57,881 nucleotides of DNA from Pseudooctadecabacter sp. (GTDB taxonomy: Bacteria; Pseudomonadota; Alphaproteobacteria; Rhodobacterales; Rhodobacteraceae). The translations under genes and the position numbers were made by a program. Position 1 is the stretch's first letter, and each line of letters starts with the position of its first letter. The stretch lies in contig NZ_JAHDGE010000008.1 of NCBI RefSeq assembly GCF_020627745.1, positions 1-57,881 of the forward strand, read 5' to 3'. The notes beneath the pieces are model-generated. The model was not told where the DNA came from. It did not search any database and saw only the letters and a list, made by a program, of their open reading frames with translations. Below, piece by piece: positions 1 to 57,881 of the stretch.

Positions 1-285
1 GGTGATTTCATTGAGGATAAGAATGCCGTGCTGCCGCTGGACAGCGCCATTCAGGAGAACCTCAAGGAAACCACGACACGGGTTCTGGCCTCTCTCACCC
101 CGCGTGAGGAACGTGTGCTGCGGATGCGCTTTGGCATCGGGATGAACACGGACCACACGTTGGAAGAGGTCGGTCAGCAGTTCAGCGTGACGCGCGAACG
201 GATCCGCCAGATTGAAGCCAAAGCGCTGCGCAAGCTGAAACACCCCAGCCGGTCGCGCCGCTTGCGGTCATTCCTGGATCAGTAA
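1..285 (+). CDS. rpoD: RNA polymerase sigma factor RpoD, C-terminal end (partial)
   Basis: This is the last 94 codons of the primary sigma factor; the gene enters from outside the window, in frame from base 1. The segment holds region 4: [16 protein letters not shown], then the region 4.2 helix-turn-helix around [20 protein letters not shown], which contacts the -35 element, and the conserved tail ending in RSFLDQ. It would direct RNA polymerase to housekeeping promoters. A strong intrinsic terminator follows about 20 bases after the stop. The tail distinguishes RpoD from the RpoH gene further along the window. Confidence 0.97.
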
Positions 286-306
286 ACGCTTGTAAAATAA
301 CGCTTG

Positions 307-338
307 TGTCCCCGCCATCCAGCGGGGACATTTGTTTT
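307..338 (+). terminator. Intrinsic terminator of rpoD
   Basis: A perfect 9-bp stem, TGTCCCCGC (307-315) with GCGGGGACA (322-330), encloses a six-base loop and is followed by TTTGTTTT (331-338). It lies 21 bases after the rpoD stop. The T-tract runs straight into the ATG of the next gene, which is unusual. Confidence 0.9.
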
Positions 339-737
339 ATGGACTGGGTGATTTCGACAAACGGGCCGGGACTGTATGAGTTCACGGATCAAGTGGCGGG
401 GCAGGTGTCGGGCACGGGCGTGTTGACGTTGTTTGTGCAACACACGTCTTGTTCACTGCTCATTCAGGAAAATGCCGACCCCGAGGTGCAGGACGATCTG
501 CGGGCCTATTTTTCCCGCTTGGTGCCGCCGTCCGATCATCCGTCAATGTCGTATCTGCGTCACACCTATGAGGGGCCGGACGATATGCCCGCCCATATCA
601 AGGCCGCCATGCTGCCCGTCAGCTTGTCTATTCCTGTTGTTGATGGGCGGATGCAGCTGGGAACATGGCAGGGAATTTACCTTTTCGAACATCGCGCGAT
701 GGCCCACCGCAGGCGCGTCGTGGGGATGCTAAGATGA
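339..737 (+). CDS. YjbQ/UPF0047 family protein
   Basis: This 132-residue protein is full length for the YjbQ (UPF0047) family, small trimeric beta-rich proteins sometimes annotated as secondary thiamine-phosphate synthases. Family signatures are visible: the HTSCSLLIQENADP block with conserved His, Ser and acidic residues, and the C-terminal GTWQGIYLFEHR. A GTG at 306 would lengthen the protein, but it lies in the rpoD terminator stem; ATG 339 starts at the usual family position. The stop overlaps the next ATG (ATGA), suggesting translational coupling with the amidohydrolase. The physiological substrate of this family is uncertain. Confidence 0.88.
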   Translation: MDWVISTNGPGLYEFTDQVAGQVSGTGVLTLFVQHTSCSLLIQENADPEVQDDLRAYFSRLVPPSDHPSMSYLRHTYEGPDDMPAHIKAAMLPVSLSIPVVDGRMQLGTWQGIYLFEHRAMAHRRRVVGMLR

Positions 738-2269
738 CCGCGCGTGGGACGGCGATGGCGTGGGTGGATGGGGCGGCAGAGGGATTGTCGCGCGACTGCG
801 CAACGCTTTTTGACTATGCGGAGCCCGCGTGGCGCGAATACCGGTCTGCCGCGTGGTATGTGGACCGCCTGCGCGGCGAAGGCTTCACCGTGGAAGAGGG
901 CAGCGGCGGGATGCCAACGGCCTTTTGCGCCGAATGGTCAAACGGGCCGGGGCCGGTTGTGGGCATGTACGCGGAATACGACGCCGTGCCCGGAAACTGT
1001 CAGGCCGCGTCAGCTGAACGAGGCCCCCGCGCAGGGATGTCCCCCTTAGCGGCGGGGCACACGGACCCCCATTCCGCCTTGGGGATCAGCGGGTTAGGCG
1101 GGCTTCTTGCTACCAAAGCCGCGATGGAGCGTCATGGTATCAAAGGGGGCTTGCGCTTTACCGGTGAGCCTGCGGAAAAGGTGCGCGGGTCGAAACCCAT
1201 CCATGCCGCCAAGGGGTACTACGACGGTCTGGCGGGCATGCTGTCGTTTCATCCGTTCTACATGCTGCCGCTGTGCAACACGGTGCGCTGGGACACCCAC
1301 TGTGGTGCGGCCTATTCGATGATTTACCGCTTCATCTGCGATGACCCGCACCTTTTTGGCGCACAAGACGGCGCTCCGATCCCGCAAAGCCATTCCGACA
1401 TTCGCGCGCCCGGCGCCAACGACGCACTGGTGATGATGTACACACAAGGCCGCATGTTGCGCGATACGATGGCCCCGCACACGGGCGGCTGGTCAATATC
1501 GGAGGCCATCATTTCAGCCGGGCAGGCGACCGCAGACAACCTGCCCGCAGCGCTGGCAGAGCTGCAATATATGATGCGGGTGCCGACGGTTGAACTGGCC
1601 GAACGGATCACCGCGCGGCTCGATGGTTTGGCGGAAACGATCGCCCAGCAAACCGGATGTCGGGTTGAACGGCACTGGGTCTGCAAATCCCGCCCAGGGT
1701 TGCCGAACCACGCCATGGCCAATTTGGTTTGGGACCAAATTCAAAAGGTTGGCGCGCCTGTCTGGGATAAAACGGCCAAGGACATCATGCGAAAAATCCA
1801 GCAAAACTGCGGAATGACGCCCGATGCCGATCCAATCTTGCCCGCCTGTGAGGCGCTGATCCCACCGCAGGAAGCAGAGGCTATCTTGCGCCGTGACCTG
1901 CCGCCCAGCCAGCTCAATTCCACGTCCGATGACTATACCGACATGACGTGGCATGCGCCGACTGCGCGGTTCTATATGGCGCGACCCGCACTTAAGGGCG
2001 GCCCCTATCCCGCTTGGGCGATGAACGCATTGGGCGGAATACCCGCAACGATTGATCCGATGGTTCAGGTGGCTGCCAAGGTGCTGGCGGCATCAGCCCT
2101 GCGCCTTCTGGAAGACGCCGACGCGCGGCAAGCGGCGTGGGATGAATTTGAACGGCGCACGGGGGAGGCGACCATCCCCCCGCTGTGTGACTATGATCCA
2201 CCGGTCCAGTTTTCATGGCCGGAATATATTGAAACATCACGGGGGTACACTTGGCATATCTCAACATAA
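734..2269 (+). CDS. M20-family amidohydrolase (AbgB-like)
   Basis: A 511-residue hydrolase of the M20 peptidase/amidohydrolase superfamily, closest in feel to aminobenzoyl-glutamate utilisation protein B. Visible features are MYAEYDAVPGNCQ (metal-ligand Asp region), GHTDPHSALGISG, GEPAEKVRGSKPIHAAKG in place of the usual GCPAEEGGSGK block, a helical dimerisation insert and a C-terminal metal-site region near DYTDMTWHAP. It probably cleaves an amide bond of an N-acyl or aryl-glutamate-like substrate in the cytoplasm. ATG 734 overlaps the YjbQ stop; the longer frame from 665 lies inside that gene. The substrate cannot be read from sequence, and the altered GEPAE loop suggests a subfamily of its own. 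Confidence 0.8.
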   Translation: MTARGTAMAWVDGAAEGLSRDCATLFDYAEPAWREYRSAAWYVDRLRGEGFTVEEGSGGMPTAFCAEWSNGPGPVVGMYAEYDAVPGNCQAASAERGPRAGMSPLAAGHTDPHSALGISGLGGLLATKAAMERHGIKGGLRFTGEPAEKVRGSKPIHAAKGYYDGLAGMLSFHPFYMLPLCNTVRWDTHCGAAYSMIYRFICDDPHLFGAQDGAPIPQSHSDIRAPGANDALVMMYTQGRMLRDTMAPHTGGWSISEAIISAGQATADNLPAALAELQYMMRVPTVELAERITARLDGLAETIAQQTGCRVERHWVCKSRPGLPNHAMANLVWDQIQKVGAPVWDKTAKDIMRKIQQNCGMTPDADPILPACEALIPPQEAEAILRRDLPPSQLNSTSDDYTDMTWHAPTARFYMARPALKGGPYPAWAMNALGGIPATIDPMVQVAAKVLAASALRLLEDADARQAAWDEFERRTGEATIPPLCDYDPPVQFSWPEYIETSRGYTWHIST

Positions 2270-2787
2270 AGACAATCACGACGGGCGTTTTGATGGCTGT
2301 TTCTTGGACATCCTCAACCTTGGCCGCATGTCTTTCCGGTGAGGACACGTTCATGGCCTGCCAGATCGAGGGGCGCGACACATTTCTTCGGGTTTGCTTT
2401 ACACCAGACACCGCGTTTTACCGGTACGGCCCTCTGAAAAGCGAACCCGAGCTTGAGATTTCGGAGCCTGTGGCCACGTTGGATTACCGGCCATGGCCCG
2501 GGGCGGGCCGGTCCATCTTCGAAGACGTCATCTTTACGAACGAAGGCTATCGCTATGGTGTCTTTGCCGGAATTGACCGGATGTTTGATGATGAGACCGA
2601 AGACGATCATCCGACGCCCCGTTTCGGTGGCGTTAGCGTGAAACGAGGCGAGGACACCTTGGCTGATCTGGCCTGCGACCGTGCGACCGTTGACTTTGAC
2701 TGGGGTGAAGAGCTCTTCGAGGCCAAGCAGGCGCTGGGTTACAGTTGGAATTCTGTGGACCGTATGTGGGTTGAGTTGCCGGATTGA
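2251..2787 (+). CDS. Secreted protein of unknown function
   Basis: A 178-residue protein with a probable Sec signal peptide: a Lys at residue 7, a short hydrophobic stretch and a TLA-A cleavage motif near residue 26. The mature part has Cys residues at ACLSGED, FMACQ, RVCF and LACDR, suggesting disulfides in the periplasm. The TTG start at 2251 overlaps the amidohydrolase by 19 bases and has GGGGGT upstream; an ATG at 2293 is possible but would remove the positive end of the signal peptide. I recognise no characterised family. It appears co-transcribed with the two genes upstream. Confidence 0.65.
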   Translation: MAYLNIKTITTGVLMAVSWTSSTLAACLSGEDTFMACQIEGRDTFLRVCFTPDTAFYRYGPLKSEPELEISEPVATLDYRPWPGAGRSIFEDVIFTNEGYRYGVFAGIDRMFDDETEDDHPTPRFGGVSVKRGEDTLADLACDRATVDFDWGEELFEAKQALGYSWNSVDRMWVELPD

Positions 2788-2921
2788 CCGCACAACTGTG
2801 ACCTTTGCGCTCCATGATCTTGTGGTGTGAATTGCCTACTACCCAAAACTTATCCCGCCTCCTATAGTGGCTGTGGATAAATGGGGCATAAGACCCCAGA
2901 GGCAGATGACGAGGACAGACC

Positions 2922-3389
2922 ATGCGTTGCCCCTTTTGCGGAAACGTCGACACCCAAGTGAAAGATTCCCGCCCAGCGGAAGACCATGTTGCCATCCGGC
3001 GGCGGCGGTTTTGCCCCGCCTGTGGCGGCCGGTTTACGACCTATGAACGCGTGCAGCTGCGCGATCTGGTGGTGATCAAATCGAACGGTCGGAGGGAAGA
3101 TTTCGACCGTGACAAGCTCGAACGCTCCGTCCGGATTTCGATGCAGAAACGCCCTGTTGAACCCGAACGCGTGGACCAGATGATTTCGGGCATTGTCCGG
3201 CGTCTGGAAAGCATGGGCGAAACCGATATCGGGTCCAAACAGATCGGTGAGATCGTGATGGAGGCGCTGGCCCGGATCGACACTGTCGCCTACGTCCGTT
3301 TTGCCAGCGTTTACAAGAACTTCCAGGCCGCAGACGACTTCGACAAGTTCGTGAGCGAATTGCGCCCCCCTGAAAAATCGGACGATTGA
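2922..3389 (+). CDS. nrdR: Transcriptional repressor NrdR
   Basis: NrdR represses ribonucleotide reductase operons by sensing ATP/dATP. The 155-residue protein is of usual length: an N-terminal zinc ribbon (MRCPFCG, later CPACGGRF), then an ATP-cone domain beginning near [16 protein letters not shown] and ending near RFASVYKNF. It opens the riboflavin block, as in many proteobacteria, and its stop overlaps the TTG start of ribD. The ATG is preceded by GAGG at suitable spacing. No clear pair of NrdR boxes was found in the 134 bases upstream. Confidence 0.97.
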
Positions 3390-4480
3390 GCAGCACTTTA
3401 GACCATCGTTTTATGGGGTTGGCCCTGTCGCTCGGGCGGCGGGGCCTTGGCCGTGTCTGGCCCAATCCCAACGTGGGCTGCGTCATCGTCAAGGACGGTC
3501 GTGTTATTGGCCGCGGCTGGACAGCCGATGGCGGGCGGCCTCATGCGGAAACGCAGGCGCTGGCGCGCTGCGACGGGGCAGGGGCGACAGCCTATGTCAC
3601 GCTGGAACCCTGCGCCCACACCGGCAAAACGCCCCCCTGTGCACAGGCGCTGATTGACGCAAATGTGGCGCGCGTTGTGATCGCTGCAGATGATCCTGAT
3701 CCACGGGTGTCGGGCAAGGGCATCGCGATGCTGCGCGCCGCAGGCATTGAGGTTGAGGCTGGGGTGCGTGCCGCCGAAGCGCAACGCGACATGGCAGGCT
3801 TCCTCACACGGATGACCCAGAACCGTCCATTCGTAACTTTGAAACTCGCCAGTTCCTTTGACGGGCGGATCGCCACCGCGACGGGCGAAAGCCAATGGAT
3901 CACAGGGCCGGACGCGCGCCGGATGGTACACGCGCAACGGGCCGCCCATGACGCGGTGCTGGTGGGTGCTGGCACAGTGCGCGCCGATGATCCAACGCTG
4001 ACGGTCCGCGACATCGGCGTGACGCGGCAGCCGGTGCGCATCGTGGCCTCCCGTAAGTTGGACATCGACGCTGCCGCACTGCGCGCGACGCAAGATCAAG
4101 CACCGCTGTGGCTGTGCCACGGGGCCGATGCCAACGTCGCGCCGTGGCAGGACACCGGCGCCAAGACGATCGCCTGCGCCGCCCATGGCCGTCAGATCGA
4201 CCCCGTTGATATGATGACGAAACTGGCGGACGACGGGCTGACCCGCGTGTTTTGCGAAGGGGGTGGCAGCCTTGCTGCATCGCTGCTGGCCGCTGATCTG
4301 GTGGATGAGGTCGTGGGATTTACCGCTGGTCTGATGCTCGGCGCCGAAGGCACGCCTTCGGTGGGTGCCATGGGGCTCGATCGTCTGTCCGATGCGCCGA
4401 GGTTCAAGCTGATCGAAACACGCACCGTGGGGGCTGATCTGATGCACCGCTGGCAGCGGGCCTCGGCTTCATCTGGCTAG
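3386..4480 (+). CDS. ribD: Bifunctional riboflavin biosynthesis protein RibD
   Basis: RibD deaminates 2,5-diamino-6-ribosylamino-pyrimidinone phosphate and then reduces its ribosyl group. The 364-residue protein has both domains: a zinc deaminase (PHAETQAL and [13 protein letters not shown] give the His and two Cys ligands) and, from about residue 145, an NADPH-dependent reductase ([26 protein letters not shown]). The TTG at 3386 overlaps the nrdR stop and gives the usual N-terminal length; ATG 3413 would cut off part of the first helix. Beyond the gene, the riboflavin pathway is interrupted by three capsule genes on the other strand before resuming with ribE. Confidence 0.96.
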
Positions 4481-4481
4481 A

Positions 4482-4510
4482 AAAACTCCCCCCGGAGGGC
4501 CGCTTTCATC
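4482..4510 (+). repeat. Intergenic repeat family A, copy 1
   Basis: The core ACTCCCCCCGGAGGGCCGC is shared with copies near 10139, 12562 and 26532. It sits between the ends of convergent ribD and kpsC. Read on the minus strand, CTCC-GGGG-GGAG followed by TTTTT resembles a short terminator for kpsC. Confidence 0.75.
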
Positions 4511-6550
4511 CTATCGCCACAGATGCGCGTAGGATGCGAAGGCCCCCTGCAGCTTGGCCAACAGTCGGTTGGCCCGGCGGGGGCGCGGGACAGTGCCCTG
4601 TTCCAGCCGGTCCAGAACCACGCCCACAGGGCAGGGCAGGCCGGTCACCGGATCGTGGTAGCGCGGGTAGTCGATCAGGCAGGCATGGGCAAATTGCGCC
4701 AAGTTTGGCTGCGCGCTGCGCCGCACGCAGGGCAGGGCACGGTCGTCGGTCAGCCCCCAGCCTGCATAAAACGGCGTGCCAAAACAGGTGACGTCCTTGC
4801 CGCGCAACAGCGCCTCAAACCCCAAGGTTGACGTCATCGTCCAGACCGCATCCACGGCATCCAGTGCCGCAATGGGCGACGTTTTGTTAAGGATCACATC
4901 GGCGTGGTTGGCGGCATCGGGCACCGCCCCGTCGCGCAGGCCAGCCTCCACATCCGGATGCGGTTTATAGAAGATTTTGGCCGCAGGGTTCGCCGTGCGG
5001 GTCGCGATCAGCAGATCGCGGTTCGTTCGGACGTCCGTAGTGCCCAGCCGGATTGAGGCATCGTCTTCGACCTGTCCAGGCACCAGAATACGGCGGCCTT
5101 TGGGCAGGTCATCGGGCAGGTCAGTTGCATCAAGGTTGTATTTGCTCAAACCCGCGGCGGTGATCCGCGCGATCAGCGTCTCGGCGCGTTGGCAGTCGGC
5201 CGCGCTTAAAGTCACCGAGGCTTCGATCAACGCCTCAAGGCGGCTGGGGGCCGTGGGGTCGTAGTAAATCCCGAGATCATCAAGGACGAGGGACAGGGGC
5301 GCGATCAGGTCCGCGCCCAACCCGCGTGACCTTAAGAACCCGTCTTCCACGCGCATGGCGCTGTCATGGCCGTCGGATTTTCCAGCCCAGACCATGCGGC
5401 CCCGTCCGGTGTTTGCCGCCAACGTATCGGCCTTGTCGGGATCGTCTTCGAAAACCACCTTGCGGTGCCGCCCGAAAACATCTTGCAAGGGGCGCCGTTT
5501 CCATAGCCGCATGCCCGACGCCACCCAGCCGCGATGATCCTCGCGCCAGCAGCGCGTCAGCGCCTCCATTGTGTCGATGGCGTCGGACAGGGAACACAGC
5601 CGGTCGCGGTAGGGGTCATACCAGCGCGGATAAAGGATCATCGCCGCCGCAAAAAGCTGCGCGCGGGTGAGGTTGCGCTGGCGTCGGTCCAGCGGTTGGC
5701 GGTCATCCGTTAGCCCCCAGCCCATATAAAACGGCTGGCCGAACACAACCGGTTTATGACCTGCCAAAACGGCCTCAAACCCCAGTTGCGACGACACCGT
5801 GTAGACGGCAATCGCCCCGTCCAGCAACGCGTGCGGAGAGACGGGATCGGTCAGGAAATAAACGTTCTCGCCCAAGTCCTCATCGCGGTAATGCCCGTCG
5901 CGGTGGCCGTGCAGGGTTTCGGGGTGGGTTTTGATGTAGATCGGCGCGGCAGGGTGTTCTTCACGGGCGATGAACAACATCTCCAGAAACGTATTTCGAT
6001 CCGCCCGCGACGCGGTGACCGACGCGTCACCCTTGGTCTGGTCCACGATCAGCACGAAACCGGGGGCAGGGGCGGGCAAGGCGGGATCATGGGCGTTGTA
6101 TTTGCTCAGATCCAGCCGCTTTAGACGCGCCATGCCATCACGGGCCTGGTTCAACAGATGCGTGTCATCGAGGGGGTGTTCGGTCAACAGCACCTCAAGA
6201 TCGGAGGGCTGCGCGGGGTCAAAATGGACGCCACGGGTGTCCAGATGCAGGCCCAGGGGCGGCTCCCCGTCGCGGCCGGGCAGGACGGAACGTAAAAACG
6301 CATCCTCAACGCGTAAAACGGGCGCGGAGGTGCGGCCTGCAACGGCCTCGCCCCGCCATGAGGTCGGCGATTGCCCCCAGACGCCGACCATATCGTCCGG
6401 TCCGGGTTTGCCCAAGGACACATCATAGCCCGACAGGGTCAGAATGCGGCGGATGCGCTTTTGCGTCAAAAACCCGCCGTTATAGACAAAAAGCCGCCGC
6501 GCCTTTTCGGGCGCGGCGGCTGTGTTGAAAGGATCGTCTGTTGGGATCAC
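4511..6550 (-). CDS. kpsC: Capsule polysaccharide beta-Kdo transferase KpsC
   Basis: KpsC works with KpsS to build the poly-Kdo linker joining group 2-type capsules to a lipid anchor. The 679 residues match the family length and show the internal duplication: RVEDAFLRS and RVEDGFLRS, LSKYN twice, GQPFYMGWGLTDDR and GTPFYAGWGLTDDR, and YPRWYDP and YPRYHDP, each once per half. The protein is cytoplasmic or peripheral at the inner membrane. The GTG start overlaps the stop of the export lipoprotein gene (GTGA), so the two genes are coupled. No KpsM/T transporter or KpsE is in the window. Confidence 0.93.
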   Translation of the reverse strand: MIPTDDPFNTAAAPEKARRLFVYNGGFLTQKRIRRILTLSGYDVSLGKPGPDDMVGVWGQSPTSWRGEAVAGRTSAPVLRVEDAFLRSVLPGRDGEPPLGLHLDTRGVHFDPAQPSDLEVLLTEHPLDDTHLLNQARDGMARLKRLDLSKYNAHDPALPAPAPGFVLIVDQTKGDASVTASRADRNTFLEMLFIAREEHPAAPIYIKTHPETLHGHRDGHYRDEDLGENVYFLTDPVSPHALLDGAIAVYTVSSQLGFEAVLAGHKPVVFGQPFYMGWGLTDDRQPLDRRQRNLTRAQLFAAAMILYPRWYDPYRDRLCSLSDAIDTMEALTRCWREDHRGWVASGMRLWKRRPLQDVFGRHRKVVFEDDPDKADTLAANTGRGRMVWAGKSDGHDSAMRVEDGFLRSRGLGADLIAPLSLVLDDLGIYYDPTAPSRLEALIEASVTLSAADCQRAETLIARITAAGLSKYNLDATDLPDDLPKGRRILVPGQVEDDASIRLGTTDVRTNRDLLIATRTANPAAKIFYKPHPDVEAGLRDGAVPDAANHADVILNKTSPIAALDAVDAVWTMTSTLGFEALLRGKDVTCFGTPFYAGWGLTDDRALPCVRRSAQPNLAQFAHACLIDYPRYHDPVTGLPCPVGVVLDRLEQGTVPRPRRANRLLAKLQGAFASYAHLWR

Positions 6551-7668
6551 TGCACCAGAGAGGCGGCCGACGTGGCCTGACCCAAGGTGCCAAAGACCGC
6601 AGAGATCGTCTTGTTGAACTGGCTGAACGGCGCTTCGGTCACGTAAACGGTGTCGCCGTCACGGATCGCGAAATCGCGGGCCATGAACATGCCGTTGGGT
6701 TCGGTCAGATCCAGCACGTAGATCACACGTTGGGTGCCGGTCAGATCGTTGCGCCCCACCAGCTGTTCTGCGATTTCTTCGGGTTCGTTGCGGAACACAA
6801 AAACGCCGGTAGGATCGGCAAGGTTGGTGTTCAGCCCGCCCACTTGGGCAATCGCTTCGATGGCGGAAATCGTCTGGCTTTCAAACGCCAGCCGCGATTG
6901 GGCGCCAGTGGCACCAAGGGCGGTAAAGGTCCGCGTGTCGGCTTCGACAAAAATCTTGTCCCCTGCACGCAGGGCAATGTCATGGCCCGGATGGTCGTAC
7001 AGGTCTTCAAACCAGATTTCGCCCGTGTGGTCGCCCCGTGTCACGGTCACGCGCGCGATTTCGGGGGAGACCGACACACCGCCTGCTGCGGCCAGCATGG
7101 CCGACAGGGTGCGGGTCGGGCGTTCAATCGGGTAAACTCCCTGACCGCTGATTGCGCCGACAATAGACACCGTGGCCCCGTCACCGGCCAGACGGCGCAC
7201 CTGCACCTGCGGGTCCGGCGTCTGTTCCTCCAGTTTCTGGGTGATGATCCGGCGGATCGCCTCAGGTGTGTTGCCAGCCGCGCGGATGCGGCCTGCGTAG
7301 GGCACAAAAATAAAGCCGGAGCCGTCAACCTGAACCTCGTCCAGCACCGTGGCGTTCTGGCCTGTGGCCACCAAAAGCGGATCGCGCACGTTTTCCCAGA
7401 TCGTCAGGCCCAGCGTATCACCGGGACGGATTGTATCACTGCCCAGCTGGGACGCGTTGCGGAAGCCGGCCGAGAATCCCAGCGCAGGCGTGACACCGGC
7501 CACAAGGTTCACTCGGTCGTCAACCAGCAACACAAAAGCATCGCCATCCCGCATGACCGAGCCTGCGAAAATTTCCTGTTTGTTAGGGCCTGAACGGGGC
7601 AGGCCACAGGATGCAACAACGGCCAGCGCCGCAACGAGGGCTACACCTTTTGCAAGGCGCGTTTTCAT
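6547..7668 (-). CDS. Polysaccharide export outer-membrane lipoprotein (Wza/KpsD-like)
   Basis: A 373-residue capsule export protein. It has a lipoprotein signal peptide with lipobox VVASC near residue 20, a polysaccharide export (Poly_export) domain around IRPGDTLGLTIWENV and GFIFVPYAGRIRAAG, then soluble ligand-binding beta-grasp repeats (SIVGAISGQGVYP; IEAIAQVGGLNT). It should form the outer-membrane or periplasm-spanning channel. A GTG at 7677 is an alternative start three codons earlier; both have GA-rich Shine-Dalgarno sequences. It lies between kpsS upstream and kpsC downstream, separated from kpsS by about 180 bases that may hold its own promoter. Confidence 0.88.
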   Translation of the reverse strand: MKTRLAKGVALVAALAVVASCGLPRSGPNKQEIFAGSVMRDGDAFVLLVDDRVNLVAGVTPALGFSAGFRNASQLGSDTIRPGDTLGLTIWENVRDPLLVATGQNATVLDEVQVDGSGFIFVPYAGRIRAAGNTPEAIRRIITQKLEEQTPDPQVQVRRLAGDGATVSIVGAISGQGVYPIERPTRTLSAMLAAAGGVSVSPEIARVTVTRGDHTGEIWFEDLYDHPGHDIALRAGDKIFVEADTRTFTALGATGAQSRLAFESQTISAIEAIAQVGGLNTNLADPTGVFVFRNEPEEIAEQLVGRNDLTGTQRVIYVLDLTEPNGMFMARDFAIRDGDTVYVTEAPFSQFNKTISAVFGTLGQATSAASLVQ

Positions 7669-7853
7669 GGATTTCACTGCTCCGGTCTCCTCGACCTGTT
7701 ATTGTTCTGCCTCAAACGTCTCGCGGGCGAATTCAAATTCACCTCACCTTTTGTCTGCAAACTACGGGAATCCCGCGTGAAAATCCAGTTAAACGTGCGT
7801 CAGCGTAGGGGGTGTGGCCAACGTGCAACCGACCTTGCCACATCTAGTGGCCG

Positions 7854-9137
7854 CTACTTTATGACACGCAACTGCTGGCGCGGGGGGGCCTTGCCACTGC
7901 GCAGCGCATCATAGGGATCGTTGGGATCCAGCATCATGTCGACCACCTGACGCATCAGTTGCCGACGCCCGCGCGCTGAATAGAACCCGCCCGGCACCTG
8001 ACTGGTCTCCAACAGATAGCGGCGGTAATCCTTGAAGGCGCGGTTGTCGGGGCGGCCGGGCTGGGCGAAGAACGCCTCAACCGGCAGATCGGACACAAAT
8101 TCCGGCTTGGAATAGACCGCATCGCCAAACACCTTGAGAGGGATACCACGGTGCAGGACCTGTTGACCGGCCGTGGAATTGACCGTGACCGCCGTGCGCG
8201 CATGATCCAGCAGTTGCGCCAGTTTGCCGCCGCGGACGTAATGCACGCGGTCCAACACGCCGTGGGTCTTGGCCAGTGCACGCACAATGCGCCGCAAGGG
8301 GCTGCGCCCGTTTTCCAGCGGATGCGCCTTGAGAACCAGATGATGGTGTTTGGGCGCACCCGCCGCGAAGCCCTCGATAATCACCTTGAGGAAGTCTTCC
8401 ATCTTGGTGAACGGGGAATGCATCTGGAAACTGGCGTCATGTTCCAGCTGCAACAGCGCAATATGATAGGGAAACCCGCCGTGTTTGATGCGCAAGGTCG
8501 AAACCATCCGGTCGAGCGCGAACCACGGCATCAGCAACAGACGTTTGGTATAAAGCGCGGTTTCCGCAATCAACGGCAGGTCCCGATGGGGGCGGAAGTT
8601 GCGGTAGTCCCCGTTCCGGAACATCACAAACCAATGATAAAGCGCACCATAGAACACATGATGGCGCATATCGCCCCAATGGGCAGGGGCCTCGGGGATG
8701 TCGAGATCGGATTGCGCCAGCGCATCACGCATGTTGTCCACCGTGGTGTCCATCAGACGGGAATGGCCGTTGGCCCCGCCGCGTTCGTAGGTGACCCAAT
8801 AGGGCCGCATGTAGCCTTCTTCAAAGACATGGACCGTCAGGCCCATGTCGCGCGCGGCCTCCGCCGCATGGGCGTGGATCGGGCGGGTGTCGCCGTAAAG
8901 GACGATGTCGGTGATGGATTTGTCCGCGACAATCCGGCGAAAGGTTTCCATCCAGTCCTCAGGCGTGCCGCGATAGGGGATATAGCCCTTGGCCCCGAAC
9001 CAGAACGCCCGGTCGCCGGCATTGAACCCCACGCGCCACACATCCGCCCCCGCGCGGCGCAGCATTTTGCCAAGCCGGTGAAAGAACGGCCCGTGGGGGC
9101 CTTGCAGAAACAAAAAGGCGGGCGTGGCGTCGGTCAC
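7854..9137 (-). CDS. kpsS: Capsule polysaccharide beta-Kdo transferase KpsS
   Basis: KpsS adds the first Kdo to phosphatidylglycerol in the capsule anchor; KpsC extends it. The 427-residue protein shows the KpsS/LipB pattern: LFLQGPHGPFF at the N terminus, GDTRPIHAHA, VFEEGYMRPYWVTYE, HPLENG and a C-terminal TVNSTAGQQVLHRG block. The start is GTG at 9137. The promoter should lie in the 148-base gap shared divergently with ribE. The S-export-C set without a transporter suggests that the ABC exporter and serotype genes sit elsewhere. Confidence 0.92.
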   Translation of the reverse strand: MTDATPAFLFLQGPHGPFFHRLGKMLRRAGADVWRVGFNAGDRAFWFGAKGYIPYRGTPEDWMETFRRIVADKSITDIVLYGDTRPIHAHAAEAARDMGLTVHVFEEGYMRPYWVTYERGGANGHSRLMDTTVDNMRDALAQSDLDIPEAPAHWGDMRHHVFYGALYHWFVMFRNGDYRNFRPHRDLPLIAETALYTKRLLLMPWFALDRMVSTLRIKHGGFPYHIALLQLEHDASFQMHSPFTKMEDFLKVIIEGFAAGAPKHHHLVLKAHPLENGRSPLRRIVRALAKTHGVLDRVHYVRGGKLAQLLDHARTAVTVNSTAGQQVLHRGIPLKVFGDAVYSKPEFVSDLPVEAFFAQPGRPDNRAFKDYRRYLLETSQVPGGFYSARGRRQLMRQVVDMMLDPNDPYDALRSGKAPPRQQLRVIK

Positions 9138-9285
9138 GAAAGGGTCCTGTCGGTCGGTCTTGTTCTATCCTTAACGGCCCAAATGGGCGGAATTATGGCT
9201 ATGGTGCCCCACCTAGTCACCTTGCCCCTATCCAATCAAGAGGCTACGCCTGACCGCACACGGGGAATAATCGAAAGGCCGCGCC

Positions 9286-9882
9286 ATGTTCACAGGGATC
9301 ATCACAGACGTAGGCGAGATTTTGGCGCTGGAGAACCGCGGCGATCTGCGCGCGCGGATCGGCACCGGGTATGACATCGCGGGCATCGACATCGGCGCGT
9401 CCATTGCATCGGACGGGGTGTGTCTGACGGTGGTGGACAAAGGCACCGACCCGCGCGGCTGGTATGACGTGGACATCTCGGCCGAGACGGTGAACCTGAC
9501 GTCCCTGTCGGCTTGGGTGGTCGGCAAACGGGTCAATCTGGAACGTGCGCTCAAGGTGGGCGATGAATTGGGCGGGCACATCGTGTCGGGCCATGTGGAC
9601 GGCGTGGCAGACATCGTGGACATGCGCGACGAAGGCGACAGCACCCGCGTGACGCTGCAGGCACCGGACGATCTGGCACGCTTTATCGCGCCCAAAGGCT
9701 CCGTTGCGCTCAACGGCACCTCCCTGACCGTGAACGAAGTCGACGGCGCGCGCTTCGGCATCAATTTCATCCCCCACACCAAGACCGTGACAACATGGGG
9801 CGATGCGCAGGTCGGGGACGCTGTGAACCTTGAGGTCGACACAATGGCCCGCTACGTGGCGCGACTGGCGGACTACAGATGA
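9286..9882 (+). CDS. ribE: Riboflavin synthase, alpha chain
   Basis: This enzyme dismutates two molecules of 6,7-dimethyl-8-ribityllumazine into riboflavin. The 198-residue protein begins with the invariant MFTGI and contains two lumazine-binding repeats, the first around SIASDGVCLTVVD and SAETVNLTSL, the second around GHIVSGHVDGVADI, GSVALNGTSLTVNEV and NFIPHTKTVT. Length is typical. The stop overlaps the next ATG. I saw no FMN riboswitch in the 148 bases upstream, so expression is probably constitutive or coupled to neighbours. Confidence 0.97.
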   Translation: MFTGIITDVGEILALENRGDLRARIGTGYDIAGIDIGASIASDGVCLTVVDKGTDPRGWYDVDISAETVNLTSLSAWVVGKRVNLERALKVGDELGGHIVSGHVDGVADIVDMRDEGDSTRVTLQAPDDLARFIAPKGSVALNGTSLTVNEVDGARFGINFIPHTKTVTTWGDAQVGDAVNLEVDTMARYVARLADYR

Positions 9883-10109
9883 CTGCCCCCAAACCCCTTG
9901 TCGTCGCCTCCCTCGAAGATGATACCGGCGACCGCTGTGTGGATATCATCCAACGTGGCGACGCAGATTTCACCTACGCCGAATGCCGCCGCGATCCCGA
10001 AGACAGCCACGGCTGGCGCCGCCTGTCCGCCGCCGACGGCCCGTCCTTCAAAACCCAATTCGCAGCCTACTCCGCCGCGATCCGCGACATTCCCTGGCTG
10101 ATTGACTGA
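9879..10109 (+). CDS. Small conserved-looking protein in the riboflavin operon
   Basis: A 76-residue acidic protein overlapping the ribE stop by four bases (ATGA) and lying before ribB. It reads as a compact soluble domain: an N-terminal strand LVVASLEDD, CVDII and CRRDPEDSHGW with two cysteines, and a C-terminal helix ending in IPWLID. There is no signal peptide or membrane segment. I do not recognise the family. Tight coupling to ribE suggests a link to flavin supply or simply operon carriage. Codon use and GC match the neighbours. Confidence 0.7.
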   Translation: MTAPKPLVVASLEDDTGDRCVDIIQRGDADFTYAECRRDPEDSHGWRRLSAADGPSFKTQFAAYSAAIRDIPWLID

Positions 10110-10118
10110 CACCAACCG

Positions 10119-10160
10119 CTTCATCTTGGCCAATACAACTCCCCCCGGAGGGCCGGTCTG
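10119..10160 (+). repeat. Intergenic repeat family A, copy 2
   Basis: Contains TTCATCTTGGCCAATACAACT followed by CCCCCCGGAGGGCCG, matching the copy near 26532 over about 40 bases (inverted there). It starts about ten bases after the stop of the 76-residue gene. Confidence 0.75.
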
Positions 10161-10240
10161 CCAAATAACCCCCCGTCCCATGTCTTTCCAAACCCTGCGC
10201 CACGGGCTATCTGACGCCAAAGCCCGTAAAAGGACGCCAC

Positions 10241-11371
10241 ATGAGCGATATGTTCGAAGCCCCAGGACCGGTTGAAACCGACTACCGCGACGCGATTTCC
10301 TCAATCGAGGAGATCATCGACGACGCACGCAATGGACGCATGTTCATTCTGGTGGATCATGAGGACCGCGAGAATGAGGGCGATCTGGTGATCCCCGCGC
10401 AGATGGCCACACCGGATGCGATCAATTTCATGGCGACCCACGGGCGCGGGCTGATCTGTCTGACACTGCCAGCCGAACGTCTGGATGCGCTGGGCCTCAG
10501 CCTGATGTCGACCCACAATTCGTCGCGGCATGAAACCGCCTTCACCGTGTCCATCGAAGCGCGTGAGGGCGTGACCACGGGCATCTCCGCCGCCGACCGC
10601 GCACGCACCGTTAGCGTCGCCATCGACCCCACCAAAGGCCCGCAGGACATTGCGACCCCCGGCCATGTGTTCCCGCTGCGCGCGCGCGCAGGCGGTGTGC
10701 TTGTCCGCGCGGGCCACACGGAAGCAGCGGTGGATATTTCCCGCCTCGCCGGGCTGAACGCCTCCGGTGTGATCTGTGAGATCATGAAGGACGACGGTGA
10801 AATGGCGCGGCTGCCCGATCTGGTCGCCTTCGCCCAGTTGCACGGGCTGAAAATTGGCACCATCAGCGACCTGATCGCCTATCGTCGCCGCAACGACAAT
10901 CTGGTGCGCGTACAGGCCGAAGAAACCATCACGTCGGAATTTGGCGGCGACTGGCAGATGAAAGTCTACGCCGATGAAACACACGGCGACGAACACATCG
11001 TGCTGACCAAAGGCGATATCACCGGTGACGCGCCAGTGTTGGTGCGCATGCATTCCATGGATCCGATGCTGGATGTGGTGGGTGCAGGCCCCAAGGGCCG
11101 CACAGCCGAATTTGGCGAGGCGATGAAACGCGTGGCCGAAGAAGGACGCGGCGTTGTCGTTCTGCTGCGCGACACCTCGATGAAGATCGTGGCCCACGAC
11201 GAAGTCTCCCCCCAGACCTTGCGGCAATACGGGCTTGGGGCGCAGATCCTCAGCTCGCTGGGTCTGGGCCAGATCGAACTGCTGACCAATTCGCCGCGCC
11301 CCAAGATCGTCGGGCTTGAGGCCTACGGGCTGGAAATCGTCGGCACGCGCAAAATTTCGGAGCTTGGATAA
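10241..11371 (+). CDS. ribB: DHBP synthase RibB with a degenerate GTP cyclohydrolase II domain
   Basis: The N-terminal ~210 residues are a 3,4-dihydroxy-2-butanone 4-phosphate synthase: the acidic loop DHEDRENEGDLV, the AGVLVRAGHTEAAVD-type block and VICEIM are intact. The C-terminal ~165 residues align with RibA but lack its active site: where RibA has HSECLTGD and LRCDCG with three zinc cysteines, residues 271-278 read HSMDPMLD and no cysteines follow; RQEGRNIG is replaced by RDTSMKIV. So only RibB activity is expected, as in the known RibBX-type hybrids. The enzyme supplies the four-carbon unit that RibH uses. Confidence 0.93.
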   Translation: MSDMFEAPGPVETDYRDAISSIEEIIDDARNGRMFILVDHEDRENEGDLVIPAQMATPDAINFMATHGRGLICLTLPAERLDALGLSLMSTHNSSRHETAFTVSIEAREGVTTGISAADRARTVSVAIDPTKGPQDIATPGHVFPLRARAGGVLVRAGHTEAAVDISRLAGLNASGVICEIMKDDGEMARLPDLVAFAQLHGLKIGTISDLIAYRRRNDNLVRVQAEETITSEFGGDWQMKVYADETHGDEHIVLTKGDITGDAPVLVRMHSMDPMLDVVGAGPKGRTAEFGEAMKRVAEEGRGVVVLLRDTSMKIVAHDEVSPQTLRQYGLGAQILSSLGLGQIELLTNSPRPKIVGLEAYGLEIVGTRKISELG

Positions 11372-11487
11372 GTGGTGTTTCCTGCTCAAACGACGCGATT
11401 ACACCGCTCGAACGCGTTTGCTGCGCAAACGCTGCCTTTCAAGGCGCACCGCGCCATCATGATATTCTGATTCAGGAAACCACAGAT

Positions 11488-12027
11488 ATGGCCGGACCCT
11501 CCCACTACATCATCCCCACGCCAAAGGTGGACCGCGAAACCAAGCTGCTGATCGTGATTTCGCCGTACTACAAGGATATCGCGGACAACATGCTGGCCGG
11601 TGCTGTGGCCGAGATCGAAGCCGCAGGCGCCACCCATGAGGTGATCGAGGTTCCCGGCGCGTTGGAAATTCCCACCGCCATCGGCATCGCCGAACGGATG
11701 AGCAATTTTGACGGCTACGTGGCCCTTGGCTGCGTCATCCGCGGTGAGACGACCCACTACGACACGGTCTGCAACGACAGCTCCCGCGCATTGCAACTGC
11801 TGGGATTGCAGGGGCTGTGCATCGGCAACGGCATCCTGACCGTGGAAAACCACGAACAGGCTGCCGTCCGCGCTGATCCTTCGGATCAGAATAAAGGCGG
11901 CGGGGCTGCGGCTGCGGCCTTGCACCTGATTGCCCTGGCCCGTAAGTGGGGCCGCGCGACAGGCGGCGTTGGGTTTTCCAGCGACGTCCTGATGGCAGGC
12001 AAAATGGACGGCACACCCACAGCATGA
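11488..12027 (+). CDS. ribH: 6,7-dimethyl-8-ribityllumazine synthase
   Basis: RibH condenses the RibB product with the RibD-derived pyrimidine to give lumazine, the substrate of RibE. The 179-residue protein carries the PGALEIP motif, GCVIRGETTHYD with the catalytic His, NGILTVEN and NKGGGAAAAAL. Length is at the long end of the family because of a short C-terminal tail. It is followed by nusB with an ATGA overlap, the usual ribH-nusB arrangement. A 116-base gap precedes it after ribB. Confidence 0.96.
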   Translation: MAGPSHYIIPTPKVDRETKLLIVISPYYKDIADNMLAGAVAEIEAAGATHEVIEVPGALEIPTAIGIAERMSNFDGYVALGCVIRGETTHYDTVCNDSSRALQLLGLQGLCIGNGILTVENHEQAAVRADPSDQNKGGGAAAAALHLIALARKWGRATGGVGFSSDVLMAGKMDGTPTA

Positions 12028-12506
12028 ACGACACCCCTTCGAACCAGTCCGGCAATCAACGTCGCAAGATGAAGTCCGCCTCGCGACTTTATGCGGTGCA
12101 GGCACTGTTCCAGATGGAACACAGCGGCCAGACGCTGGACGCCGTCACGGCAGAGTTTCTGAATTTCCGGTTCGGGGAGACCTATGACGGGGCGGAGATG
12201 ATCGACGGCGACATCTCGCATTTCAAGATGTTGGTCGAACGGGCGGTGGATCATCAGGTCAAGATCGACCAGTTGACCGACCGTGCGCTGGTTGCCCGCT
12301 GGCCACTGGGCCGGATTGATCCGACGTTGCGGGCTTTGTTCCGTGCGGCCGGCGTCGAACTGATCGGGCGCGACACCCCGCCCAAAGTGGCAATTTCGGA
12401 ATATGTGGACGTGGCGAAAGCGTTTTTTGATGCGGGCGACGAGCCGAAGTTCGTGAATGCCGTGCTGGATCACATGGCCCGTGAAGTGAAACCCGACGCC
12501 TTTTAA
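12024..12506 (+). CDS. nusB: Transcription antitermination factor NusB
   Basis: NusB binds boxA RNA with NusE/S10 during rRNA antitermination. The 160-residue all-helical protein shows the family pattern: SASRLYAVQALFQMEHSG at the N terminus, then ARWPLGRIDPTLRALFRAA and ISEYVDVAKAF, with KFVNAVLDHMARE at the end. ATG 12024 overlaps the ribH stop, and the longer reading frame upstream lies within ribH. A family A repeat and a gene-free stretch follow. Confidence 0.95.
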   Translation: MNDTPSNQSGNQRRKMKSASRLYAVQALFQMEHSGQTLDAVTAEFLNFRFGETYDGAEMIDGDISHFKMLVERAVDHQVKIDQLTDRALVARWPLGRIDPTLRALFRAAGVELIGRDTPPKVAISEYVDVAKAFFDAGDEPKFVNAVLDHMAREVKPDAF

Positions 12507-12542
12507 GGCGAAACGCGCGATCTGCCAGTGCGCGGGTCCCCT

Positions 12543-12589
12543 GTTTCATCTGGCCCGAAAAACTCCCCCCGGAGGGCCGCTTTCCATCT
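12543..12589 (+). repeat. Intergenic repeat family A, copy 3
   Basis: GTTTCATCTGGCCCGAAAAACT continues into CCCCCCGGAGGGCCGCTTTCCATC, nearly identical to copy 1 near 4482. It begins about 35 bases after the nusB stop and ends just before the probable 6S RNA. Confidence 0.75.
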
Positions 12590-12611
12590 GGTCAACCATC
12601 GCGGTTAGGGT

Positions 12612-12773
12612 GGCGGGCCCCGCAGCGACCGTAGAGGTCTAATTCCCGAGGACCTGTATGTACAGGTGGGGACCAGGTAACGTGACCAGGGCCACGACAG
12701 CGCCAGCCCCCTCGGATTTGCTTAAGGCCACTGGAATGTTGCCTCATGTTTACGAGAAGAGCAGAAGCCCGCC
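12612..12773 (+). ncRNA. ssrS: Probable 6S RNA
   Basis: Within the largest gene-free stretch, a 162-base segment folds like 6S RNA, the RNA that binds sigma-70 RNA polymerase by mimicking an open promoter. The ends pair (GGCGGGC 12612-12618 with GCCCGCC 12767-12773), and GAGG near 12632 can pair with CCTC 12742-12745. An asymmetric unpaired bubble follows, then a terminal arm closes with CCGAGG (12646-12651) and CCTCGG (12710-12715). The arm contains an ACCTGTA/TACAGGT sub-hairpin. Size and rod-bubble-arm order fit 6S; the primary sequence was judged by eye only. A covariance-model search (Rfam 6S) would settle it. Confidence 0.6.
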
Positions 12774-12830
12774 ACCATCAGACGTAGTGCGTGGGGGGGT
12801 GGCGTACAAGGGCGCGTGCCGCGGGCGGGG

Positions 12831-12853
12831 GCCAAAATTCGAAGAATTTTGGC
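12831..12853. repeat. Perfect 10-bp hairpin palindrome
   Basis: GCCAAAATTC (12831-12840) pairs perfectly with GAATTTTGGC (12844-12853) around a GAA loop. It is AT-rich in a very GC-rich setting and lacks a T-tract. It lies between the probable 6S RNA and mmcB and could be a terminator, an RNA-processing site or a mobile-palindrome relic. Confidence 0.7.
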
Positions 12854-12897
12854 GGCGGGACCGGAGGCGGCAGCCCTTGGGCATCGAGGGGGTGTTT

Positions 12898-12926
12898 TGA
12901 GTATTTTTGGCAAAACGAAACGAGGG
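12898..12926 (+). repeat. Intergenic repeat family B, degenerate copy
   Basis: TGAGTATTTTTGGCAAAACGAAAC matches the right half of the copy at 20237, sharing GTATTT and GGCAAAACGAAAC. The GC hairpin half is missing or diverged here. Confidence 0.65.
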
Positions 12927-12940
12927 GGTCCGTCATGGCC

Positions 12941-12970
12941 TTGACCGATGTTCATGAATTGTTCATGTTT
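12941..12970 (+). promoter_or_regulatory. LexA (SOS) box and promoter of mmcB
   Basis: GTTC-ATGAATT-GTTC at 12950-12964 is an exact match to the alphaproteobacterial LexA operator GTTC-N7-GTTC. A -35-like TTGACC (12941-12946) lies upstream, and with 17-18 bases spacing the -10 falls at about 12964-12970, so LexA would sit in the spacer. Transcription would start at or next to the mmcB ATG (12976), implying a leaderless or nearly leaderless mRNA. Confidence 0.85.
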
Positions 12971-12975
12971 GGAAC

Positions 12976-13437
12976 ATGCCTGATGATCTGATGCACCCAG
13001 ACGCCCTGATGCAGCCCGGCCAGCTTTTGGCGCGGGGGGTTTGTCGTCATCTGCGGGCTCTGAATTTTGTCTGTGTCGAGGAACTGGTGCCCGCGCGCGG
13101 GTTGCGCGTCGACGTGATGGCATTGGGACCCAAAGGTGAGGTCTGGGTGGTGGAGTGCAAATCAAGCCGTGCGGATTTCCAGTCAGACTGCAAATGGCAG
13201 GGTTATCTGGAGTGGTGCGACCGGTTTTTCTGGGCTGTAGACGGGGCTTTCCCGACCGAGCTGTTGCCCGAGGACACGGGGCTTATTCTGGCGGATGCCT
13301 ATGATGCGGAGATCGTGCGCATGGGGCCTGAAGACAAACTGGCGCCTGCGCGTCGCAAGGTCATGGTGCAGAAATTTGCCCGCACGGCGGCGATGCGGTT
13401 GCAGGCGTTGCGGGATCCGGCGGCCCCGCTGGGTTAA
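12976..13437 (+). CDS. mmcB: MmcB-family DNA repair protein
   Basis: A 153-residue protein of the MmcB family, known in Caulobacter as an SOS-induced gene for mitomycin C resistance. The fold looks like a PD-(D/E)XK nuclease: RVDVMALG supplies the Asp and VVECKSSRADFQSD the E-x-K. It probably acts on interstrand crosslinks or other DNA lesions. ATG 12976 is 11 bases after the LexA box; ATG 12991 is an alternative. Its stop is interlocked with that of the convergent transporter gene (TTAA, 13434-13437). Confidence 0.9.
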   Translation: MPDDLMHPDALMQPGQLLARGVCRHLRALNFVCVEELVPARGLRVDVMALGPKGEVWVVECKSSRADFQSDCKWQGYLEWCDRFFWAVDGAFPTELLPEDTGLILADAYDAEIVRMGPEDKLAPARRKVMVQKFARTAAMRLQALRDPAAPLG

Positions 13438-14258
13438 CGTCGGCCCTTTTGCACAAGGGCCAGACCGGCAAGGCCGGAGGTCAGGATCAGGGCAAGTCCG
13501 AGGATGCTGACCGGATCGGGCACATCGTTGAACACCAGATATCCGATGGCCGTGGCCGAGATCAGTTGCAGATAGATCAGCGGCGCAATGACGCTGCTGT
13601 CTGTTGTTTTGCTGGCCAGAACCACCAGCAGGTTGCCGGCCGCCGAGGCCAGCGCGCTGAGAACGACAAGGCTGAACAGCGGCGCGCTGATCGTGTCGGG
13701 CCATGCGGACAGGCCGAAGGGGGCAAGGATCACTGCGCCGATGACAAGCTGCGTCATCAGCAAAAGCCGGGGACGGTATCTTTGCGCCACAACGCGGGTG
13801 GTGGTCAGAAAGCCGCCATAAAGCAGACCCGCGGCCAGTGCGAAAAACAGCCCCGGTGTTGCCCCGAAGCCCGGTTTGACGACAAGCATGACGCCGGCGA
13901 ACCCCAACACCAACAAGGCCGAACGTGCCGGTGTGATCTGTTCCTTCAACACCAGCGCCGACAGCACATAGGCCACCACCGGATTGATAAACATGGCCCC
14001 GAATGCATTGGCGATGGGTTCGGTGCGCAGGGCAGTCAGGATACACGCGATTCCGCCCGCGATCAGGACCGCACGCAGCCAGACCAGCGGGTCCTTGAGG
14101 GCGGGCATATCCGCCTGTGTCAGCCCCATAAACGGGGCCAGAACCACAGCGGCAAGGGCAAACCGCGTCCAGGCGACAAAGAGGGGGTTGAACCCGTCCT
14201 GCGTCAACATCTTGCCTGCGGTGTCCCCGATAACGATGCAGGTCATGGCCACGAACAC
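13434..14258 (-). CDS. DMT-superfamily (EamA) transporter
   Basis: An inner-membrane permease of the drug/metabolite transporter superfamily with about ten hydrophobic segments in two EamA repeats: the first around WLRAVLIAGGIACILTALR and MFINPVVAYVLSALVLKEQIT, the second around VIAPLIYLQLISATAIGYLVF. The substrate is not predictable. The start is uncertain: the frame is open far upstream, but only GTG 14258, GTG 14252 or ATG 14246 fall near the first membrane helix; a CTG at 14303 would retain LWQIAATVF and overlap the gene upstream. I use GTG 14258, giving 274 residues, which may be a few residues short. Confidence 0.8.
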   Translation of the reverse strand: MFVAMTCIVIGDTAGKMLTQDGFNPLFVAWTRFALAAVVLAPFMGLTQADMPALKDPLVWLRAVLIAGGIACILTALRTEPIANAFGAMFINPVVAYVLSALVLKEQITPARSALLVLGFAGVMLVVKPGFGATPGLFFALAAGLLYGGFLTTTRVVAQRYRPRLLLMTQLVIGAVILAPFGLSAWPDTISAPLFSLVVLSALASAAGNLLVVLASKTTDSSVIAPLIYLQLISATAIGYLVFNDVPDPVSILGLALILTSGLAGLALVQKGRR

Positions 14259-14289
14259 GGTTGCGGCTATCTGCCAAAGCGGGGGTGAT

Positions 14290-14478
14290 TTATCCCTGAA
14301 CAGCGCGTGCGGCCTTGGCGGCGGCGAGGATATCCTCGGCGATTTCCTCGGCCTCTTCGGGGGTGAAATCCATCGGGACCTCGAACTGGCCTGCATCCAC
14401 GAACAAACGGACCTGACCCAGATCGGTCGGCCCGATCTGAAGGCTGGCTTCGATATTGCTGTCGTCGTTGATACCCAT
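14290..14478 (-). CDS. DUF6324-like small protein
   Basis: A 62-residue acidic protein: an N-terminal half with IGPTDLGQVRLFVDA that looks like beta strands, then PMDFTPEEAEEIAEDIL, an acidic amphipathic helix. I believe it belongs to a small Rhodobacteraceae family annotated as DUF6324, of unknown role. It directly precedes the DMT transporter gene on the same strand and is likely co-transcribed with it. Confidence 0.75.
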   Translation of the reverse strand: MGINDDSNIEASLQIGPTDLGQVRLFVDAGQFEVPMDFTPEEAEEIAEDILAAAKAARAVQG

Positions 14479-14578
14479 GCGGTCCGGTCCTTCGGCTGCG
14501 TTGCGACTGATCTAGCGCGGGGGGCGGGCAAATGGCAAGGGCAGGGGCGATCGGGTGCGAAAAGCGTGGGCAAGCCTC

Positions 14579-14607
14579 TTGCAATCGGCGTGCGGTCTGG
14601 CTAAATC
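14579..14607 (+). promoter_or_regulatory. Promoter of tRNA-His
   Basis: TTGCAA (14579-14584), a 17-base spacer and TAAATC (14602-14607) resemble a sigma-70 promoter with four of six matches in each box. The predicted start is a few bases upstream of the mature tRNA 5' end. Confidence 0.6.
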
Positions 14608-14616
14608 CGCCCGTGT

Positions 14617-14693
14617 GCCGCCTTAGCTCAGTAGGTTAGAGCGCTTGATTGTGGATCAAGAGGTCCCTGGTTCGAGACCAGGAGGTGGTACCA
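14617..14693 (+). tRNA. tRNA-His (GTG)
   Basis: The cloverleaf is complete: acceptor GCCGCCT/AGGTGGT with two G-U pairs, D stem GCTC/GAGC, anticodon stem CTTGA/TCAAG with loop TTGTGGA (anticodon GTG at 14651-14653), T stem CCTGG/CCAGG with TTCGAGA, and an encoded CCA. The discriminator base 73 is A and the base before position 1 is T, so the usual G-1:C73 identity pair is absent, as established for one alphaproteobacterial clade. A C-run and T-tract follow. Confidence 0.96.
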
Positions 14694-14789
14694 CCCCCCC
14701 TTTTTCGTGCGCATGCGCGGTTGGCCTGGTCCTATGGCTTGTCAGATGTCGCGTCAGATGCCACGCTGTTGCCCATTTGGGGGTGTGGC

Positions 14790-16223
14790 ATGAAACAGCT
14801 GTCGGGAATGGACGCACTGCCGGTGCTGGCCGATGCGCTGGATGAGGGTCACGCGGGGCTTGTGGCCTTTTCCGACAAACTGCGTGCAGTCGATGACGTC
14901 CCGTCGTTCTGGTTTGACGACGCCCCTGTCTGGGTGGTGGACAGAGAGGACACCCTCGACCCCTGGCCTGTGCAGGCGGTCGGGTCGCGCAAGATTGCGC
15001 TTGCCTGCGCCACAGGCACGAGGGCATTCATCCTTCCGGCCGAAGTTTTTCGGGCGCATGTGAGCGCGCATCTGTCCGCGCCCCTGTCGGATGCGGAACA
15101 TCAGGTCCTGCTGGATTTGGCGTGCGGCTTGTCGGTCGATGAGAGTGCAGCGCGTGCGGGGGTCGCGGTGTCGACGCGGCGCAAGCAATTGCAAGGGACG
15201 TTTCGCAAGCTTGCCGTCGATACGCAGGCGGCGATGGTTGGGCTGGCCGGTCAGGTGGCGCACCGGCTGGTGGCCAGACTGTCGGCGCTGCACCGATCCG
15301 GCGATGCGGGTTTTGGCCCCTACCGCGCGTTCCTTCCCGCAGGTGTGCGCTGTGCCGCAGTCGAACGCGGCGATGGTGCAACGGTGCGCTATCTGGACAT
15401 GGGGCCTGTGTCGGGGCGGGTCGTGATGGTGCTGCATCCGATGGTGTTTCCGGACATCCACGCGGAGGATGTCGCGCTTTTTCATGAACTTGGGCTGCGG
15501 GCAATCTGGCCCGTCCGTCCCCGTTGTCTCAGCCAGTCGGCCCTGAAGTCGGGCACATGGCAGGACCATTGTGACGCCGCTGTCGCGGATTGCGCCGCCG
15601 TGTTGGAGGCTGTTTCCGCAGCCCCGGTGCCGGTTGTGGCCCTGGTGTCTTCTGGCGGGTATGCCACAACGCTGGCGGCGCGGCATCCGCACAGCGTGGC
15701 ACAGATCGACTTTGTCTCGACCTGTTATTCGGCAGGCCGGACGCGGACACGGGACGGATATTTCGGGGATTTTCTGGTGCGGGCGCTGCGCCAGAACGGG
15801 CGGATGGCGATGGTGTTTGCCCAGCACCTCTCGGGGGCGGTTTTCGATCTGCCGCGACTGGAACGGACGGTGCGCCGCATTTTTCGCGGCAGCGCTGCGG
15901 ATAAGGTTGTTCTGGACAGCGTCTTCAGCGATGCGCAGAAAGCGGCGCGGCTGAAATATGCGGTGCGACAGTCCATAGGGTCGATCCGTCATGATTATCT
16001 GGGGCAGGTGCATTTCGACTGGGACGATGCGCGGCGTTTGCCGGTGACCAAACAGTTCTGGCACGGTGCGCAGGATCGGGTTCACGATCTGGAGGATCTG
16101 ACGCGGCTGGCCGACTATGTGTCCGGCAGGCCCCCGCAGGTCATGGCGGAGATGGGGCATCTGACCGAGGGTGCGTCCCTGCGGTCTGTGCTACGTGCCA
16201 TTGCGGGCACATACCCCATTTGA
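14790..16223 (+). CDS. LuxR-type HTH / alpha-beta hydrolase fusion
   Basis: A 477-residue cytoplasmic protein with three parts: an N-terminal ~95-residue domain (WFDDAPVWVVDRED, AFILPAEVF), a LuxR-family helix-turn-helix at about 99-151 (LSDAEHQVLLDLACGLSVDE, then STRRKQLQGTFRKL), and an alpha/beta-hydrolase domain from about 195. A possible nucleophile lies in VSSGGY (residues 287-290), an Asp in HGAQDRVHD, and a His in EMGHLTEG near the end. It may be a transcriptional regulator whose hydrolase-fold domain binds or turns over a small ligand. The frame runs back through the tRNA; ATG 14790, preceded by GGGGGTG, is the first sensible start. Confidence 0.78.
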   Translation: MKQLSGMDALPVLADALDEGHAGLVAFSDKLRAVDDVPSFWFDDAPVWVVDREDTLDPWPVQAVGSRKIALACATGTRAFILPAEVFRAHVSAHLSAPLSDAEHQVLLDLACGLSVDESAARAGVAVSTRRKQLQGTFRKLAVDTQAAMVGLAGQVAHRLVARLSALHRSGDAGFGPYRAFLPAGVRCAAVERGDGATVRYLDMGPVSGRVVMVLHPMVFPDIHAEDVALFHELGLRAIWPVRPRCLSQSALKSGTWQDHCDAAVADCAAVLEAVSAAPVPVVALVSSGGYATTLAARHPHSVAQIDFVSTCYSAGRTRTRDGYFGDFLVRALRQNGRMAMVFAQHLSGAVFDLPRLERTVRRIFRGSAADKVVLDSVFSDAQKAARLKYAVRQSIGSIRHDYLGQVHFDWDDARRLPVTKQFWHGAQDRVHDLEDLTRLADYVSGRPPQVMAEMGHLTEGASLRSVLRAIAGTYPI

Positions 16224-16428
16224 GGTACCCGCAGGTTTTTACGTGTTTTCAAGGTCCGGCCGCTGGCTCAGGTTCGGGCCATTGAAACACGCCGCGTGAT
16301 GTTCTGCCTTTGACGTCAGTCCGTTGGCGGGACGCTGAACAGTGCGGACCCGTCGGGGCCTGTGACGGGCTGGTGACGGGCCTGTGACGGGGCTGGATGG
16401 CGCGGACAACCGGAAGGATTTAACAACG

Positions 16429-16812
16429 ATGACACATGTAACACGCTTCATTGCTTTGGCGGGTTTGGGAGGGTTAACCGCCTGCATGACCACCCCGGCT
16501 ACCGACGCAGACGGGGCCGCCGTGATGTTGGGGACACAGGCCCAGTTCGAACAAGCGATCGTCGGGCGGACTTTGGCGTTTGAGGGAAACACATTCATGT
16601 TCAATGCCGACGGCACGTTTTCAGGCCCTTGGAACGGGGACGGGATCAGCGGCACATGGACATGGGTGGATGGTGCCGCCTGCCGCGAGGGGCGCATCGG
16701 CACCACGCGCACCCTTGATCTGGACTGTCAGATCTGGTCGGTGGCCGGATCTCAGGCAACCGTGACGCGGGATCGTGGCAACGGGGCATCTTTCGTCTAC
16801 GACATCCGCTAG
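16429..16812 (+). CDS. Small predicted lipoprotein
   Basis: A 127-residue protein with a lipoprotein signal ending LTAC (Cys near residue 20). The mature part looks beta-rich: FEQAIVGRTLAF, MFNADGTFSG, GTWTWVDGAACREG, LDCQIWSV. The same order of motifs occurs in the secreted protein at 40041-40433, so the two appear to be paralogues. ATG 16429 has GGAAGG upstream; the longer frame from 16384 lacks a signal peptide start. The function is unknown; a lipocalin- or META-like periplasmic fold is a guess. A bidirectional terminator follows. Confidence 0.75.
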   Translation: MTHVTRFIALAGLGGLTACMTTPATDADGAAVMLGTQAQFEQAIVGRTLAFEGNTFMFNADGTFSGPWNGDGISGTWTWVDGAACREGRIGTTRTLDLDCQIWSVAGSQATVTRDRGNGASFVYDIR

Positions 16813-16830
16813 GCGCTCGTGTAGAAACAA

Positions 16831-16862
16831 AAAAGGCCCGCCTCGGAAAAGGCGGGCCTTTT
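16831..16862. terminator. Bidirectional intrinsic terminator
   Basis: AAAAGGCCCGCC (16831-16842) pairs perfectly with GGCGGGCCTTTT (16851-16862) around TCGGAAAA. A-run and T-run on either side allow termination of both the lipoprotein gene and the convergent isocitrate dehydrogenase gene. Confidence 0.93.
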
Positions 16863-16883
16863 GCGGTTCTGGACCCTGAAGGT

Positions 16884-19067
16884 TTAGCCGATGATCTCGT
16901 TCAACGTAGCGGAGGGGCGCATGACAGCGGCGGTTTTGGCCGCGTCGCCGTGGTAGTAGCCGCCCAGATCGACGGGCTGACCGGCCCCTGCCTTGATCTC
17001 GGACAGGATGGTCTCAAGGTTGTCGGACAGCGCCTGTGCCACGGGTTCAAACGCTGTGGCCAGTTCGGCGTCCGCCGTCTGGTTGGCCAGCGCCTCTGCC
17101 CAGTAAAGGGCGAAGTGCACGTGGGACGCGCGGTTGTCGTCCTGACCCACCTTACGGCCCGGCGATTTGCCGTTGGACAGCAGCTTTTCTGTTGCCGCAT
17201 CCACCGCATCGCCCATGACTTTGGCCTTGTCGGAGCCTGCAAACCGCAGCGATTCACCCAAGGCGCAGAATTCGCCAAGGCTGTCCCAGCGCAGGTGATT
17301 TTCTTCCATCAGCTGCTGGACGTGCTTGGGCGCGGACCCACCGGCACCGGTTTCAAACAGACCACCGCCCTGCATCAGTTTCACGACGGACAGCATTTTG
17401 GCCGATGTGCCAACCTCGAGAATGGGGAAGAGGTCGGTCAGGTAGTCGCGCAGCACGTTGCCGGTGATGGCGATGGTCGTGCGGCCTTCGCGGATTTCTT
17501 CGCAGGATGCACGGGTCGCAGGCGTGGGGGCCATGATCTCAAACGTGTCGGTCAGGCCACGGTCTGCAAGGGCAGGGCGCACGTAGTTAAGCAGTTCCGC
17601 ATCGTGGGCGCGGGTCTCATCCAGCCAGAAAATCGCGCGGCAGTTTTCGGCCGCCTGCCGTTCGATGGCCAGTTCGATCCAGTTCTCGATCGGCGCTTTG
17701 CGGGTGGAGGCCATGCGCCAGATGTCACCGGCCTCGACCTCATGGGACATGAGGACCGTGTCGCCCGACATGACCCGCATCGTGCCTGCGGCGGGGACTT
17801 CGAATGTCGTCGGGTGGGAGCCGTATTCTTCCGCCTTTTGCGCCATGAGGCCGACGTTCTGCACGGTGCCAGCGGTCGCAGGGTCCAGCGCGCCGGTTTC
17901 TTTGAAATAGTCGATGCTTTCGGCATAGACCCCTGCGTAGGAGCTGTCGGGGATCACACAGGTGGTGTCGGCCTCTTCCCCGTCAGGACCCCAACCCTTA
18001 CCGCCTGCGCGGATGACCGCAGGCATGGAGGCGTCGATGATCACGTCGGAGGGGACATGCAGGTTGGTGATGCCCTTGTCGGAATTGACCATGTAAAGCG
18101 GCGGACGGGAGGCCATCACGTCATCAATTTCCTTGAGGATCGCATCGCCATTGGGAAGCTCCGCGATTTTGGCCAGCATCGTGCCAAGGCCGCCGTTGGG
18201 GGAAATGCCGTTGGCCGCGAACGTGTCGCCATGGGCCGCGAACACGGGGGCCAGATACTGGCGCACGCAATGGCCGAAGATGATCGGGTCGGAGACCTTC
18301 ATCATCGTGGCTTTCATGTGCAACGAAAACAGCGTGCCTTCCTGTGCGACCTCTTCGATGGTCTTGTCATAGAACGCCTTGAGCGCTTTGACGGACATGA
18401 ATGTGCTGTCCACGATGGTGCCTGCGGGCATGTCGAGGCCGTCTTTCATCACCGTCACAGTGTCACCTGCCACATGTTCGATGCGCAATGTCGCGGCATC
18501 GGCCAGCGTGACCGAGGCTTCGTTGGACCGGAAGTCATCCGCGCCCATGGTCGCCACGCGGGTTTTGCTGTCCGCCGACCACGCGCCCATCCGGTGCGGG
18601 TTCGCTTGGGCGAAGGCCTTGACGGCGGCAGGTGCGCGGCGGTCGGAGTTGCCTTCCCGCAGCACGGGGTTCACCGCCGACCCTTTGATGGCGTCGTATT
18701 TGGCGCGCACGGCCTTTTCCTCGTCTGTCTGCGGGTCTTCGGGGTAGTCGGGCAGTGTGTAGCCTTGCGCCTGCAGTTCGGTGATCGCGGCCGTCAGCTG
18801 CGGCACGGAAGCCGAGATATTGGGCAGTTTGATCACATTGGCATCGGCGGTTTTCACCAGTTCACCCAGTTCGGCCAGCGCGTCGGACTGGCGCTGTGCG
18901 TCGGTCAGATGGTCGGGGAAGGCCGCAATGATGCGACCGGCCAGAGAAATATCGCGGGTTTCAACGTCGATTCCTGCCTCCGCGAGAAAACGTTCAATGA
19001 TGGGCAACAACGACGCGGCGGCCAACTGCGGGGCTTCGTCAACGGTGGTGTAGATGATCTTGGTCAT
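16884..19067 (-). CDS. icd: Isocitrate dehydrogenase, NADP-dependent, monomeric type
   Basis: This TCA-cycle enzyme converts isocitrate to 2-oxoglutarate, making NADPH. At 727 residues it is the large monomeric form rather than the ~45-kDa dimeric one. Family blocks are evident: [16 protein letters not shown] at the start, [66 protein letters not shown] and [10 protein letters not shown]. It is transcribed alone, toward the bidirectional terminator. The promoter should lie in the 150-base gap shared with the divergent AbrB-type gene. Confidence 0.97.
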
Positions 19068-19217
19068 GGGGTAATGTCCCTTGTATCGGTGCGGTTTGGG
19101 GGCCGTTTAGCGGCTTTGTATACCATCGTCCACCGTAACGCAGCAGATCGGGACATTTGGTCCGATTTTTTGGCGACCGGTCTAGGCAAGGACGGGGATG
19201 CCGTGGCAGGTGGGGAC

Positions 19218-20231
19218 ATGGCGTTGTTATTGACCCTTCTTATATCCGGCGCAGGCGTCGCTGTCTTCATGGCGCTGGCCCTGCCGTTGCCATGGCTGTT
19301 GGGGCCGCTTCTGGGATGTCTGATTGCCGCGTTGTGCGGGGTGCGGTTGCGCGGTGCGCCGCGCACCAGTCAGGTGATGCGCACCATTTTGGGGGTGGCC
19401 GTGGGGGCCACAATCACCCCTGCGCTGTTTGCACAGATGGGCACGTTGATCTGGACGCTGGCGCTGGTGCCGCCTTTGGTCATTTGCGTGGGCGCTGTGG
19501 GGTATCCGCTGTTCCGGCGCGGGTTCGGGTTTGATCACCCGACCGCGTTCTATGCCTCAATGCCCGGCGGATTGCAGGACATGTTGCTGTTCGGGGAAGA
19601 GGCAGGCGGTGACGTGCGTGCGCTGTCGCTGATCCACGCCACGCGGGTGTTGATTGTGGTGATGGTGCTGCCCTTTGTCTTTGCCTACTTCTACGGAGTG
19701 GATTTGAACCAGCCTGCGGGTGCGCCATTCACCGCGGTGCCCTGGCAGGAATTGGTGATTCTGGCCGTGGCGGGGATTGTCGGCTGGCGCGTGGCGCTGC
19801 GCATCGGGCTGTTTGGCGCGTCACTGCTGGGGCCGTTGTTCTTGACCGCCGCGTTGTCTCTGGCCGACGTCATTCACCACCGCCCGCCCGCTGAGGCGAT
19901 TGCGGCGGCGCAGTTTTTCATCGGCTTCACCATCGGCGTGAAATACAGCGGCATAACATGGCGCGAATTGCGGGTGGATGTGACGGCAGGGGTGGTTTTT
20001 TCGGCGCTGAGCCTGTGTGTCGGGGCGGTGTTCGCTGTGGCAATTATCCATGCAGGCTGGCTGCCCCTGACGGAGGCCGTTCTGGCATTCTCGCCCGGTG
20101 GTCAGGCGGAAATGGCGATTGTGGCGCTGGTGGCAGGGGCCGATGCGGCGGTCGTGGTGGCGCATCATCTGGTGCGGATCGTGTTCGTGATCGTGGGTGC
20201 CCCGCTGGTGGACCGCTGGTTTGGTGGATAG
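19218..20231 (+). CDS. AbrB-duplication family membrane protein
   Basis: A 337-residue integral membrane protein of the AbrB/ammonia monooxygenase-like family (PF05145), named for a duplicated domain and not related to the AbrB transcription factor. About ten hydrophobic segments form two repeats, marked by PWLLGPLLGCLIAAL with SQVMRTILGVAVGATITP in the first and FGASLLGPLFLTAAL with FFIGFTIGVKYSG in the second; ASMPGGLQDML and FSPGGQAEMAIVAL are the paired loops. The transported substrate is unknown. The very long frame upstream is antisense to icd; ATG 19218 follows AGGTGGGGA and begins the first membrane helix. Confidence 0.87.
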   Translation: MALLLTLLISGAGVAVFMALALPLPWLLGPLLGCLIAALCGVRLRGAPRTSQVMRTILGVAVGATITPALFAQMGTLIWTLALVPPLVICVGAVGYPLFRRGFGFDHPTAFYASMPGGLQDMLLFGEEAGGDVRALSLIHATRVLIVVMVLPFVFAYFYGVDLNQPAGAPFTAVPWQELVILAVAGIVGWRVALRIGLFGASLLGPLFLTAALSLADVIHHRPPAEAIAAAQFFIGFTIGVKYSGITWRELRVDVTAGVVFSALSLCVGAVFAVAIIHAGWLPLTEAVLAFSPGGQAEMAIVALVAGADAAVVVAHHLVRIVFVIVGAPLVDRWFGG

Positions 20232-20236
20232 GGCGG

Positions 20237-20275
20237 GATGCCTCCGGCGGGAGTATTTCGGGCAAAACGAAACAG
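20237..20275 (+). repeat. Intergenic repeat family B, copy 1
   Basis: GATGCCTCCGGCGGGAG can form a CTCC/GGAG hairpin with a GGCG loop, followed by TATTT and then GGGCAAAACGAAAC. It starts a few bases after the stop of the AbrB-type gene. Confidence 0.75.
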
Positions 20276-20319
20276 GACGGGGCGGTGACAACGCCCGAGC
20301 GTCGGCGTATGAGACGGGC

Positions 20320-21339
20320 ATGACGGTAGAGTTTATCATTGGCGAGGCGCCACCTGCGCGCATGGACAAGGCTTTGGCGCGCGATGTGCCTGAGGAGGCC
20401 GCGCTCAGCCGGTCGCGTCTGTCGCGGCTGCTGGCGGACGGGGCGGTGCGCGTGAACGGTGCGGTCGTCACGGACCCGCGCGCGAAAGCGGCCGAAGGTG
20501 ACGCTGTGTTGATCACCGTGGAGGTGGCCCAAGACTACCATGTGGCGGCGGAAGACATCCCGCTGGACGTGGTCTTTGAAGACGACGACCTGATTGTCAT
20601 CAACAAGCCCACGGGGATGGTGGTCCATCCGGCCCCCGGCACGCCCGGGGGGACTTTGGTCAATGCCCTGTTGCACCATTGCGGCGACAGCCTGTCCGGT
20701 GTGGGCGGCGAAAAGCGGCCCGGCATCGTGCATCGGATCGACAAGGAAACGAGCGGCCTTCTGGTCGCGGCAAAGTCGGATCGCGCCCACCACGGGCTGG
20801 CCGCGCAGTTCGAGGCGCACACGGTCGAACGCCATTACCGCGCCATCTGCTATGGCGTGCCGGACAGCAATGACCCGCGTGTGCGCGGCGTGAAGGGGGC
20901 ATCGTTCGAACCGGGCAATATCCTGAAGCTGCAGACACAACTGGCGCGCCACAAGCATGACCGTCAGAAGCAACAAGTCGTCTGGCACAACGGACGTCAT
21001 GCGGTGACGCGGGCGCGAATTGTGCAGCCTTTGGGCACACCGGCGGTTGCAGCCCTGCTGGATTGCTGGCTGGAGACCGGGCGCACGCACCAGATCCGCG
21101 TGCATCTGGCCCATGCGGGTCACGGATTGATCGGTGATCCGACCTATGGCGGGCGGCGCAAATTGTCTGAAAAGGCGGTCGGTGAACGGGGTCGTGAGGC
21201 GGCACGGGTTTTCCCGCGACAGGCCTTGCACGCAGCAACCTTGGGGTTTGAACACCCCGTGACCGGCGACATGATGCGGTTCGAGGCACCCATGCCGACT
21301 GACATGCAACAGCTGATCGAGGACCTTGGCGGGAAGTGA
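20320..21339 (+). CDS. RluA-family 23S rRNA pseudouridine synthase (RluD-like)
   Basis: A 339-residue enzyme that isomerises uridines in 23S rRNA, probably RluD-like. An N-terminal S4 RNA-binding domain (SRSRLSRLLADGAVRVNG) precedes the catalytic domain: INKPTGMVVHPAPG, then HRIDKETSGLLVAAKSD carrying the catalytic Asp, LETGRTHQIRVHLAHAGHGLIGDPTYGG and the C-terminal RQALHAATLGFEHP. ATG 20320 begins the family-typical N terminus; the frame is open upstream only into the preceding gene. It runs toward rpoH, which has its own promoter. Confidence 0.94.
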   Translation: MTVEFIIGEAPPARMDKALARDVPEEAALSRSRLSRLLADGAVRVNGAVVTDPRAKAAEGDAVLITVEVAQDYHVAAEDIPLDVVFEDDDLIVINKPTGMVVHPAPGTPGGTLVNALLHHCGDSLSGVGGEKRPGIVHRIDKETSGLLVAAKSDRAHHGLAAQFEAHTVERHYRAICYGVPDSNDPRVRGVKGASFEPGNILKLQTQLARHKHDRQKQQVVWHNGRHAVTRARIVQPLGTPAVAALLDCWLETGRTHQIRVHLAHAGHGLIGDPTYGGRRKLSEKAVGERGREAARVFPRQALHAATLGFEHPVTGDMMRFEAPMPTDMQQLIEDLGGK

Positions 21340-21479
21340 ACGCGCCACGGTTCAGCATTGTGCCCGAAAAATGTAACAATAGCCCCATGCGTATCTCATG
21401 TGCGTGAATGCACTGTCATGCGCCTTGGAACCCCGTCCGCGGTCACTTAGTTCTTCTAGAGAAAACTGAACAGATCAGT

Positions 21480-21510
21480 CTTGAAACGGGTGCATCCTGC
21501 GCCCATATCC
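21480..21510 (+). promoter_or_regulatory. Heat-shock (sigma-32 type) promoter of rpoH
   Basis: CTTGAAA (21480-21486), a 15-base spacer and CCCATATCC (21502-21510) closely match the sigma-32 consensus CTTGAAA-N13-15-CCCATNT. It lies 55 bases upstream of the rpoH ATG, implying that the heat-shock sigma factor activates its own gene. Confidence 0.85.
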
Positions 21511-21564
21511 ATGTTAAGGCCCTAAACATCAGGCCGCGAGACACTACCTTGGGAGGGGCAAAAC

Positions 21565-22461
21565 ATGAGCTCTTACACAAATCTGCCGGCACCATCACCC
21601 GAACAGGGCTTGAACCGCTACATGCAGGAAATCCGCAAGTTCCCGATGCTGGAACCGGATGAGGAATACATGCTGGCCAAACGCTGGGTGGATCATGAAG
21701 ACACCGAAGCGGCCCACAAGATGGTCACATCCCACCTGCGGCTGGCGGCCAAAATCGCCATGGGCTATCGCGGCTACGGTCTGCCGCAGGCCGAGGTGAT
21801 TTCTGAGGCCAATGTGGGCCTGATGCAGGCGGTCAAGCGGTTCGATCCGGAAAAGGGTTTCCGTCTGGCGACCTATGCCATGTGGTGGATTCGCGCCTCC
21901 ATTCAGGAATACGTGCTGCGGTCGTGGTCCATGGTCAAACTGGGCACCACCTCGGCGCAAAAGAAGCTGTTCTTCAACCTGCGCAAGGCGAAAAGCCGCA
22001 TTGGCGCTTTGGAAGATGGCGATTTGCGCCCCGAGAACGTCAAACGGATCGCCAATGATCTGGGCGTGACCGAGGATGAGGTGATCTCCATGAACCGGCG
22101 GATGTCGGGCGGGGATGCGTCGCTGAATGCCACTGTCGGGTCCGAAGGCGAAGGCACCATGCAATGGCAGGATTGGCTTGAAGATGAAGACGCCGATCAG
22201 GCAAGCGATTACGAGGCCCGCGATGAGCTGGAGGCGCGCCGCGAATTGATGGCCGAGGCAATGGAGGTTCTGAACGATCGCGAAAAGGACATCCTGATGC
22301 AGCGGCGTCTGGCCGAAGAAACGGTGACACTGGAAGACCTCAGCGGCCAGTATGACGTCAGCCGCGAGCGCATCCGCCAGATCGAGGTGCGGGCGTTCGA
22401 AAAGCTGCAAAAGAAGATGCAGACCCTTGCCCGTGAACGGGGCATGTTGTCCGCACAGTGA
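21565..22461 (+). CDS. rpoH: RNA polymerase sigma-32 factor RpoH
   Basis: The heat-shock sigma factor, 298 residues. Region 2 is clear (TSHLRLAAKIAMGYRGYGLP, FDPEKGFRLATYAMWWIRASIQEYVLRSW), followed by the RpoH box QKKLFFNLRKAKSR near residue 132, which separates it from other sigma factors, and a region 4 helix-turn-helix ([27 protein letters not shown]). It directs transcription of chaperone and protease genes. The ATG follows GGGAGGGG. A sigma-32 promoter lies just upstream. Family B repeat sequence follows the stop. Confidence 0.96.
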   Translation: MSSYTNLPAPSPEQGLNRYMQEIRKFPMLEPDEEYMLAKRWVDHEDTEAAHKMVTSHLRLAAKIAMGYRGYGLPQAEVISEANVGLMQAVKRFDPEKGFRLATYAMWWIRASIQEYVLRSWSMVKLGTTSAQKKLFFNLRKAKSRIGALEDGDLRPENVKRIANDLGVTEDEVISMNRRMSGGDASLNATVGSEGEGTMQWQDWLEDEDADQASDYEARDELEARRELMAEAMEVLNDREKDILMQRRLAEETVTLEDLSGQYDVSRERIRQIEVRAFEKLQKKMQTLARERGMLSAQ

Positions 22462-22508
22462 TGCATTCGGGGGGCGGGGTTCGAGAGGACCTCGCCTTTT
22501 TGCTGGCC

Positions 22509-22552
22509 AAGGATGCCTCCGGCGGGGATATTTACGAGACAAAGACAGCCGG
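22509..22552 (+). repeat. Intergenic repeat family B, copy 2
   Basis: AAGGATGCCTCCGGCGGGGA continues into TATTTACGAGACAAAGACAGC about 50 bases after the rpoH stop. The hairpin is shifted (CCTC/GGGG) relative to copy 1. Confidence 0.7.
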
Positions 22553-22589
22553 AGCGCAGGGCATCTGACCGGCGAGAACGGGGGCACGT

Positions 22590-23558
22590 ATGACGATCAA
22601 CTGGGCGATACTAGGGGCCAGCACATTTGCACGCGACCAGATGGGGCCGGCCATCCACGCGGCATCGGGCGCACGGTTGGCGGCGCTGGGCACGTCGTCG
22701 GCGGACAAGGCGGCGGCGTTCCGGGCATTTGCGCCCGATCTGACGGTGCATGACAGCTATGACGCGGTGCTGGCCGACAATGACGTTGATGCGGTTTACG
22801 TGCCCTTGCCCAACCATTTGCACATCGAATGGGCGCAAAAAGCGTTGCGGGCGGGCAAACATGTCTTGGTCGAAAAGCCCGTCGGTCTGAATGCCGCGCA
22901 GATCGACCCGTTGATTGCATTGCGCGACGAGACCGGATTGCAGGCTGCGGAAGCCTACATGATCGTCCATCACCCGCAGTGGCATCGCGTCCGGCACCTT
23001 CTTGCGGACGGGGCGATTGGAACCTTGGCCCATGTGGAGGGCTTTTTTGCCTATAACAATCCGGATTTGACAAATGTGCGGTATGATCCGGCGAAGGGCG
23101 GGGGCAGCTTGCCCGATATTGGCGTCTACACGATCGGGTCCACCCGTTTTGCGACGGGAAAGGACCCCATCGAAATCACCCACACCGACATTGATATGTT
23201 GAACGGGGTCGATGTGCGTGCCCGTGTGTCTGCCCGATTTGACGGGTTTACAGCCCATTGGGTGACGGCGATGAACATTCATGGCGCCCAACATATGACG
23301 TTTCATGGAGAAGACGGGACGATCCATCTGAGCGCGCCCTTCAATGCCGGTGCTTTCGGGGAGGCCACGTTGGTTCTTGAGCAATCGGATGGCGCACGAC
23401 GTGTGGAGCGCTGGCCGCAGGTGCGCCAATACGTGCAGCAGGTCGAGGCTTTCGGGGCAGCCGTGCGCGGGGATACACCCTTTGCGTGGACCCTGGAGGA
23501 CGCGCGCGCCACCCAACGTGTGATTGACAGCATTTATGCCAAGGACAAGTCGGGTTAA
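22590..23558 (+). CDS. Gfo/Idh/MocA-family oxidoreductase
   Basis: A 322-residue NAD(P)-dependent dehydrogenase of the glucose-fructose oxidoreductase family. The N-terminal Rossmann fold reads INWAILGASTFA, with YVPLPNHLHIEWAQKAL and the conserved GKHVLVEKPVGL holding the catalytic-site Lys-Pro. The C-terminal domain contains GGGSLPDIGVYTIGSTRF, with the Asp and the shifted active-site residue. It probably oxidises a sugar or cyclitol derivative, which cannot be specified. It stands alone after rpoH, preceded by a family B repeat. Confidence 0.87.
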   Translation: MTINWAILGASTFARDQMGPAIHAASGARLAALGTSSADKAAAFRAFAPDLTVHDSYDAVLADNDVDAVYVPLPNHLHIEWAQKALRAGKHVLVEKPVGLNAAQIDPLIALRDETGLQAAEAYMIVHHPQWHRVRHLLADGAIGTLAHVEGFFAYNNPDLTNVRYDPAKGGGSLPDIGVYTIGSTRFATGKDPIEITHTDIDMLNGVDVRARVSARFDGFTAHWVTAMNIHGAQHMTFHGEDGTIHLSAPFNAGAFGEATLVLEQSDGARRVERWPQVRQYVQQVEAFGAAVRGDTPFAWTLEDARATQRVIDSIYAKDKSG

Positions 23559-23585
23559 TCTGGACCCGCAACAGGAGAGACAGAC

Positions 23586-23900
23586 ATGGCCGACCCCCAT
23601 GAGTTTGATGATGTACTACCCGAAAACACAGCCCGGCGGGAGCCAGAAAAGCCTGTGGACGAGAACCTGTTTTCGCGACTGATTCATATGATTGTCATTG
23701 CTTTCATGATTTCTTTCGCGGGATCGGTGATTGGCATTCTGGCGCTGTTGCAGTTCATCATCATGTTGGTGAATCAGAAACAGCCGAATGAACGGATCGC
23801 GGAGCTGGGCACGGATGTGGGCATTTGGGTGGCCAAAGCCACGCGGTATCAAACCGCCGCGTCCGAGGTGAAGCCCTGGCCATGGACGGAACTGGACTGA
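23586..23900 (+). CDS. DUF4389-family membrane protein
   Basis: A 104-residue protein with one long hydrophobic segment (HMIVIAFMISFAGSVIGILA and on to IIMLVN, about residues 35-62) and a cytoplasmic or periplasmic tail containing WVAKATRYQTAASEVKPWPW, the pattern of the DUF4389 family. The function is unknown. GGAGAG lies before the ATG. It sits 27 bases after the oxidoreductase gene and is probably in the same transcript. Confidence 0.8.
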   Translation: MADPHEFDDVLPENTARREPEKPVDENLFSRLIHMIVIAFMISFAGSVIGILALLQFIIMLVNQKQPNERIAELGTDVGIWVAKATRYQTAASEVKPWPWTELD

Positions 23901-23962
23901 CAGCGCCTCAGGAACTTCGCGGGCCTGTCGCACGTTGCCTTTGGTGAGCAAAGGGGCGTGAC

Positions 23963-24661
23963 ATGGGTGGAAAACGGATCGTGGTGATCGGGGCGGACGG
24001 AATGACCGGCCGCGAGGTTCTCAAACAGGGTGCTGCGCGCGGTCACGATATGGTCGGAACCGAACGCGATGTTTCGGCATCCGATCAGGCGCCCGGCGGG
24101 GCCGAATTGGCGGCGCTGGATGCTCTTTCCCCCCCATTCAAGCATGTATTTGAGCGCGCGGATGCGGTGGTGTCCTGTTTAGGCGTGGGCAATGATCCTG
24201 CGACGCTGCTGAATCCGCCGCCGATCTACGACGACGGCACCCGCAACATCGTGGCGGAAATGAAAAAGGCAGGTGTCGCGCGGCTGGTGGTCATATCGGC
24301 AACCTTCGTAGAAAGCCCGAACCGCGGCCCGCTGCATTTCAAGCTGACAGCGGTACCTGCGCTGGCGCGGGTGTTCGCGCAAATGTCCCGGATGGAAGAC
24401 GTCTTGCGCGACAGCGACGGGATTGATTGGACAGCTGTGCGTCCCGGCTGGTTGCTTGACGCGCCGGCGACCGATGACTGGGTTGTGCGCGACCGGGTGA
24501 TCTCGCCCGAAATGATCCGAACCCGGCACGCGGATCTGGCCTCGTTCATGCTGGATGTGGTTGAGCAGGGCACGTGGATCCACGGCACCCCTGCTATCGC
24601 CCGCGACGAGCCGCCCGAACATTCCGACCTGACGGAACTGCTCGACGAATTTGCGGGCTAG
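23963..24661 (+). CDS. NAD(P)H-binding SDR-like protein
   Basis: A 232-residue atypical short-chain dehydrogenase of the NAD(P)-binding/NmrA-like type. The N terminus has the nucleotide motif VVIGADGMTGREVLKQGAARGH, followed by VVSCLGVGND and RLVVISATF, and later WTAVRPGWLLDAP, characteristic of BVR-B/YwnB-like flavin or quinone reductases. Substrate unknown. Its TAG stop shares the palindrome CTAG (24658-24661) with the stop of the convergent pepF gene. Confidence 0.85.
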   Translation: MGGKRIVVIGADGMTGREVLKQGAARGHDMVGTERDVSASDQAPGGAELAALDALSPPFKHVFERADAVVSCLGVGNDPATLLNPPPIYDDGTRNIVAEMKKAGVARLVVISATFVESPNRGPLHFKLTAVPALARVFAQMSRMEDVLRDSDGIDWTAVRPGWLLDAPATDDWVVRDRVISPEMIRTRHADLASFMLDVVEQGTWIHGTPAIARDEPPEHSDLTELLDEFAG

Positions 24662-26472
24662 TCCTCCATCGCCTCCAGTTCGTCGATCATGCTTTCGATC
24701 ATGCCAAGACCCTTGGCCCAGAACGCCGGGTCGGACGCATCCAGACCGAAGGGGGCCAGCAGGTCGCTGTGGTGCTTGGACCCGCCCGCCTTGAGCATAT
24801 CGAAATACTTGTCTTTGAACGCCTCGCCCTGTTCTTCGTAAACCGCATACAGCGCGTTCACGAGGCCATCGCCGAAGGCATAGGCGTAGACGTAGAACGG
24901 CGAGTGGACGAAGTGCGGGATGTAGGCCCAGAAGGTTTCATATCCGTCCATGAAATTGAACACCGGGCCGAGGCTTTCGCCCTGCACCGACATCCAGAGC
25001 GCGTTGATGTCGTCGGGCGTCAATTCGCCCTGCGCACGGGCGGCGTGCAGTTTGCATTCGAAGTCGTAAAACGCGATCTGACGCACGACGGTGTTGATCA
25101 TGTCTTCGACCTTACCGGCCAGAAGGACCTTGCGTTCCTGTGGGTCCTTTGCTTCCTCCAGCAGCTTGCGGAAGGTAAGCATCTCACCAAAAACCGATGC
25201 GGTTTCCGCAAGGGTGAGCGGGGTGGAACTGAGGAGTTCGCCTTGCTGGGCTGCCAGAACCTGATGCACGCCGTGACCCAACTCATGGGCCAAAGTCATG
25301 ACATCGCGGGGTTTTCCCAGATAGTTCAACATCACGTAAGGATGGACCGTGGTGACTGTCGGGTGGGCAAAAGCGCCGGGCGCCTTGCCGTCCTTGACGC
25401 CTGCATCAATCCAGCCGTCGGTGAAAAACGGCTTGGCCAGTTCGGCCATGCGCGGATCGAAGGCGGCGTAGGCCCCCATGACGGTCGCTTCGGCTTCATC
25501 CCATGAAACGGTGCGGTCCGCTTCCATGGGCAATGGCGCGTTGCGGTCCCAGACCTCCATGGTCTCAAGGCCCATCCACTTGGCCTTGAGCGCATAGTAG
25601 CGGTGGCTGAGGCGGGGGTAGGCGTCGACAACAGCATTGCGCAGGGCCTCGACCACCTCGGGTTCCACATGGTTGGACAGGTGCCGGCCGGTTTGTGGGG
25701 TGGGCAGGCCGCGCCAACGGTCCTCGATTTCTTTTTCCTTGGCCAGCGTGTTGTGGACGCGGGCGAAAAGGCCGACGTTCTGGCCCAGAACGCGGGCCAT
25801 TTCACGTGAACCGGCCTCACGTTTGGCGCGGTCCTTGTGGGACATCAGATCGGCGACACCTTCGAGGTTCAGGTCTTCGCCGTCGACCGTGAAAGTCAGG
25901 TTGGCGACGGTTTCATCGAAAAGTTTGTTCCAAGCCGCAGAGCCGACAACCGATTGATCGTGCAAAAATTTTTCAAGCTCGTCCGACAACTGGTAGGGAC
26001 GCATGGCGCGCATCCGGTCCATCACGGGTTTGTAGCGCGCAAGGTCAGGATTGGCCGCCAGAAGGGTATCCACATGGGCGTCGTCAAGGCGGTTGAATTC
26101 AAGACCGTAGAATACCAACGGGGTGGTGTAGGTTGTGATCCTGTCCTGCGCGTCTGACATGAACTTGGCACGTTCGGGGTCGGTGGTGTGCTGGTAGTAT
26201 CGCAGACCCGCATAGGACATGATACGGCCCGCAATGATGTCGATCTGTTCGTAGCGTTGAACCGCCTCAAGCAGGCCATCCGCATCCAGTTCGGCCAGTT
26301 TGCCTTCGTAGTCGTCTGCAAAGCTGCGGCAGGCGTTTTCCAGCCAGTCCTGATCCCGTTTGAGTTCTTTGGCATCGGGCGCGGGGTACAGATCCGTCAG
26401 ATCCCATTCGGGCAGATCGCCGAAAGCGGAGCCATGAGTGGTCTTGGCGTCGAAGGTTCGTTGCTGGGTCAT
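24658..26472 (-). CDS. pepF: Oligoendopeptidase F (M3 family)
   Basis: A cytoplasmic zinc metallopeptidase of 604 residues that trims oligopeptides. The zinc motif HELGHGVHQ lies in a segment containing MTLAHELGHGVHQVLAAQQG; further family marks are TASVFGEMLTF, the C-terminal HFVHSPFYVYAYAFGD and LKAGGSKHHSDLL. The length is right for the bacterial PepF/M3B family. It is monocistronic, convergent with the SDR-like gene. Confidence 0.96.
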   Translation of the reverse strand: MTQQRTFDAKTTHGSAFGDLPEWDLTDLYPAPDAKELKRDQDWLENACRSFADDYEGKLAELDADGLLEAVQRYEQIDIIAGRIMSYAGLRYYQHTTDPERAKFMSDAQDRITTYTTPLVFYGLEFNRLDDAHVDTLLAANPDLARYKPVMDRMRAMRPYQLSDELEKFLHDQSVVGSAAWNKLFDETVANLTFTVDGEDLNLEGVADLMSHKDRAKREAGSREMARVLGQNVGLFARVHNTLAKEKEIEDRWRGLPTPQTGRHLSNHVEPEVVEALRNAVVDAYPRLSHRYYALKAKWMGLETMEVWDRNAPLPMEADRTVSWDEAEATVMGAYAAFDPRMAELAKPFFTDGWIDAGVKDGKAPGAFAHPTVTTVHPYVMLNYLGKPRDVMTLAHELGHGVHQVLAAQQGELLSSTPLTLAETASVFGEMLTFRKLLEEAKDPQERKVLLAGKVEDMINTVVRQIAFYDFECKLHAARAQGELTPDDINALWMSVQGESLGPVFNFMDGYETFWAYIPHFVHSPFYVYAYAFGDGLVNALYAVYEEQGEAFKDKYFDMLKAGGSKHHSDLLAPFGLDASDPAFWAKGLGMIESMIDELEAMED

Positions 26473-26521
26473 CGGGGGCCTCGTGTCAGGTGTTTGGTAT
26501 TATCTAGGGGCGGAGCCGCCG

Positions 26522-26568
26522 GATTGAAAGCGGCCCTCCGGGGGGAGTTGTATCGGCCAAGATGAAGA
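26522..26568 (-). repeat. Intergenic repeat family A, copy 4 (inverted)
   Basis: On the minus strand it reads TTCATCTTGGCCGATACAACT followed by CCCCCCGGAGGGCCGCTTTC, nearly identical to copy 2. It follows directly the stop of the minus-strand amidohydrolase gene, the same gene-relative orientation as the other copies. Confidence 0.75.
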
Positions 26569-27444
26569 TCAGGAGAAAAACAGCCGGTCGGGTGTGTCGC
26601 GCAGGATTTTGATGCGGGTTTCGGTGTCGGTGACAACGTCGTGGAAGGCATCAAGCAATTTTGCGGCATGGGGCATCCGTGCGCCGTTGAGCATCAGGTG
26701 CGGCCAGTCGGACCCCCAAAGGCAGCCGTCCGGGTTGGCGCGGGCGAGGGCGTCGACGAACGGAGCCGCGCGGTCGTAGGGTGCGGGACACAAGCGGTAG
26801 AGCGCGCTGAGTTTGATGAAGACATGGCCGCCCCCCACCAGACGCAGGAGGGTTTGAAAGCCGGGATCGTTGAGGGTGAGGTCCAGATCAGGCCAGCCGA
26901 TATGATCAATCACAAGCGGGACAGGGAGGGCGCGAATGTCCGCGGCCAGATCATCCATGTGCAGGTGGCTGTGCAGCAGCATCTGGATGTGCAAGTCGCG
27001 GTCGCGCAGGCGCGGCGCCATGGATTTGGCCCCCTCCCACGACAGCACGCCGCCATGGACATAGTTCAGGCGGACGGCCTTAAGGTTTTGATCCGCGAAG
27101 CGGTCAAGGTCGGCGTCGGTCGCCGTGTCGGGCAACAGGCCCACGCCTTTGAAATTCGGCCCCAGTCGTTTGATTGTTTCGACTGTCAGGGTGTTGTCGG
27201 TCCCGTAGAGGATCGAATGAACGATGAGCCCTTTGTCAAACCCCAGCATATCCAGATGCGCGCGGTACAGATCGAGCCAGCCATCAAAATCCGGCCCGTG
27301 CGCCGGATCTTCAACGCGCCCGTCCCACAGAGGGAAGTCGTCAACGCCCCCGACAAGATGGACATGCGCGTCGCAGGCACCGGGCGGCGGGGCGATCTGC
27401 GGGGCGCGGGGGGCGGGCGGCATTTGTGCCATGGGTTTAGCCAT
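26569..27444 (-). CDS. Amidohydrolase-family (PF04909) metal-dependent hydrolase
   Basis: A 291-residue TIM-barrel hydrolase of the amidohydrolase 2 family, similar in layout to 2-pyrone-4,6-dicarboxylate lactonases. Metal-site motifs are CDAHVHLVGG near the N terminus, LLHSHLHMDDLA, LVIDHIGWPD and the C-terminal CLWGSDWPHL. It probably opens a lactone or decarboxylates a cyclic acid; no neighbouring catabolic genes define the substrate. Its start overlaps the end of the DNA ligase gene by eight bases, so the two are co-transcribed, perhaps only incidentally. Confidence 0.85.
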   Translation of the reverse strand: MAKPMAQMPPAPRAPQIAPPPGACDAHVHLVGGVDDFPLWDGRVEDPAHGPDFDGWLDLYRAHLDMLGFDKGLIVHSILYGTDNTLTVETIKRLGPNFKGVGLLPDTATDADLDRFADQNLKAVRLNYVHGGVLSWEGAKSMAPRLRDRDLHIQMLLHSHLHMDDLAADIRALPVPLVIDHIGWPDLDLTLNDPGFQTLLRLVGGGHVFIKLSALYRLCPAPYDRAAPFVDALARANPDGCLWGSDWPHLMLNGARMPHAAKLLDAFHDVVTDTETRIKILRDTPDRLFFS

Positions 27445-29026
27445 AAAGGTCTAACATCTCCTTAAGATCATCGAGCGTGTTGATCTCGTTCACCGGTTTG
27501 TCCTGCCGCCATCGGAGCATACGTGGAAACCGCAGTGCAATCCCCGATTTGTGACGGGGGGAGGCCTGAATGCCTTCGAACGCGATTTCGAACACATGTT
27601 CGGCGGGGACCTGTCTGACGGGGCCGAATTTCTGCTGCGTGTTTTTGCGCACCCATGCCGTAATTTTGCGAAACTCCGCGTCGGTGAGGCCGGAGTACGC
27701 CTTGGTAAACGGCACCAGATCATTGCCGTTTTTGACGGCGAAGGTGAAGTCGGTGAACAGATTGGCCCGTCTGCCGGACCCTGCCTGGGCATAGATCATG
27801 ACCGCATCAACGGTCAGGGGGTCGATCTTCCACTTCCACCAGTCCCCCTTTTTGCGCCCCGCAAGATAGGGGCTGTCGCGCCGTTTGAGCATCAAGCCTT
27901 CGGCGTTGAGGTCACGGGATTTCGCCCGTTCCTCGGCAAGCGCGTCCCACGTTGGTCCGCTGACTTCGGGGGACAGGCGGATCGGGGCGGTTCCGGGTAT
28001 TCCCTTTATAAGTAATTCCAACGCTTTACGGCGATCCTTTAAAGCGGTTTCGCGAATGTCTGCCCCGTGATGTTCAAGCAGGTCATAGGCCATGAGAATG
28101 ACCGGACTTTCGGCCAGAACCTTTTTGGGAACGGTTTTGCGACCGATCCGCGTTTGCAAGGCATTGAATGACAAGGGCATTTCATCGCGGAAGGCCAGAA
28201 TTTCGCCGTCCAGCACAGTCCCGTCAGGGAGAAAATCCTTCAACTGGGCCAGTTCGGGAAAGCGGTCTGTCATCAGTTCTTCACCGCGCGACCACAGATG
28301 ATGCTCCCCTTGCCGCACAATAAGCTGACCGCGAATGCCATCCCATTTTCTATCGACAAACCAATCGGTTGTCGGCCCCAGTTCATCCAGATTTTCCAGC
28401 CCGTAAGCCAGATAGAAAGGGTAAGGTCGGCTGAGGTCGGCCGTGGGATCCTCGGCTTCGATCAGGTCGGCCCACGTGGTGGTTTGCGGCGTCCAGTTGC
28501 CCATCAGCTTGTGGGTCAGGACCGCCTCGTCCTGATCGGTGGCGCGCGCCAGAGCGCGGGTCATCAATTTCTGGCTGACACCGATCCGAAAGCCCCCCGT
28601 CAGCAATTTTGTAAACAGAAACCGTTCGATCTGGGGCAGGATCGACCACGCATGCAGAATGCCGGCCTTGCGGGCATCGTCGTCCAGTGTGGAAAGATGT
28701 TTTAATTCATTTATCCAAGCGCTTAGAGGGCGATCTTCAACTCCCGTAGCGGGCGGAAGGATCAGGCTGATTGTCTCGGCCAGATCGCCCACGATCGGGT
28801 AACATTCCTCAAACAGCCACAGCGGCAGTCCGGCCCGTTCCGCGGCCCACTCACGCAGGGCGGTTGTGGTGATGACACGTTTGGGTCTGCGGCCCGAAAA
28901 CAACGCGATGGTCCACAGTTTGTCGTCATCGGACGCCGTGCGAAAGTAATCCGCCATGGCCGCAACCTTGACGGTGGTTTTGGTGGTCTGGTCGACGCGG
29001 GTGAACAGGGCGGCAAAATCCTTCAT
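27437..29026 (-). CDS. ATP-dependent DNA ligase (LigB-type, cisplatin/repair class)
   Basis: A 529-residue ATP-dependent ligase with a helical N-terminal DNA-binding domain (KLLTGGFRIGVSQKLMTRALA), the nucleotidyltransferase domain with active-site Lys in DRKWDGIRGQL, VLDGEILAF and EGLMLKRRDSPY, and an OB domain (WWKWK, then FVKN-type and AFEGIQASPRHKSGIALRFPR). It seals nicks using ATP, in addition to the essential NAD-dependent LigA expected elsewhere. It overlaps the exonuclease gene upstream (ATGA), the ligase-associated repair arrangement. Confidence 0.94.
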   Translation of the reverse strand: MKDFAALFTRVDQTTKTTVKVAAMADYFRTASDDDKLWTIALFSGRRPKRVITTTALREWAAERAGLPLWLFEECYPIVGDLAETISLILPPATGVEDRPLSAWINELKHLSTLDDDARKAGILHAWSILPQIERFLFTKLLTGGFRIGVSQKLMTRALARATDQDEAVLTHKLMGNWTPQTTTWADLIEAEDPTADLSRPYPFYLAYGLENLDELGPTTDWFVDRKWDGIRGQLIVRQGEHHLWSRGEELMTDRFPELAQLKDFLPDGTVLDGEILAFRDEMPLSFNALQTRIGRKTVPKKVLAESPVILMAYDLLEHHGADIRETALKDRRKALELLIKGIPGTAPIRLSPEVSGPTWDALAEERAKSRDLNAEGLMLKRRDSPYLAGRKKGDWWKWKIDPLTVDAVMIYAQAGSGRRANLFTDFTFAVKNGNDLVPFTKAYSGLTDAEFRKITAWVRKNTQQKFGPVRQVPAEHVFEIAFEGIQASPRHKSGIALRFPRMLRWRQDKPVNEINTLDDLKEMLDLYG

Positions 29027-30030
29027 TCCGGTTCGCCCTGATCCAGAGTTTCACCGTCGAATTCGGTTTCTACGATTTTGGCGTCGTATCCCTGTTCGTT
29101 TAACCATTTGGAAAAGACTGCCGTGTACCCGTGTGTGACGAAGATCCGTTCGGCGCCGGTCTGGCCAATCGCGTCGTTCAACCCCGACCAGTCGGCGTGG
29201 TCGGACACGATAAATCCACGATCGGCAGCCCGGCGCCGGCGGACCCCGCGCAAGGCCATCCAGCCGGACGCAAATGCGGTAGAGGCGGGTTTGAAGCGTC
29301 GCGCCCATGTCGAATTGAGTGCGGAGGGTGTGGCCAGAACGAGGGCACCGGCGTTGGCTTTGACATCAAGGTCGGGCGTTACAAGTGTTGTGTCCGGCAG
29401 CGCGATCCCTTGTCCACGCAAGACGCGGTTCGTGTTTTCGATGGCCCCGTGCGTCAGGATCGGCCCGATGGACGGGTCAACGGTGCGAAGCAGGCGCTGT
29501 GCCTTGCCCAGGGCGTAGCAGCCCAGCAATGAAAAGGTGCCGTTGGCTGCGTTGGCCGACCACCAGTCGTTGATCTGTTGCGCCAGAATGTCCTGCGGGG
29601 TCCAGTTGAAGACCGGCAGGCCAAACGTGCTTTCTGTAATGAAAGCATGACATTTGACGGGTTCGAAGGGTTCGGACAGGCCATCGTCCACGGTTTTGTA
29701 ATCGCCCGAGCAGACCCAGACCTCGCCCTTGTGTTCCAGCCTGATCTGGGCGGATCCGGGTACATGGCCTGCCGGATGAAAGGACACGGTCACGCCGTTG
29801 CGGGTCACGGTTTCACCATAGCCCACCGTGTCGATAGAGATGTCGCCCAGCCTGTGGCGCATCACGGGGGCTGCGGCATGGGTTGCCAGATAATGGCCCA
29901 TGCCCTGACGCGAGTGGTCAGCGTGACCATGTGTGATCAGCGCACGGTCCACAGGACGCCACGGATCAATGTAGAAATCGCCCTGAGCGCAGTAGATCCC
30001 GTCGGGCGTAAAGGTCAAAAGGTCGGTCAT
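29023..30030 (-). CDS. Ligase-associated DNA exonuclease (metallo-beta-lactamase fold)
   Basis: A 335-residue protein of the metallo-beta-lactamase/beta-CASP type that accompanies ATP-dependent ligases. The metal motif is THGHADHSRQG, followed by HPAGHVPGSAQIRLE, VCSGDYKT, ITESTFGLPVF and the later SDHADWSGLND and THGY. It is probably a DNA end-processing exonuclease acting before ligation. ATG 30030 begins MTDLLTFTPDGIYC; the longer frame upstream is antisense to the aldolase gene. Neither the Lhr-type helicase nor the PdeM phosphoesterase common in such clusters is adjacent. Confidence 0.92.
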   Translation of the reverse strand: MTDLLTFTPDGIYCAQGDFYIDPWRPVDRALITHGHADHSRQGMGHYLATHAAAPVMRHRLGDISIDTVGYGETVTRNGVTVSFHPAGHVPGSAQIRLEHKGEVWVCSGDYKTVDDGLSEPFEPVKCHAFITESTFGLPVFNWTPQDILAQQINDWWSANAANGTFSLLGCYALGKAQRLLRTVDPSIGPILTHGAIENTNRVLRGQGIALPDTTLVTPDLDVKANAGALVLATPSALNSTWARRFKPASTAFASGWMALRGVRRRRAADRGFIVSDHADWSGLNDAIGQTGAERIFVTHGYTAVFSKWLNEQGYDAKIVETEFDGETLDQGEPE

Positions 30031-30145
30031 GACCTGCAGGTAGCGCGGGTTTCGCCCGTTCAAAGTGCGTTTTTTGCGCCACGGACGTGGGGGCGGTTGT
30101 CCTGCGCGGCGCAATGTGATGCGCTGCGCCAAACAGGAGGCCCGT

Positions 30146-30907
30146 ATGCGCACAGCTGGATTGAAAACAAGACTTCTTAACCGCGAGACCCTCGCAAGTA
30201 CCTTTGTCAAAACCGCCGAAGTCACGGTGGTCGAGGTTCTGGCGACCTCGGGCCTCGATTTTATTGTGCTGGATGGCGAACACTGCGGGTTTGATCGCGG
30301 GCGTCTGGATGCCTGCCTTGCGGTGGCGCGTGCCCTTGATTTTCCTGCCCTTGTCAGAATTTCCAGCGGGTCCGAAGAAAACGTCCTGATGGCGCTGGAC
30401 GCTGGGGCCGTCGGGGTTGTCGTGCCCCATGTGGATTCGGCCGAGAAGGCGAGAACCATCGCGAAGGCTGCGCATTTCGGGCGCGGGGGGCGGGGGTTCG
30501 CCGGATCGACACGCTGGGCCGGATTCGCCACGCGCCCGATGGGTGAAGTGCTGGATCAGGACGATCAGACCATCGTCATGGCCCAGATCGAGGAGCCCGA
30601 GGGCGTTGAGGCTTGTGAAGACATCGCCGCCATTGACGGGATCGACGCGCTGTTTGCCGGCCCTGCCGATCTCACGGTCGGATACGGCCACCGTGACCAG
30701 AACAATCCGGACCTGCCCAAGGCGCTGGACCGCGTGGGCAAAGCCTGCGCGGCCCATGGCAAAGCCTATATTTCATGGGTGCCGGACGCGACAAAGGCGG
30801 CAGAATGGACGGCCTTCGGCATGACCGGTTTCGTTGTGGCCTCAGAACACACGTGGATGCGGCAAGGCGCGGCGGCTGCGGCCAAGGGCATTCACGATAT
30901 CGCTTAG
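30146..30907 (+). CDS. HpcH/HpaI-family aldolase
   Basis: A 253-residue class II pyruvate aldolase of the HpcH/HpaI family (2-keto-3-deoxy acid aldolases and citramalyl-type lyases). Typical blocks are FIVLDGEHCGFDRG, GVVVPHVDSAEKAR, MAQIEEPEGVEAC with the metal-binding Glu, and LFAGPADLTVGYG with the metal-binding Asp. The substrate is unknown. ATG 30146 has a strong AGGAGG Shine-Dalgarno sequence, which decides the start. Its stop overlaps the stop of the convergent hydrolase gene (TTAG). Confidence 0.88.
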   Translation: MRTAGLKTRLLNRETLASTFVKTAEVTVVEVLATSGLDFIVLDGEHCGFDRGRLDACLAVARALDFPALVRISSGSEENVLMALDAGAVGVVVPHVDSAEKARTIAKAAHFGRGGRGFAGSTRWAGFATRPMGEVLDQDDQTIVMAQIEEPEGVEACEDIAAIDGIDALFAGPADLTVGYGHRDQNNPDLPKALDRVGKACAAHGKAYISWVPDATKAAEWTAFGMTGFVVASEHTWMRQGAAAAAKGIHDIA

Positions 30908-31848
30908 GCCAGTTCCGGCGCGGCGGTGTCAAACAGCGCCGTCGCCTCGTTAAAGACCTGATCGCGAATGGATTTTTCTTCCATCAGCACCTCGTGGCGG
31001 CCGTCTTGAAGCAACACCAGATCGCCGCCGGGCCACCGCGACATCCGGTCGTGAATGCGGACGGGATCGACGATCGCCTCCTGCGTGCCCAGAAACGTTT
31101 TGCACGGCACATCAGGCGACGGTTTGACGGACAGCTGCCGCATTTCGCGCAACGCTTCGTTGAGCCAATGCAACGACGGCCCCCCCAAGGCCAGATCAGG
31201 ATGCGCCTTGAGTTGAGCCTGCAACATCTCGAACGAGGACGCGTCCGACGTCAGCGTGTTTTCCTCCACCGTGGTGCGCAGCACATAGGTTTCGGCTTGC
31301 TGGCCGGGCGCAAAGACGCCCGAAAAGCCCAGCGGTTTGCTGACCGTGCTTAGCCCCCATGCGATCGGACGCAGGGCCGGAGCCATCTGAATGCCCCACA
31401 TCGGGGCGGAAAAGACTGCCGTTCGAACCGGCAGATCATCATAAAGCGCGCGCAGCCCGATACAGCCGCCCATGGAATGGCCCAACAGGTGGTAAGGTTC
31501 GGGCAGACCCAGCTTTTTGACGTGAGCGAGGACCGCTTTGACATCAAGCTGGTAATCGCCAAAGACATTCACATGACCCACGGCGCGGTTGTCCAGCAAC
31601 CGGTCCGCAATGCCCTGACCACGCCAGTCGATCGCGACACAGGCATAGCCCCGTTTGATCAGATCCGTGGCCGTGCGCCCGTATTTTTCAATGTATTCGG
31701 TCCGGCCCGGAAAGATCAGGACGGTCCCCTTGGCGTTTGGCGCGGTCCAATGGCCCACGCGGATACGAACCCCATCCACGGTGAGGAGCCAATGGCAAAC
31801 CCCGTCGGGATTGCCTGCAATATCAGCGTGGTAGGGGGCCTGATCCAT
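30904..31848 (-). CDS. Alpha/beta hydrolase (lysophospholipase-like)
   Basis: A 314-residue serine hydrolase of the PldB/monoacylglycerol lipase type. It has the oxyanion-region LIFPGRTEYIEKYG, AIDWRGQGIAD, and the nucleophile elbow GHSMGGCIG; a later IVDPVRIHDR and DGRHEVLMEE give the likely Asp and His. There is no signal peptide, so it is probably cytoplasmic or membrane-associated. The SCP2-like gene lies five bases upstream on the same strand, suggesting a shared lipid-related transcript. Confidence 0.9.
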   Translation of the reverse strand: MDQAPYHADIAGNPDGVCHWLLTVDGVRIRVGHWTAPNAKGTVLIFPGRTEYIEKYGRTATDLIKRGYACVAIDWRGQGIADRLLDNRAVGHVNVFGDYQLDVKAVLAHVKKLGLPEPYHLLGHSMGGCIGLRALYDDLPVRTAVFSAPMWGIQMAPALRPIAWGLSTVSKPLGFSGVFAPGQQAETYVLRTTVEENTLTSDASSFEMLQAQLKAHPDLALGGPSLHWLNEALREMRQLSVKPSPDVPCKTFLGTQEAIVDPVRIHDRMSRWPGGDLVLLQDGRHEVLMEEKSIRDQVFNEATALFDTAAPELA

Positions 31849-31853
31849 CCGGT

Positions 31854-32141
31854 TTAGCCCAAAACACCGGCGAGTTTCATCGCCAGTCCCATGTCGCCGT
31901 CCACCGTCAGTTTGCCGGTCATGAAGGCCGCTGTGGGGTTTTCTTCGCCGTCCAGAATCGCCTTGAAGGTTTCGGCTGAGGCCGACAGCGTCACGTCCGC
32001 CTCTTCGTCGCCCGCACGTGCGCCATTTTCGTCGATGATAATTGCGCCTTCGCCTTCGATGTCGAATTTCGCGGTGCCGTCAAAACCGCCGTCCATCTTG
32101 GCGTTCAGGGCGGTGACGGCTTCGTTGATCGTGTCGCTCAT
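31854..32141 (-). CDS. SCP2 sterol-binding domain protein
   Basis: A 95-residue stand-alone SCP2 domain, a small fold with a hydrophobic cavity that binds lipids or acyl-CoA. The pattern includes FDGTAKFDIEGEGAIIIDENG, DVTLSASAETFKAIL and FMTGKLTVDGDMGLAMKLAG, matching the family end to end. It likely carries or protects a lipid ligand, in keeping with the lysophospholipase-like gene downstream. The long frame upstream of ATG 32141 is antisense to other genes and was discarded. Confidence 0.92.
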   Translation of the reverse strand: MSDTINEAVTALNAKMDGGFDGTAKFDIEGEGAIIIDENGARAGDEEADVTLSASAETFKAILDGEENPTAAFMTGKLTVDGDMGLAMKLAGVLG

Positions 32142-32219
32142 GGGTGGTGTCCTTTGGTATGGTGCCGCGAACGCGGCGGAGCCTCTGGTATCGGGCGCGG
32201 GATGCGCTACAGTCCCAGT

Positions 32220-32780
32220 ATGGGCATGAATGCGAACATCATCAATTCTATCGCTACGGCACTTTGTGTCACGGTCGGGATTTCCGGACCTTTGGGCGCG
32301 CAAACGGACCGGCTTGACCAGTTGTTCGAACAGCTGCTTGAGGCTGAGCCGCAGCAGGTGGCCCGGATCGAGGGCCAGATCATCACGGAATTCGGCAAAT
32401 CCGGGTCCGCGTCTATGGATTTGCTGCGCAAACGCGGCGAAGACGCCCTTGAGGCGGCAGAGTTTGACGTGGCGGTTGAACATTTTACGGCCCTGATCGA
32501 CCACGCGCCGGAGTTCGCCGAAGGCTACCATGGCCGCGCGACGGCCTTTTACAACCTTGGCCTGATTGGCCCTGCGATTGACGATTTGCGCCAGACGCTG
32601 GTGTTGCAGCCGCGGCATTTGGGGGCGATGACGGGTGTTGCCGTCGTGCTGGAGGAGCTTGGCCGACCCGAAGATGCGCTGGACATCTGGAGGCAACTGG
32701 CCGATTTCTCCCCCGCTGATGCGGACATCGCTGAGGTGATCGACCGGCTGACCACACAGCTGGCGGGCGAAACGCTTTAG
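32220..32780 (+). CDS. Secreted tetratricopeptide-repeat protein
   Basis: A 186-residue protein with a probable Sec signal peptide (hydrophobic IATALCVTVGISG and a GAQ cleavage site near residue 28). It contains about three TPR units, the clearest being FAEGYHGRATAFYNLGLI and MTGVAVVLEELGRPEDALDI. TPRs mediate protein-protein contacts; a periplasmic scaffolding role is inferred only. ATG 32220 is chosen because it begins the signal peptide; ATG 32226 is equally possible. Confidence 0.82.
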   Translation: MGMNANIINSIATALCVTVGISGPLGAQTDRLDQLFEQLLEAEPQQVARIEGQIITEFGKSGSASMDLLRKRGEDALEAAEFDVAVEHFTALIDHAPEFAEGYHGRATAFYNLGLIGPAIDDLRQTLVLQPRHLGAMTGVAVVLEELGRPEDALDIWRQLADFSPADADIAEVIDRLTTQLAGETL

Positions 32781-32801
32781 GCTTTTTCGAGGATTGATGT
32801 G

Positions 32802-35564
32802 ATGCCCCTTGGTCGGGTGACTGCCGTTCTGGGCCCGACAAACACGGGCAAGACCCACTACGCGATTGAGCGGATGTTGGGGCACCGCACCGGTGTGATC
32901 GGCCTGCCGCTGCGGCTGCTTGCACGTGAAGTGTATGACCGCATCGTCGGGATACGCGGACCCGGCGTGGTGGCCCTTGTCACTGGCGAAGAACGGATTG
33001 TGCCACCCCGCGCGGCCTATTGGGTCTGCACGGTTGAGGCGATGCCAGAAGGCATGGGCGCGGATTTCGTCGCCATCGACGAAATTCAGCTGTGTGCCGA
33101 TCCGGACCGGGGGCACGTCTTTACCGACCGTCTTTTGCGGATGCGCGGCACCCATGAGACCTTGTTCATGGGTGCGGAAACCATGTGGGGCGCGATTGCC
33201 TCCAAGGTGCCCGAGGCCGAATTTATCAAACGCGAAAGGTTCAGCACGCTTACGTATTCAGGTTCGAAAAAGATAAGCCGGATGCCTGCACGGTCGGCCA
33301 TCGTCGGGTTTTCTGTTGAAAATGTCTATGCCATCGCAGAGCTGTTGCGCCGCCAGAAGGGCGGTGCTGCGGTGGTCATGGGCGCGCTGAGCCCGCGCAC
33401 ACGAAATGCGCAGGTTGAGATGTATCAAAATGGCGATGTGGATTATCTGGTGGCCACGGATGCCATCGGGATGGGCCTGAACCTTGATATTGATCACGTG
33501 GCCTTTTCGTCGATCACCAAATTCGACGGCCGCCGGATGCGCCATTTGATGCCCAATGAACTGGCCCAGATTGCAGGCCGCGCGGGGCGGCACATGAACA
33601 AGGGCACCTTTGGTGTCACCGGTGAGGCGCCCACGTTGGATGAAGACGTGGTTGAGGCGATCACCGCAAACGTCTTTGCGCCGGTCAAGAAACTGCAATG
33701 GCGCAACGCGCGGCTGCAGTTCGGATCTGTGCAACGTCTGATCGCAACCCTCGAAGAACGCACCGATGACCCTTGGCTGACCCGCGTGCGCGAAAGTGAT
33801 GATTTACAAGCGCTTAAGGCGGTTTCCAACGACGCGGAGGTCACAGCGCGCGCCACGGACGGGCCCTCTGTCCGGCTCTTGTGGGACGTCTGCCGCATCC
33901 CCGATTTCCGCGACATCAGCCACGCCGAACACGCCCAGCTTTTGACCGACATCTATAACTTTCTGCACGAAAAGGGCCGTGTGCCGGATGCGTGGATGGC
34001 GACCCGTGTGGCCCGCATTGACCGCACGGACGGGGACATCGACGCGCTGTCCAAACGCCTCGCCTTTATCCGCACATGGACCTATGTCGCACAGCGCAAG
34101 GGCTGGGTCGAAGACGAAAGCCATTGGCGCGGGGCCACGCGCGCTGTAGAAGACCGGCTATCGGATGCCTTGCATGAAAGGCTGACGCAAAGATTTGTGG
34201 ACCGGCGGACGAGCGTGCTCCTTCGGCGGCTCAACCAAAAGGAGGGCCTTGTGGCCGACGTAAACGACAAAGGTGAAGTGACTGTCGAAGGGCAGTTTGT
34301 TGGGAAAATCGAAGGATTCCGGTTCCGTCAGGATGCCTCGGCCAACGCCGAGGAGGCCAAGACGCTGCGCACGGCAAGCCTTCAGGCGCTCGCGCCGCAA
34401 TTCGTGCTGCGCGCGGACAGGTTCTACAACGCCCCCGACACGGAAATTGATTTCACCGAACAGGGGGGCCTGATGTGGGGCTCTGACGCGGTGGGCAAAC
34501 TGGTGAAGGGCGATGATCCGCTCAAACCCCGCGCACAGGCGTTTGTTGATGACGAAGCCGGGCCCGAGGTGGCCGAAAAGGTTCAACGCCGGTTGCAGCA
34601 TTTTATCGACCGCAAGATTGCCACCGCGTTCGAGCCGATGATGAAACTGCGCGCCGACGAAGACTTGTCCGGTCTGGCAAAGGGTTTTGCCTTCCGTCTG
34701 GTCGAAGGGTTCGGCGTGATCCCCCGCGGTCAGGTCGCCGATGAGGTCAAGGCGCTGGATCAGGACGCCCGTGGTGCGCTGCGCAAACATGGTGTGCGCT
34801 TTGGTCAGTTCACAATCTTTATGCCGCTGCTTTTGAAACCCGCACCAACCCGTCTGCGTCTGGTTTTGTGGAGCATCGACAAAGGCTTGCAGGATTTTCC
34901 CGAAGCCCCACCCCCCGGTTTGGTCACGGTGCCCACCGTCAAGGGGCTGGAACCCGGCACATACGCCATGTCCGGCTACCGTGCGGCGGGCGAGCGTGCG
35001 ATCCGCATTGATATGCTGGAACGGCTGGCCGATATGCTGCGCGATCAGGACACGCGTGGCGGGTTCGAGGCCACGGCGGATATGCTGTCGATCACGGGCA
35101 TGACGCTGGAACAATTCGCCAACCTGATGGAGGGCCTCGGCTACAAGGCCGATAAGGGCGAACGCGAAAAGGTAAAGCCTGCGGTGGCTGTGCCTGCGGA
35201 CGCCACCCCCGCAGAAGCGGTGCCAACCGCCGCCGATCCCGAAGCGGAGGCGGCTTTGGCGGCCAAAGCGGCTGAGACCGCACAGCCGATCCCCGAAGAT
35301 GAGACCCCGGAACCGCCGGAGATGGAGGTATTTTACACCTTCGCCTGGGCGCCAAAGCCGCGCGGCAACCGGCCCCAAGGGGGCAAACCGGGCGGCAAAC
35401 AAGGCGACCGGCCCCAGCGCAAAGGCCCGCCCAAAGGCAAAAAGGGTGGCAAACCGCAACGTGACAAGGCGCAATCCTTCTCGGCGCGGCCGCCCAAAAA
35501 GGAAAAGGCGATTGATCCCGACAATCCGTTTGCGGCTGCTTTGGCGGGGCTCAAAAAGGATTGA
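32802..35564 (+). CDS. SUV3-like DExH-box RNA helicase
   Basis: A 920-residue superfamily 2 helicase related to mitochondrial SUV3. Visible motifs: Walker A GPTNTGKT, Walker B DEIQ (AIDEIQLC), motif V-like VATDAIGMGLNLDIDHVAFS and motif VI QIAGRAGRHMNKG, all within the first ~275 residues. A long C-terminal region follows, then an Ala/Pro/Glu-rich linker and a Lys/Gly/Arg-rich tail (GGKQGDRPQRKGPPKGKKGG), likely to bind RNA. It probably unwinds RNA during decay or ribosome assembly. The GTG just before the ATG is a possible start. The stop overlaps the S4 gene (TTGA). Confidence 0.92.
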   Translation: MPLGRVTAVLGPTNTGKTHYAIERMLGHRTGVIGLPLRLLAREVYDRIVGIRGPGVVALVTGEERIVPPRAAYWVCTVEAMPEGMGADFVAIDEIQLCADPDRGHVFTDRLLRMRGTHETLFMGAETMWGAIASKVPEAEFIKRERFSTLTYSGSKKISRMPARSAIVGFSVENVYAIAELLRRQKGGAAVVMGALSPRTRNAQVEMYQNGDVDYLVATDAIGMGLNLDIDHVAFSSITKFDGRRMRHLMPNELAQIAGRAGRHMNKGTFGVTGEAPTLDEDVVEAITANVFAPVKKLQWRNARLQFGSVQRLIATLEERTDDPWLTRVRESDDLQALKAVSNDAEVTARATDGPSVRLLWDVCRIPDFRDISHAEHAQLLTDIYNFLHEKGRVPDAWMATRVARIDRTDGDIDALSKRLAFIRTWTYVAQRKGWVEDESHWRGATRAVEDRLSDALHERLTQRFVDRRTSVLLRRLNQKEGLVADVNDKGEVTVEGQFVGKIEGFRFRQDASANAEEAKTLRTASLQALAPQFVLRADRFYNAPDTEIDFTEQGGLMWGSDAVGKLVKGDDPLKPRAQAFVDDEAGPEVAEKVQRRLQHFIDRKIATAFEPMMKLRADEDLSGLAKGFAFRLVEGFGVIPRGQVADEVKALDQDARGALRKHGVRFGQFTIFMPLLLKPAPTRLRLVLWSIDKGLQDFPEAPPPGLVTVPTVKGLEPGTYAMSGYRAAGERAIRIDMLERLADMLRDQDTRGGFEATADMLSITGMTLEQFANLMEGLGYKADKGEREKVKPAVAVPADATPAEAVPTAADPEAEAALAAKAAETAQPIPEDETPEPPEMEVFYTFAWAPKPRGNRPQGGKPGGKQGDRPQRKGPPKGKKGGKPQRDKAQSFSARPPKKEKAIDPDNPFAAALAGLKKD

Positions 35565-35926
35565 GCGAAACGATCCGACTGGACAAATGGCTCTGGCACG
35601 CGCGGTTCTTCAAATCGCGCGGGCTGGCCGCCGGTCTGGTGAAATCCGGACGCTGCCGCGTGGATGGCACGCCGGTCAGCAAACCCAGCCGCACCATTGC
35701 GCCCGGTGTGGTGCTGACATTTCCCAAAGAAAACGAAGTCCGCATCGTGAAGGTGTTGGGCTTGGGCGAACGCCGCGGACCAGCGTCTGAGGCCCAAGCC
35801 CTCTACGAAGATTTGACCCCTGCGCGGGAGCCGGAAAATCGCGATATAGAACAGCGGGTTGGCGGGCGTCCGACGAAAAAGGACCGCCGTGAGATGGATC
35901 AGTTGAAGGGCGATTGGACGGGCTGA
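35561..35926 (+). CDS. S4-domain RNA-binding protein (Hsp15-like)
   Basis: A 121-residue protein with an S4 domain at residues 5-70 (IRLDKWLWHARFFKSRGLA, GRCRVDGTPVSKPSRTI), as in Hsp15/HslR, which binds stalled 50S subunits with nascent chains. The C-terminal tail is basic and ends in GRPTKKDRREMDQLKG. The TTG start overlaps the stop of the helicase gene with AAAAAGGA just before it, so translation is coupled. Co-location suggests the two act on the same RNA, perhaps ribosomal. Confidence 0.9.
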   Translation: MSETIRLDKWLWHARFFKSRGLAAGLVKSGRCRVDGTPVSKPSRTIAPGVVLTFPKENEVRIVKVLGLGERRGPASEAQALYEDLTPAREPENRDIEQRVGGRPTKKDRREMDQLKGDWTG

Positions 35927-35996
35927 CACCGTAAGGGGTCTTGAAGCCCTGTCAGGGGCGCGTTACAGACCCTGCGATACCTAGCTGGACGGACCC

Positions 35997-36332
35997 ATGA
36001 CCTACATCGTCAACGACAATTGCATCGCCTGTAAATACACCGACTGCGTCGAAGTGTGCCCCGTGGATTGTTTCTACGAGGGTGAGAATATGTTGGTCAT
36101 CCACCCTGATGAATGCATCGACTGCGGCGTGTGCGAACCCGAATGTCCCGCCGACGCCATCCGCCCCGACACCGAGCCGGACATGGAAAAATGGGTCGAA
36201 TTCAACCGCAAGTATTCCGAGATGTGGCCGGTCATCATCACCAAGAAAGACCCGCTTCCCAATGCCGACGAGATGGACGGCAAAGAGGGCAAGATGGACC
36301 TGTTCTCCGAGGCGGCCGGCGAGGGTGGCTAA
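35997..36332 (+). CDS. fdxA: 7Fe ferredoxin FdxA
   Basis: A 111-residue ferredoxin with one [3Fe-4S] and one [4Fe-4S] cluster. The cysteine pattern [17 protein letters not shown] and later [12 protein letters not shown] matches the Azotobacter ferredoxin I type, including the C-terminal extension with [13 protein letters not shown]. It carries electrons at low potential; the partner is unknown. The stand-alone position before carD, with a terminator-like structure between them, is common in Rhodobacterales. Confidence 0.96.
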
Positions 36333-36409
36333 GCGCCGCTGGGAATCACCCTGTTTTTGTGGTATGCAGTCGCTAATGCCGCGTAATTGCTGATCCATTT
36401 TTGACGTAA

Positions 36410-36446
36410 AGACCTGACGGGACCCTTTGGTGCCGCCGGTCTTTTT
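36410..36446 (+). terminator. Probable terminator of fdxA
   Basis: AGACC (36410-36414) pairs with GGTCT (36438-36442), with an inner CGG/CCG pairing, and TTTT follows (36443-36446). The stem is interrupted, so it is moderate at best. Confidence 0.55.
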
Positions 36447-36484
36447 GTCGTGTGGAGAGGCTGCTTTGAGGAAAGGAAATACTC

Positions 36485-36997
36485 ATGGCGAAGAAGAAAA
36501 GTGAATTCAGCCCCAATGATTTCGTCGTCTATCCGGCGCATGGGGTGGGCAAGATTCTGTCGATCGAAACCTCCGAAGTGGCGGGGTTCGAGTTGGAGAT
36601 GTTCGTCATCGCCTTCGAAAAGGACAAGATGACGTTGAAGGTCCCGACCAACAAGGCCGAGGAAGTGGGCATGCGGTCCCTGTCTGCGCCCGATGTGGTG
36701 GCCGATGCGATGAAAACCCTGAAGGGCAAGGCCAAGGTCAAGAAAGCCATGTGGTCGCGGCGGGCACAGGAATACGAGCAGAAGATCAACTCCGGTGATC
36801 TGATTGCCATCGCCGAGGTGGTGCGCGACCTGCACCGCGCTGATGACCAGCGTGAACAAAGCTATTCCGAACGCCAGCTCTACGAAGCCGCGTTGGAGCG
36901 TCTGACCCGTGAGATTGCCGCCGTTGGCAATGGCAACGAGAGCGACGCCGCTGACGAGATCAGCGAGACACTGGCCAGCCGCGCGCCTGCTGCCTAA
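36485..36997 (+). CDS. carD: CarD-family transcriptional regulator
   Basis: CarD/CdnL proteins bind the RNA polymerase beta subunit and stabilise open complexes, chiefly at rRNA promoters. The 170-residue protein has the N-terminal RNAP-interaction Tudor-like domain (FSPNDFVVYPAHGVGKI, FEKDKMTLKVPTNKAEEVGMR) and a helical DNA-binding C-terminal domain (MWSRRAQEYEQKINSGD, then YSERQLYEAALERLTREIA). ATG 36485 has GAGGAAAGGA upstream. A strong terminator follows. Confidence 0.95.
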   Translation: MAKKKSEFSPNDFVVYPAHGVGKILSIETSEVAGFELEMFVIAFEKDKMTLKVPTNKAEEVGMRSLSAPDVVADAMKTLKGKAKVKKAMWSRRAQEYEQKINSGDLIAIAEVVRDLHRADDQREQSYSERQLYEAALERLTREIAAVGNGNESDAADEISETLASRAPAA

Positions 36998-37013
36998 GCT
37001 GTTTGAATATTGA

Positions 37014-37050
37014 AAAAGCCGCGCCTTTCAGGCGCGGCTTTTGTTGTTTT
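37014..37050 (+). terminator. Intrinsic terminator of carD
   Basis: AAAAGCCGCGCC (37014-37025) pairs perfectly with GGCGCGGCTTTT (37031-37042) around TTTCA; further T-rich sequence (TTGTTGTTTTT) follows. It begins 16 bases after the carD stop. Confidence 0.93.
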
Positions 37051-37108
37051 TATGGGTGAATATCTCGGGTGTGAGCCAATCGCGGCAGGCGGGATCATCT
37101 TGTTGAAA

Positions 37109-37147
37109 GATGCGCCTCCGGCGGAGGTATTTTTGAACCAGAGAAAA
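37109..37147 (+). repeat. Intergenic repeat family B, copy 3
   Basis: GATGCGCCTCCGGCGGAGG forms a 5-bp CCTCC/GGAGG hairpin with a GGC loop, followed by TATTTTTGAACCAGAGAAAA. Compared with copy 1 the right arm has changed but pairing is improved. It abuts the purD stop codon. Confidence 0.75.
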
Positions 37148-38410
37148 TCAGAGCGCGCGATGGCCGATATCACGGCGAAAGAAGCCTTGCGGCCAGTCGA
37201 TCTGGGCGGTCATGGCATAGGCTTTGGCGTGGGCCTCTCGCAAAGTGTTGCCGCGCGCTGTGACATTGAGCACGCGGCCCCCTGTGGCGGTGATCGCCCC
37301 GTCTTTGTCCGTCGTGCCCGCGTGAAAGGTCATTTCGGATGATGTTTCGGGAAGGTCCTGCAGGCCGTTGATGGTACTGCCTTTTTCGTAAGATCCCGGA
37401 TAGCCGTCGGCCGCCATGACGATGGTCATGGCGTGGTCATCGGCCCAATTCGGTTTGACGTCGCTCAGCCGGCCTTCGGCGCAGGCGTGCAGCAGATCGA
37501 GGATTTGACCGCCCAGCCGCATCATCAGGACCTGACATTCGGGATCGCCGAAGCGGACGTTGTATTCAACGAGACGGGGCTGGCCGTCTTTGATCATCAG
37601 ACCGGCATAAAGCACGCCTTGAAAGGGCGTGCCGCGATTTGCCATTTCGGCAACGGTGGGTTTGACGATTTCGTCCAACGCTTTCCGCGCGACTGCGTCG
37701 GTCAGCACAGGCGCGGGGGAATAGGCGCCCATGCCGCCGGTGTTGGGGCCTTCGTCACCGTCGAAGGCGCGTTTGTGATCTTGCGCGGTGCCCACGGGCA
37801 GCACGGTTTCGCCGTCGCACAGGATGAAGTATGAGGCTTCCTCGCCCTCCATGAATTCTTCGATGACGACCTCTGCACCCGCTGCGCCGAACTGGCCACC
37901 CAGCATGTCGTCGATTGCGGCGTGGGCTGTGGCCACGTCCATCGCAACAACGACGCCTTTGCCTGCCGCCAGTCCATCTGCCTTGATGACGATGGGGGCC
38001 CCTTGGGCGGTCACGTAGTCTTTGGCGGGGCCTGACCGGGTGAAATGGGCGTATTTTGCGGTGGGGGCATCGCACGCGTCGCAGATTGATTTTGTGAAAG
38101 ATTTGGAGCTTTCAAGCTGCGCTGCAGCCTCAGAACATCCGAAAACGACAAACCCGTTTGCGCGCAGAACATCCGAAACGCCAGCGGCGAGGGGGGCCTC
38201 CGGTCCGATAATGACAAAGTCGATGGCGTTGTCTGCGCAGAAGGTCGCGACCTTGTCCCCGTCTTCGATATCGAGCGCGGCGCATTCTGCGATTTGGGCT
38301 ATTCCGGCATTCCCCGGGGCCACGATCAGCCTGTCGCATTTGGGGTTCTGTTTAACCGCCCAGGCCAGACTGTGTTCGCGCCCGCCGCCGCCCAAAATAA
38401 GGATGTTCAT
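37148..38410 (-). CDS. purD: Phosphoribosylamine-glycine ligase PurD
   Basis: PurD joins glycine to phosphoribosylamine with ATP in purine synthesis. The 420-residue ATP-grasp enzyme starts MNILILGGGGREHSLAWA and shows IVAPGNAGI, VIIGPEAPLAAG, VIKADGLAAGKGVVVA, the family signature RFGDPECQV, and GPNTGGMGAYSP. The frame is open 60 codons further, but that part lies antisense to xseA; ATG 38410 is the standard start. It is divergent from xseA, with 64 bases between. Confidence 0.97.
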   Translation of the reverse strand: MNILILGGGGREHSLAWAVKQNPKCDRLIVAPGNAGIAQIAECAALDIEDGDKVATFCADNAIDFVIIGPEAPLAAGVSDVLRANGFVVFGCSEAAAQLESSKSFTKSICDACDAPTAKYAHFTRSGPAKDYVTAQGAPIVIKADGLAAGKGVVVAMDVATAHAAIDDMLGGQFGAAGAEVVIEEFMEGEEASYFILCDGETVLPVGTAQDHKRAFDGDEGPNTGGMGAYSPAPVLTDAVARKALDEIVKPTVAEMANRGTPFQGVLYAGLMIKDGQPRLVEYNVRFGDPECQVLMMRLGGQILDLLHACAEGRLSDVKPNWADDHAMTIVMAADGYPGSYEKGSTINGLQDLPETSSEMTFHAGTTDKDGAITATGGRVLNVTARGNTLREAHAKAYAMTAQIDWPQGFFRRDIGHRAL

Positions 38411-38474
38411 GTGCAATTCCCTTCCGCTTGGTTGCGTTCTATTGTGGCCGCATGAGCAGCACAAGAGGGCCGCA

Positions 38475-40019
38475 ATGGACCTGATCGACGATCCTGATAC
38501 GGCAGGCAATACGCCGGAATTTACCGTCAGCGAACTGTCAGGGGCCGTCAAACGCGCCATCGAAGGGGAATTCGGCCACGTGCGGGTCAAGGCCGAGGTG
38601 GGACGGGTCGTGCGGGCGCGATCGGGGCACCTTTATTTCGACCTCAAGGATGATCGCAATGTTCTGGCCTGCACCACATGGAAGGGTCAGGTGTCCTCCC
38701 TGTCGGTCATTCCCGAGGAGGGGATGGAGGTCGTCGTGCATGGCCGCATGACGACCTTTGGCAGTCAGTCGAAATACCAGTTGAACGCAACCGAGGTGGC
38801 GGTGGCCGGTGTGGGCGCGTTGATGGCCATGCTCGACAAACGCAAAAAGGCGCTTGAGGCGGAGGGTTTGTTTGCCACCGCGCGCAAACAGCCGCTGCCG
38901 TTTCTGCCGGATGTCATCGGGGTTGTGACCTCGCCCACGGGGGCGGTCATCCGCGATATTCTGCACCGTCTGCGGGACAGGTTCCCACGTAAGGTGCTGG
39001 TTTGGCCCGTCGCGGTGCAGGGCACGGCCTGCGCACCGCAGGTGGCGGCGGCGATCAACGGGTTCAACGAGATGAGCGCAGGCGGCGCGCTGCCACGTCC
39101 CGACCTGATCATCGTGGCCCGCGGCGGCGGGTCGATCGAGGATCTGTGGGGCTTTAATGAAGAGGTTGTGGCGCGTGCGGCGGCGGCTTCGACAATTCCC
39201 CTGATTTCCGCAGTGGGGCACGAAACGGACACCACCTTGATTGATTATGTGGCCGACCGCCGTGCGCCGACCCCCAGCGCTGCGGCTGAAATGGCCGTGC
39301 CGGTCCGGCTGGACCTGCTGGCCGCGGTTGACCAGATGAACGCCCGCGCCAGTCGTGCGGTGACTGATGGCGTCATACGCAAGAAGCAACGGGTCGCCGA
39401 TCTGACGCGGGCCTTGCCCCGACCCGAACAGATGGTCGACGATGCCAGACAGCGGTTTGATTATTGGTCCGAACGGCTGGACGGCGCGCTGACGACGCGT
39501 GTTCAAGCGGGCCGTTTGCGACTGGGGGAAGCGTCCGGTTTGTTGAGGCCTTCGGTTCTGGCGGCGCGTCTGGCACAAGGGCGTGAAAGGTTGACGGTTT
39601 GGCAAGGTCGCCTTGGCCCCGCGTTGGAGCGCACGACCGTGCAAGCGGGACGCGATCTGAACCAGCAGGCCCGTCGTCTGCGTCTGGACGGGATCGCAGC
39701 CGCACGCCAACGTGGTCAAAAGGATCTTGGTGCGGCCCTGCGCCGTCTGTTGACCGCTGCACAAACGCAGACGGACCGTCACCGCAGTCACCTTGCCGCA
39801 CTGGACCGGATGCGCGAAACACTGGGGTATCGCGCCACACTGGCCCGCGGCTACGCCGTGGTGCGGGGCGACGGAGAGGTCGTGACTTCCGTCAAATCGG
39901 CCAAGGCTGCCGACCGGATCGAGATTGAATTTGCCGATGGCAAAATGGCCCCTGCAGCGCCGGCCCCCAAACCCAAGAAACCCAAACAGCCTCCTCCCGA
40001 TCAGGGGAGCCTGTTCTGA
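38475..40019 (+). CDS. xseA: Exodeoxyribonuclease VII large subunit
   Basis: XseA, with the small subunit XseB, degrades single-stranded DNA. The 514-residue protein has the N-terminal OB fold (VSELSGAVKRAIEGEFGHVR, GHLYFDLKD), the catalytic core (IGVVTSPTGAVIRDILHRL, DLIIVARGGGSIEDLWGFNEE, SAVGHETDTTLIDYVAD) and the coiled-coil/C-terminal segment (GYATLARGYA-like LARGYAVV). The Pro/Lys-rich tail is typical of this order. No xseB gene is adjacent. ATG 38475 gives the family-standard start. Confidence 0.96.
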   Translation: MDLIDDPDTAGNTPEFTVSELSGAVKRAIEGEFGHVRVKAEVGRVVRARSGHLYFDLKDDRNVLACTTWKGQVSSLSVIPEEGMEVVVHGRMTTFGSQSKYQLNATEVAVAGVGALMAMLDKRKKALEAEGLFATARKQPLPFLPDVIGVVTSPTGAVIRDILHRLRDRFPRKVLVWPVAVQGTACAPQVAAAINGFNEMSAGGALPRPDLIIVARGGGSIEDLWGFNEEVVARAAAASTIPLISAVGHETDTTLIDYVADRRAPTPSAAAEMAVPVRLDLLAAVDQMNARASRAVTDGVIRKKQRVADLTRALPRPEQMVDDARQRFDYWSERLDGALTTRVQAGRLRLGEASGLLRPSVLAARLAQGRERLTVWQGRLGPALERTTVQAGRDLNQQARRLRLDGIAAARQRGQKDLGAALRRLLTAAQTQTDRHRSHLAALDRMRETLGYRATLARGYAVVRGDGEVVTSVKSAKAADRIEIEFADGKMAPAAPAPKPKKPKQPPPDQGSLF

Positions 40020-40040
40020 CAGCCACCCTGGTGCGCTGGC

Positions 40041-40433
40041 TCAGGTTCCGACCCCGCCACACACCAGCGGCTCGGCTTCGGTCGCCTCATAAAGGACAGT
40101 GGTGCCCGGAGCGTTCATGAAGTCGGCTCGCAGACGCCCGCCAACCTCGAACACCTGCCAACACTGGGGGTCCGCGCTGGTTTCGTATGTGAAACAGATC
40201 TGTGGTCCACTGTCGCCCGCTGTCTCGTACCACTCACCTGATTGGCAGGTTCCGTCGATAAAGGACCAGATCACCCGTCGTCCGGGGGCGTAGTATTCGG
40301 TTCCATACGGCACATCGCCGACGGAAAACGAGAGGGTTTTGCCTTCTACCAAAGCTTCGAACGCGTCACCGGTCAGGGGGACATCGGCAAGGGCGGGGCC
40401 TGCACAGGCCATCAACACGGCAAAAACTCTCAT
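40041..40433 (-). CDS. Small secreted protein
   Basis: A 130-residue protein with a clear signal peptide (MRVFAVLMACAGPALA-D, cleavage after residue 16). The mature part, FEALVEGKTLSFSVG, RRVIWSFIDGTCQSGEW, PQICFTYE, PQCWQVFEV, follows the same order as the lipoprotein at 16429-16812, with conserved Cys and Trp positions; the two seem to be distant paralogues. Function unknown. ATG 40433 begins the signal peptide, so upstream frame is not used. Confidence 0.75.
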   Translation of the reverse strand: MRVFAVLMACAGPALADVPLTGDAFEALVEGKTLSFSVGDVPYGTEYYAPGRRVIWSFIDGTCQSGEWYETAGDSGPQICFTYETSADPQCWQVFEVGGRLRADFMNAPGTTVLYEATEAEPLVCGGVGT

Positions 40434-40479
40434 GCGTTCAGGATGCCATATCTGCGGCCCGCTTGCCAGACAGGCAGGT

Positions 40480-41514
40480 TTACGGCGCAGCTTGCCATTC
40501 ATCCGCAAGCGGGTTCATCACCCGTTTCCACAACCGCGGATACAGCGCGACGCAGGCCATCACCGGCAGGGATCGCGGCAACATCGGGCAGTCCTGTGCA
40601 AGGCGCAGCGCGGGGAACGGACGGGCGGGATGGGCGTGATGATCCGAATGGCGGGGGGCATTCAGCATCAGGGCCGACGACATCAGGTGTGGTGCGTTCC
40701 ATGAATGACGCGTGCCCACCGGTTCCGGCCTGCCGTTGTCGTCTAGGCGGCGCGACAGTCCGTAATGCTGCACATAGTCCGACAGCATCAGCTGGGTCTG
40801 TGCAAATCCCGCCAGACACACCGCGCCCAGCAGGCCCTTGGCCCCGCCGATCAGTGTGGCGATCCCCAGAACGATCACGGCCCCCCCAATGTAGCCCACA
40901 TAAGGGTGGCGATAGGCAGGCTGGCCCAGACGGGGGAACCGTTTGTTCTCGGCCTTCAGCCCCTCACGAAACCCGCCAATCCAGGCCCGTTTGAAAAAGC
41001 GGTAAAAGCTTTCGCCACGGCGCGCTGTGCTGGGGTCCGCCGCCGTGCCCACATGCACATGGTGTACCAAAGGATGGGCGGAGGCGTGGTGCCCGAACAG
41101 GACCGAAATATAGACCCAGCGCCCCAGCCGCCGCAGCCAGCGGGCCGGACGGTGGATCATTTCATGGGCGTTCGAATTGCTGACCTGGCCCATAAACAGG
41201 CCCGCGCCCGCGAAGACGGACAGTTTTTCCCAGGTGTCCAGCCCGGTCGCGCCGCCCAGCGCAGCCACGACAAGCGCCCAGACCGCCAGATGAGACAGGG
41301 CCAGGGTGGCGGACAAGCCATCTGCGGCCGGAAATTCCTCCCCTTCGGAGGTGGGCAGCGTTACTGACACCAGTTCGTCCAGACTGGCGGTCAAAGCGGT
41401 CATCCAGACCAGTCCGGCCACGGCCCAAACGCCGCCAGACACGGCGCCCGCCGCGATAAGGGCAGGCGCAGTCAGGGTCGCTAGGGCGAAAAGGGGCAGG
41501 GGTGAACGCATCAT
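40480..41514 (-). CDS. AlkB-like membrane alkane/fatty-acyl hydroxylase
   Basis: A 344-residue integral-membrane di-iron oxygenase of the AlkB alkane 1-monooxygenase/fatty acid desaturase superfamily. The histidine clusters are all present: NAHEMIHR, HHASAHPLVHHVHVGT, and NAPRHSDHHAHPARPF, the last close to the AlkB signature. About six hydrophobic segments surround them. It would hydroxylate a terminal methyl group of an alkane or alkyl chain using a rubredoxin partner, which is not adjacent. ATG 41514 or 41511 begins the first membrane helix. Confidence 0.88.
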   Translation of the reverse strand: MMRSPLPLFALATLTAPALIAAGAVSGGVWAVAGLVWMTALTASLDELVSVTLPTSEGEEFPAADGLSATLALSHLAVWALVVAALGGATGLDTWEKLSVFAGAGLFMGQVSNSNAHEMIHRPARWLRRLGRWVYISVLFGHHASAHPLVHHVHVGTAADPSTARRGESFYRFFKRAWIGGFREGLKAENKRFPRLGQPAYRHPYVGYIGGAVIVLGIATLIGGAKGLLGAVCLAGFAQTQLMLSDYVQHYGLSRRLDDNGRPEPVGTRHSWNAPHLMSSALMLNAPRHSDHHAHPARPFPALRLAQDCPMLPRSLPVMACVALYPRLWKRVMNPLADEWQAAP

Positions 41515-41657
41515 GTCCGTCTTATACGTGGTTTTGGCGTCATGAATAGCGCGGCAGGACGTCTCAACCCCGGCAGGAATGGGGAAATTTCGTGGTTGCG
41601 GGTTTCTTCCCGTTCCATGCGCCATTAGGTGTTACCAAAGTCGGAACGGAGCCCCAA

Positions 41658-43148
41658 ATGGCGTTTTTCAAGAAGCTCAAGGATCGGTTGTTCAAGTCCT
41701 CTTCCAAGATCGAGGAAGGGTTGGATGCCATCGTGGAAGACGGGGGCGTTGAAGAAGACGCCGTGCAAGAGGACGCCGCACAGGCCGAGGCGGCGCAGGC
41801 TGAGGCCGAGGCGGAACAGCGGGAGGCGTCAAGGCTGGAGGCGGAGCGGGCCGAGGCGCAGGCCAAGGCCGAGGCTGATGCCATGCTGGCCGAAGAGAAG
41901 CTTGCCGCCGATCTGGCCCGCATCGCCGCTGAAAAAGAGGCCGCCGAGGCCGAAGCGTTGGCGCAGGCCGCCGCACGGCAAAGACAGGATGCGGCCAACG
42001 CCAAAGTCGAAGCAGACCGCGCTGCCGCAGACAAAGCCCTGCGCGAAGAAACGGCCCGCCAAGCGCAGATAGAGGCCCGCTTCGCCAAGGAGAAGGCCGA
42101 AGCCGAGACCGCCGAACGCGAGGCACAACGCCGTGCGGCCCAGGAGGCCGCGGAACGCGCCGCTCAAGACCGCGCTCAAGCAGCGCGCGTCGCAGAAGAG
42201 GCCCGCAAAGCCGAAGCTGACCGGCAAGCCGAAGCCGCGCAACAGGCCGAGGCCGCTGCCAAACCGGGTTTGCTGGGACGTCTGCTGGGGCGGGGCGACC
42301 AGAAGACTGTCGTCCGGCGCGAGGTTGACGATGACATGCTTGAACAGCTCGAAGAGCTGCTGATCAGTGCGGATATGGGTGTCGATACCGCGTTGCGGGT
42401 GACGGCGAACATGGCCGAGGGGCGGTTTGGAAAGCGGCTTTCGACGCAGGAAATCAAAGACTTGCTCGCCGCCGAAGTCACGCGGATCATGGACCCCGTG
42501 GCCCGTCCGATGCCGCTTTATCCCAGCACGCCGCAAGTGGTTTTGGTCGTGGGTGTCAACGGGTCGGGCAAGACCACGACCATCGGCAAACTGGCCAGCC
42601 AGTTTCAGGCTGCGGGCAAGAAGGTCGTGATTGCCGCAGGCGACACGTTCCGCGCGGCGGCGGTGGAACAGCTGCAGGTCTGGGGCGACCGGGCTGGCGT
42701 GCCGGTGCTGACCGCGCCGGAAGGATCGGACCCCGCCTCGCTGGCGTTTGATGCCATGGAACAGGCCGCGCGGGATGGCGCGGACCTTTTGATGATCGAC
42801 ACCGCCGGACGGCTGCAAAACCGCGCCGATCTGATGGAGGAACTGAGCAAGATCGTGCGTGTCATTCGCAAGAAAGACCCTGACGCGCCGCACAACACCT
42901 TGCTGGTACTGGATGCGACCACCGGTCAAAACGCGCTGTCGCAGGTCAAGACCTTTCAGGAATTGGCAGACGTCACAGGGCTTGTGATGACCAAGCTCGA
43001 CGGGACAGCAAAGGGCGGGGTTCTGGTGGCGTTGGCGGATAAGTTCGGGCTGCCCATTCATGCCATCGGTGTTGGCGAACAAATTGATGATCTGGCACCT
43101 TTCGACCCCGAAGAATTTGCCGCCGCGTTGATCGGGACGGACAGATGA
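41658..43148 (+). CDS. ftsY: Signal recognition particle receptor FtsY
   Basis: FtsY docks SRP-ribosome complexes at the inner membrane. The 496-residue protein begins MAFFKKLKDRLFKSS (a basic membrane-binding helix) followed by about 190 residues of Ala/Glu/Arg-rich coiled coil (the A domain, long here), then the NG domain: LEELLISADMGVDTA, G1 VVGVNGSGKTTTIGKLA, DTFRAAAVEQL, DTAGRLQNR and TKLDGTAKGG. ATG 41658 decides the N terminus. Its stop overlaps the next ATG. Confidence 0.96.
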   Translation: MAFFKKLKDRLFKSSSKIEEGLDAIVEDGGVEEDAVQEDAAQAEAAQAEAEAEQREASRLEAERAEAQAKAEADAMLAEEKLAADLARIAAEKEAAEAEALAQAAARQRQDAANAKVEADRAAADKALREETARQAQIEARFAKEKAEAETAEREAQRRAAQEAAERAAQDRAQAARVAEEARKAEADRQAEAAQQAEAAAKPGLLGRLLGRGDQKTVVRREVDDDMLEQLEELLISADMGVDTALRVTANMAEGRFGKRLSTQEIKDLLAAEVTRIMDPVARPMPLYPSTPQVVLVVGVNGSGKTTTIGKLASQFQAAGKKVVIAAGDTFRAAAVEQLQVWGDRAGVPVLTAPEGSDPASLAFDAMEQAARDGADLLMIDTAGRLQNRADLMEELSKIVRVIRKKDPDAPHNTLLVLDATTGQNALSQVKTFQELADVTGLVMTKLDGTAKGGVLVALADKFGLPIHAIGVGEQIDDLAPFDPEEFAAALIGTDR

Positions 43149-44062
43149 AAACGGCGTTAAGCTGTCTGGCGATCCTCGCCAGCACACCGGTGGCCGCCTT
43201 CGACACCATGACGCCGTCGATGTGTCGCGACAGTTTTGACACCGCAGTGCAGATGGTCGGTGCGGATGGAACGGAGGCCCGCCGGATCGGGACAGCCATT
43301 TTTGCGACGTTGGATGGATGGTGCCGTGTGTCTGCCAGCGCGCTGGGGCTGCAGGACGCGGTGTTCACAACCCTGGACTGGCGCAGCGACGGCACGGCGC
43401 GCTGGACCGAGGACGCGATTCCCCCCCTTGCCGTGCAGCTTCGTATCAAGGGAATTGATCCCGACCGTCTGCAAGACAGCGCCCCGACGGACCGGCCGGA
43501 TTTGTCTGCACAGGCCACTTTGCGACAGGACCCCGCAGGCGGCCAGCTGATTTTGGAACGGGCGGTTTTACGCAACGGGGCGGGCGATGAAGTGGCGGTG
43601 TCCGGTGTCATCGACCGCGTCTTTCTATCGTCCGCTGCCATGCTGCAGGTGTCCGTCGGCTCTGCGGCGCTTAGGGCCGGGATTTTGACCATGACGCTGG
43701 AGGGGACCTACGAAAATCCCTTCGGTGTGATGGTCGACATGGACATGCAAGGTGATGTGGAGGCCCGTCGCAGGGCGGTTTTCGATGGCTTATCGCGGCT
43801 GCCGGAGGGCGTTATGGACGCCGCCGCGCGGGCCGAACTGATGGCCTATGCGGGGGATTTGCCTGCACCGGCCGGTACGCTTGAATTGTCCTTTGCCTCT
43901 GAACGGGGGCTGGGGTTCATGCAGCTTGGTGCATCGGCTGCCATGACATTGTCCAATCTGATGGCCGAAACGCCGGATGCGGATCGCCGGCAAATGGGTC
44001 TCTTGCTGGATGGCGTGACGCTTGATGCGGACTGGACGCCCGCGACACAGGTGGCTGATTGA
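43145..44062 (+). CDS. Secreted protein of unknown function
   Basis: A 305-residue protein with a signal peptide (MKTALSCLAILASTPVAA-F, cleavage near residue 18). The mature part appears beta-rich with a helical C-terminal third; CRDSFDTAVQ and DGWCRVSA provide two Cys near the N terminus. There is no recognisable catalytic motif. It is coupled to ftsY by ATGA and to the transporter downstream by TTGA, so the three genes form one transcript. I do not recognise the family. Confidence 0.75.
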   Translation: MKTALSCLAILASTPVAAFDTMTPSMCRDSFDTAVQMVGADGTEARRIGTAIFATLDGWCRVSASALGLQDAVFTTLDWRSDGTARWTEDAIPPLAVQLRIKGIDPDRLQDSAPTDRPDLSAQATLRQDPAGGQLILERAVLRNGAGDEVAVSGVIDRVFLSSAAMLQVSVGSAALRAGILTMTLEGTYENPFGVMVDMDMQGDVEARRRAVFDGLSRLPEGVMDAAARAELMAYAGDLPAPAGTLELSFASERGLGFMQLGASAAMTLSNLMAETPDADRRQMGLLLDGVTLDADWTPATQVAD

Positions 44063-44961
44063 CCGACTGGTTGATCAACATTGCGGGAACGCCCGAAGGG
44101 GCACGGCTGGCCACGGCGCTGGCCTTGATGTCAGCGCTCGCCCATGCAGCGTTCGGCGCGTTGCAAAAGGGCCGGCATGACCCCTGGCTGATGCGCGGGT
44201 CGATCGACGTCTGGCTGGTTGTCATTTCTGCGCCGGTGGCCCTTTTTGTCGTCCCCTGGCCCACGACGTCCACGTTTTTGATCCTGCTGGGCGCGATGGC
44301 TGTTCATTTTGCCTATAAGGTGACCGTGGCACTGGCCTATGAACGGGCGGCGTATACGGTCGTCTATCCGGTGATCCGCGGCACCGGGCCGTTGGTCACC
44401 GTCGTGGGGGCGAGCGTCATTTTCGCCGAGCATTTTTCACCCCTGCAATGGGCGGGTGTGGCCACCTTGTCAGGTGCGATGTTGCTGCTGGCCCTGCGCA
44501 ATATGGCCGCCGAAAAGGTCGACCTGCGGGGCCTGAAGATCGGACTGATCTGGGCCTTTGCGGGCGGCATGCTGGTGGCGCTTTATACGGTCTGGGATGC
44601 CTATGGCATCCGGCAAAGCCCTGATCCTTTTACCTTTTTGGCGTGGTTTTTCTTTTTGACAGCATTGGATTTCCCGATATTGGCCGCATTGCGGATGCGC
44701 CGGACCGGCGTGCCGGGCGGTGTGGGGTCCTTGATGCGGCGCGGGTTGGCGGGGGCGGTGATCGCCTGGATCAGCTTTGGCGGGGTGATGATGGCCACGC
44801 GGCTCGACAAGGTGGGGGAGGCCGCAGTGCTGCGCGAAACCTCAACCGTATTCGCGGCGCTGATTGGCTGGTTCATTCTGGGCGAGGCGGTCGGCCCGCG
44901 ACGCTTGGTCCTGATGGCGGGGATCGCTTTGGGGGCTGTCATGGTCGAGATTGGCGGGTAA
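44059..44961 (+). CDS. EamA-family (DMT) transporter
   Basis: A 300-residue inner-membrane protein with about ten hydrophobic segments in two EamA-type repeats: YERAAYTVVYPVIRGTGPLV with FSPLQWAGVATLSGAMLLL in the first, and LRETSTVFAALIGWFILGE with RLVLMAGIALGAVMVEIG in the second. The substrate is unknown. The TTG start overlaps the stop of the preceding gene; no nearby ATG preserves the first helix. YciB follows nine bases later. Confidence 0.88.
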   Translation: MTDWLINIAGTPEGARLATALALMSALAHAAFGALQKGRHDPWLMRGSIDVWLVVISAPVALFVVPWPTTSTFLILLGAMAVHFAYKVTVALAYERAAYTVVYPVIRGTGPLVTVVGASVIFAEHFSPLQWAGVATLSGAMLLLALRNMAAEKVDLRGLKIGLIWAFAGGMLVALYTVWDAYGIRQSPDPFTFLAWFFFLTALDFPILAALRMRRTGVPGGVGSLMRRGLAGAVIAWISFGGVMMATRLDKVGEAAVLRETSTVFAALIGWFILGEAVGPRRLVLMAGIALGAVMVEIGG

Positions 44962-44970
44962 GAGGGTGCT

Positions 44971-45588
44971 ATGAGCGAACGTCACATCAATCCCGTCCTG
45001 AAACAGGTCCTTGAACTGGGACCGACCGTTGCCTTTTTCGTGCTGTATCTGCGGATCAAGGAAGACACCTTTGTGGTGAATGGTGTCGAGTACACGGGGT
45101 TCATCGCGGCCACTGTCATTTTCGTGCCGGTCCTTCTGGTCTGTATGGGCATTCTTTGGGCGCTGACAGGCAAGCTGAGCCGGATTCAGGTGTTCACCGC
45201 CTTTATGGTCATCTTCTTTGGTGCGCTGACGGCGTGGTTCAACGACGAAAGGTTCTTCAAGATGAAGACCAGCATCGTGAACGGTCTGTTTGCGGTGATC
45301 CTTGGGATCGGACTTTTGCGCGGCAAAAGCCTGTTGCAGTGGGTCATGGGGGAGATGATCCCCATGCGCGAGGAGGGCTGGATGATCCTGACAAAACGTC
45401 TGGCGCTTGCCTTTGCCACGCTGGCCATCGTCAATGAAATTGTTTGGCGCACCATGTCGACACAGGCCTGGGTCATTATCGAAACCTTCGTCTTCCCGAT
45501 CGCCCTTTTCGTGTTCCTCTGGGTCCAGATTGTCGCCCTTCAACGCTTCGTTATCGACCCCGAAGAAGACGCCAACACGGACGCCTAG
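44971..45588 (+). CDS. yciB: Inner-membrane-spanning protein YciB / septation protein IspZ
   Basis: A 205-residue polytopic protein of the YciB/IspZ family, linked to cell-envelope synthesis and septation. Family marks include LELGPTVAFFVLYLRI near the start, HFFGALTAW-like MVIFFGALTAWFNDERFFKMKTS, and the C-terminal FATLAIVNEIVWR. Five or six membrane helices are visible. It ends the ftsY transcript; its TAG stop shares CTAG (45585-45588) with that of the convergent PilZ gene. Confidence 0.93.
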   Translation: MSERHINPVLKQVLELGPTVAFFVLYLRIKEDTFVVNGVEYTGFIAATVIFVPVLLVCMGILWALTGKLSRIQVFTAFMVIFFGALTAWFNDERFFKMKTSIVNGLFAVILGIGLLRGKSLLQWVMGEMIPMREEGWMILTKRLALAFATLAIVNEIVWRTMSTQAWVIIETFVFPIALFVFLWVQIVALQRFVIDPEEDANTDA

Positions 45589-45869
45589 GACGCATAGCTT
45601 TGCGACGCGCGGATGAATTGAAGCCCGCTGTCTGACAGTTGATCTTCAAACCGGATGCCCGCCATTTTGCCCGTCGTCCATGTCACCGTCGCGCGGGTCT
45701 GGCCAAAAGAATAGTCGATGGTGAACTGCTGGCCCTTTTCAACCTTGTCGATGCCGACCAGACAGGCCCCGCCAACAGAAATGTTGCATATGGTGCTTGG
45801 GAAAATTTCCGGCCCCTTACGCAACATGACATCAAAATTGGCAGGGAATCGCGGGGCACGACCGGACAT
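45585..45869 (-). CDS. PilZ-domain protein
   Basis: A 94-residue stand-alone PilZ domain, which in many proteins binds cyclic di-GMP. The RAPRF segment near the start gives an Arg-rich N-terminal motif (not the full RxxxR) and NISVGGACL matches the (D/N)xSxxG motif. The rest, QFTIDYSFGQTRATVTWT and MAGIRFED, is the beta barrel. Because the Arg motif is short, c-di-GMP binding is uncertain. ATG 45869 follows GGAGTG; the frame runs nine codons further. Confidence 0.85.
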   Translation of the reverse strand: MSGRAPRFPANFDVMLRKGPEIFPSTICNISVGGACLVGIDKVEKGQQFTIDYSFGQTRATVTWTTGKMAGIRFEDQLSDSGLQFIRASQSYAS

Positions 45870-45922
45870 GGGACACTCCTGAACAGATGTGCCCACTAGA
45901 CCCCTGAAACCTTAAACAATCG

Positions 45923-46633
45923 TTAGTCGCGCTTGGAAAAAAGCTGATCCTGCGCGGATTTATCTTTACGGAAATCGCCGCGTTTGTCGGCATGCACCGC
46001 ACGGCCGGCAATGACACCCGCGCGGCTGCCCACAACATCCAGCCAGCGGGCCAGATGCGGTTTGTCGTCCAGCGTCTGCTGCTGGCCCTCCCACAAAGAC
46101 GCCCAACCCCAGATCGACATATCGGCGATGGAATAGAAATCCCCCGCCACATATTCGTTTTGTGCCAACTGCCGGTCCAGCACACCGTAAAGACGTGCAA
46201 CCTCGGACCGGTAGCGGTCTTTGGCGTAGGGCAGGTCGTTGGGCGGGTCCATTGCCGGCGCGTATTTCAGAAAATGATGCGCTTGCCCCGCCATGGGGCC
46301 AAGCCCGCCCATCTGCCACATCAGCCATTGATCCACGGCAATGCGGTCCCGTTCCGTGGGGCCGCCAAACTGGCCTGTCTTGCGGGCCAGATATTGCAGG
46401 ATCGCGCCGGATTCAAACATCGAGATCGGCGCGCCGTCCGGCCCATTGGGGTCAACAATCGCTGGCATCCGGTTGTTGGGCGCGATCGCCAGAAATTCCG
46501 GCGTGAACTGATCGCCTGCACCGATGTTCACCAGATGGACGTTATAGGGCAGGCCCATTTCCTCAAGCGCGATGGTGGCTTTCCAGCCGTTGGGCGTGGG
46601 CCAGAAATACAGATCAATGGGGTCTTGGGACAT
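45923..46633 (-). CDS. Glutathione S-transferase, YfcG/Ure2-like
   Basis: A 236-residue protein of the Nu-class/YfcG glutathione transferase type, disulfide-bond reductases that use bound glutathione. The N-terminal thioredoxin fold starts DLYFWPTPNGWKATIALEE and has NNRMPAIVDP and the glutathione-binding FESGAILQYLA; the C-terminal helical domain has WLMWQMGGLGPMAGQAHHF. The longer upstream frame overlaps the metZ riboswitch region, so ATG 46633 is chosen. It is divergent from metZ. Confidence 0.9.
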   Translation of the reverse strand: MSQDPIDLYFWPTPNGWKATIALEEMGLPYNVHLVNIGAGDQFTPEFLAIAPNNRMPAIVDPNGPDGAPISMFESGAILQYLARKTGQFGGPTERDRIAVDQWLMWQMGGLGPMAGQAHHFLKYAPAMDPPNDLPYAKDRYRSEVARLYGVLDRQLAQNEYVAGDFYSIADMSIWGWASLWEGQQQTLDDKPHLARWLDVVGSRAGVIAGRAVHADKRGDFRKDKSAQDQLFSKRD

Positions 46634-46690
46634 GGGGCAGGCTCCTGTTTTGGGGATCATGACAGGGGCGTGAGGCCGCGCCAAGGGGTG

Positions 46691-46719
46691 TTGACGGGTG
46701 CTGCAGTGCCGCGTATTCA
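46691..46719 (+). promoter_or_regulatory. Sigma-70 promoter of metZ
   Basis: TTGACG (46691-46696), a 17-base spacer and TATTCA (46714-46719) form a near-consensus promoter. The start would fall at about 46726, precisely the first base of the SAM-II aptamer, which supports both calls. Confidence 0.85.
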
Positions 46720-46725
46720 GCACCC
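46696..46725. repeat. Perfect 8-bp inverted repeat over the metZ promoter
   Basis: GGGTGCTG (46696-46703) and CAGCACCC (46718-46725) are exact reverse complements separated by 14 bases. One arm touches the -35 box and the other overlaps the -10 and the start site, the placement of a repressor operator. Confidence 0.75.
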
Positions 46726-46778
46726 AGTGGCGATTTGTTACCGGATTGCGGGCCACTTTAAATATGCTGCTAAAAGGG
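46726..46778 (+). ncRNA. SAM-II riboswitch upstream of metZ
   Basis: The sequence matches the SAM-II (metA motif) aptamer. P1 is AGTGGC (46726-46731) with GCCACT (46752-46757); the loop carries the conserved GATTTG; and the tail is TTTAAATATGCTGCTAAAAGGG, whose GCTGC (46766-46770) supplies the pseudoknot strand. This class binds S-adenosylmethionine and in alphaproteobacteria controls methionine genes such as metA and metZ. A terminator lies just downstream, so SAM probably stops transcription before metZ. Confidence 0.94.
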
Positions 46779-46788
46779 ACGGGCGCAG

Positions 46789-46819
46789 CCCCGATACCTT
46801 TGCCGGTGTCGGGGTTTTT
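46789..46819 (+). terminator. Attenuator terminator between SAM-II aptamer and metZ
   Basis: CCCCGATACC (46789-46798) pairs across its length with GGTGTCGGGG (46805-46814), followed by TTTTT (46815-46819). The aptamer strand GCTGC (46766-46770) can instead pair with GCAGC (46785-46789), which touches the terminator arm; this may form the switch. Confidence 0.88.
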
Positions 46820-46839
46820 GCTTGAAGGGGCATATACAC

Positions 46840-48018
46840 ATGGACACTTGGAAGAAACGCACAAAAGCGGTGCACGCGGGCACGCGGCGCAGCCAGTACG
46901 GTGAGGTGAGCGAGGCGATCTACGTCACTCAAGGGTTCGTCTATCCCACAGCCGAAGCCGCCGAAGCACGGTTTGAGGCGCTGGGCGAGGATGAATTCAT
47001 TTACGCCCGCTACGGCAACCCCACCGTGCGCATGTTCGAAGACCGGATGGCGATGCTGATGGGGTATGAAGATGCCTTTGCCTGCACGTCAGGCATGGCA
47101 GCGGTGTCCGGCGCGTTGACCGCGCTGTTGAAAGCCGGGGATCATGTCGTCAGTTCCCGTGCGCTGTTCGGGTCGTGTTTGTATGTGCTTGAGGACATTC
47201 TGGCGCGCTTCGGGGTTGAGGTGACGTTGGTCGATGGCACGGACAACGCCGCATGGGATGCGGCGATCCGGCCGGACACGCGGCTTGTGTTCCTCGAAAG
47301 CATTTCCAACCCCACGTTGGAGGTCGTGGACCTGCGCCATGTGGTCAAAGCCGCCCACGCTGTGGGCGCGCTGGTGCTGGTCGATGACGCCATGGCCACG
47401 CCGATCTATTCCTATGCGGCCACCTGCGGCGCGGATATTGCCATCGTGTCCACCACCAAACATGTGGACGGGCAGGGGCGCATGTTGGGCGGCCTGATCA
47501 CCGGCAGCCGCGACCTGATCCGCGGCCCGATCGAGGCGTATATGAAGCACACCGGTGGGGCCATGAACCCGTTCACCGCTTGGACGCACTTGAAATCGCT
47601 TGAGACCTTGGATTTGCGCGTCAACCAGCAGGCGGCTACCGCGATGGCCATTGCCGAGGCGTTGGACGGGCACCCCAAACTGGCCCATGTGCGCTATCCG
47701 ACCCACGCCGCCCACCCGCAGGCCGAACTTGCCCGCGCGCAGGGTGAAACCGGCGGCACCGTGCTGGCGCTTGAGGTTCGGGGCGGCAAAGAGGCGTGTT
47801 TCAAATTCCTCAATACGTTGGAATTGTTCACCATTTCCAACAATTTTGCCGATGCGAAATCCATTGTGACCCACCCTGCGACGACGACCCATCAGCGTTT
47901 GCCGCAGGACCAGAAGGATATCTTGGGCATCTCCGGCGGTATGGTACGATTGTCCGCAGGGCTTGAGGACGCGCGTGACCTGATTGACGATCTTAAAGCG
48001 GCTCTGGATCAGATTTAG
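46840..48018 (+). CDS. metZ: O-succinylhomoserine sulfhydrylase MetZ
   Basis: MetZ makes homocysteine from O-succinylhomoserine and sulfide, in methionine synthesis. The 392-residue PLP enzyme of the Cys/Met metabolism family shows TQGFVYPTAEAAEARF, FIYARYGNPTVRMFE, FACTSGMAAVSGAL, LVFLESISNPTLEVVD, and the PLP lysine in VSTTKHVDGQGRM. GAAGGGG precedes ATG 46840 by ten bases; three codons upstream another ATG is possible. It is controlled by a SAM-II riboswitch and attenuator. Related O-acetylhomoserine enzymes cannot be excluded from sequence alone. Confidence 0.94.
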   Translation: MDTWKKRTKAVHAGTRRSQYGEVSEAIYVTQGFVYPTAEAAEARFEALGEDEFIYARYGNPTVRMFEDRMAMLMGYEDAFACTSGMAAVSGALTALLKAGDHVVSSRALFGSCLYVLEDILARFGVEVTLVDGTDNAAWDAAIRPDTRLVFLESISNPTLEVVDLRHVVKAAHAVGALVLVDDAMATPIYSYAATCGADIAIVSTTKHVDGQGRMLGGLITGSRDLIRGPIEAYMKHTGGAMNPFTAWTHLKSLETLDLRVNQQAATAMAIAEALDGHPKLAHVRYPTHAAHPQAELARAQGETGGTVLALEVRGGKEACFKFLNTLELFTISNNFADAKSIVTHPATTTHQRLPQDQKDILGISGGMVRLSAGLEDARDLIDDLKAALDQI

Positions 48019-48092
48019 GGCGCGCGCAAGGGGGGTGTGGCGCCGTGGCGTCACCCCTTGAAAGGTTCGGTCCATGTTGGGCGCAACGGATT

Positions 48093-48119
48093 GTGCATAT
48101 TTAAGAACCAAAGAAGGGG
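48093..48119 (+). repeat. Intergenic repeat family B, degenerate copy 5
   Basis: GCATATTTAAGAACCAAAGAAG resembles the right half of copy 3 (TATTTTTGAACCAGAGAAAA). It lies 75 bases after the metZ stop; the GC hairpin half is not recognisable. Confidence 0.5.
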
Positions 48120-48256
48120 CTGGTTTTTGCATCCGATCACGGTCATTTTAGTCATCCGATGATGTCATGAGGCCGTAACACCCTATGTGTAGTGATAAGA
48201 CTGACAGCGCAGGCCCTGTTGTGGCCGTGGCGCGCGGGGCGACCGAGGGGGCCGGC

Positions 48257-49360
48257 ATGAACATCCATTCCAAAGATCTAGACCGTGAACTGAGCCGCGA
48301 AGAGGCGGAGGCCGCTTTGGCGATGTTGCGCCAGTGGGCCGCCACCAAGACCGATGAAGAGGTCGCGCAGCTTGACCCGCTGGTGTCCCGTCTGATCCCG
48401 GGCAAAGAGGTGTCGAATTACCCCGCGCTGGCCCGCGCCTACCCCGAAGAATTCGAGGTGGATGACGTCTACAAAGCCTCGATGCCCGATTTGCAAAACG
48501 GACCCAGCAGCCTGATCCGCGGTGCCAAACGCGCGATCCAGCATGTGGGCATTTCCAATTTCCGCCTGCCCATCGGCTTTCACACCCGCGACAACGGCGA
48601 TCTGACGCTTGAGACCAGCGTCACCGGCACTGTGTCGCTTGAGGCTGAAAAGAAGGGCATCAACATGTCCCGCATCATGCGGACATTCTACAAACATGCC
48701 GAAGAGGTGTTCTCGTTCGAGGTCATCTCCCGCGCGCTGGATGCCTACAAAACCGATCTGGAAAGTTTTGATGCGCGGATCATGATGCGCACGTCCTTTC
48801 CGATGAAAGTGGACAGCCTGCGGTCCGGCCTTGCGGGGTATCAGTATTACGACATCGCGCTTGAACTGATCGAAACGGACGGCGTGCGCAAAAAGATCGT
48901 GCATCTGGATTACGTCTATTCATCAACCTGCCCCTGTTCGCTGGAACTGAGCGAACACGCCCGTCAGTTCCGCGGCCAGCTGGCCACGCCCCATTCCCAG
49001 CGGTCCGTGGCGCGCGTGTCGGTTGAACTTGATCCGGCGGCGAATGTGCTGTGGTTCGAAGACCTGATCGACATGTGCCGCGCGGCGGTGCCCACGGAAA
49101 CGCAGGTGATGGTGAAACGCGAGGATGAACAGGCGTTTGCGGAACTTAATGCCGCAAACCCGATTTTCGTCGAAGATGCCGCACGCCTGTTTGCCGAACA
49201 GCTGCAGGCCGACCCACGGGTTGCCGATTACCGCGTGATCGCGTCCCACCAGGAAAGCCTGCATTCCCATGATGCGGTGTCGGTGTTGACGGAAGGGGCG
49301 ACCTTTGACGCGGAATCCCTTGATCCGCGTCTGTTCCAGTCGCTGTTCCACGTAGGCTAG
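48257..49360 (+). CDS. folE2: GTP cyclohydrolase I, FolE2 type (GCYH-IB)
   Basis: FolE2 converts GTP to 7,8-dihydroneopterin triphosphate, first step of folate synthesis, with flexible metal use. The 367-residue protein shows the catalytic Cys motif SSTCPCSLELSEH, plus KGINMSRIMRTFY, IMMRTSFPMKVDSLRSGL and RVSVELDP. ATG 48257 is preceded by GAGGGGG; an earlier ATG at 48185 is possible but gives an atypical N terminus. In many bacteria folE2 is induced by zinc limitation, but I found no Zur box in the gap upstream. Confidence 0.95.
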   Translation: MNIHSKDLDRELSREEAEAALAMLRQWAATKTDEEVAQLDPLVSRLIPGKEVSNYPALARAYPEEFEVDDVYKASMPDLQNGPSSLIRGAKRAIQHVGISNFRLPIGFHTRDNGDLTLETSVTGTVSLEAEKKGINMSRIMRTFYKHAEEVFSFEVISRALDAYKTDLESFDARIMMRTSFPMKVDSLRSGLAGYQYYDIALELIETDGVRKKIVHLDYVYSSTCPCSLELSEHARQFRGQLATPHSQRSVARVSVELDPAANVLWFEDLIDMCRAAVPTETQVMVKREDEQAFAELNAANPIFVEDAARLFAEQLQADPRVADYRVIASHQESLHSHDAVSVLTEGATFDAESLDPRLFQSLFHVG

Positions 49361-49366
49361 GGGCGA

Positions 49367-49798
49367 TCAGCCTTCGATCATGTCGACGCGGGTCGCATGG
49401 CGGCCACCCTCAAATTCGGCCCCTAAAAACGCATCTACAATCGACAAGGCCAACCCTTCGCCCACCACACGCGCGCCCAGCGACAGCATGTTCGCGTTAT
49501 TGTGCTGGCGGATCATGGCGGCCGAAAACGTGTCCGAACAGACCCCGCAACGGATGCCTTTGACCTTGTTGGCGGCCATCATGATGCCTTGGCCCGTGCC
49601 GCACAGAATAATGCCCAGATCAGCACGGCCCGAGGCCACGGCCTCAGCCGCGGCGTGGCCGTGCTTGGGGTAATGGGTGCTTTCGGGCGTTTGCGGGCCG
49701 ATGTCTTCAACCTCGTACCCTTGGGCTTCGATGTGGTCGGCCACGGCGCGGCGCAGGTCGATGGCGGCGTGATCGGAGGACAGGACAACTTTGGTCAT
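49367..49798 (-). CDS. rpiB: Ribose 5-phosphate isomerase B
   Basis: RpiB interconverts ribose 5-phosphate and ribulose 5-phosphate. The 143-residue protein has the LacAB/RpiB pattern: VLSSDHAAIDLR, HYPKHGHAAAEAV, the catalytic-Cys loop ILCGTGQGIMMAANK, and the phosphate-binding HNNANMLSLGARVVG. It converges on folE2 with six bases between stops. ATG 49798 is chosen over the upstream codon at 49813 as the family start. Confidence 0.95.
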   Translation of the reverse strand: MTKVVLSSDHAAIDLRRAVADHIEAQGYEVEDIGPQTPESTHYPKHGHAAAEAVASGRADLGIILCGTGQGIMMAANKVKGIRCGVCSDTFSAAMIRQHNNANMLSLGARVVGEGLALSIVDAFLGAEFEGGRHATRVDMIEG

Positions 49799-49919
49799 GG
49801 CAGGCTTTCGCATCTGGTTGGTGTCGGGCCTAGGTCTAGCGGATTTGACGCCGTTTGACAGCCGTCATTCACACGGTCTGGCGCTTGACACCGCGCGGCC
49901 CTCACGCCAACCCTGCTGC

Positions 49920-51371
49920 ATGATTGACGCCCGCCCTGTTGGATATGTGATCGGCCTTTTGGTCGCGGCCCTTGGGGTGACAATGTTCGCGCCCTTGCTG
50001 GCCGATCTTGTGGCCGGCAATGACCATTGGCCGGTGTTTCTGGAAAGCGCGATCCTGACCATTCTGGTGGGTGGGCTGGTGGCGCTGGCCTGTCAAAACG
50101 GCGTCTCCGAGGGGCTGAGCATCCGGCAGACGTTCCTGTTGACCACGCTGGTCTGGCTGGCGCTGCCACTGTTCGGATCACTTCCGTTTATTTTGGGCGG
50201 GTCCAGCCTGTCGTTCACAGATGCTTTTTTCGAGGCCATGTCCGGGCTGACCACCACCGGGTCCACCGTGATTGTGGGGATCGAAACGTTGCCCGAGGGG
50301 CTGAAACTCTGGCGGTCGATCATGCAGTGGCTGGGCGGCATCGGTATTATCGTTGTGGCCATGGTGTTTTTGCCCGAATTGCGCGTGGGCGGTATGCAAA
50401 TTTTCCGGTCCGAAGCCTTTGACACGATGGGCAAAATCCTGCCCCGCGCGGCGGAGATTTCCAGCAAGATTTCCGTAATTTACGTGGCGATCACCCTGGC
50501 CTGCGCGCTGTGCTACACGGCCACGGGCATGTCGTCATTCGATGCAATCACCCATGCCATGACGACCGTGGCCACGGGCGGGTTTGCCAATTACGACACG
50601 TCCTTTGCGGCCTTCGGGTCCGGCCCGCAGTATGTGGCAAGCGTGTTCATGCTTTTGTCCGCCTTGCCCTTCGTGCGCTACGTGCAGCTGATTTCGGGCG
50701 GTGGGGCGTCGCCCCTGTTCCTCGACAGCCAGATCAGGACGTTCTTCGTGGTGATTTTCGCCCTCGTGACGGTGATGACGTTGTGGGTGTGGCAGTTCTT
50801 TGACGGGTTCAGCGAACGCGGGTTCAGGGAGGCGTTCTTCAACGTCACCTCCATCATGACGGGCACGGGCTATGCCTCGGCCAATTATATGCTGTGGGGC
50901 CCGTTTGCCGTCACGATGTTCTTCTTTATCGGCCTGATTGGCGGCTGCGCGGGGTCCACCGCCTGTTCGGTCAAGGTGTTCCGCTATCAGCTGCTGTTCG
51001 CGTCGATCAAGGCGCAGATCCGCCGCATCCACAGCCCCCACGGCGTCTTTACCCCGCGCTATCAGGGGCGGCGCGTGGGCGATGATGTCCTGAACTCTGT
51101 CATGGCGTTTTTTGTGGCCTTTATGGTCTCCATCGGTGTGGTGGGCGTGGCTTTGGCGTTGACGGGGCTGGATTTCATCACAGCCATTTCGGGCGCTGCC
51201 ACGGCGCTGGCCAATGTGGGTCCCGGACTGGGCAACGAGATTGGACCGGCGGGCAATTTTGCGGGCCTGAACGACACCGCCAAATGGATATTGGCCATGG
51301 CGATGTTGGTGGGGCGGCTTGAGATTATGGCCGTCTTCACCATTCTAAGCTGGAATTTCTGGAGAGGTTGA
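49920..51371 (+). CDS. trkH: Trk potassium uptake protein TrkH
   Basis: The K+-translocating subunit of the Trk system, 483 residues with about ten membrane helices and four pore loops, whose filters are visible as GLTTTGSTV, MTTVATGGFANYD, IMTGTGYASANY and ANVGPGLGNEIG. It needs the NAD/ATP-binding TrkA, not in the window. ATG 49920 gives a usual N terminus; the frame upstream runs antisense to rpiB. The next gene begins within four bases, so both probably share a transcript. Confidence 0.94.
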   Translation: MIDARPVGYVIGLLVAALGVTMFAPLLADLVAGNDHWPVFLESAILTILVGGLVALACQNGVSEGLSIRQTFLLTTLVWLALPLFGSLPFILGGSSLSFTDAFFEAMSGLTTTGSTVIVGIETLPEGLKLWRSIMQWLGGIGIIVVAMVFLPELRVGGMQIFRSEAFDTMGKILPRAAEISSKISVIYVAITLACALCYTATGMSSFDAITHAMTTVATGGFANYDTSFAAFGSGPQYVASVFMLLSALPFVRYVQLISGGGASPLFLDSQIRTFFVVIFALVTVMTLWVWQFFDGFSERGFREAFFNVTSIMTGTGYASANYMLWGPFAVTMFFFIGLIGGCAGSTACSVKVFRYQLLFASIKAQIRRIHSPHGVFTPRYQGRRVGDDVLNSVMAFFVAFMVSIGVVGVALALTGLDFITAISGAATALANVGPGLGNEIGPAGNFAGLNDTAKWILAMAMLVGRLEIMAVFTILSWNFWRG

Positions 51372-51373
51372 CC

Positions 51374-52996
51374 ATGTCGCAGCAACGGCCCTTGGGCGCG
51401 CAGATTTCACATATGTTGAAGGCGCGCGGTGTAGACGTGGTTTTCGGAATTCCGGGCGTACACAATCAAGAACTCTACCGTGGGATCGAAGAGGCAGGCA
51501 TCACCCATGTGCTGGCGCGCCACGAACAAGGCGCGGGTTTCATGGCCGATGGCTATGCCCGTGCCACGGGGCGGCCTGGCGTGTGTTATGTGATCACCGG
51601 GCCGGGGGTTCTGAATGCGCTGACGCCCTTGGGGCAGGCCTATTCCGACAGTGTGCCCGTGCTGATGGTGGCGTCCTGTCTGGACGAAACCGCGGCCACG
51701 CGCGGCCAGTTGCACCAGATGCGCGACCAAGAGGGGGCGGCGGCCACTGTGACGGATTGGTCCGACACAGCGCAGACGCCGCAAGCGGCCTACGCGCTCA
51801 TCGACCGCGCCTTGCAGGACATGGCGACCAACCGCCCCAGACCCAAGGCCCTGCACGTGCCCATCGCCCAGCTTGAGGCGGAGGCCGCCCCCGATTGGCC
51901 CGCAAAACCGTTTCTGGGTCCGCGCCCCGTTGAACCCGAACCGGACTGGATCACCTATACCGCCCAAGAGGTCGCGCAGGCCAAACGCCCGCTGTTTATC
52001 TTTGGCGGGGGCGCGCGCGACGCCGCTGTGGCGCCCGTGGGGCAGGGCCAACCCACGCCGGTGCAGGCCCTTTTGGCGCGCAGCGGTGCGGCAGCCTTCA
52101 CCACGTTTGCCGGTCGCGGGATCGTTCCGGCGGATTACCCCCTTCTGCTGGGGTCCTATCTGTCCCGACCCGAGGCCGAAGGCCTCATCGGGTCCGCCGA
52201 TCTGGTCATCGCCATTGGCACCGAACTGGCGGAGGTCGATTTGTGGCGCGATCAGCTGGGCCATTCGGGCCGCCTGATCCGCGTTGATATCGACGCCGAG
52301 CCCTTGGCCAGCAATCTGCCCGGCCAAACCCCCATCCGCAGCGATGCCACCCGGTTTGTGCAGGCGCTGACCGATGCCTTGGGCGACGGCGCGCCGCAGA
52401 CCGGTTGGACCCAGGCCGAGGCTGCGGATTTTCGCGCCCGGATGCGCAGCGCGGTTTCCGCCGAACGCCCCGGCCTGTTGGGGGTGATTGATGCTGTGCA
52501 AGCCGCCATGCCCACGGACGCGATGATCTATTCGGACATGTGCCAGCTGGCCTATGCCGCCAAAGAGGTCTGGAACATGGACCGACCCGGCCATTGGCAC
52601 CATCCGTACGGGTTTGGCACGCTGGGCTACGCCTTGCCCGCAGGGATCGGCGGGGCCGTGGCGCGGCCTGACGGGCCGACCTGTGTGATCATCGGCGATT
52701 ACGGGCTTCAATACACCTTGCCCGAACTGGGCACGGCTGTGGAACTTGGCCTGCCTTTGCCGATCATCCTGTGGGACAACGGCAAACTGGGCGAGATCGA
52801 GGACAGCATGATCCGCGCCCAGATCGCGCCCAACGCCGTGATCCAGCAAAACCCGGATTTCTTGATGCTGGCGCGGGCCTACGGCGCTGACGCGGTTGAA
52901 CCCGCGACATTGGCGGACATTGCACCCGCCCTCCGTGCGGCGTTCAAAGCCTGCCGTCCGACGGTCATCCGATTGACGCCTGATCTGTTCAGTTGA
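51374..52996 (+). CDS. ThDP-dependent decarboxylase (5-guanidino-2-oxopentanoate decarboxylase-like)
   Basis: A 540-residue thiamine-diphosphate enzyme of the acetolactate synthase/pyruvate decarboxylase fold. It has the N-terminal VFGIPGVHNQELY and catalytic-Glu loop ARHEQGAGFMADGYARATGR, a central dehydrogenase-like FAD-domain remnant, and the ThDP motif IIGDYGLQYTLPELGTAVE ending at WDNGKLGEI (the usual GDG is GDY). It looks most like AruI, which decarboxylates 2-oxoarginine in the transaminase route of arginine catabolism, but no arginine transaminase is adjacent. GGAGAGG precedes ATG 51374. Confidence 0.8.
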   Translation: MSQQRPLGAQISHMLKARGVDVVFGIPGVHNQELYRGIEEAGITHVLARHEQGAGFMADGYARATGRPGVCYVITGPGVLNALTPLGQAYSDSVPVLMVASCLDETAATRGQLHQMRDQEGAAATVTDWSDTAQTPQAAYALIDRALQDMATNRPRPKALHVPIAQLEAEAAPDWPAKPFLGPRPVEPEPDWITYTAQEVAQAKRPLFIFGGGARDAAVAPVGQGQPTPVQALLARSGAAAFTTFAGRGIVPADYPLLLGSYLSRPEAEGLIGSADLVIAIGTELAEVDLWRDQLGHSGRLIRVDIDAEPLASNLPGQTPIRSDATRFVQALTDALGDGAPQTGWTQAEAADFRARMRSAVSAERPGLLGVIDAVQAAMPTDAMIYSDMCQLAYAAKEVWNMDRPGHWHHPYGFGTLGYALPAGIGGAVARPDGPTCVIIGDYGLQYTLPELGTAVELGLPLPIILWDNGKLGEIEDSMIRAQIAPNAVIQQNPDFLMLARAYGADAVEPATLADIAPALRAAFKACRPTVIRLTPDLFS

Positions 52997-53005
52997 ACGG
53001 GCGGC

Positions 53006-54769
53006 TCAGTCGTCCCAGCAGCTGACCAGAACGGTCATATCAGCGGCCATCTGCGTCAGCGCCTCAGGCGTCATGTAGGCCACCGAATTTGTGGTGGTCA
53101 GATCAATCCCCGCCGCCTGTACGGAGGTGACAATCTCACCCGCGTCCAGAACAAACGACACTTCCGGCGGAAGGGTCTGGCCATTGCTGGCCGCTTTGGG
53201 CAACAGCATTCCCAGAACCGCGCCACCATTGTCGTAAACCGGCCCACCCGCATCGCCGGATTGTGCAACCAGATCGAGCCGTTTGACATCCTCTTCCCCG
53301 TTCAGGCCACGGATATCGGCCAGCTTGCCAAAGGTCAGCGCAGGCGTCGTCAACACGTTGCCATAAGGAAAACCCGCCACGGCAATTTCGGCCTGCAAGC
53401 GCGGCACGCCGGTCTGGAATTCGGCCACCACCGCAGGTGCCAGCGGCACATCGGGGCGCAGCACAACAAGACCAAGCGCATCGTCACGATGAACCACGGT
53501 CGCGTCATATTCCAACCCGAGGGTCACGACCTCACACTGATCGACAGCCTCAACGGTGGTCAGGACGGCCCCGCCGTCGTTGATATAGAACCCCGACCGG
53601 TCGCGGATCGGCTTGCGCACCTCAAGGCCCGCGATCAGATCAATCGCCTGATCTTCGTCGGGGCGGGCAATGGCAGGGTCAAGGACCCCAGATGTGGTTG
53701 AGAAACTTGCCTGCATTTCTGCCAGTACACGGCGGCGTCTGTCATCGTCGCCCGCAGGCCAGACCAGAATGAAGCCCTTGATCTGACCATTCTCCAGTCT
53801 GGCGGAGACGTAGCTGTGCACATCGTCGCCCACACCTTCAATCTCGAAGCTGGAATTGCGTCTTTCACGGGGGCCGTCTGTCGGGATAATCTCAAGCGTC
53901 TGCAAAATCTCGTAAAGTCCGAACAGCCGCGTCTGATCGCCCGGTTGCGAAATCAGCAAGACCTGCGCGCCCAGATCACCGGAGGCATCAAAACGTGCGA
54001 AGGGCGGCTCATAGGTGGTGAATTCCACAACGCCGGTGGGGATTTGCATCGCAATACCGGTGGCATCGTCGCGCACCAGTTGCAGGCCCATGCCGTCCAG
54101 AATGGCATTGTAGGCGTTCAGCAGTTCCGCCCGTTGAGAGGTCGTCAGAACGCCCGTAACCTCATGATTGTTGGCCTCCTGCCACGCGGACATGGACCGG
54201 CGCGTGCCACGTCCATAAAGCCCGTCGATGGCCCCGTCATAGACACCGGCCCACTGCAACGCGACCTGCAAGGCGCGCTTTTGGTCGCGGTCAAGATCGG
54301 CTTCGCTGGCCTGCGCTTCGCGCAAGGTTTCATCGGGCGTTTGAATGGGGTCGGGTTCGGCTGCGACGACGGGTTCGGCCACACCGGGTTCAGACTGGGC
54401 TTCGGGTGTCTCCTCCGTCGCGGTCGGGGCAGGTGCCTGCGTCACGCCCCCCACAGGCCAGAACTGGGTCCGGAACCGGTTGCCATCCACGATGTAGCTG
54501 TCCGACGGGATCAGACGCGCCGCCCGCAACCGGCGCAGGGTGGCATCGGCCTGTTGCGCCCCATAGGGCCCCAAAGCAATGCCATACCAGCCGCCGGGAA
54601 GGGCGAAGCCCGTGACATCCTCGACCCCCGCAGCGGCATAGCCGCGCGCTGCATTCTGCGCGCCGGTCAACGTCCGCTGGGCCTCGATCTGGACCCATAC
54701 CGGTTGTTGCGCGGCTGCGGGCAGAACCGACAGCAGGCTGAAAAGCAGGGCAAAAATCAAACGAACCAT
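53006..54769 (-). CDS. SPOR and peptidoglycan-binding protein with degenerate serine-protease domain
   Basis: A 587-residue secreted protein: signal peptide ([20 protein letters not shown]), a SPOR-like repeat at about 25-110, a Pro/Glu linker, a PG_binding_1 domain near residue 180 ([19 protein letters not shown]), an unassigned middle, and a C-terminal trypsin-like (S1C) domain. The protease triad is lost: the usual GDSGGP reads GDAGGP (Ala507), and TNAHVV is replaced by TTVEAV (Glu407), although the Asp near DDALGLVVL is kept. It probably binds septal or cell-wall peptidoglycan as a scaffold. The upstream frame lies antisense to glyQ's leader. Confidence 0.82.
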
Positions 54770-54977
54770 AGCGACGAACCTGTCCCGAGAATATCCAATC
54801 AAGCCGGACCATGCCCGACGTTCGCGACTATCTAGCAAGAACAGCGCAAATGGCACGTCGAAAAGACTGTATTCCCAATGTTTTGACCGCTTTTCGTGGC
54901 ATTTGCGGCACTTTGTGCACATTGACCCTCACTTCGCACGCGCCTATGCAAGCCCGAAGCACCGCAAGAGGCATGAC

Positions 54978-55895
54978 ATGACCGACACACCGCGCAGTTT
55001 TCAGGAGATTATCCTAAGGCTTCAGGCCTATTGGGCCGACAAGGGATGCGCCATCATGCAGCCCTATGATCTGGAAGTCGGCGCAGGCACATTCCACCCC
55101 GCCACCACCCTGCGGTCGCTGGGGTCTTTGCCTTGGGCTGCGGCCTATGTGCAGCCGTCCCGCCGCCCCACGGACGGACGCTACGGGGCCAACCCCAACC
55201 GGTTGCAGCATTATTATCAGTATCAGGTCCTGATCAAACCCAGCCCGCCCGAACTGCAGGACCTGTACCTTGGCTCCCTTCAGGCCATCGGCATCGACAT
55301 GGACATGCACGACATTCGCTTCGTTGAGGACGACTGGGAAAGCCCCACACTGGGTGCATGGGGCCTCGGATGGGAGGTCTGGTGCGACGGCATGGAAGTG
55401 TCGCAATTCACGTATTTTCAACAGGTTGGCGGGCATGACTGCCATCCCGTGTCGGGTGAGCTGACCTACGGTCTGGAACGGCTGGCGATGTATGTGCTGG
55501 GTGTCGATCACGTGATGGACATGCCCTATAACGACCCAGACGCGCCCATCGCGCTGACCTACGGCGATGTGTTCTTGCAGAACGAACAGGAATATTCGCG
55601 CTGGAACTTTGACGTGGCGGACACCGACATCCTTTTGAAGCATTTCGAGGACGCGGAACGCGAATGCGCGGCGATCCTTGCCAATGAACAGGTTGATCCG
55701 AAAACCGGCCTGAAAATCGTCATGGCGCAACCGGCTTATGACCAGTGCATCAAGGCGTCGCATCTGTTCAATCTGCTGGACGCGCGCGGCGTCATCTCGG
55801 TCACGGAACGGCAGGCCTACATCGGGCGCGTGCGCGCCTTGGCAAAACTCTGCGCGGACGCATTCGTGCAAACCGCCGCCGGGGGTGCCGCATGA
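54978..55895 (+). CDS. glyQ: Glycyl-tRNA synthetase alpha subunit
   Basis: The catalytic alpha subunit of the bacterial alpha2beta2 glycyl-tRNA synthetase, 305 residues. Features include [18 protein letters not shown], the class II motifs [21 protein letters not shown], and [23 protein letters not shown]. The ATG at 54978 sets the usual N terminus; the longer frame lacks support. A one-codon-overlap (ATGA) links it to a membrane-anchored gene placed between glyQ and glyS. Confidence 0.97.
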
Positions 55896-56443
55896 ACGCG
55901 ACCCGTCTGGCCATCATCGCCATCCTCGGCTCCGGCCTTCTGGCCGGGGTCGGGATGATCTATCTGCAAAGCTATGCAGGCTGGGCCGAACTTGATGCGG
56001 CGCAGGTTGGAGAAATACAACTTCAATCCGTCGCAACCGGTAATCTCGAGCCGATATTGGCAGAAAATGTCAAAGGCCTTGATACCGTGCAGGACGGCGT
56101 GCGCCTGTCTGGCGCGATCTCGTTCCGGGCCTGTTTTACCACGCCGCAAAGCCTTGCCATGCTGACCGAAACCTATGTCATCGCGGACAACGCCGAACCC
56201 CTGACAACCGTCGGCTGGTTTGACTGCTACGACGCCCGCGAAGTAGGCCGCGCGCTGGAAACCGGTGAGGCCGTGGCCTTTCGCGGGGCCGAAAACATCT
56301 CATACGGGGTGGACCGCATGGCCGCCGTCTTCCCCGACGGACGCGGTTTTGTCTGGCACCAACTCAACGACTGTGGTGAGGCGCTCTTTGCCGGCGACAC
56401 CCCCCCTGAAACCTGCCCTGAACCCCCAGTGGCGGAGGAATAA
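55892..56443 (+). CDS. Membrane-anchored protein between glyQ and glyS (DUF6446-like)
   Basis: A 183-residue protein with one N-terminal membrane segment ([20 protein letters not shown]) and a soluble exported part containing [45 protein letters not shown] and [10 protein letters not shown]; the several Cys suggest disulfides. I believe it corresponds to DUF6446, found between glyQ and glyS in Rhodobacteraceae. Function is unknown. It overlaps glyQ by four bases and ends two bases before the glyS ATG. Confidence 0.72.
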
Positions 56444-56445
56444 TC

Positions 56446-57881
56446 ATGCCCGATCTTCTTATCGAACTCTTTTCCGAAGAAATCCCCGCCCGTATGCAGG
56501 CCAAGGCCGCCACTGATTTGCAGCGCCTTGTGACCGACGGTCTGGTTGAGGCCGGGCTGACCTATGCCAGCGCCGGTGCCTTTGCGACCCCGCGCCGTCT
56601 GGCCCTGTCGGTTGAGGATTTGACATCCGAAAGCCCCAACACCCGCGAAGAACGCAAAGGCCCCAAGGTCGGCGCGCCGGACGGCGCCATCGACGGATTT
56701 TGCCGCGGCGCAGGCGTCACCCGCGACCAGTTGGAGGTGCGCGACACCGGCAAGGGGGAGGTCTATTTCGCCATCCTCGAAAAGACAGGCCGCCCCGCTG
56801 CAGACATCATCGCCGAAGTGCTCGAAAAAACGATCCGCACCTTCCCGTGGCCCAAATCCATGCGCTGGGGGGCAGGGTCGCTCAAATGGGTCCGTCCGCT
56901 GCATTCTATTGTGTGCATCCTGACCGATGAGGCAGGGGCGACGGTGGTTCCCATGAACGTGGACGGCATCCCTGCGGGCGACGTGACCAAAGGCCACCGT
57001 TTCCTCGCACCGGACGCATTTTCTGTCACCTCCTTCGAAGACTACGAGGCGAAGCTAAAGCGCGCAAAGGTGATCCTGCGCGCCGATGAACGCGCCGATC
57101 TGATCTGGTCCGAGGCGTCCAATCAGGCCTTCGCGGCGGGTTTGGAACTGGTCGAAGACAACGGGTTGTTGGCGGAGGTCGCGGGGCTGGTCGAATGGCC
57201 TGTGGTCCTTATGGGGACCATCGCGGACGACTTTTTGTCCCTGCCGCCCGAGGTTCTGACCGCGTCGATGAAAGAACACCAAAAGTTCTTTTCCGTGCGG
57301 GACAAAACCGGCCAGGTCGTGCGCTTTGTGACCGTCGCCAACCGCACCACGGCGGACAACGGCGCGACCATTCTGGCGGGCAATCAAAAGGTGCTTTTCG
57401 CCCGTCTGTCCGATGCCAAATTCTTCTGGGAAAACGACCTGCGTGTGGCCAAAGCTGGCGGGCAGGCGTGGCTGGATGCGCTGGGCAATGTGACCTTCCA
57501 CAACAAACTGGGCACGGTCGCCGAACTGGTTGATCGCATGGCCAATCTGTCCCGCGACATCGCCCCGCTGGTGGGGGCCGATCCGGCTGAGGCCGAGGCC
57601 GCCGCACGGTTCGCCAAGGCGGACCTCAGTTCTGAAATGGTGTACGAATTCCCCGATCTTCAAGGGCTTATGGGCCGGTATTACGCCAAAGAGGCCGGGT
57701 TGTCCGATGCCGTGGCCGCCGCCGCACAGGACCATTATTCACCGCTGGGTCCGTCCGATGATGTGCCGACCGCGCCGGTGTCCGTCGCCGTGGCGCTGGC
57801 CGAAAAGATCGACAAATTGACCGGCTTCTGGGCCATCGACGAAAAGCCCACAGGGTCCAAAGACCCCTTCGCCCTGCGCCG
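56446..57881 (+). CDS. glyS: Glycyl-tRNA synthetase beta subunit (partial, 3' end outside window)
   Basis: The tRNA-binding beta subunit, with 478 codons present and no stop before the window ends. It begins MPDLLIELFSEEIPARMQ with the family's start, followed by FATPRRLAL, RTFPWPKSMRWG and the HD-like region KFFWENDLRV, GTVAELVDRM. GGCGGAGGAA lies before the ATG. It forms the tetramer with GlyQ, separated from it by one inserted gene. Confidence 0.96.
   Translation, partial: MPDLLIELFSEEIPARMQAKAATDLQRLVTDGLVEAGLTYASAGAFATPRRLALSVEDLTSESPNTREERKGPKVGAPDGAIDGFCRGAGVTRDQLEVRDTGKGEVYFAILEKTGRPAADIIAEVLEKTIRTFPWPKSMRWGAGSLKWVRPLHSIVCILTDEAGATVVPMNVDGIPAGDVTKGHRFLAPDAFSVTSFEDYEAKLKRAKVILRADERADLIWSEASNQAFAAGLELVEDNGLLAEVAGLVEWPVVLMGTIADDFLSLPPEVLTASMKEHQKFFSVRDKTGQVVRFVTVANRTTADNGATILAGNQKVLFARLSDAKFFWENDLRVAKAGGQAWLDALGNVTFHNKLGTVAELVDRMANLSRDIAPLVGADPAEAEAAARFAKADLSSEMVYEFPDLQGLMGRYYAKEAGLSDAVAAAAQDHYSPLGPSDDVPTAPVSVAVALAEKIDKLTGFWAIDEKPTGSKDPFALR

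Follow-up and report, generated by a model that had tools for sequence, protein, structure and literature searches.

The leader of a metZ-like gene in the marine bacterium Pseudooctadecabacter sp. raises the question of which RNA pairing would decide between termination and read-through as the supply of SAM changes. The gene lies in a stretch of 57,881 nucleotides, which we call the window; coordinates are window positions. Its product resembles O-succinylhomoserine sulfhydrylase, with a best NCBIfam score of 533.5 bits that is below the model cut-off of 675, and the closest MetZ proteins among named records come from Octadecabacter and Pseudooctadecabacter. The gene and the parts of the aptamer ahead of it are as follows.

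46717 to 46794, forward: match to RF00521 (SAM-II)
46726 to 46731, forward: P1, 5′ strand, from the sequence and the RF00521 alignment
46740 to 46742, forward: ACC, L1 strand of the P2 pseudoknot, assigned by homology
46752 to 46757, forward: P1, 3′ strand, from the sequence and the RF00521 alignment
46769 to 46774, forward: GCUAAA, conserved binding core, found ahead of metZ at 79 of 80 loci
46825 to 46830, forward: AAGGGG, probable Shine-Dalgarno sequence of metZ
46840 to 48018, forward: metZ-like gene

A sequence-only reading had placed a SAM-II aptamer here, and the Rfam covariance search bears this out: RF00521 is matched over its full length (model positions 1 to 79 of 79) at 59.1 bits (gathering score, 36; E = 8.7e-11). 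No second RF00521 match was found in the window's own assembly, which is 89.84% complete. P1 comprises six pairs, and both conserved motifs of the L1/L3 core, GAUUUG and GCUAAA, are present. Since P1 is invariant across 14 sequences of the genus, it shows no covariation. In the P2 pseudoknot, the CC/GG pairs are found in the window and the third pair would be A-G. Relatives show covariation of this third pair, in which an L1 base meets base three of the 3′ strand: 49 of 52 leaders of a second form described below have A-U or G-C, as sorted roughly by regular expression.

Like other SAM-II elements (RF00521, also known as the metA element or SAM_alpha), the window has P1, the GCUAAA core, a promoter just 5′ of P1, a terminator 3′ of P2, and a gene of methionine or SAM synthesis downstream, here the metZ-like gene starting at 46840. 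It departs from the RF00521 model by a gap of two bases and an insert of one base in L1 and by the noncanonical third pseudoknot pair, and otherwise we saw no substantive difference. The window thus carries an ordinary SAM-II riboswitch ahead of metZ, of known class and layout, and this copy presumably binds SAM. SAM-II is reported to bind SAM, and many of its members to be accompanied by terminators (PMC1273637). The arrangement of promoter, P1, and terminator is not new because the same 2005 report by Corbino and colleagues already places the likely start site a few bases 5′ of P1 and terminators after P2. A 2007 survey describes the pseudoknot of SAM-II aptamers as the point that meets the expression platform and states that, among riboswitch classes of alpha- and betaproteobacteria, SAM-II is the one most frequently linked to terminators (PMC2258182), and a 2014 survey gives SAM_alpha 5′ of metY in 26 of 30 genomes, in two alphaproteobacterial lineages (PMC4239095). 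At this gene, a SAM-II copy like that in the window is what one would expect, and the relatives may matter more.

Transcription of the leader would start from the following elements, which are separated by 17 nt in the window.

46691 to 46696, forward: TTGACG, −35 element
46714 to 46719, forward: TATTCA, −10 element, without T at −7
46726, forward: predicted transcription start, give or take a few bases, placed by spacing alone

The leader set comprised 81 sequences (the window and 80 loci), 79 of which could be anchored; L091, without a literal GCTAAA, and L038, which the pattern did not match, were left unanchored, and both have RF00521 matches. In 74 of the 79 anchored leaders, the first P1 base lies 34 to 37 nt downstream of the start of TTGAC, compared to 0.6% of mononucleotide shuffles, a comparison that is uncorrected for kinship (the leaders of L102 and L103, for example, are identical). 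All 74 have TA at a spacing of 17 or 18. TTGAC is missing from this position in L058, L080, L087, L089, and L090. By eye, L087, L089, L090, L129, L135, L137, and L142 (hairpin-bearing) have a CTTGCAAT- or CTTGAAAT-like sequence instead of TTGAC upstream of P1.

With the usual promoter spacing, which we assume here, +1 would fall on 46726. The sequence-only reading had the promoter abut P1 and transcription start exactly at the first P1 base. The placing of the promoter is indeed conserved, but "exactly" is overprecise: this base is A in the window and C in 41 of the 74 leaders, and, C being a poor initiating base, the start may differ by a few bases from the first P1 base. A start exactly there is plausible for the window and not a general rule. 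A consensus promoter scan reported no promoter at the metZ leader because its pattern requires a T as the final base of the −10 element, and this base is not T in 73 of the 74 TTGAC-bearing leaders. More than 60% of alphaproteobacterial sigma-70 promoters lacked the −7 T in a survey of mapped starts, and CarD was proposed to compensate (PMC8407463). The metZ promoter is of this non-T type, the kind proposed there to need CarD. A CarD-like protein of 170 amino acids (PF02559, 57 bits) is encoded in the window at 36485 to 36997 on the forward strand. On the other side of the promoter, a divergent gene (45923 to 46633, reverse strand), similar to glutathione (GSH)-dependent disulfide-bond oxidoreductases at scores below their cut-offs, starts 57 bp from the metZ −35 element.

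Downstream of the aptamer, the leader ends in a hairpin.

46787 to 46816, forward: terminator stem-loop, 12 pairs, loop of 6
46815 to 46819, forward: U tract of five U, from the sequence

That a full-length intrinsic terminator precedes metZ had been claimed before and stands. The arms (46787 to 46798 with 46805 to 46816) form a G+C-rich stem of −21.3 kcal/mol followed by the U tract, as is expected of an intrinsic terminator. Among 14 distinct genus-level sequences, 97.6% of the cells of this helix were paired, and the covariation score was 0.150 compared to 0.104 in shuffles, none of 500 being as high; two pairs showed two-sided change, a count reached by 20 of 500 shuffles. A pattern scan found one terminator where 0.6 were expected, which is no evidence by itself, and we accept the terminator because of the stability of its stem and its covariation, not because of the scan. 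Among the 79 anchored leaders, the finder placed a hairpin ahead of a T run in 78 and none in L101. Two of these hairpins, in L056 and L104, were judged to be artifacts of the finder and left out, so that a terminator was accepted in 76 of the 79, window included.

Which pairing would keep this terminator from forming is the central point, and the strands concerned are the following.

46766 to 46770, forward: GCTGC, strand of the helix proposed earlier, not supported as a switch
46773 to 46777, forward: AAAGG, pseudoknot 3′ strand and putative outer antiterminator strand, from folding
46780 to 46783, forward: CGGG, putative inner antiterminator strand, from covariation at 46781/46792
46785 to 46789, forward: GCAGC, strand of the helix proposed earlier, not supported as a switch
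46790 to 46793, forward: CCCG, arm common to the putative antiterminator and the terminator, from covariation
46797 to 46801, forward: CCUUU, predicted antiterminator partner of 46773 to 46777, from folding

We favor, with a probability of about 0.83, a SAM-II transcriptional OFF switch before metZ that works through an antiterminator made of 46773-46777/46797-46801 and 46780-46783/46790-46793. Transcription would start on the first P1 base or a few bases away from it. When SAM is scarce, the free AAAGG strand would pair with CCUUU and CGGG with CCCG, and the antiterminator would thereby hold the 5′ arm of the terminator, letting the polymerase read into metZ. With SAM bound, the GG of the AAAGG strand would be locked against the CC of L1 (46741 to 46742), and the freed arm would form the 12-bp terminator, stopping transcription before metZ. 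The ACC in the terminator arm would thus act as a decoy for the ACC of L1. We infer the direction of control, the start site, and the competition of the two folds in time.

The comparison of relatives points to this helix, although its covariation is modest. C46792 pairs with G46811 in the terminator and with G46781 in the antiterminator, and L013, L017, and L026 have U at this position with A at both partners. Such a triple change would be expected if both helices matter; it concerns one position in three related sequences and possibly reflects one or two events. Because the MAFFT alignment shifts the inner antiterminator strand out of register for 5 of the 14 genus-level sequences, this helix was counted on the other 9 and, in addition, by a script over 24 leaders. 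In the nine in-register sequences, 100% of the cells of the inner helix were paired, three of them with two-sided change, and the covariation score was reached by 5 of 500 shuffles. By the mere count of pairs with two-sided change, the antiterminator did no better than shuffles (385 of 500). In 16 of the 24 leaders that it parsed, the script found a spacer segment able to form Watson-Crick pairs with the arm, compared to 3.4 in shuffles (maximum of 9 in 1,000); the inner helix had no such pairing in the other 8, one of which (L106) was parsed wrongly, and the parser passed over 7 leaders. Furthermore, the GG of the 3′ strand pairs into the arm in all 20 folded leaders of the window's form. Across all architectures, the best fold has it paired with the arm or loop of the terminator in 66 of 76 leaders and not in the other 10, a count that is weak by itself because shuffles reach 53%.

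Antiterminator and terminator overlap and have one covarying position in common. When the free RNA was folded at successive transcript ends, the antiterminator belonged to the best fold from 46798 to 46810. From 46812 on, the terminator displaced it at equilibrium even without SAM, so that read-through must depend on timing. Enforcing P1 and blocking the aptamer bases removed the outer antiterminator helix; this constraint imposes the bound state and is not a prediction of it.

The sequence-only reading had instead proposed that, without SAM, GCTGC pairs with GCAGC and blocks the terminator in a simple exclusive switch. The positions and the complementarity of these strands are correct in the window, and folding predicts the helix as a transient with a probability of 0.87 at transcript end 46790. 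However, of 25 distinct leaders of the window's architecture, only 2 (the window and L028) have all five pairs, while 9 have four and 14 have three or fewer. Among the 14 distinct genus-level sequences, the helix was paired in 67.1% of cells compared to 69.4% in shuffles, 498 of 500 of which were at least as high, and no two-sided change was found. Nor would it exclude the terminator, because the overlap is confined to the foot of the terminator arm and the two are predicted together at transcript end 46812 (0.77 for the helix, 0.99 for the terminator). It is also weaker than the antiterminator, at −5.5 compared to −9.6 kcal/mol. Poor conservation, energy, and lack of exclusiveness led us to reject it as the switch, a role that we consider very improbable, and on sequence and folding grounds the antiterminator given above is the better supported of the two. 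GCTGC/GCAGC may have a kinetic side role. In free-RNA folds, GCUGCU (46766 to 46771) pairs with the 5′ strand of P1, and its bases are conserved in the binding core anyway. A long-range pairing of 46762 to 46768 with the 46830s, seen in the read-through fold, was put down to chance; the close relative L032 differs before the ATG, as judged by eye.

That the terminator wins at equilibrium would also suit a constitutive terminator, with metZ set mainly at the promoter and the aptamer yielding a riboswitch small RNA (sRNA). In Sinorhizobium meliloti, the metZ promoter is reported to be condition-responsive itself, and the metZ SAM-II element to give rise to an sRNA, RZ, of about 100 nt that is more abundant in high-SAM medium (PMC9373788). 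That element resembles the window in gene name, class, and a terminator 3′ of the aptamer, and termination on SAM binding is predicted there too; the likeness is drawn from its published description. Against a constitutive terminator speaks the alternative pairing of its arm, which is conserved in the genus, and we give this possibility hardly any credence. Somewhat less remote, but still unlikely, is that SAM-II here affects translation or the stability of the message no less than termination, a mode put forward for S. meliloti metA. In metX SAM-II elements, a strand of the kind discussed here serves as the Shine-Dalgarno sequence (PMC5352136, PMC10907184), and S. meliloti metZ mRNA is described as stabilized at high SAM (PMC9373788). 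In the window, however, the strand lies about 60 nt 5′ of the start codon with a strong terminator in between, and metZ has a separate AAGGGG 9 nt before its ATG. An effect on message stability may act beside termination at this metZ. With the antiterminator preferred, the likely switch helix is corrected, and the bases to mutate change with it.

Judged by eye, the relatives split into leaders of the window's form, with an arm like CCCCGATACC, and leaders of a second form, where the partner of AGGUCA is a UGACC or UGGCC within the terminator loop. In both forms, ACC or GCC copies the L1 strand. Some relatives also carry an insert. A core could be anchored in the window and in 116 loci; in 20 of these 117 sources, duplicates counted, sequence inserted between P1 and GCUAAA folds into a hairpin, though only poorly in L110. 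None of the 15 that were submitted to the RF00521 model reached its threshold, compared to five of five insert-free leaders. The matches of L042 and L139 (24.2 and 23.2 bits) covered P1 and its loop only (model positions 11 to 41), with one weaker match each. Of 29 distinct inserts, the ends of which were trimmed by rule of thumb, 22 folded at least as well as 95% of shuffles, and 7 failed to do so.

Of 394 genomes of the family, searched with stricter filters, 322 have an RF00521 match at an E value of 0.001 or better, and 316 are over the cut-off. The long-L3 pattern was found in 14 genomes, in each case upstream of a MetZ homologue (62 to 76% identity). That search gave no RF00521 match in 10 of these and matches with E values of 2.7e-5 to 9.9e-4 in 4. 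The weakest six genome rows include these four, and the rows below the cut-off likewise number six; probably, then, none of the 14 exceeds it.

A class called SAM-II long loops (RF01726) has a table entry for Bacteroidetes and marine sequences (PMC2864571). Its name suggests kinship with the L3-hairpin leaders and not with the window, a comparison by name and listing; neither L042 nor L139 matched RF01726 at E values up to 10. In the available listings and passages of the literature on SAM-II in Rhodobacterales and on long-loop or variant SAM-II, we found no L3-hairpin form named. We put at about even odds that Rhodobacteraceae metZ leaders use one logic on two unrelated platforms, with a decoy copy of the L1-strand ACC that sits in the arm or the loop of the terminator and competes for the AGG strand. 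The same odds cover a SAM-II subform among these leaders that has an additional variable hairpin after the 3′ strand of P1 and before the AAA/GCUAAA segment of L3 and that falls below threshold in the Rfam SAM-II models. The window has the decoy logic and lacks the extra hairpin. Should the hairpin leaders bind SAM, current SAM-II models would miss members of the class in a large marine family, and the fold would tolerate insertions where the hairpin sits.

The L3-hairpin leaders include L042 (for example, L042:1845-1910), L045, L055, L064, L096, L109, and L129 to L142, among others, and the hairpin is variable in sequence. An assembly of the same genus, G004, has two SAM-II matches (C155:155-232 and C158:16138-16215) in metZ-type leaders that differ from each other; the completeness of this assembly is 74%, and it is possibly mixed. 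Elsewhere in the window, a tRNA gene lies at 14617 to 14690 on the forward strand (RF00005, 66.4 bits).
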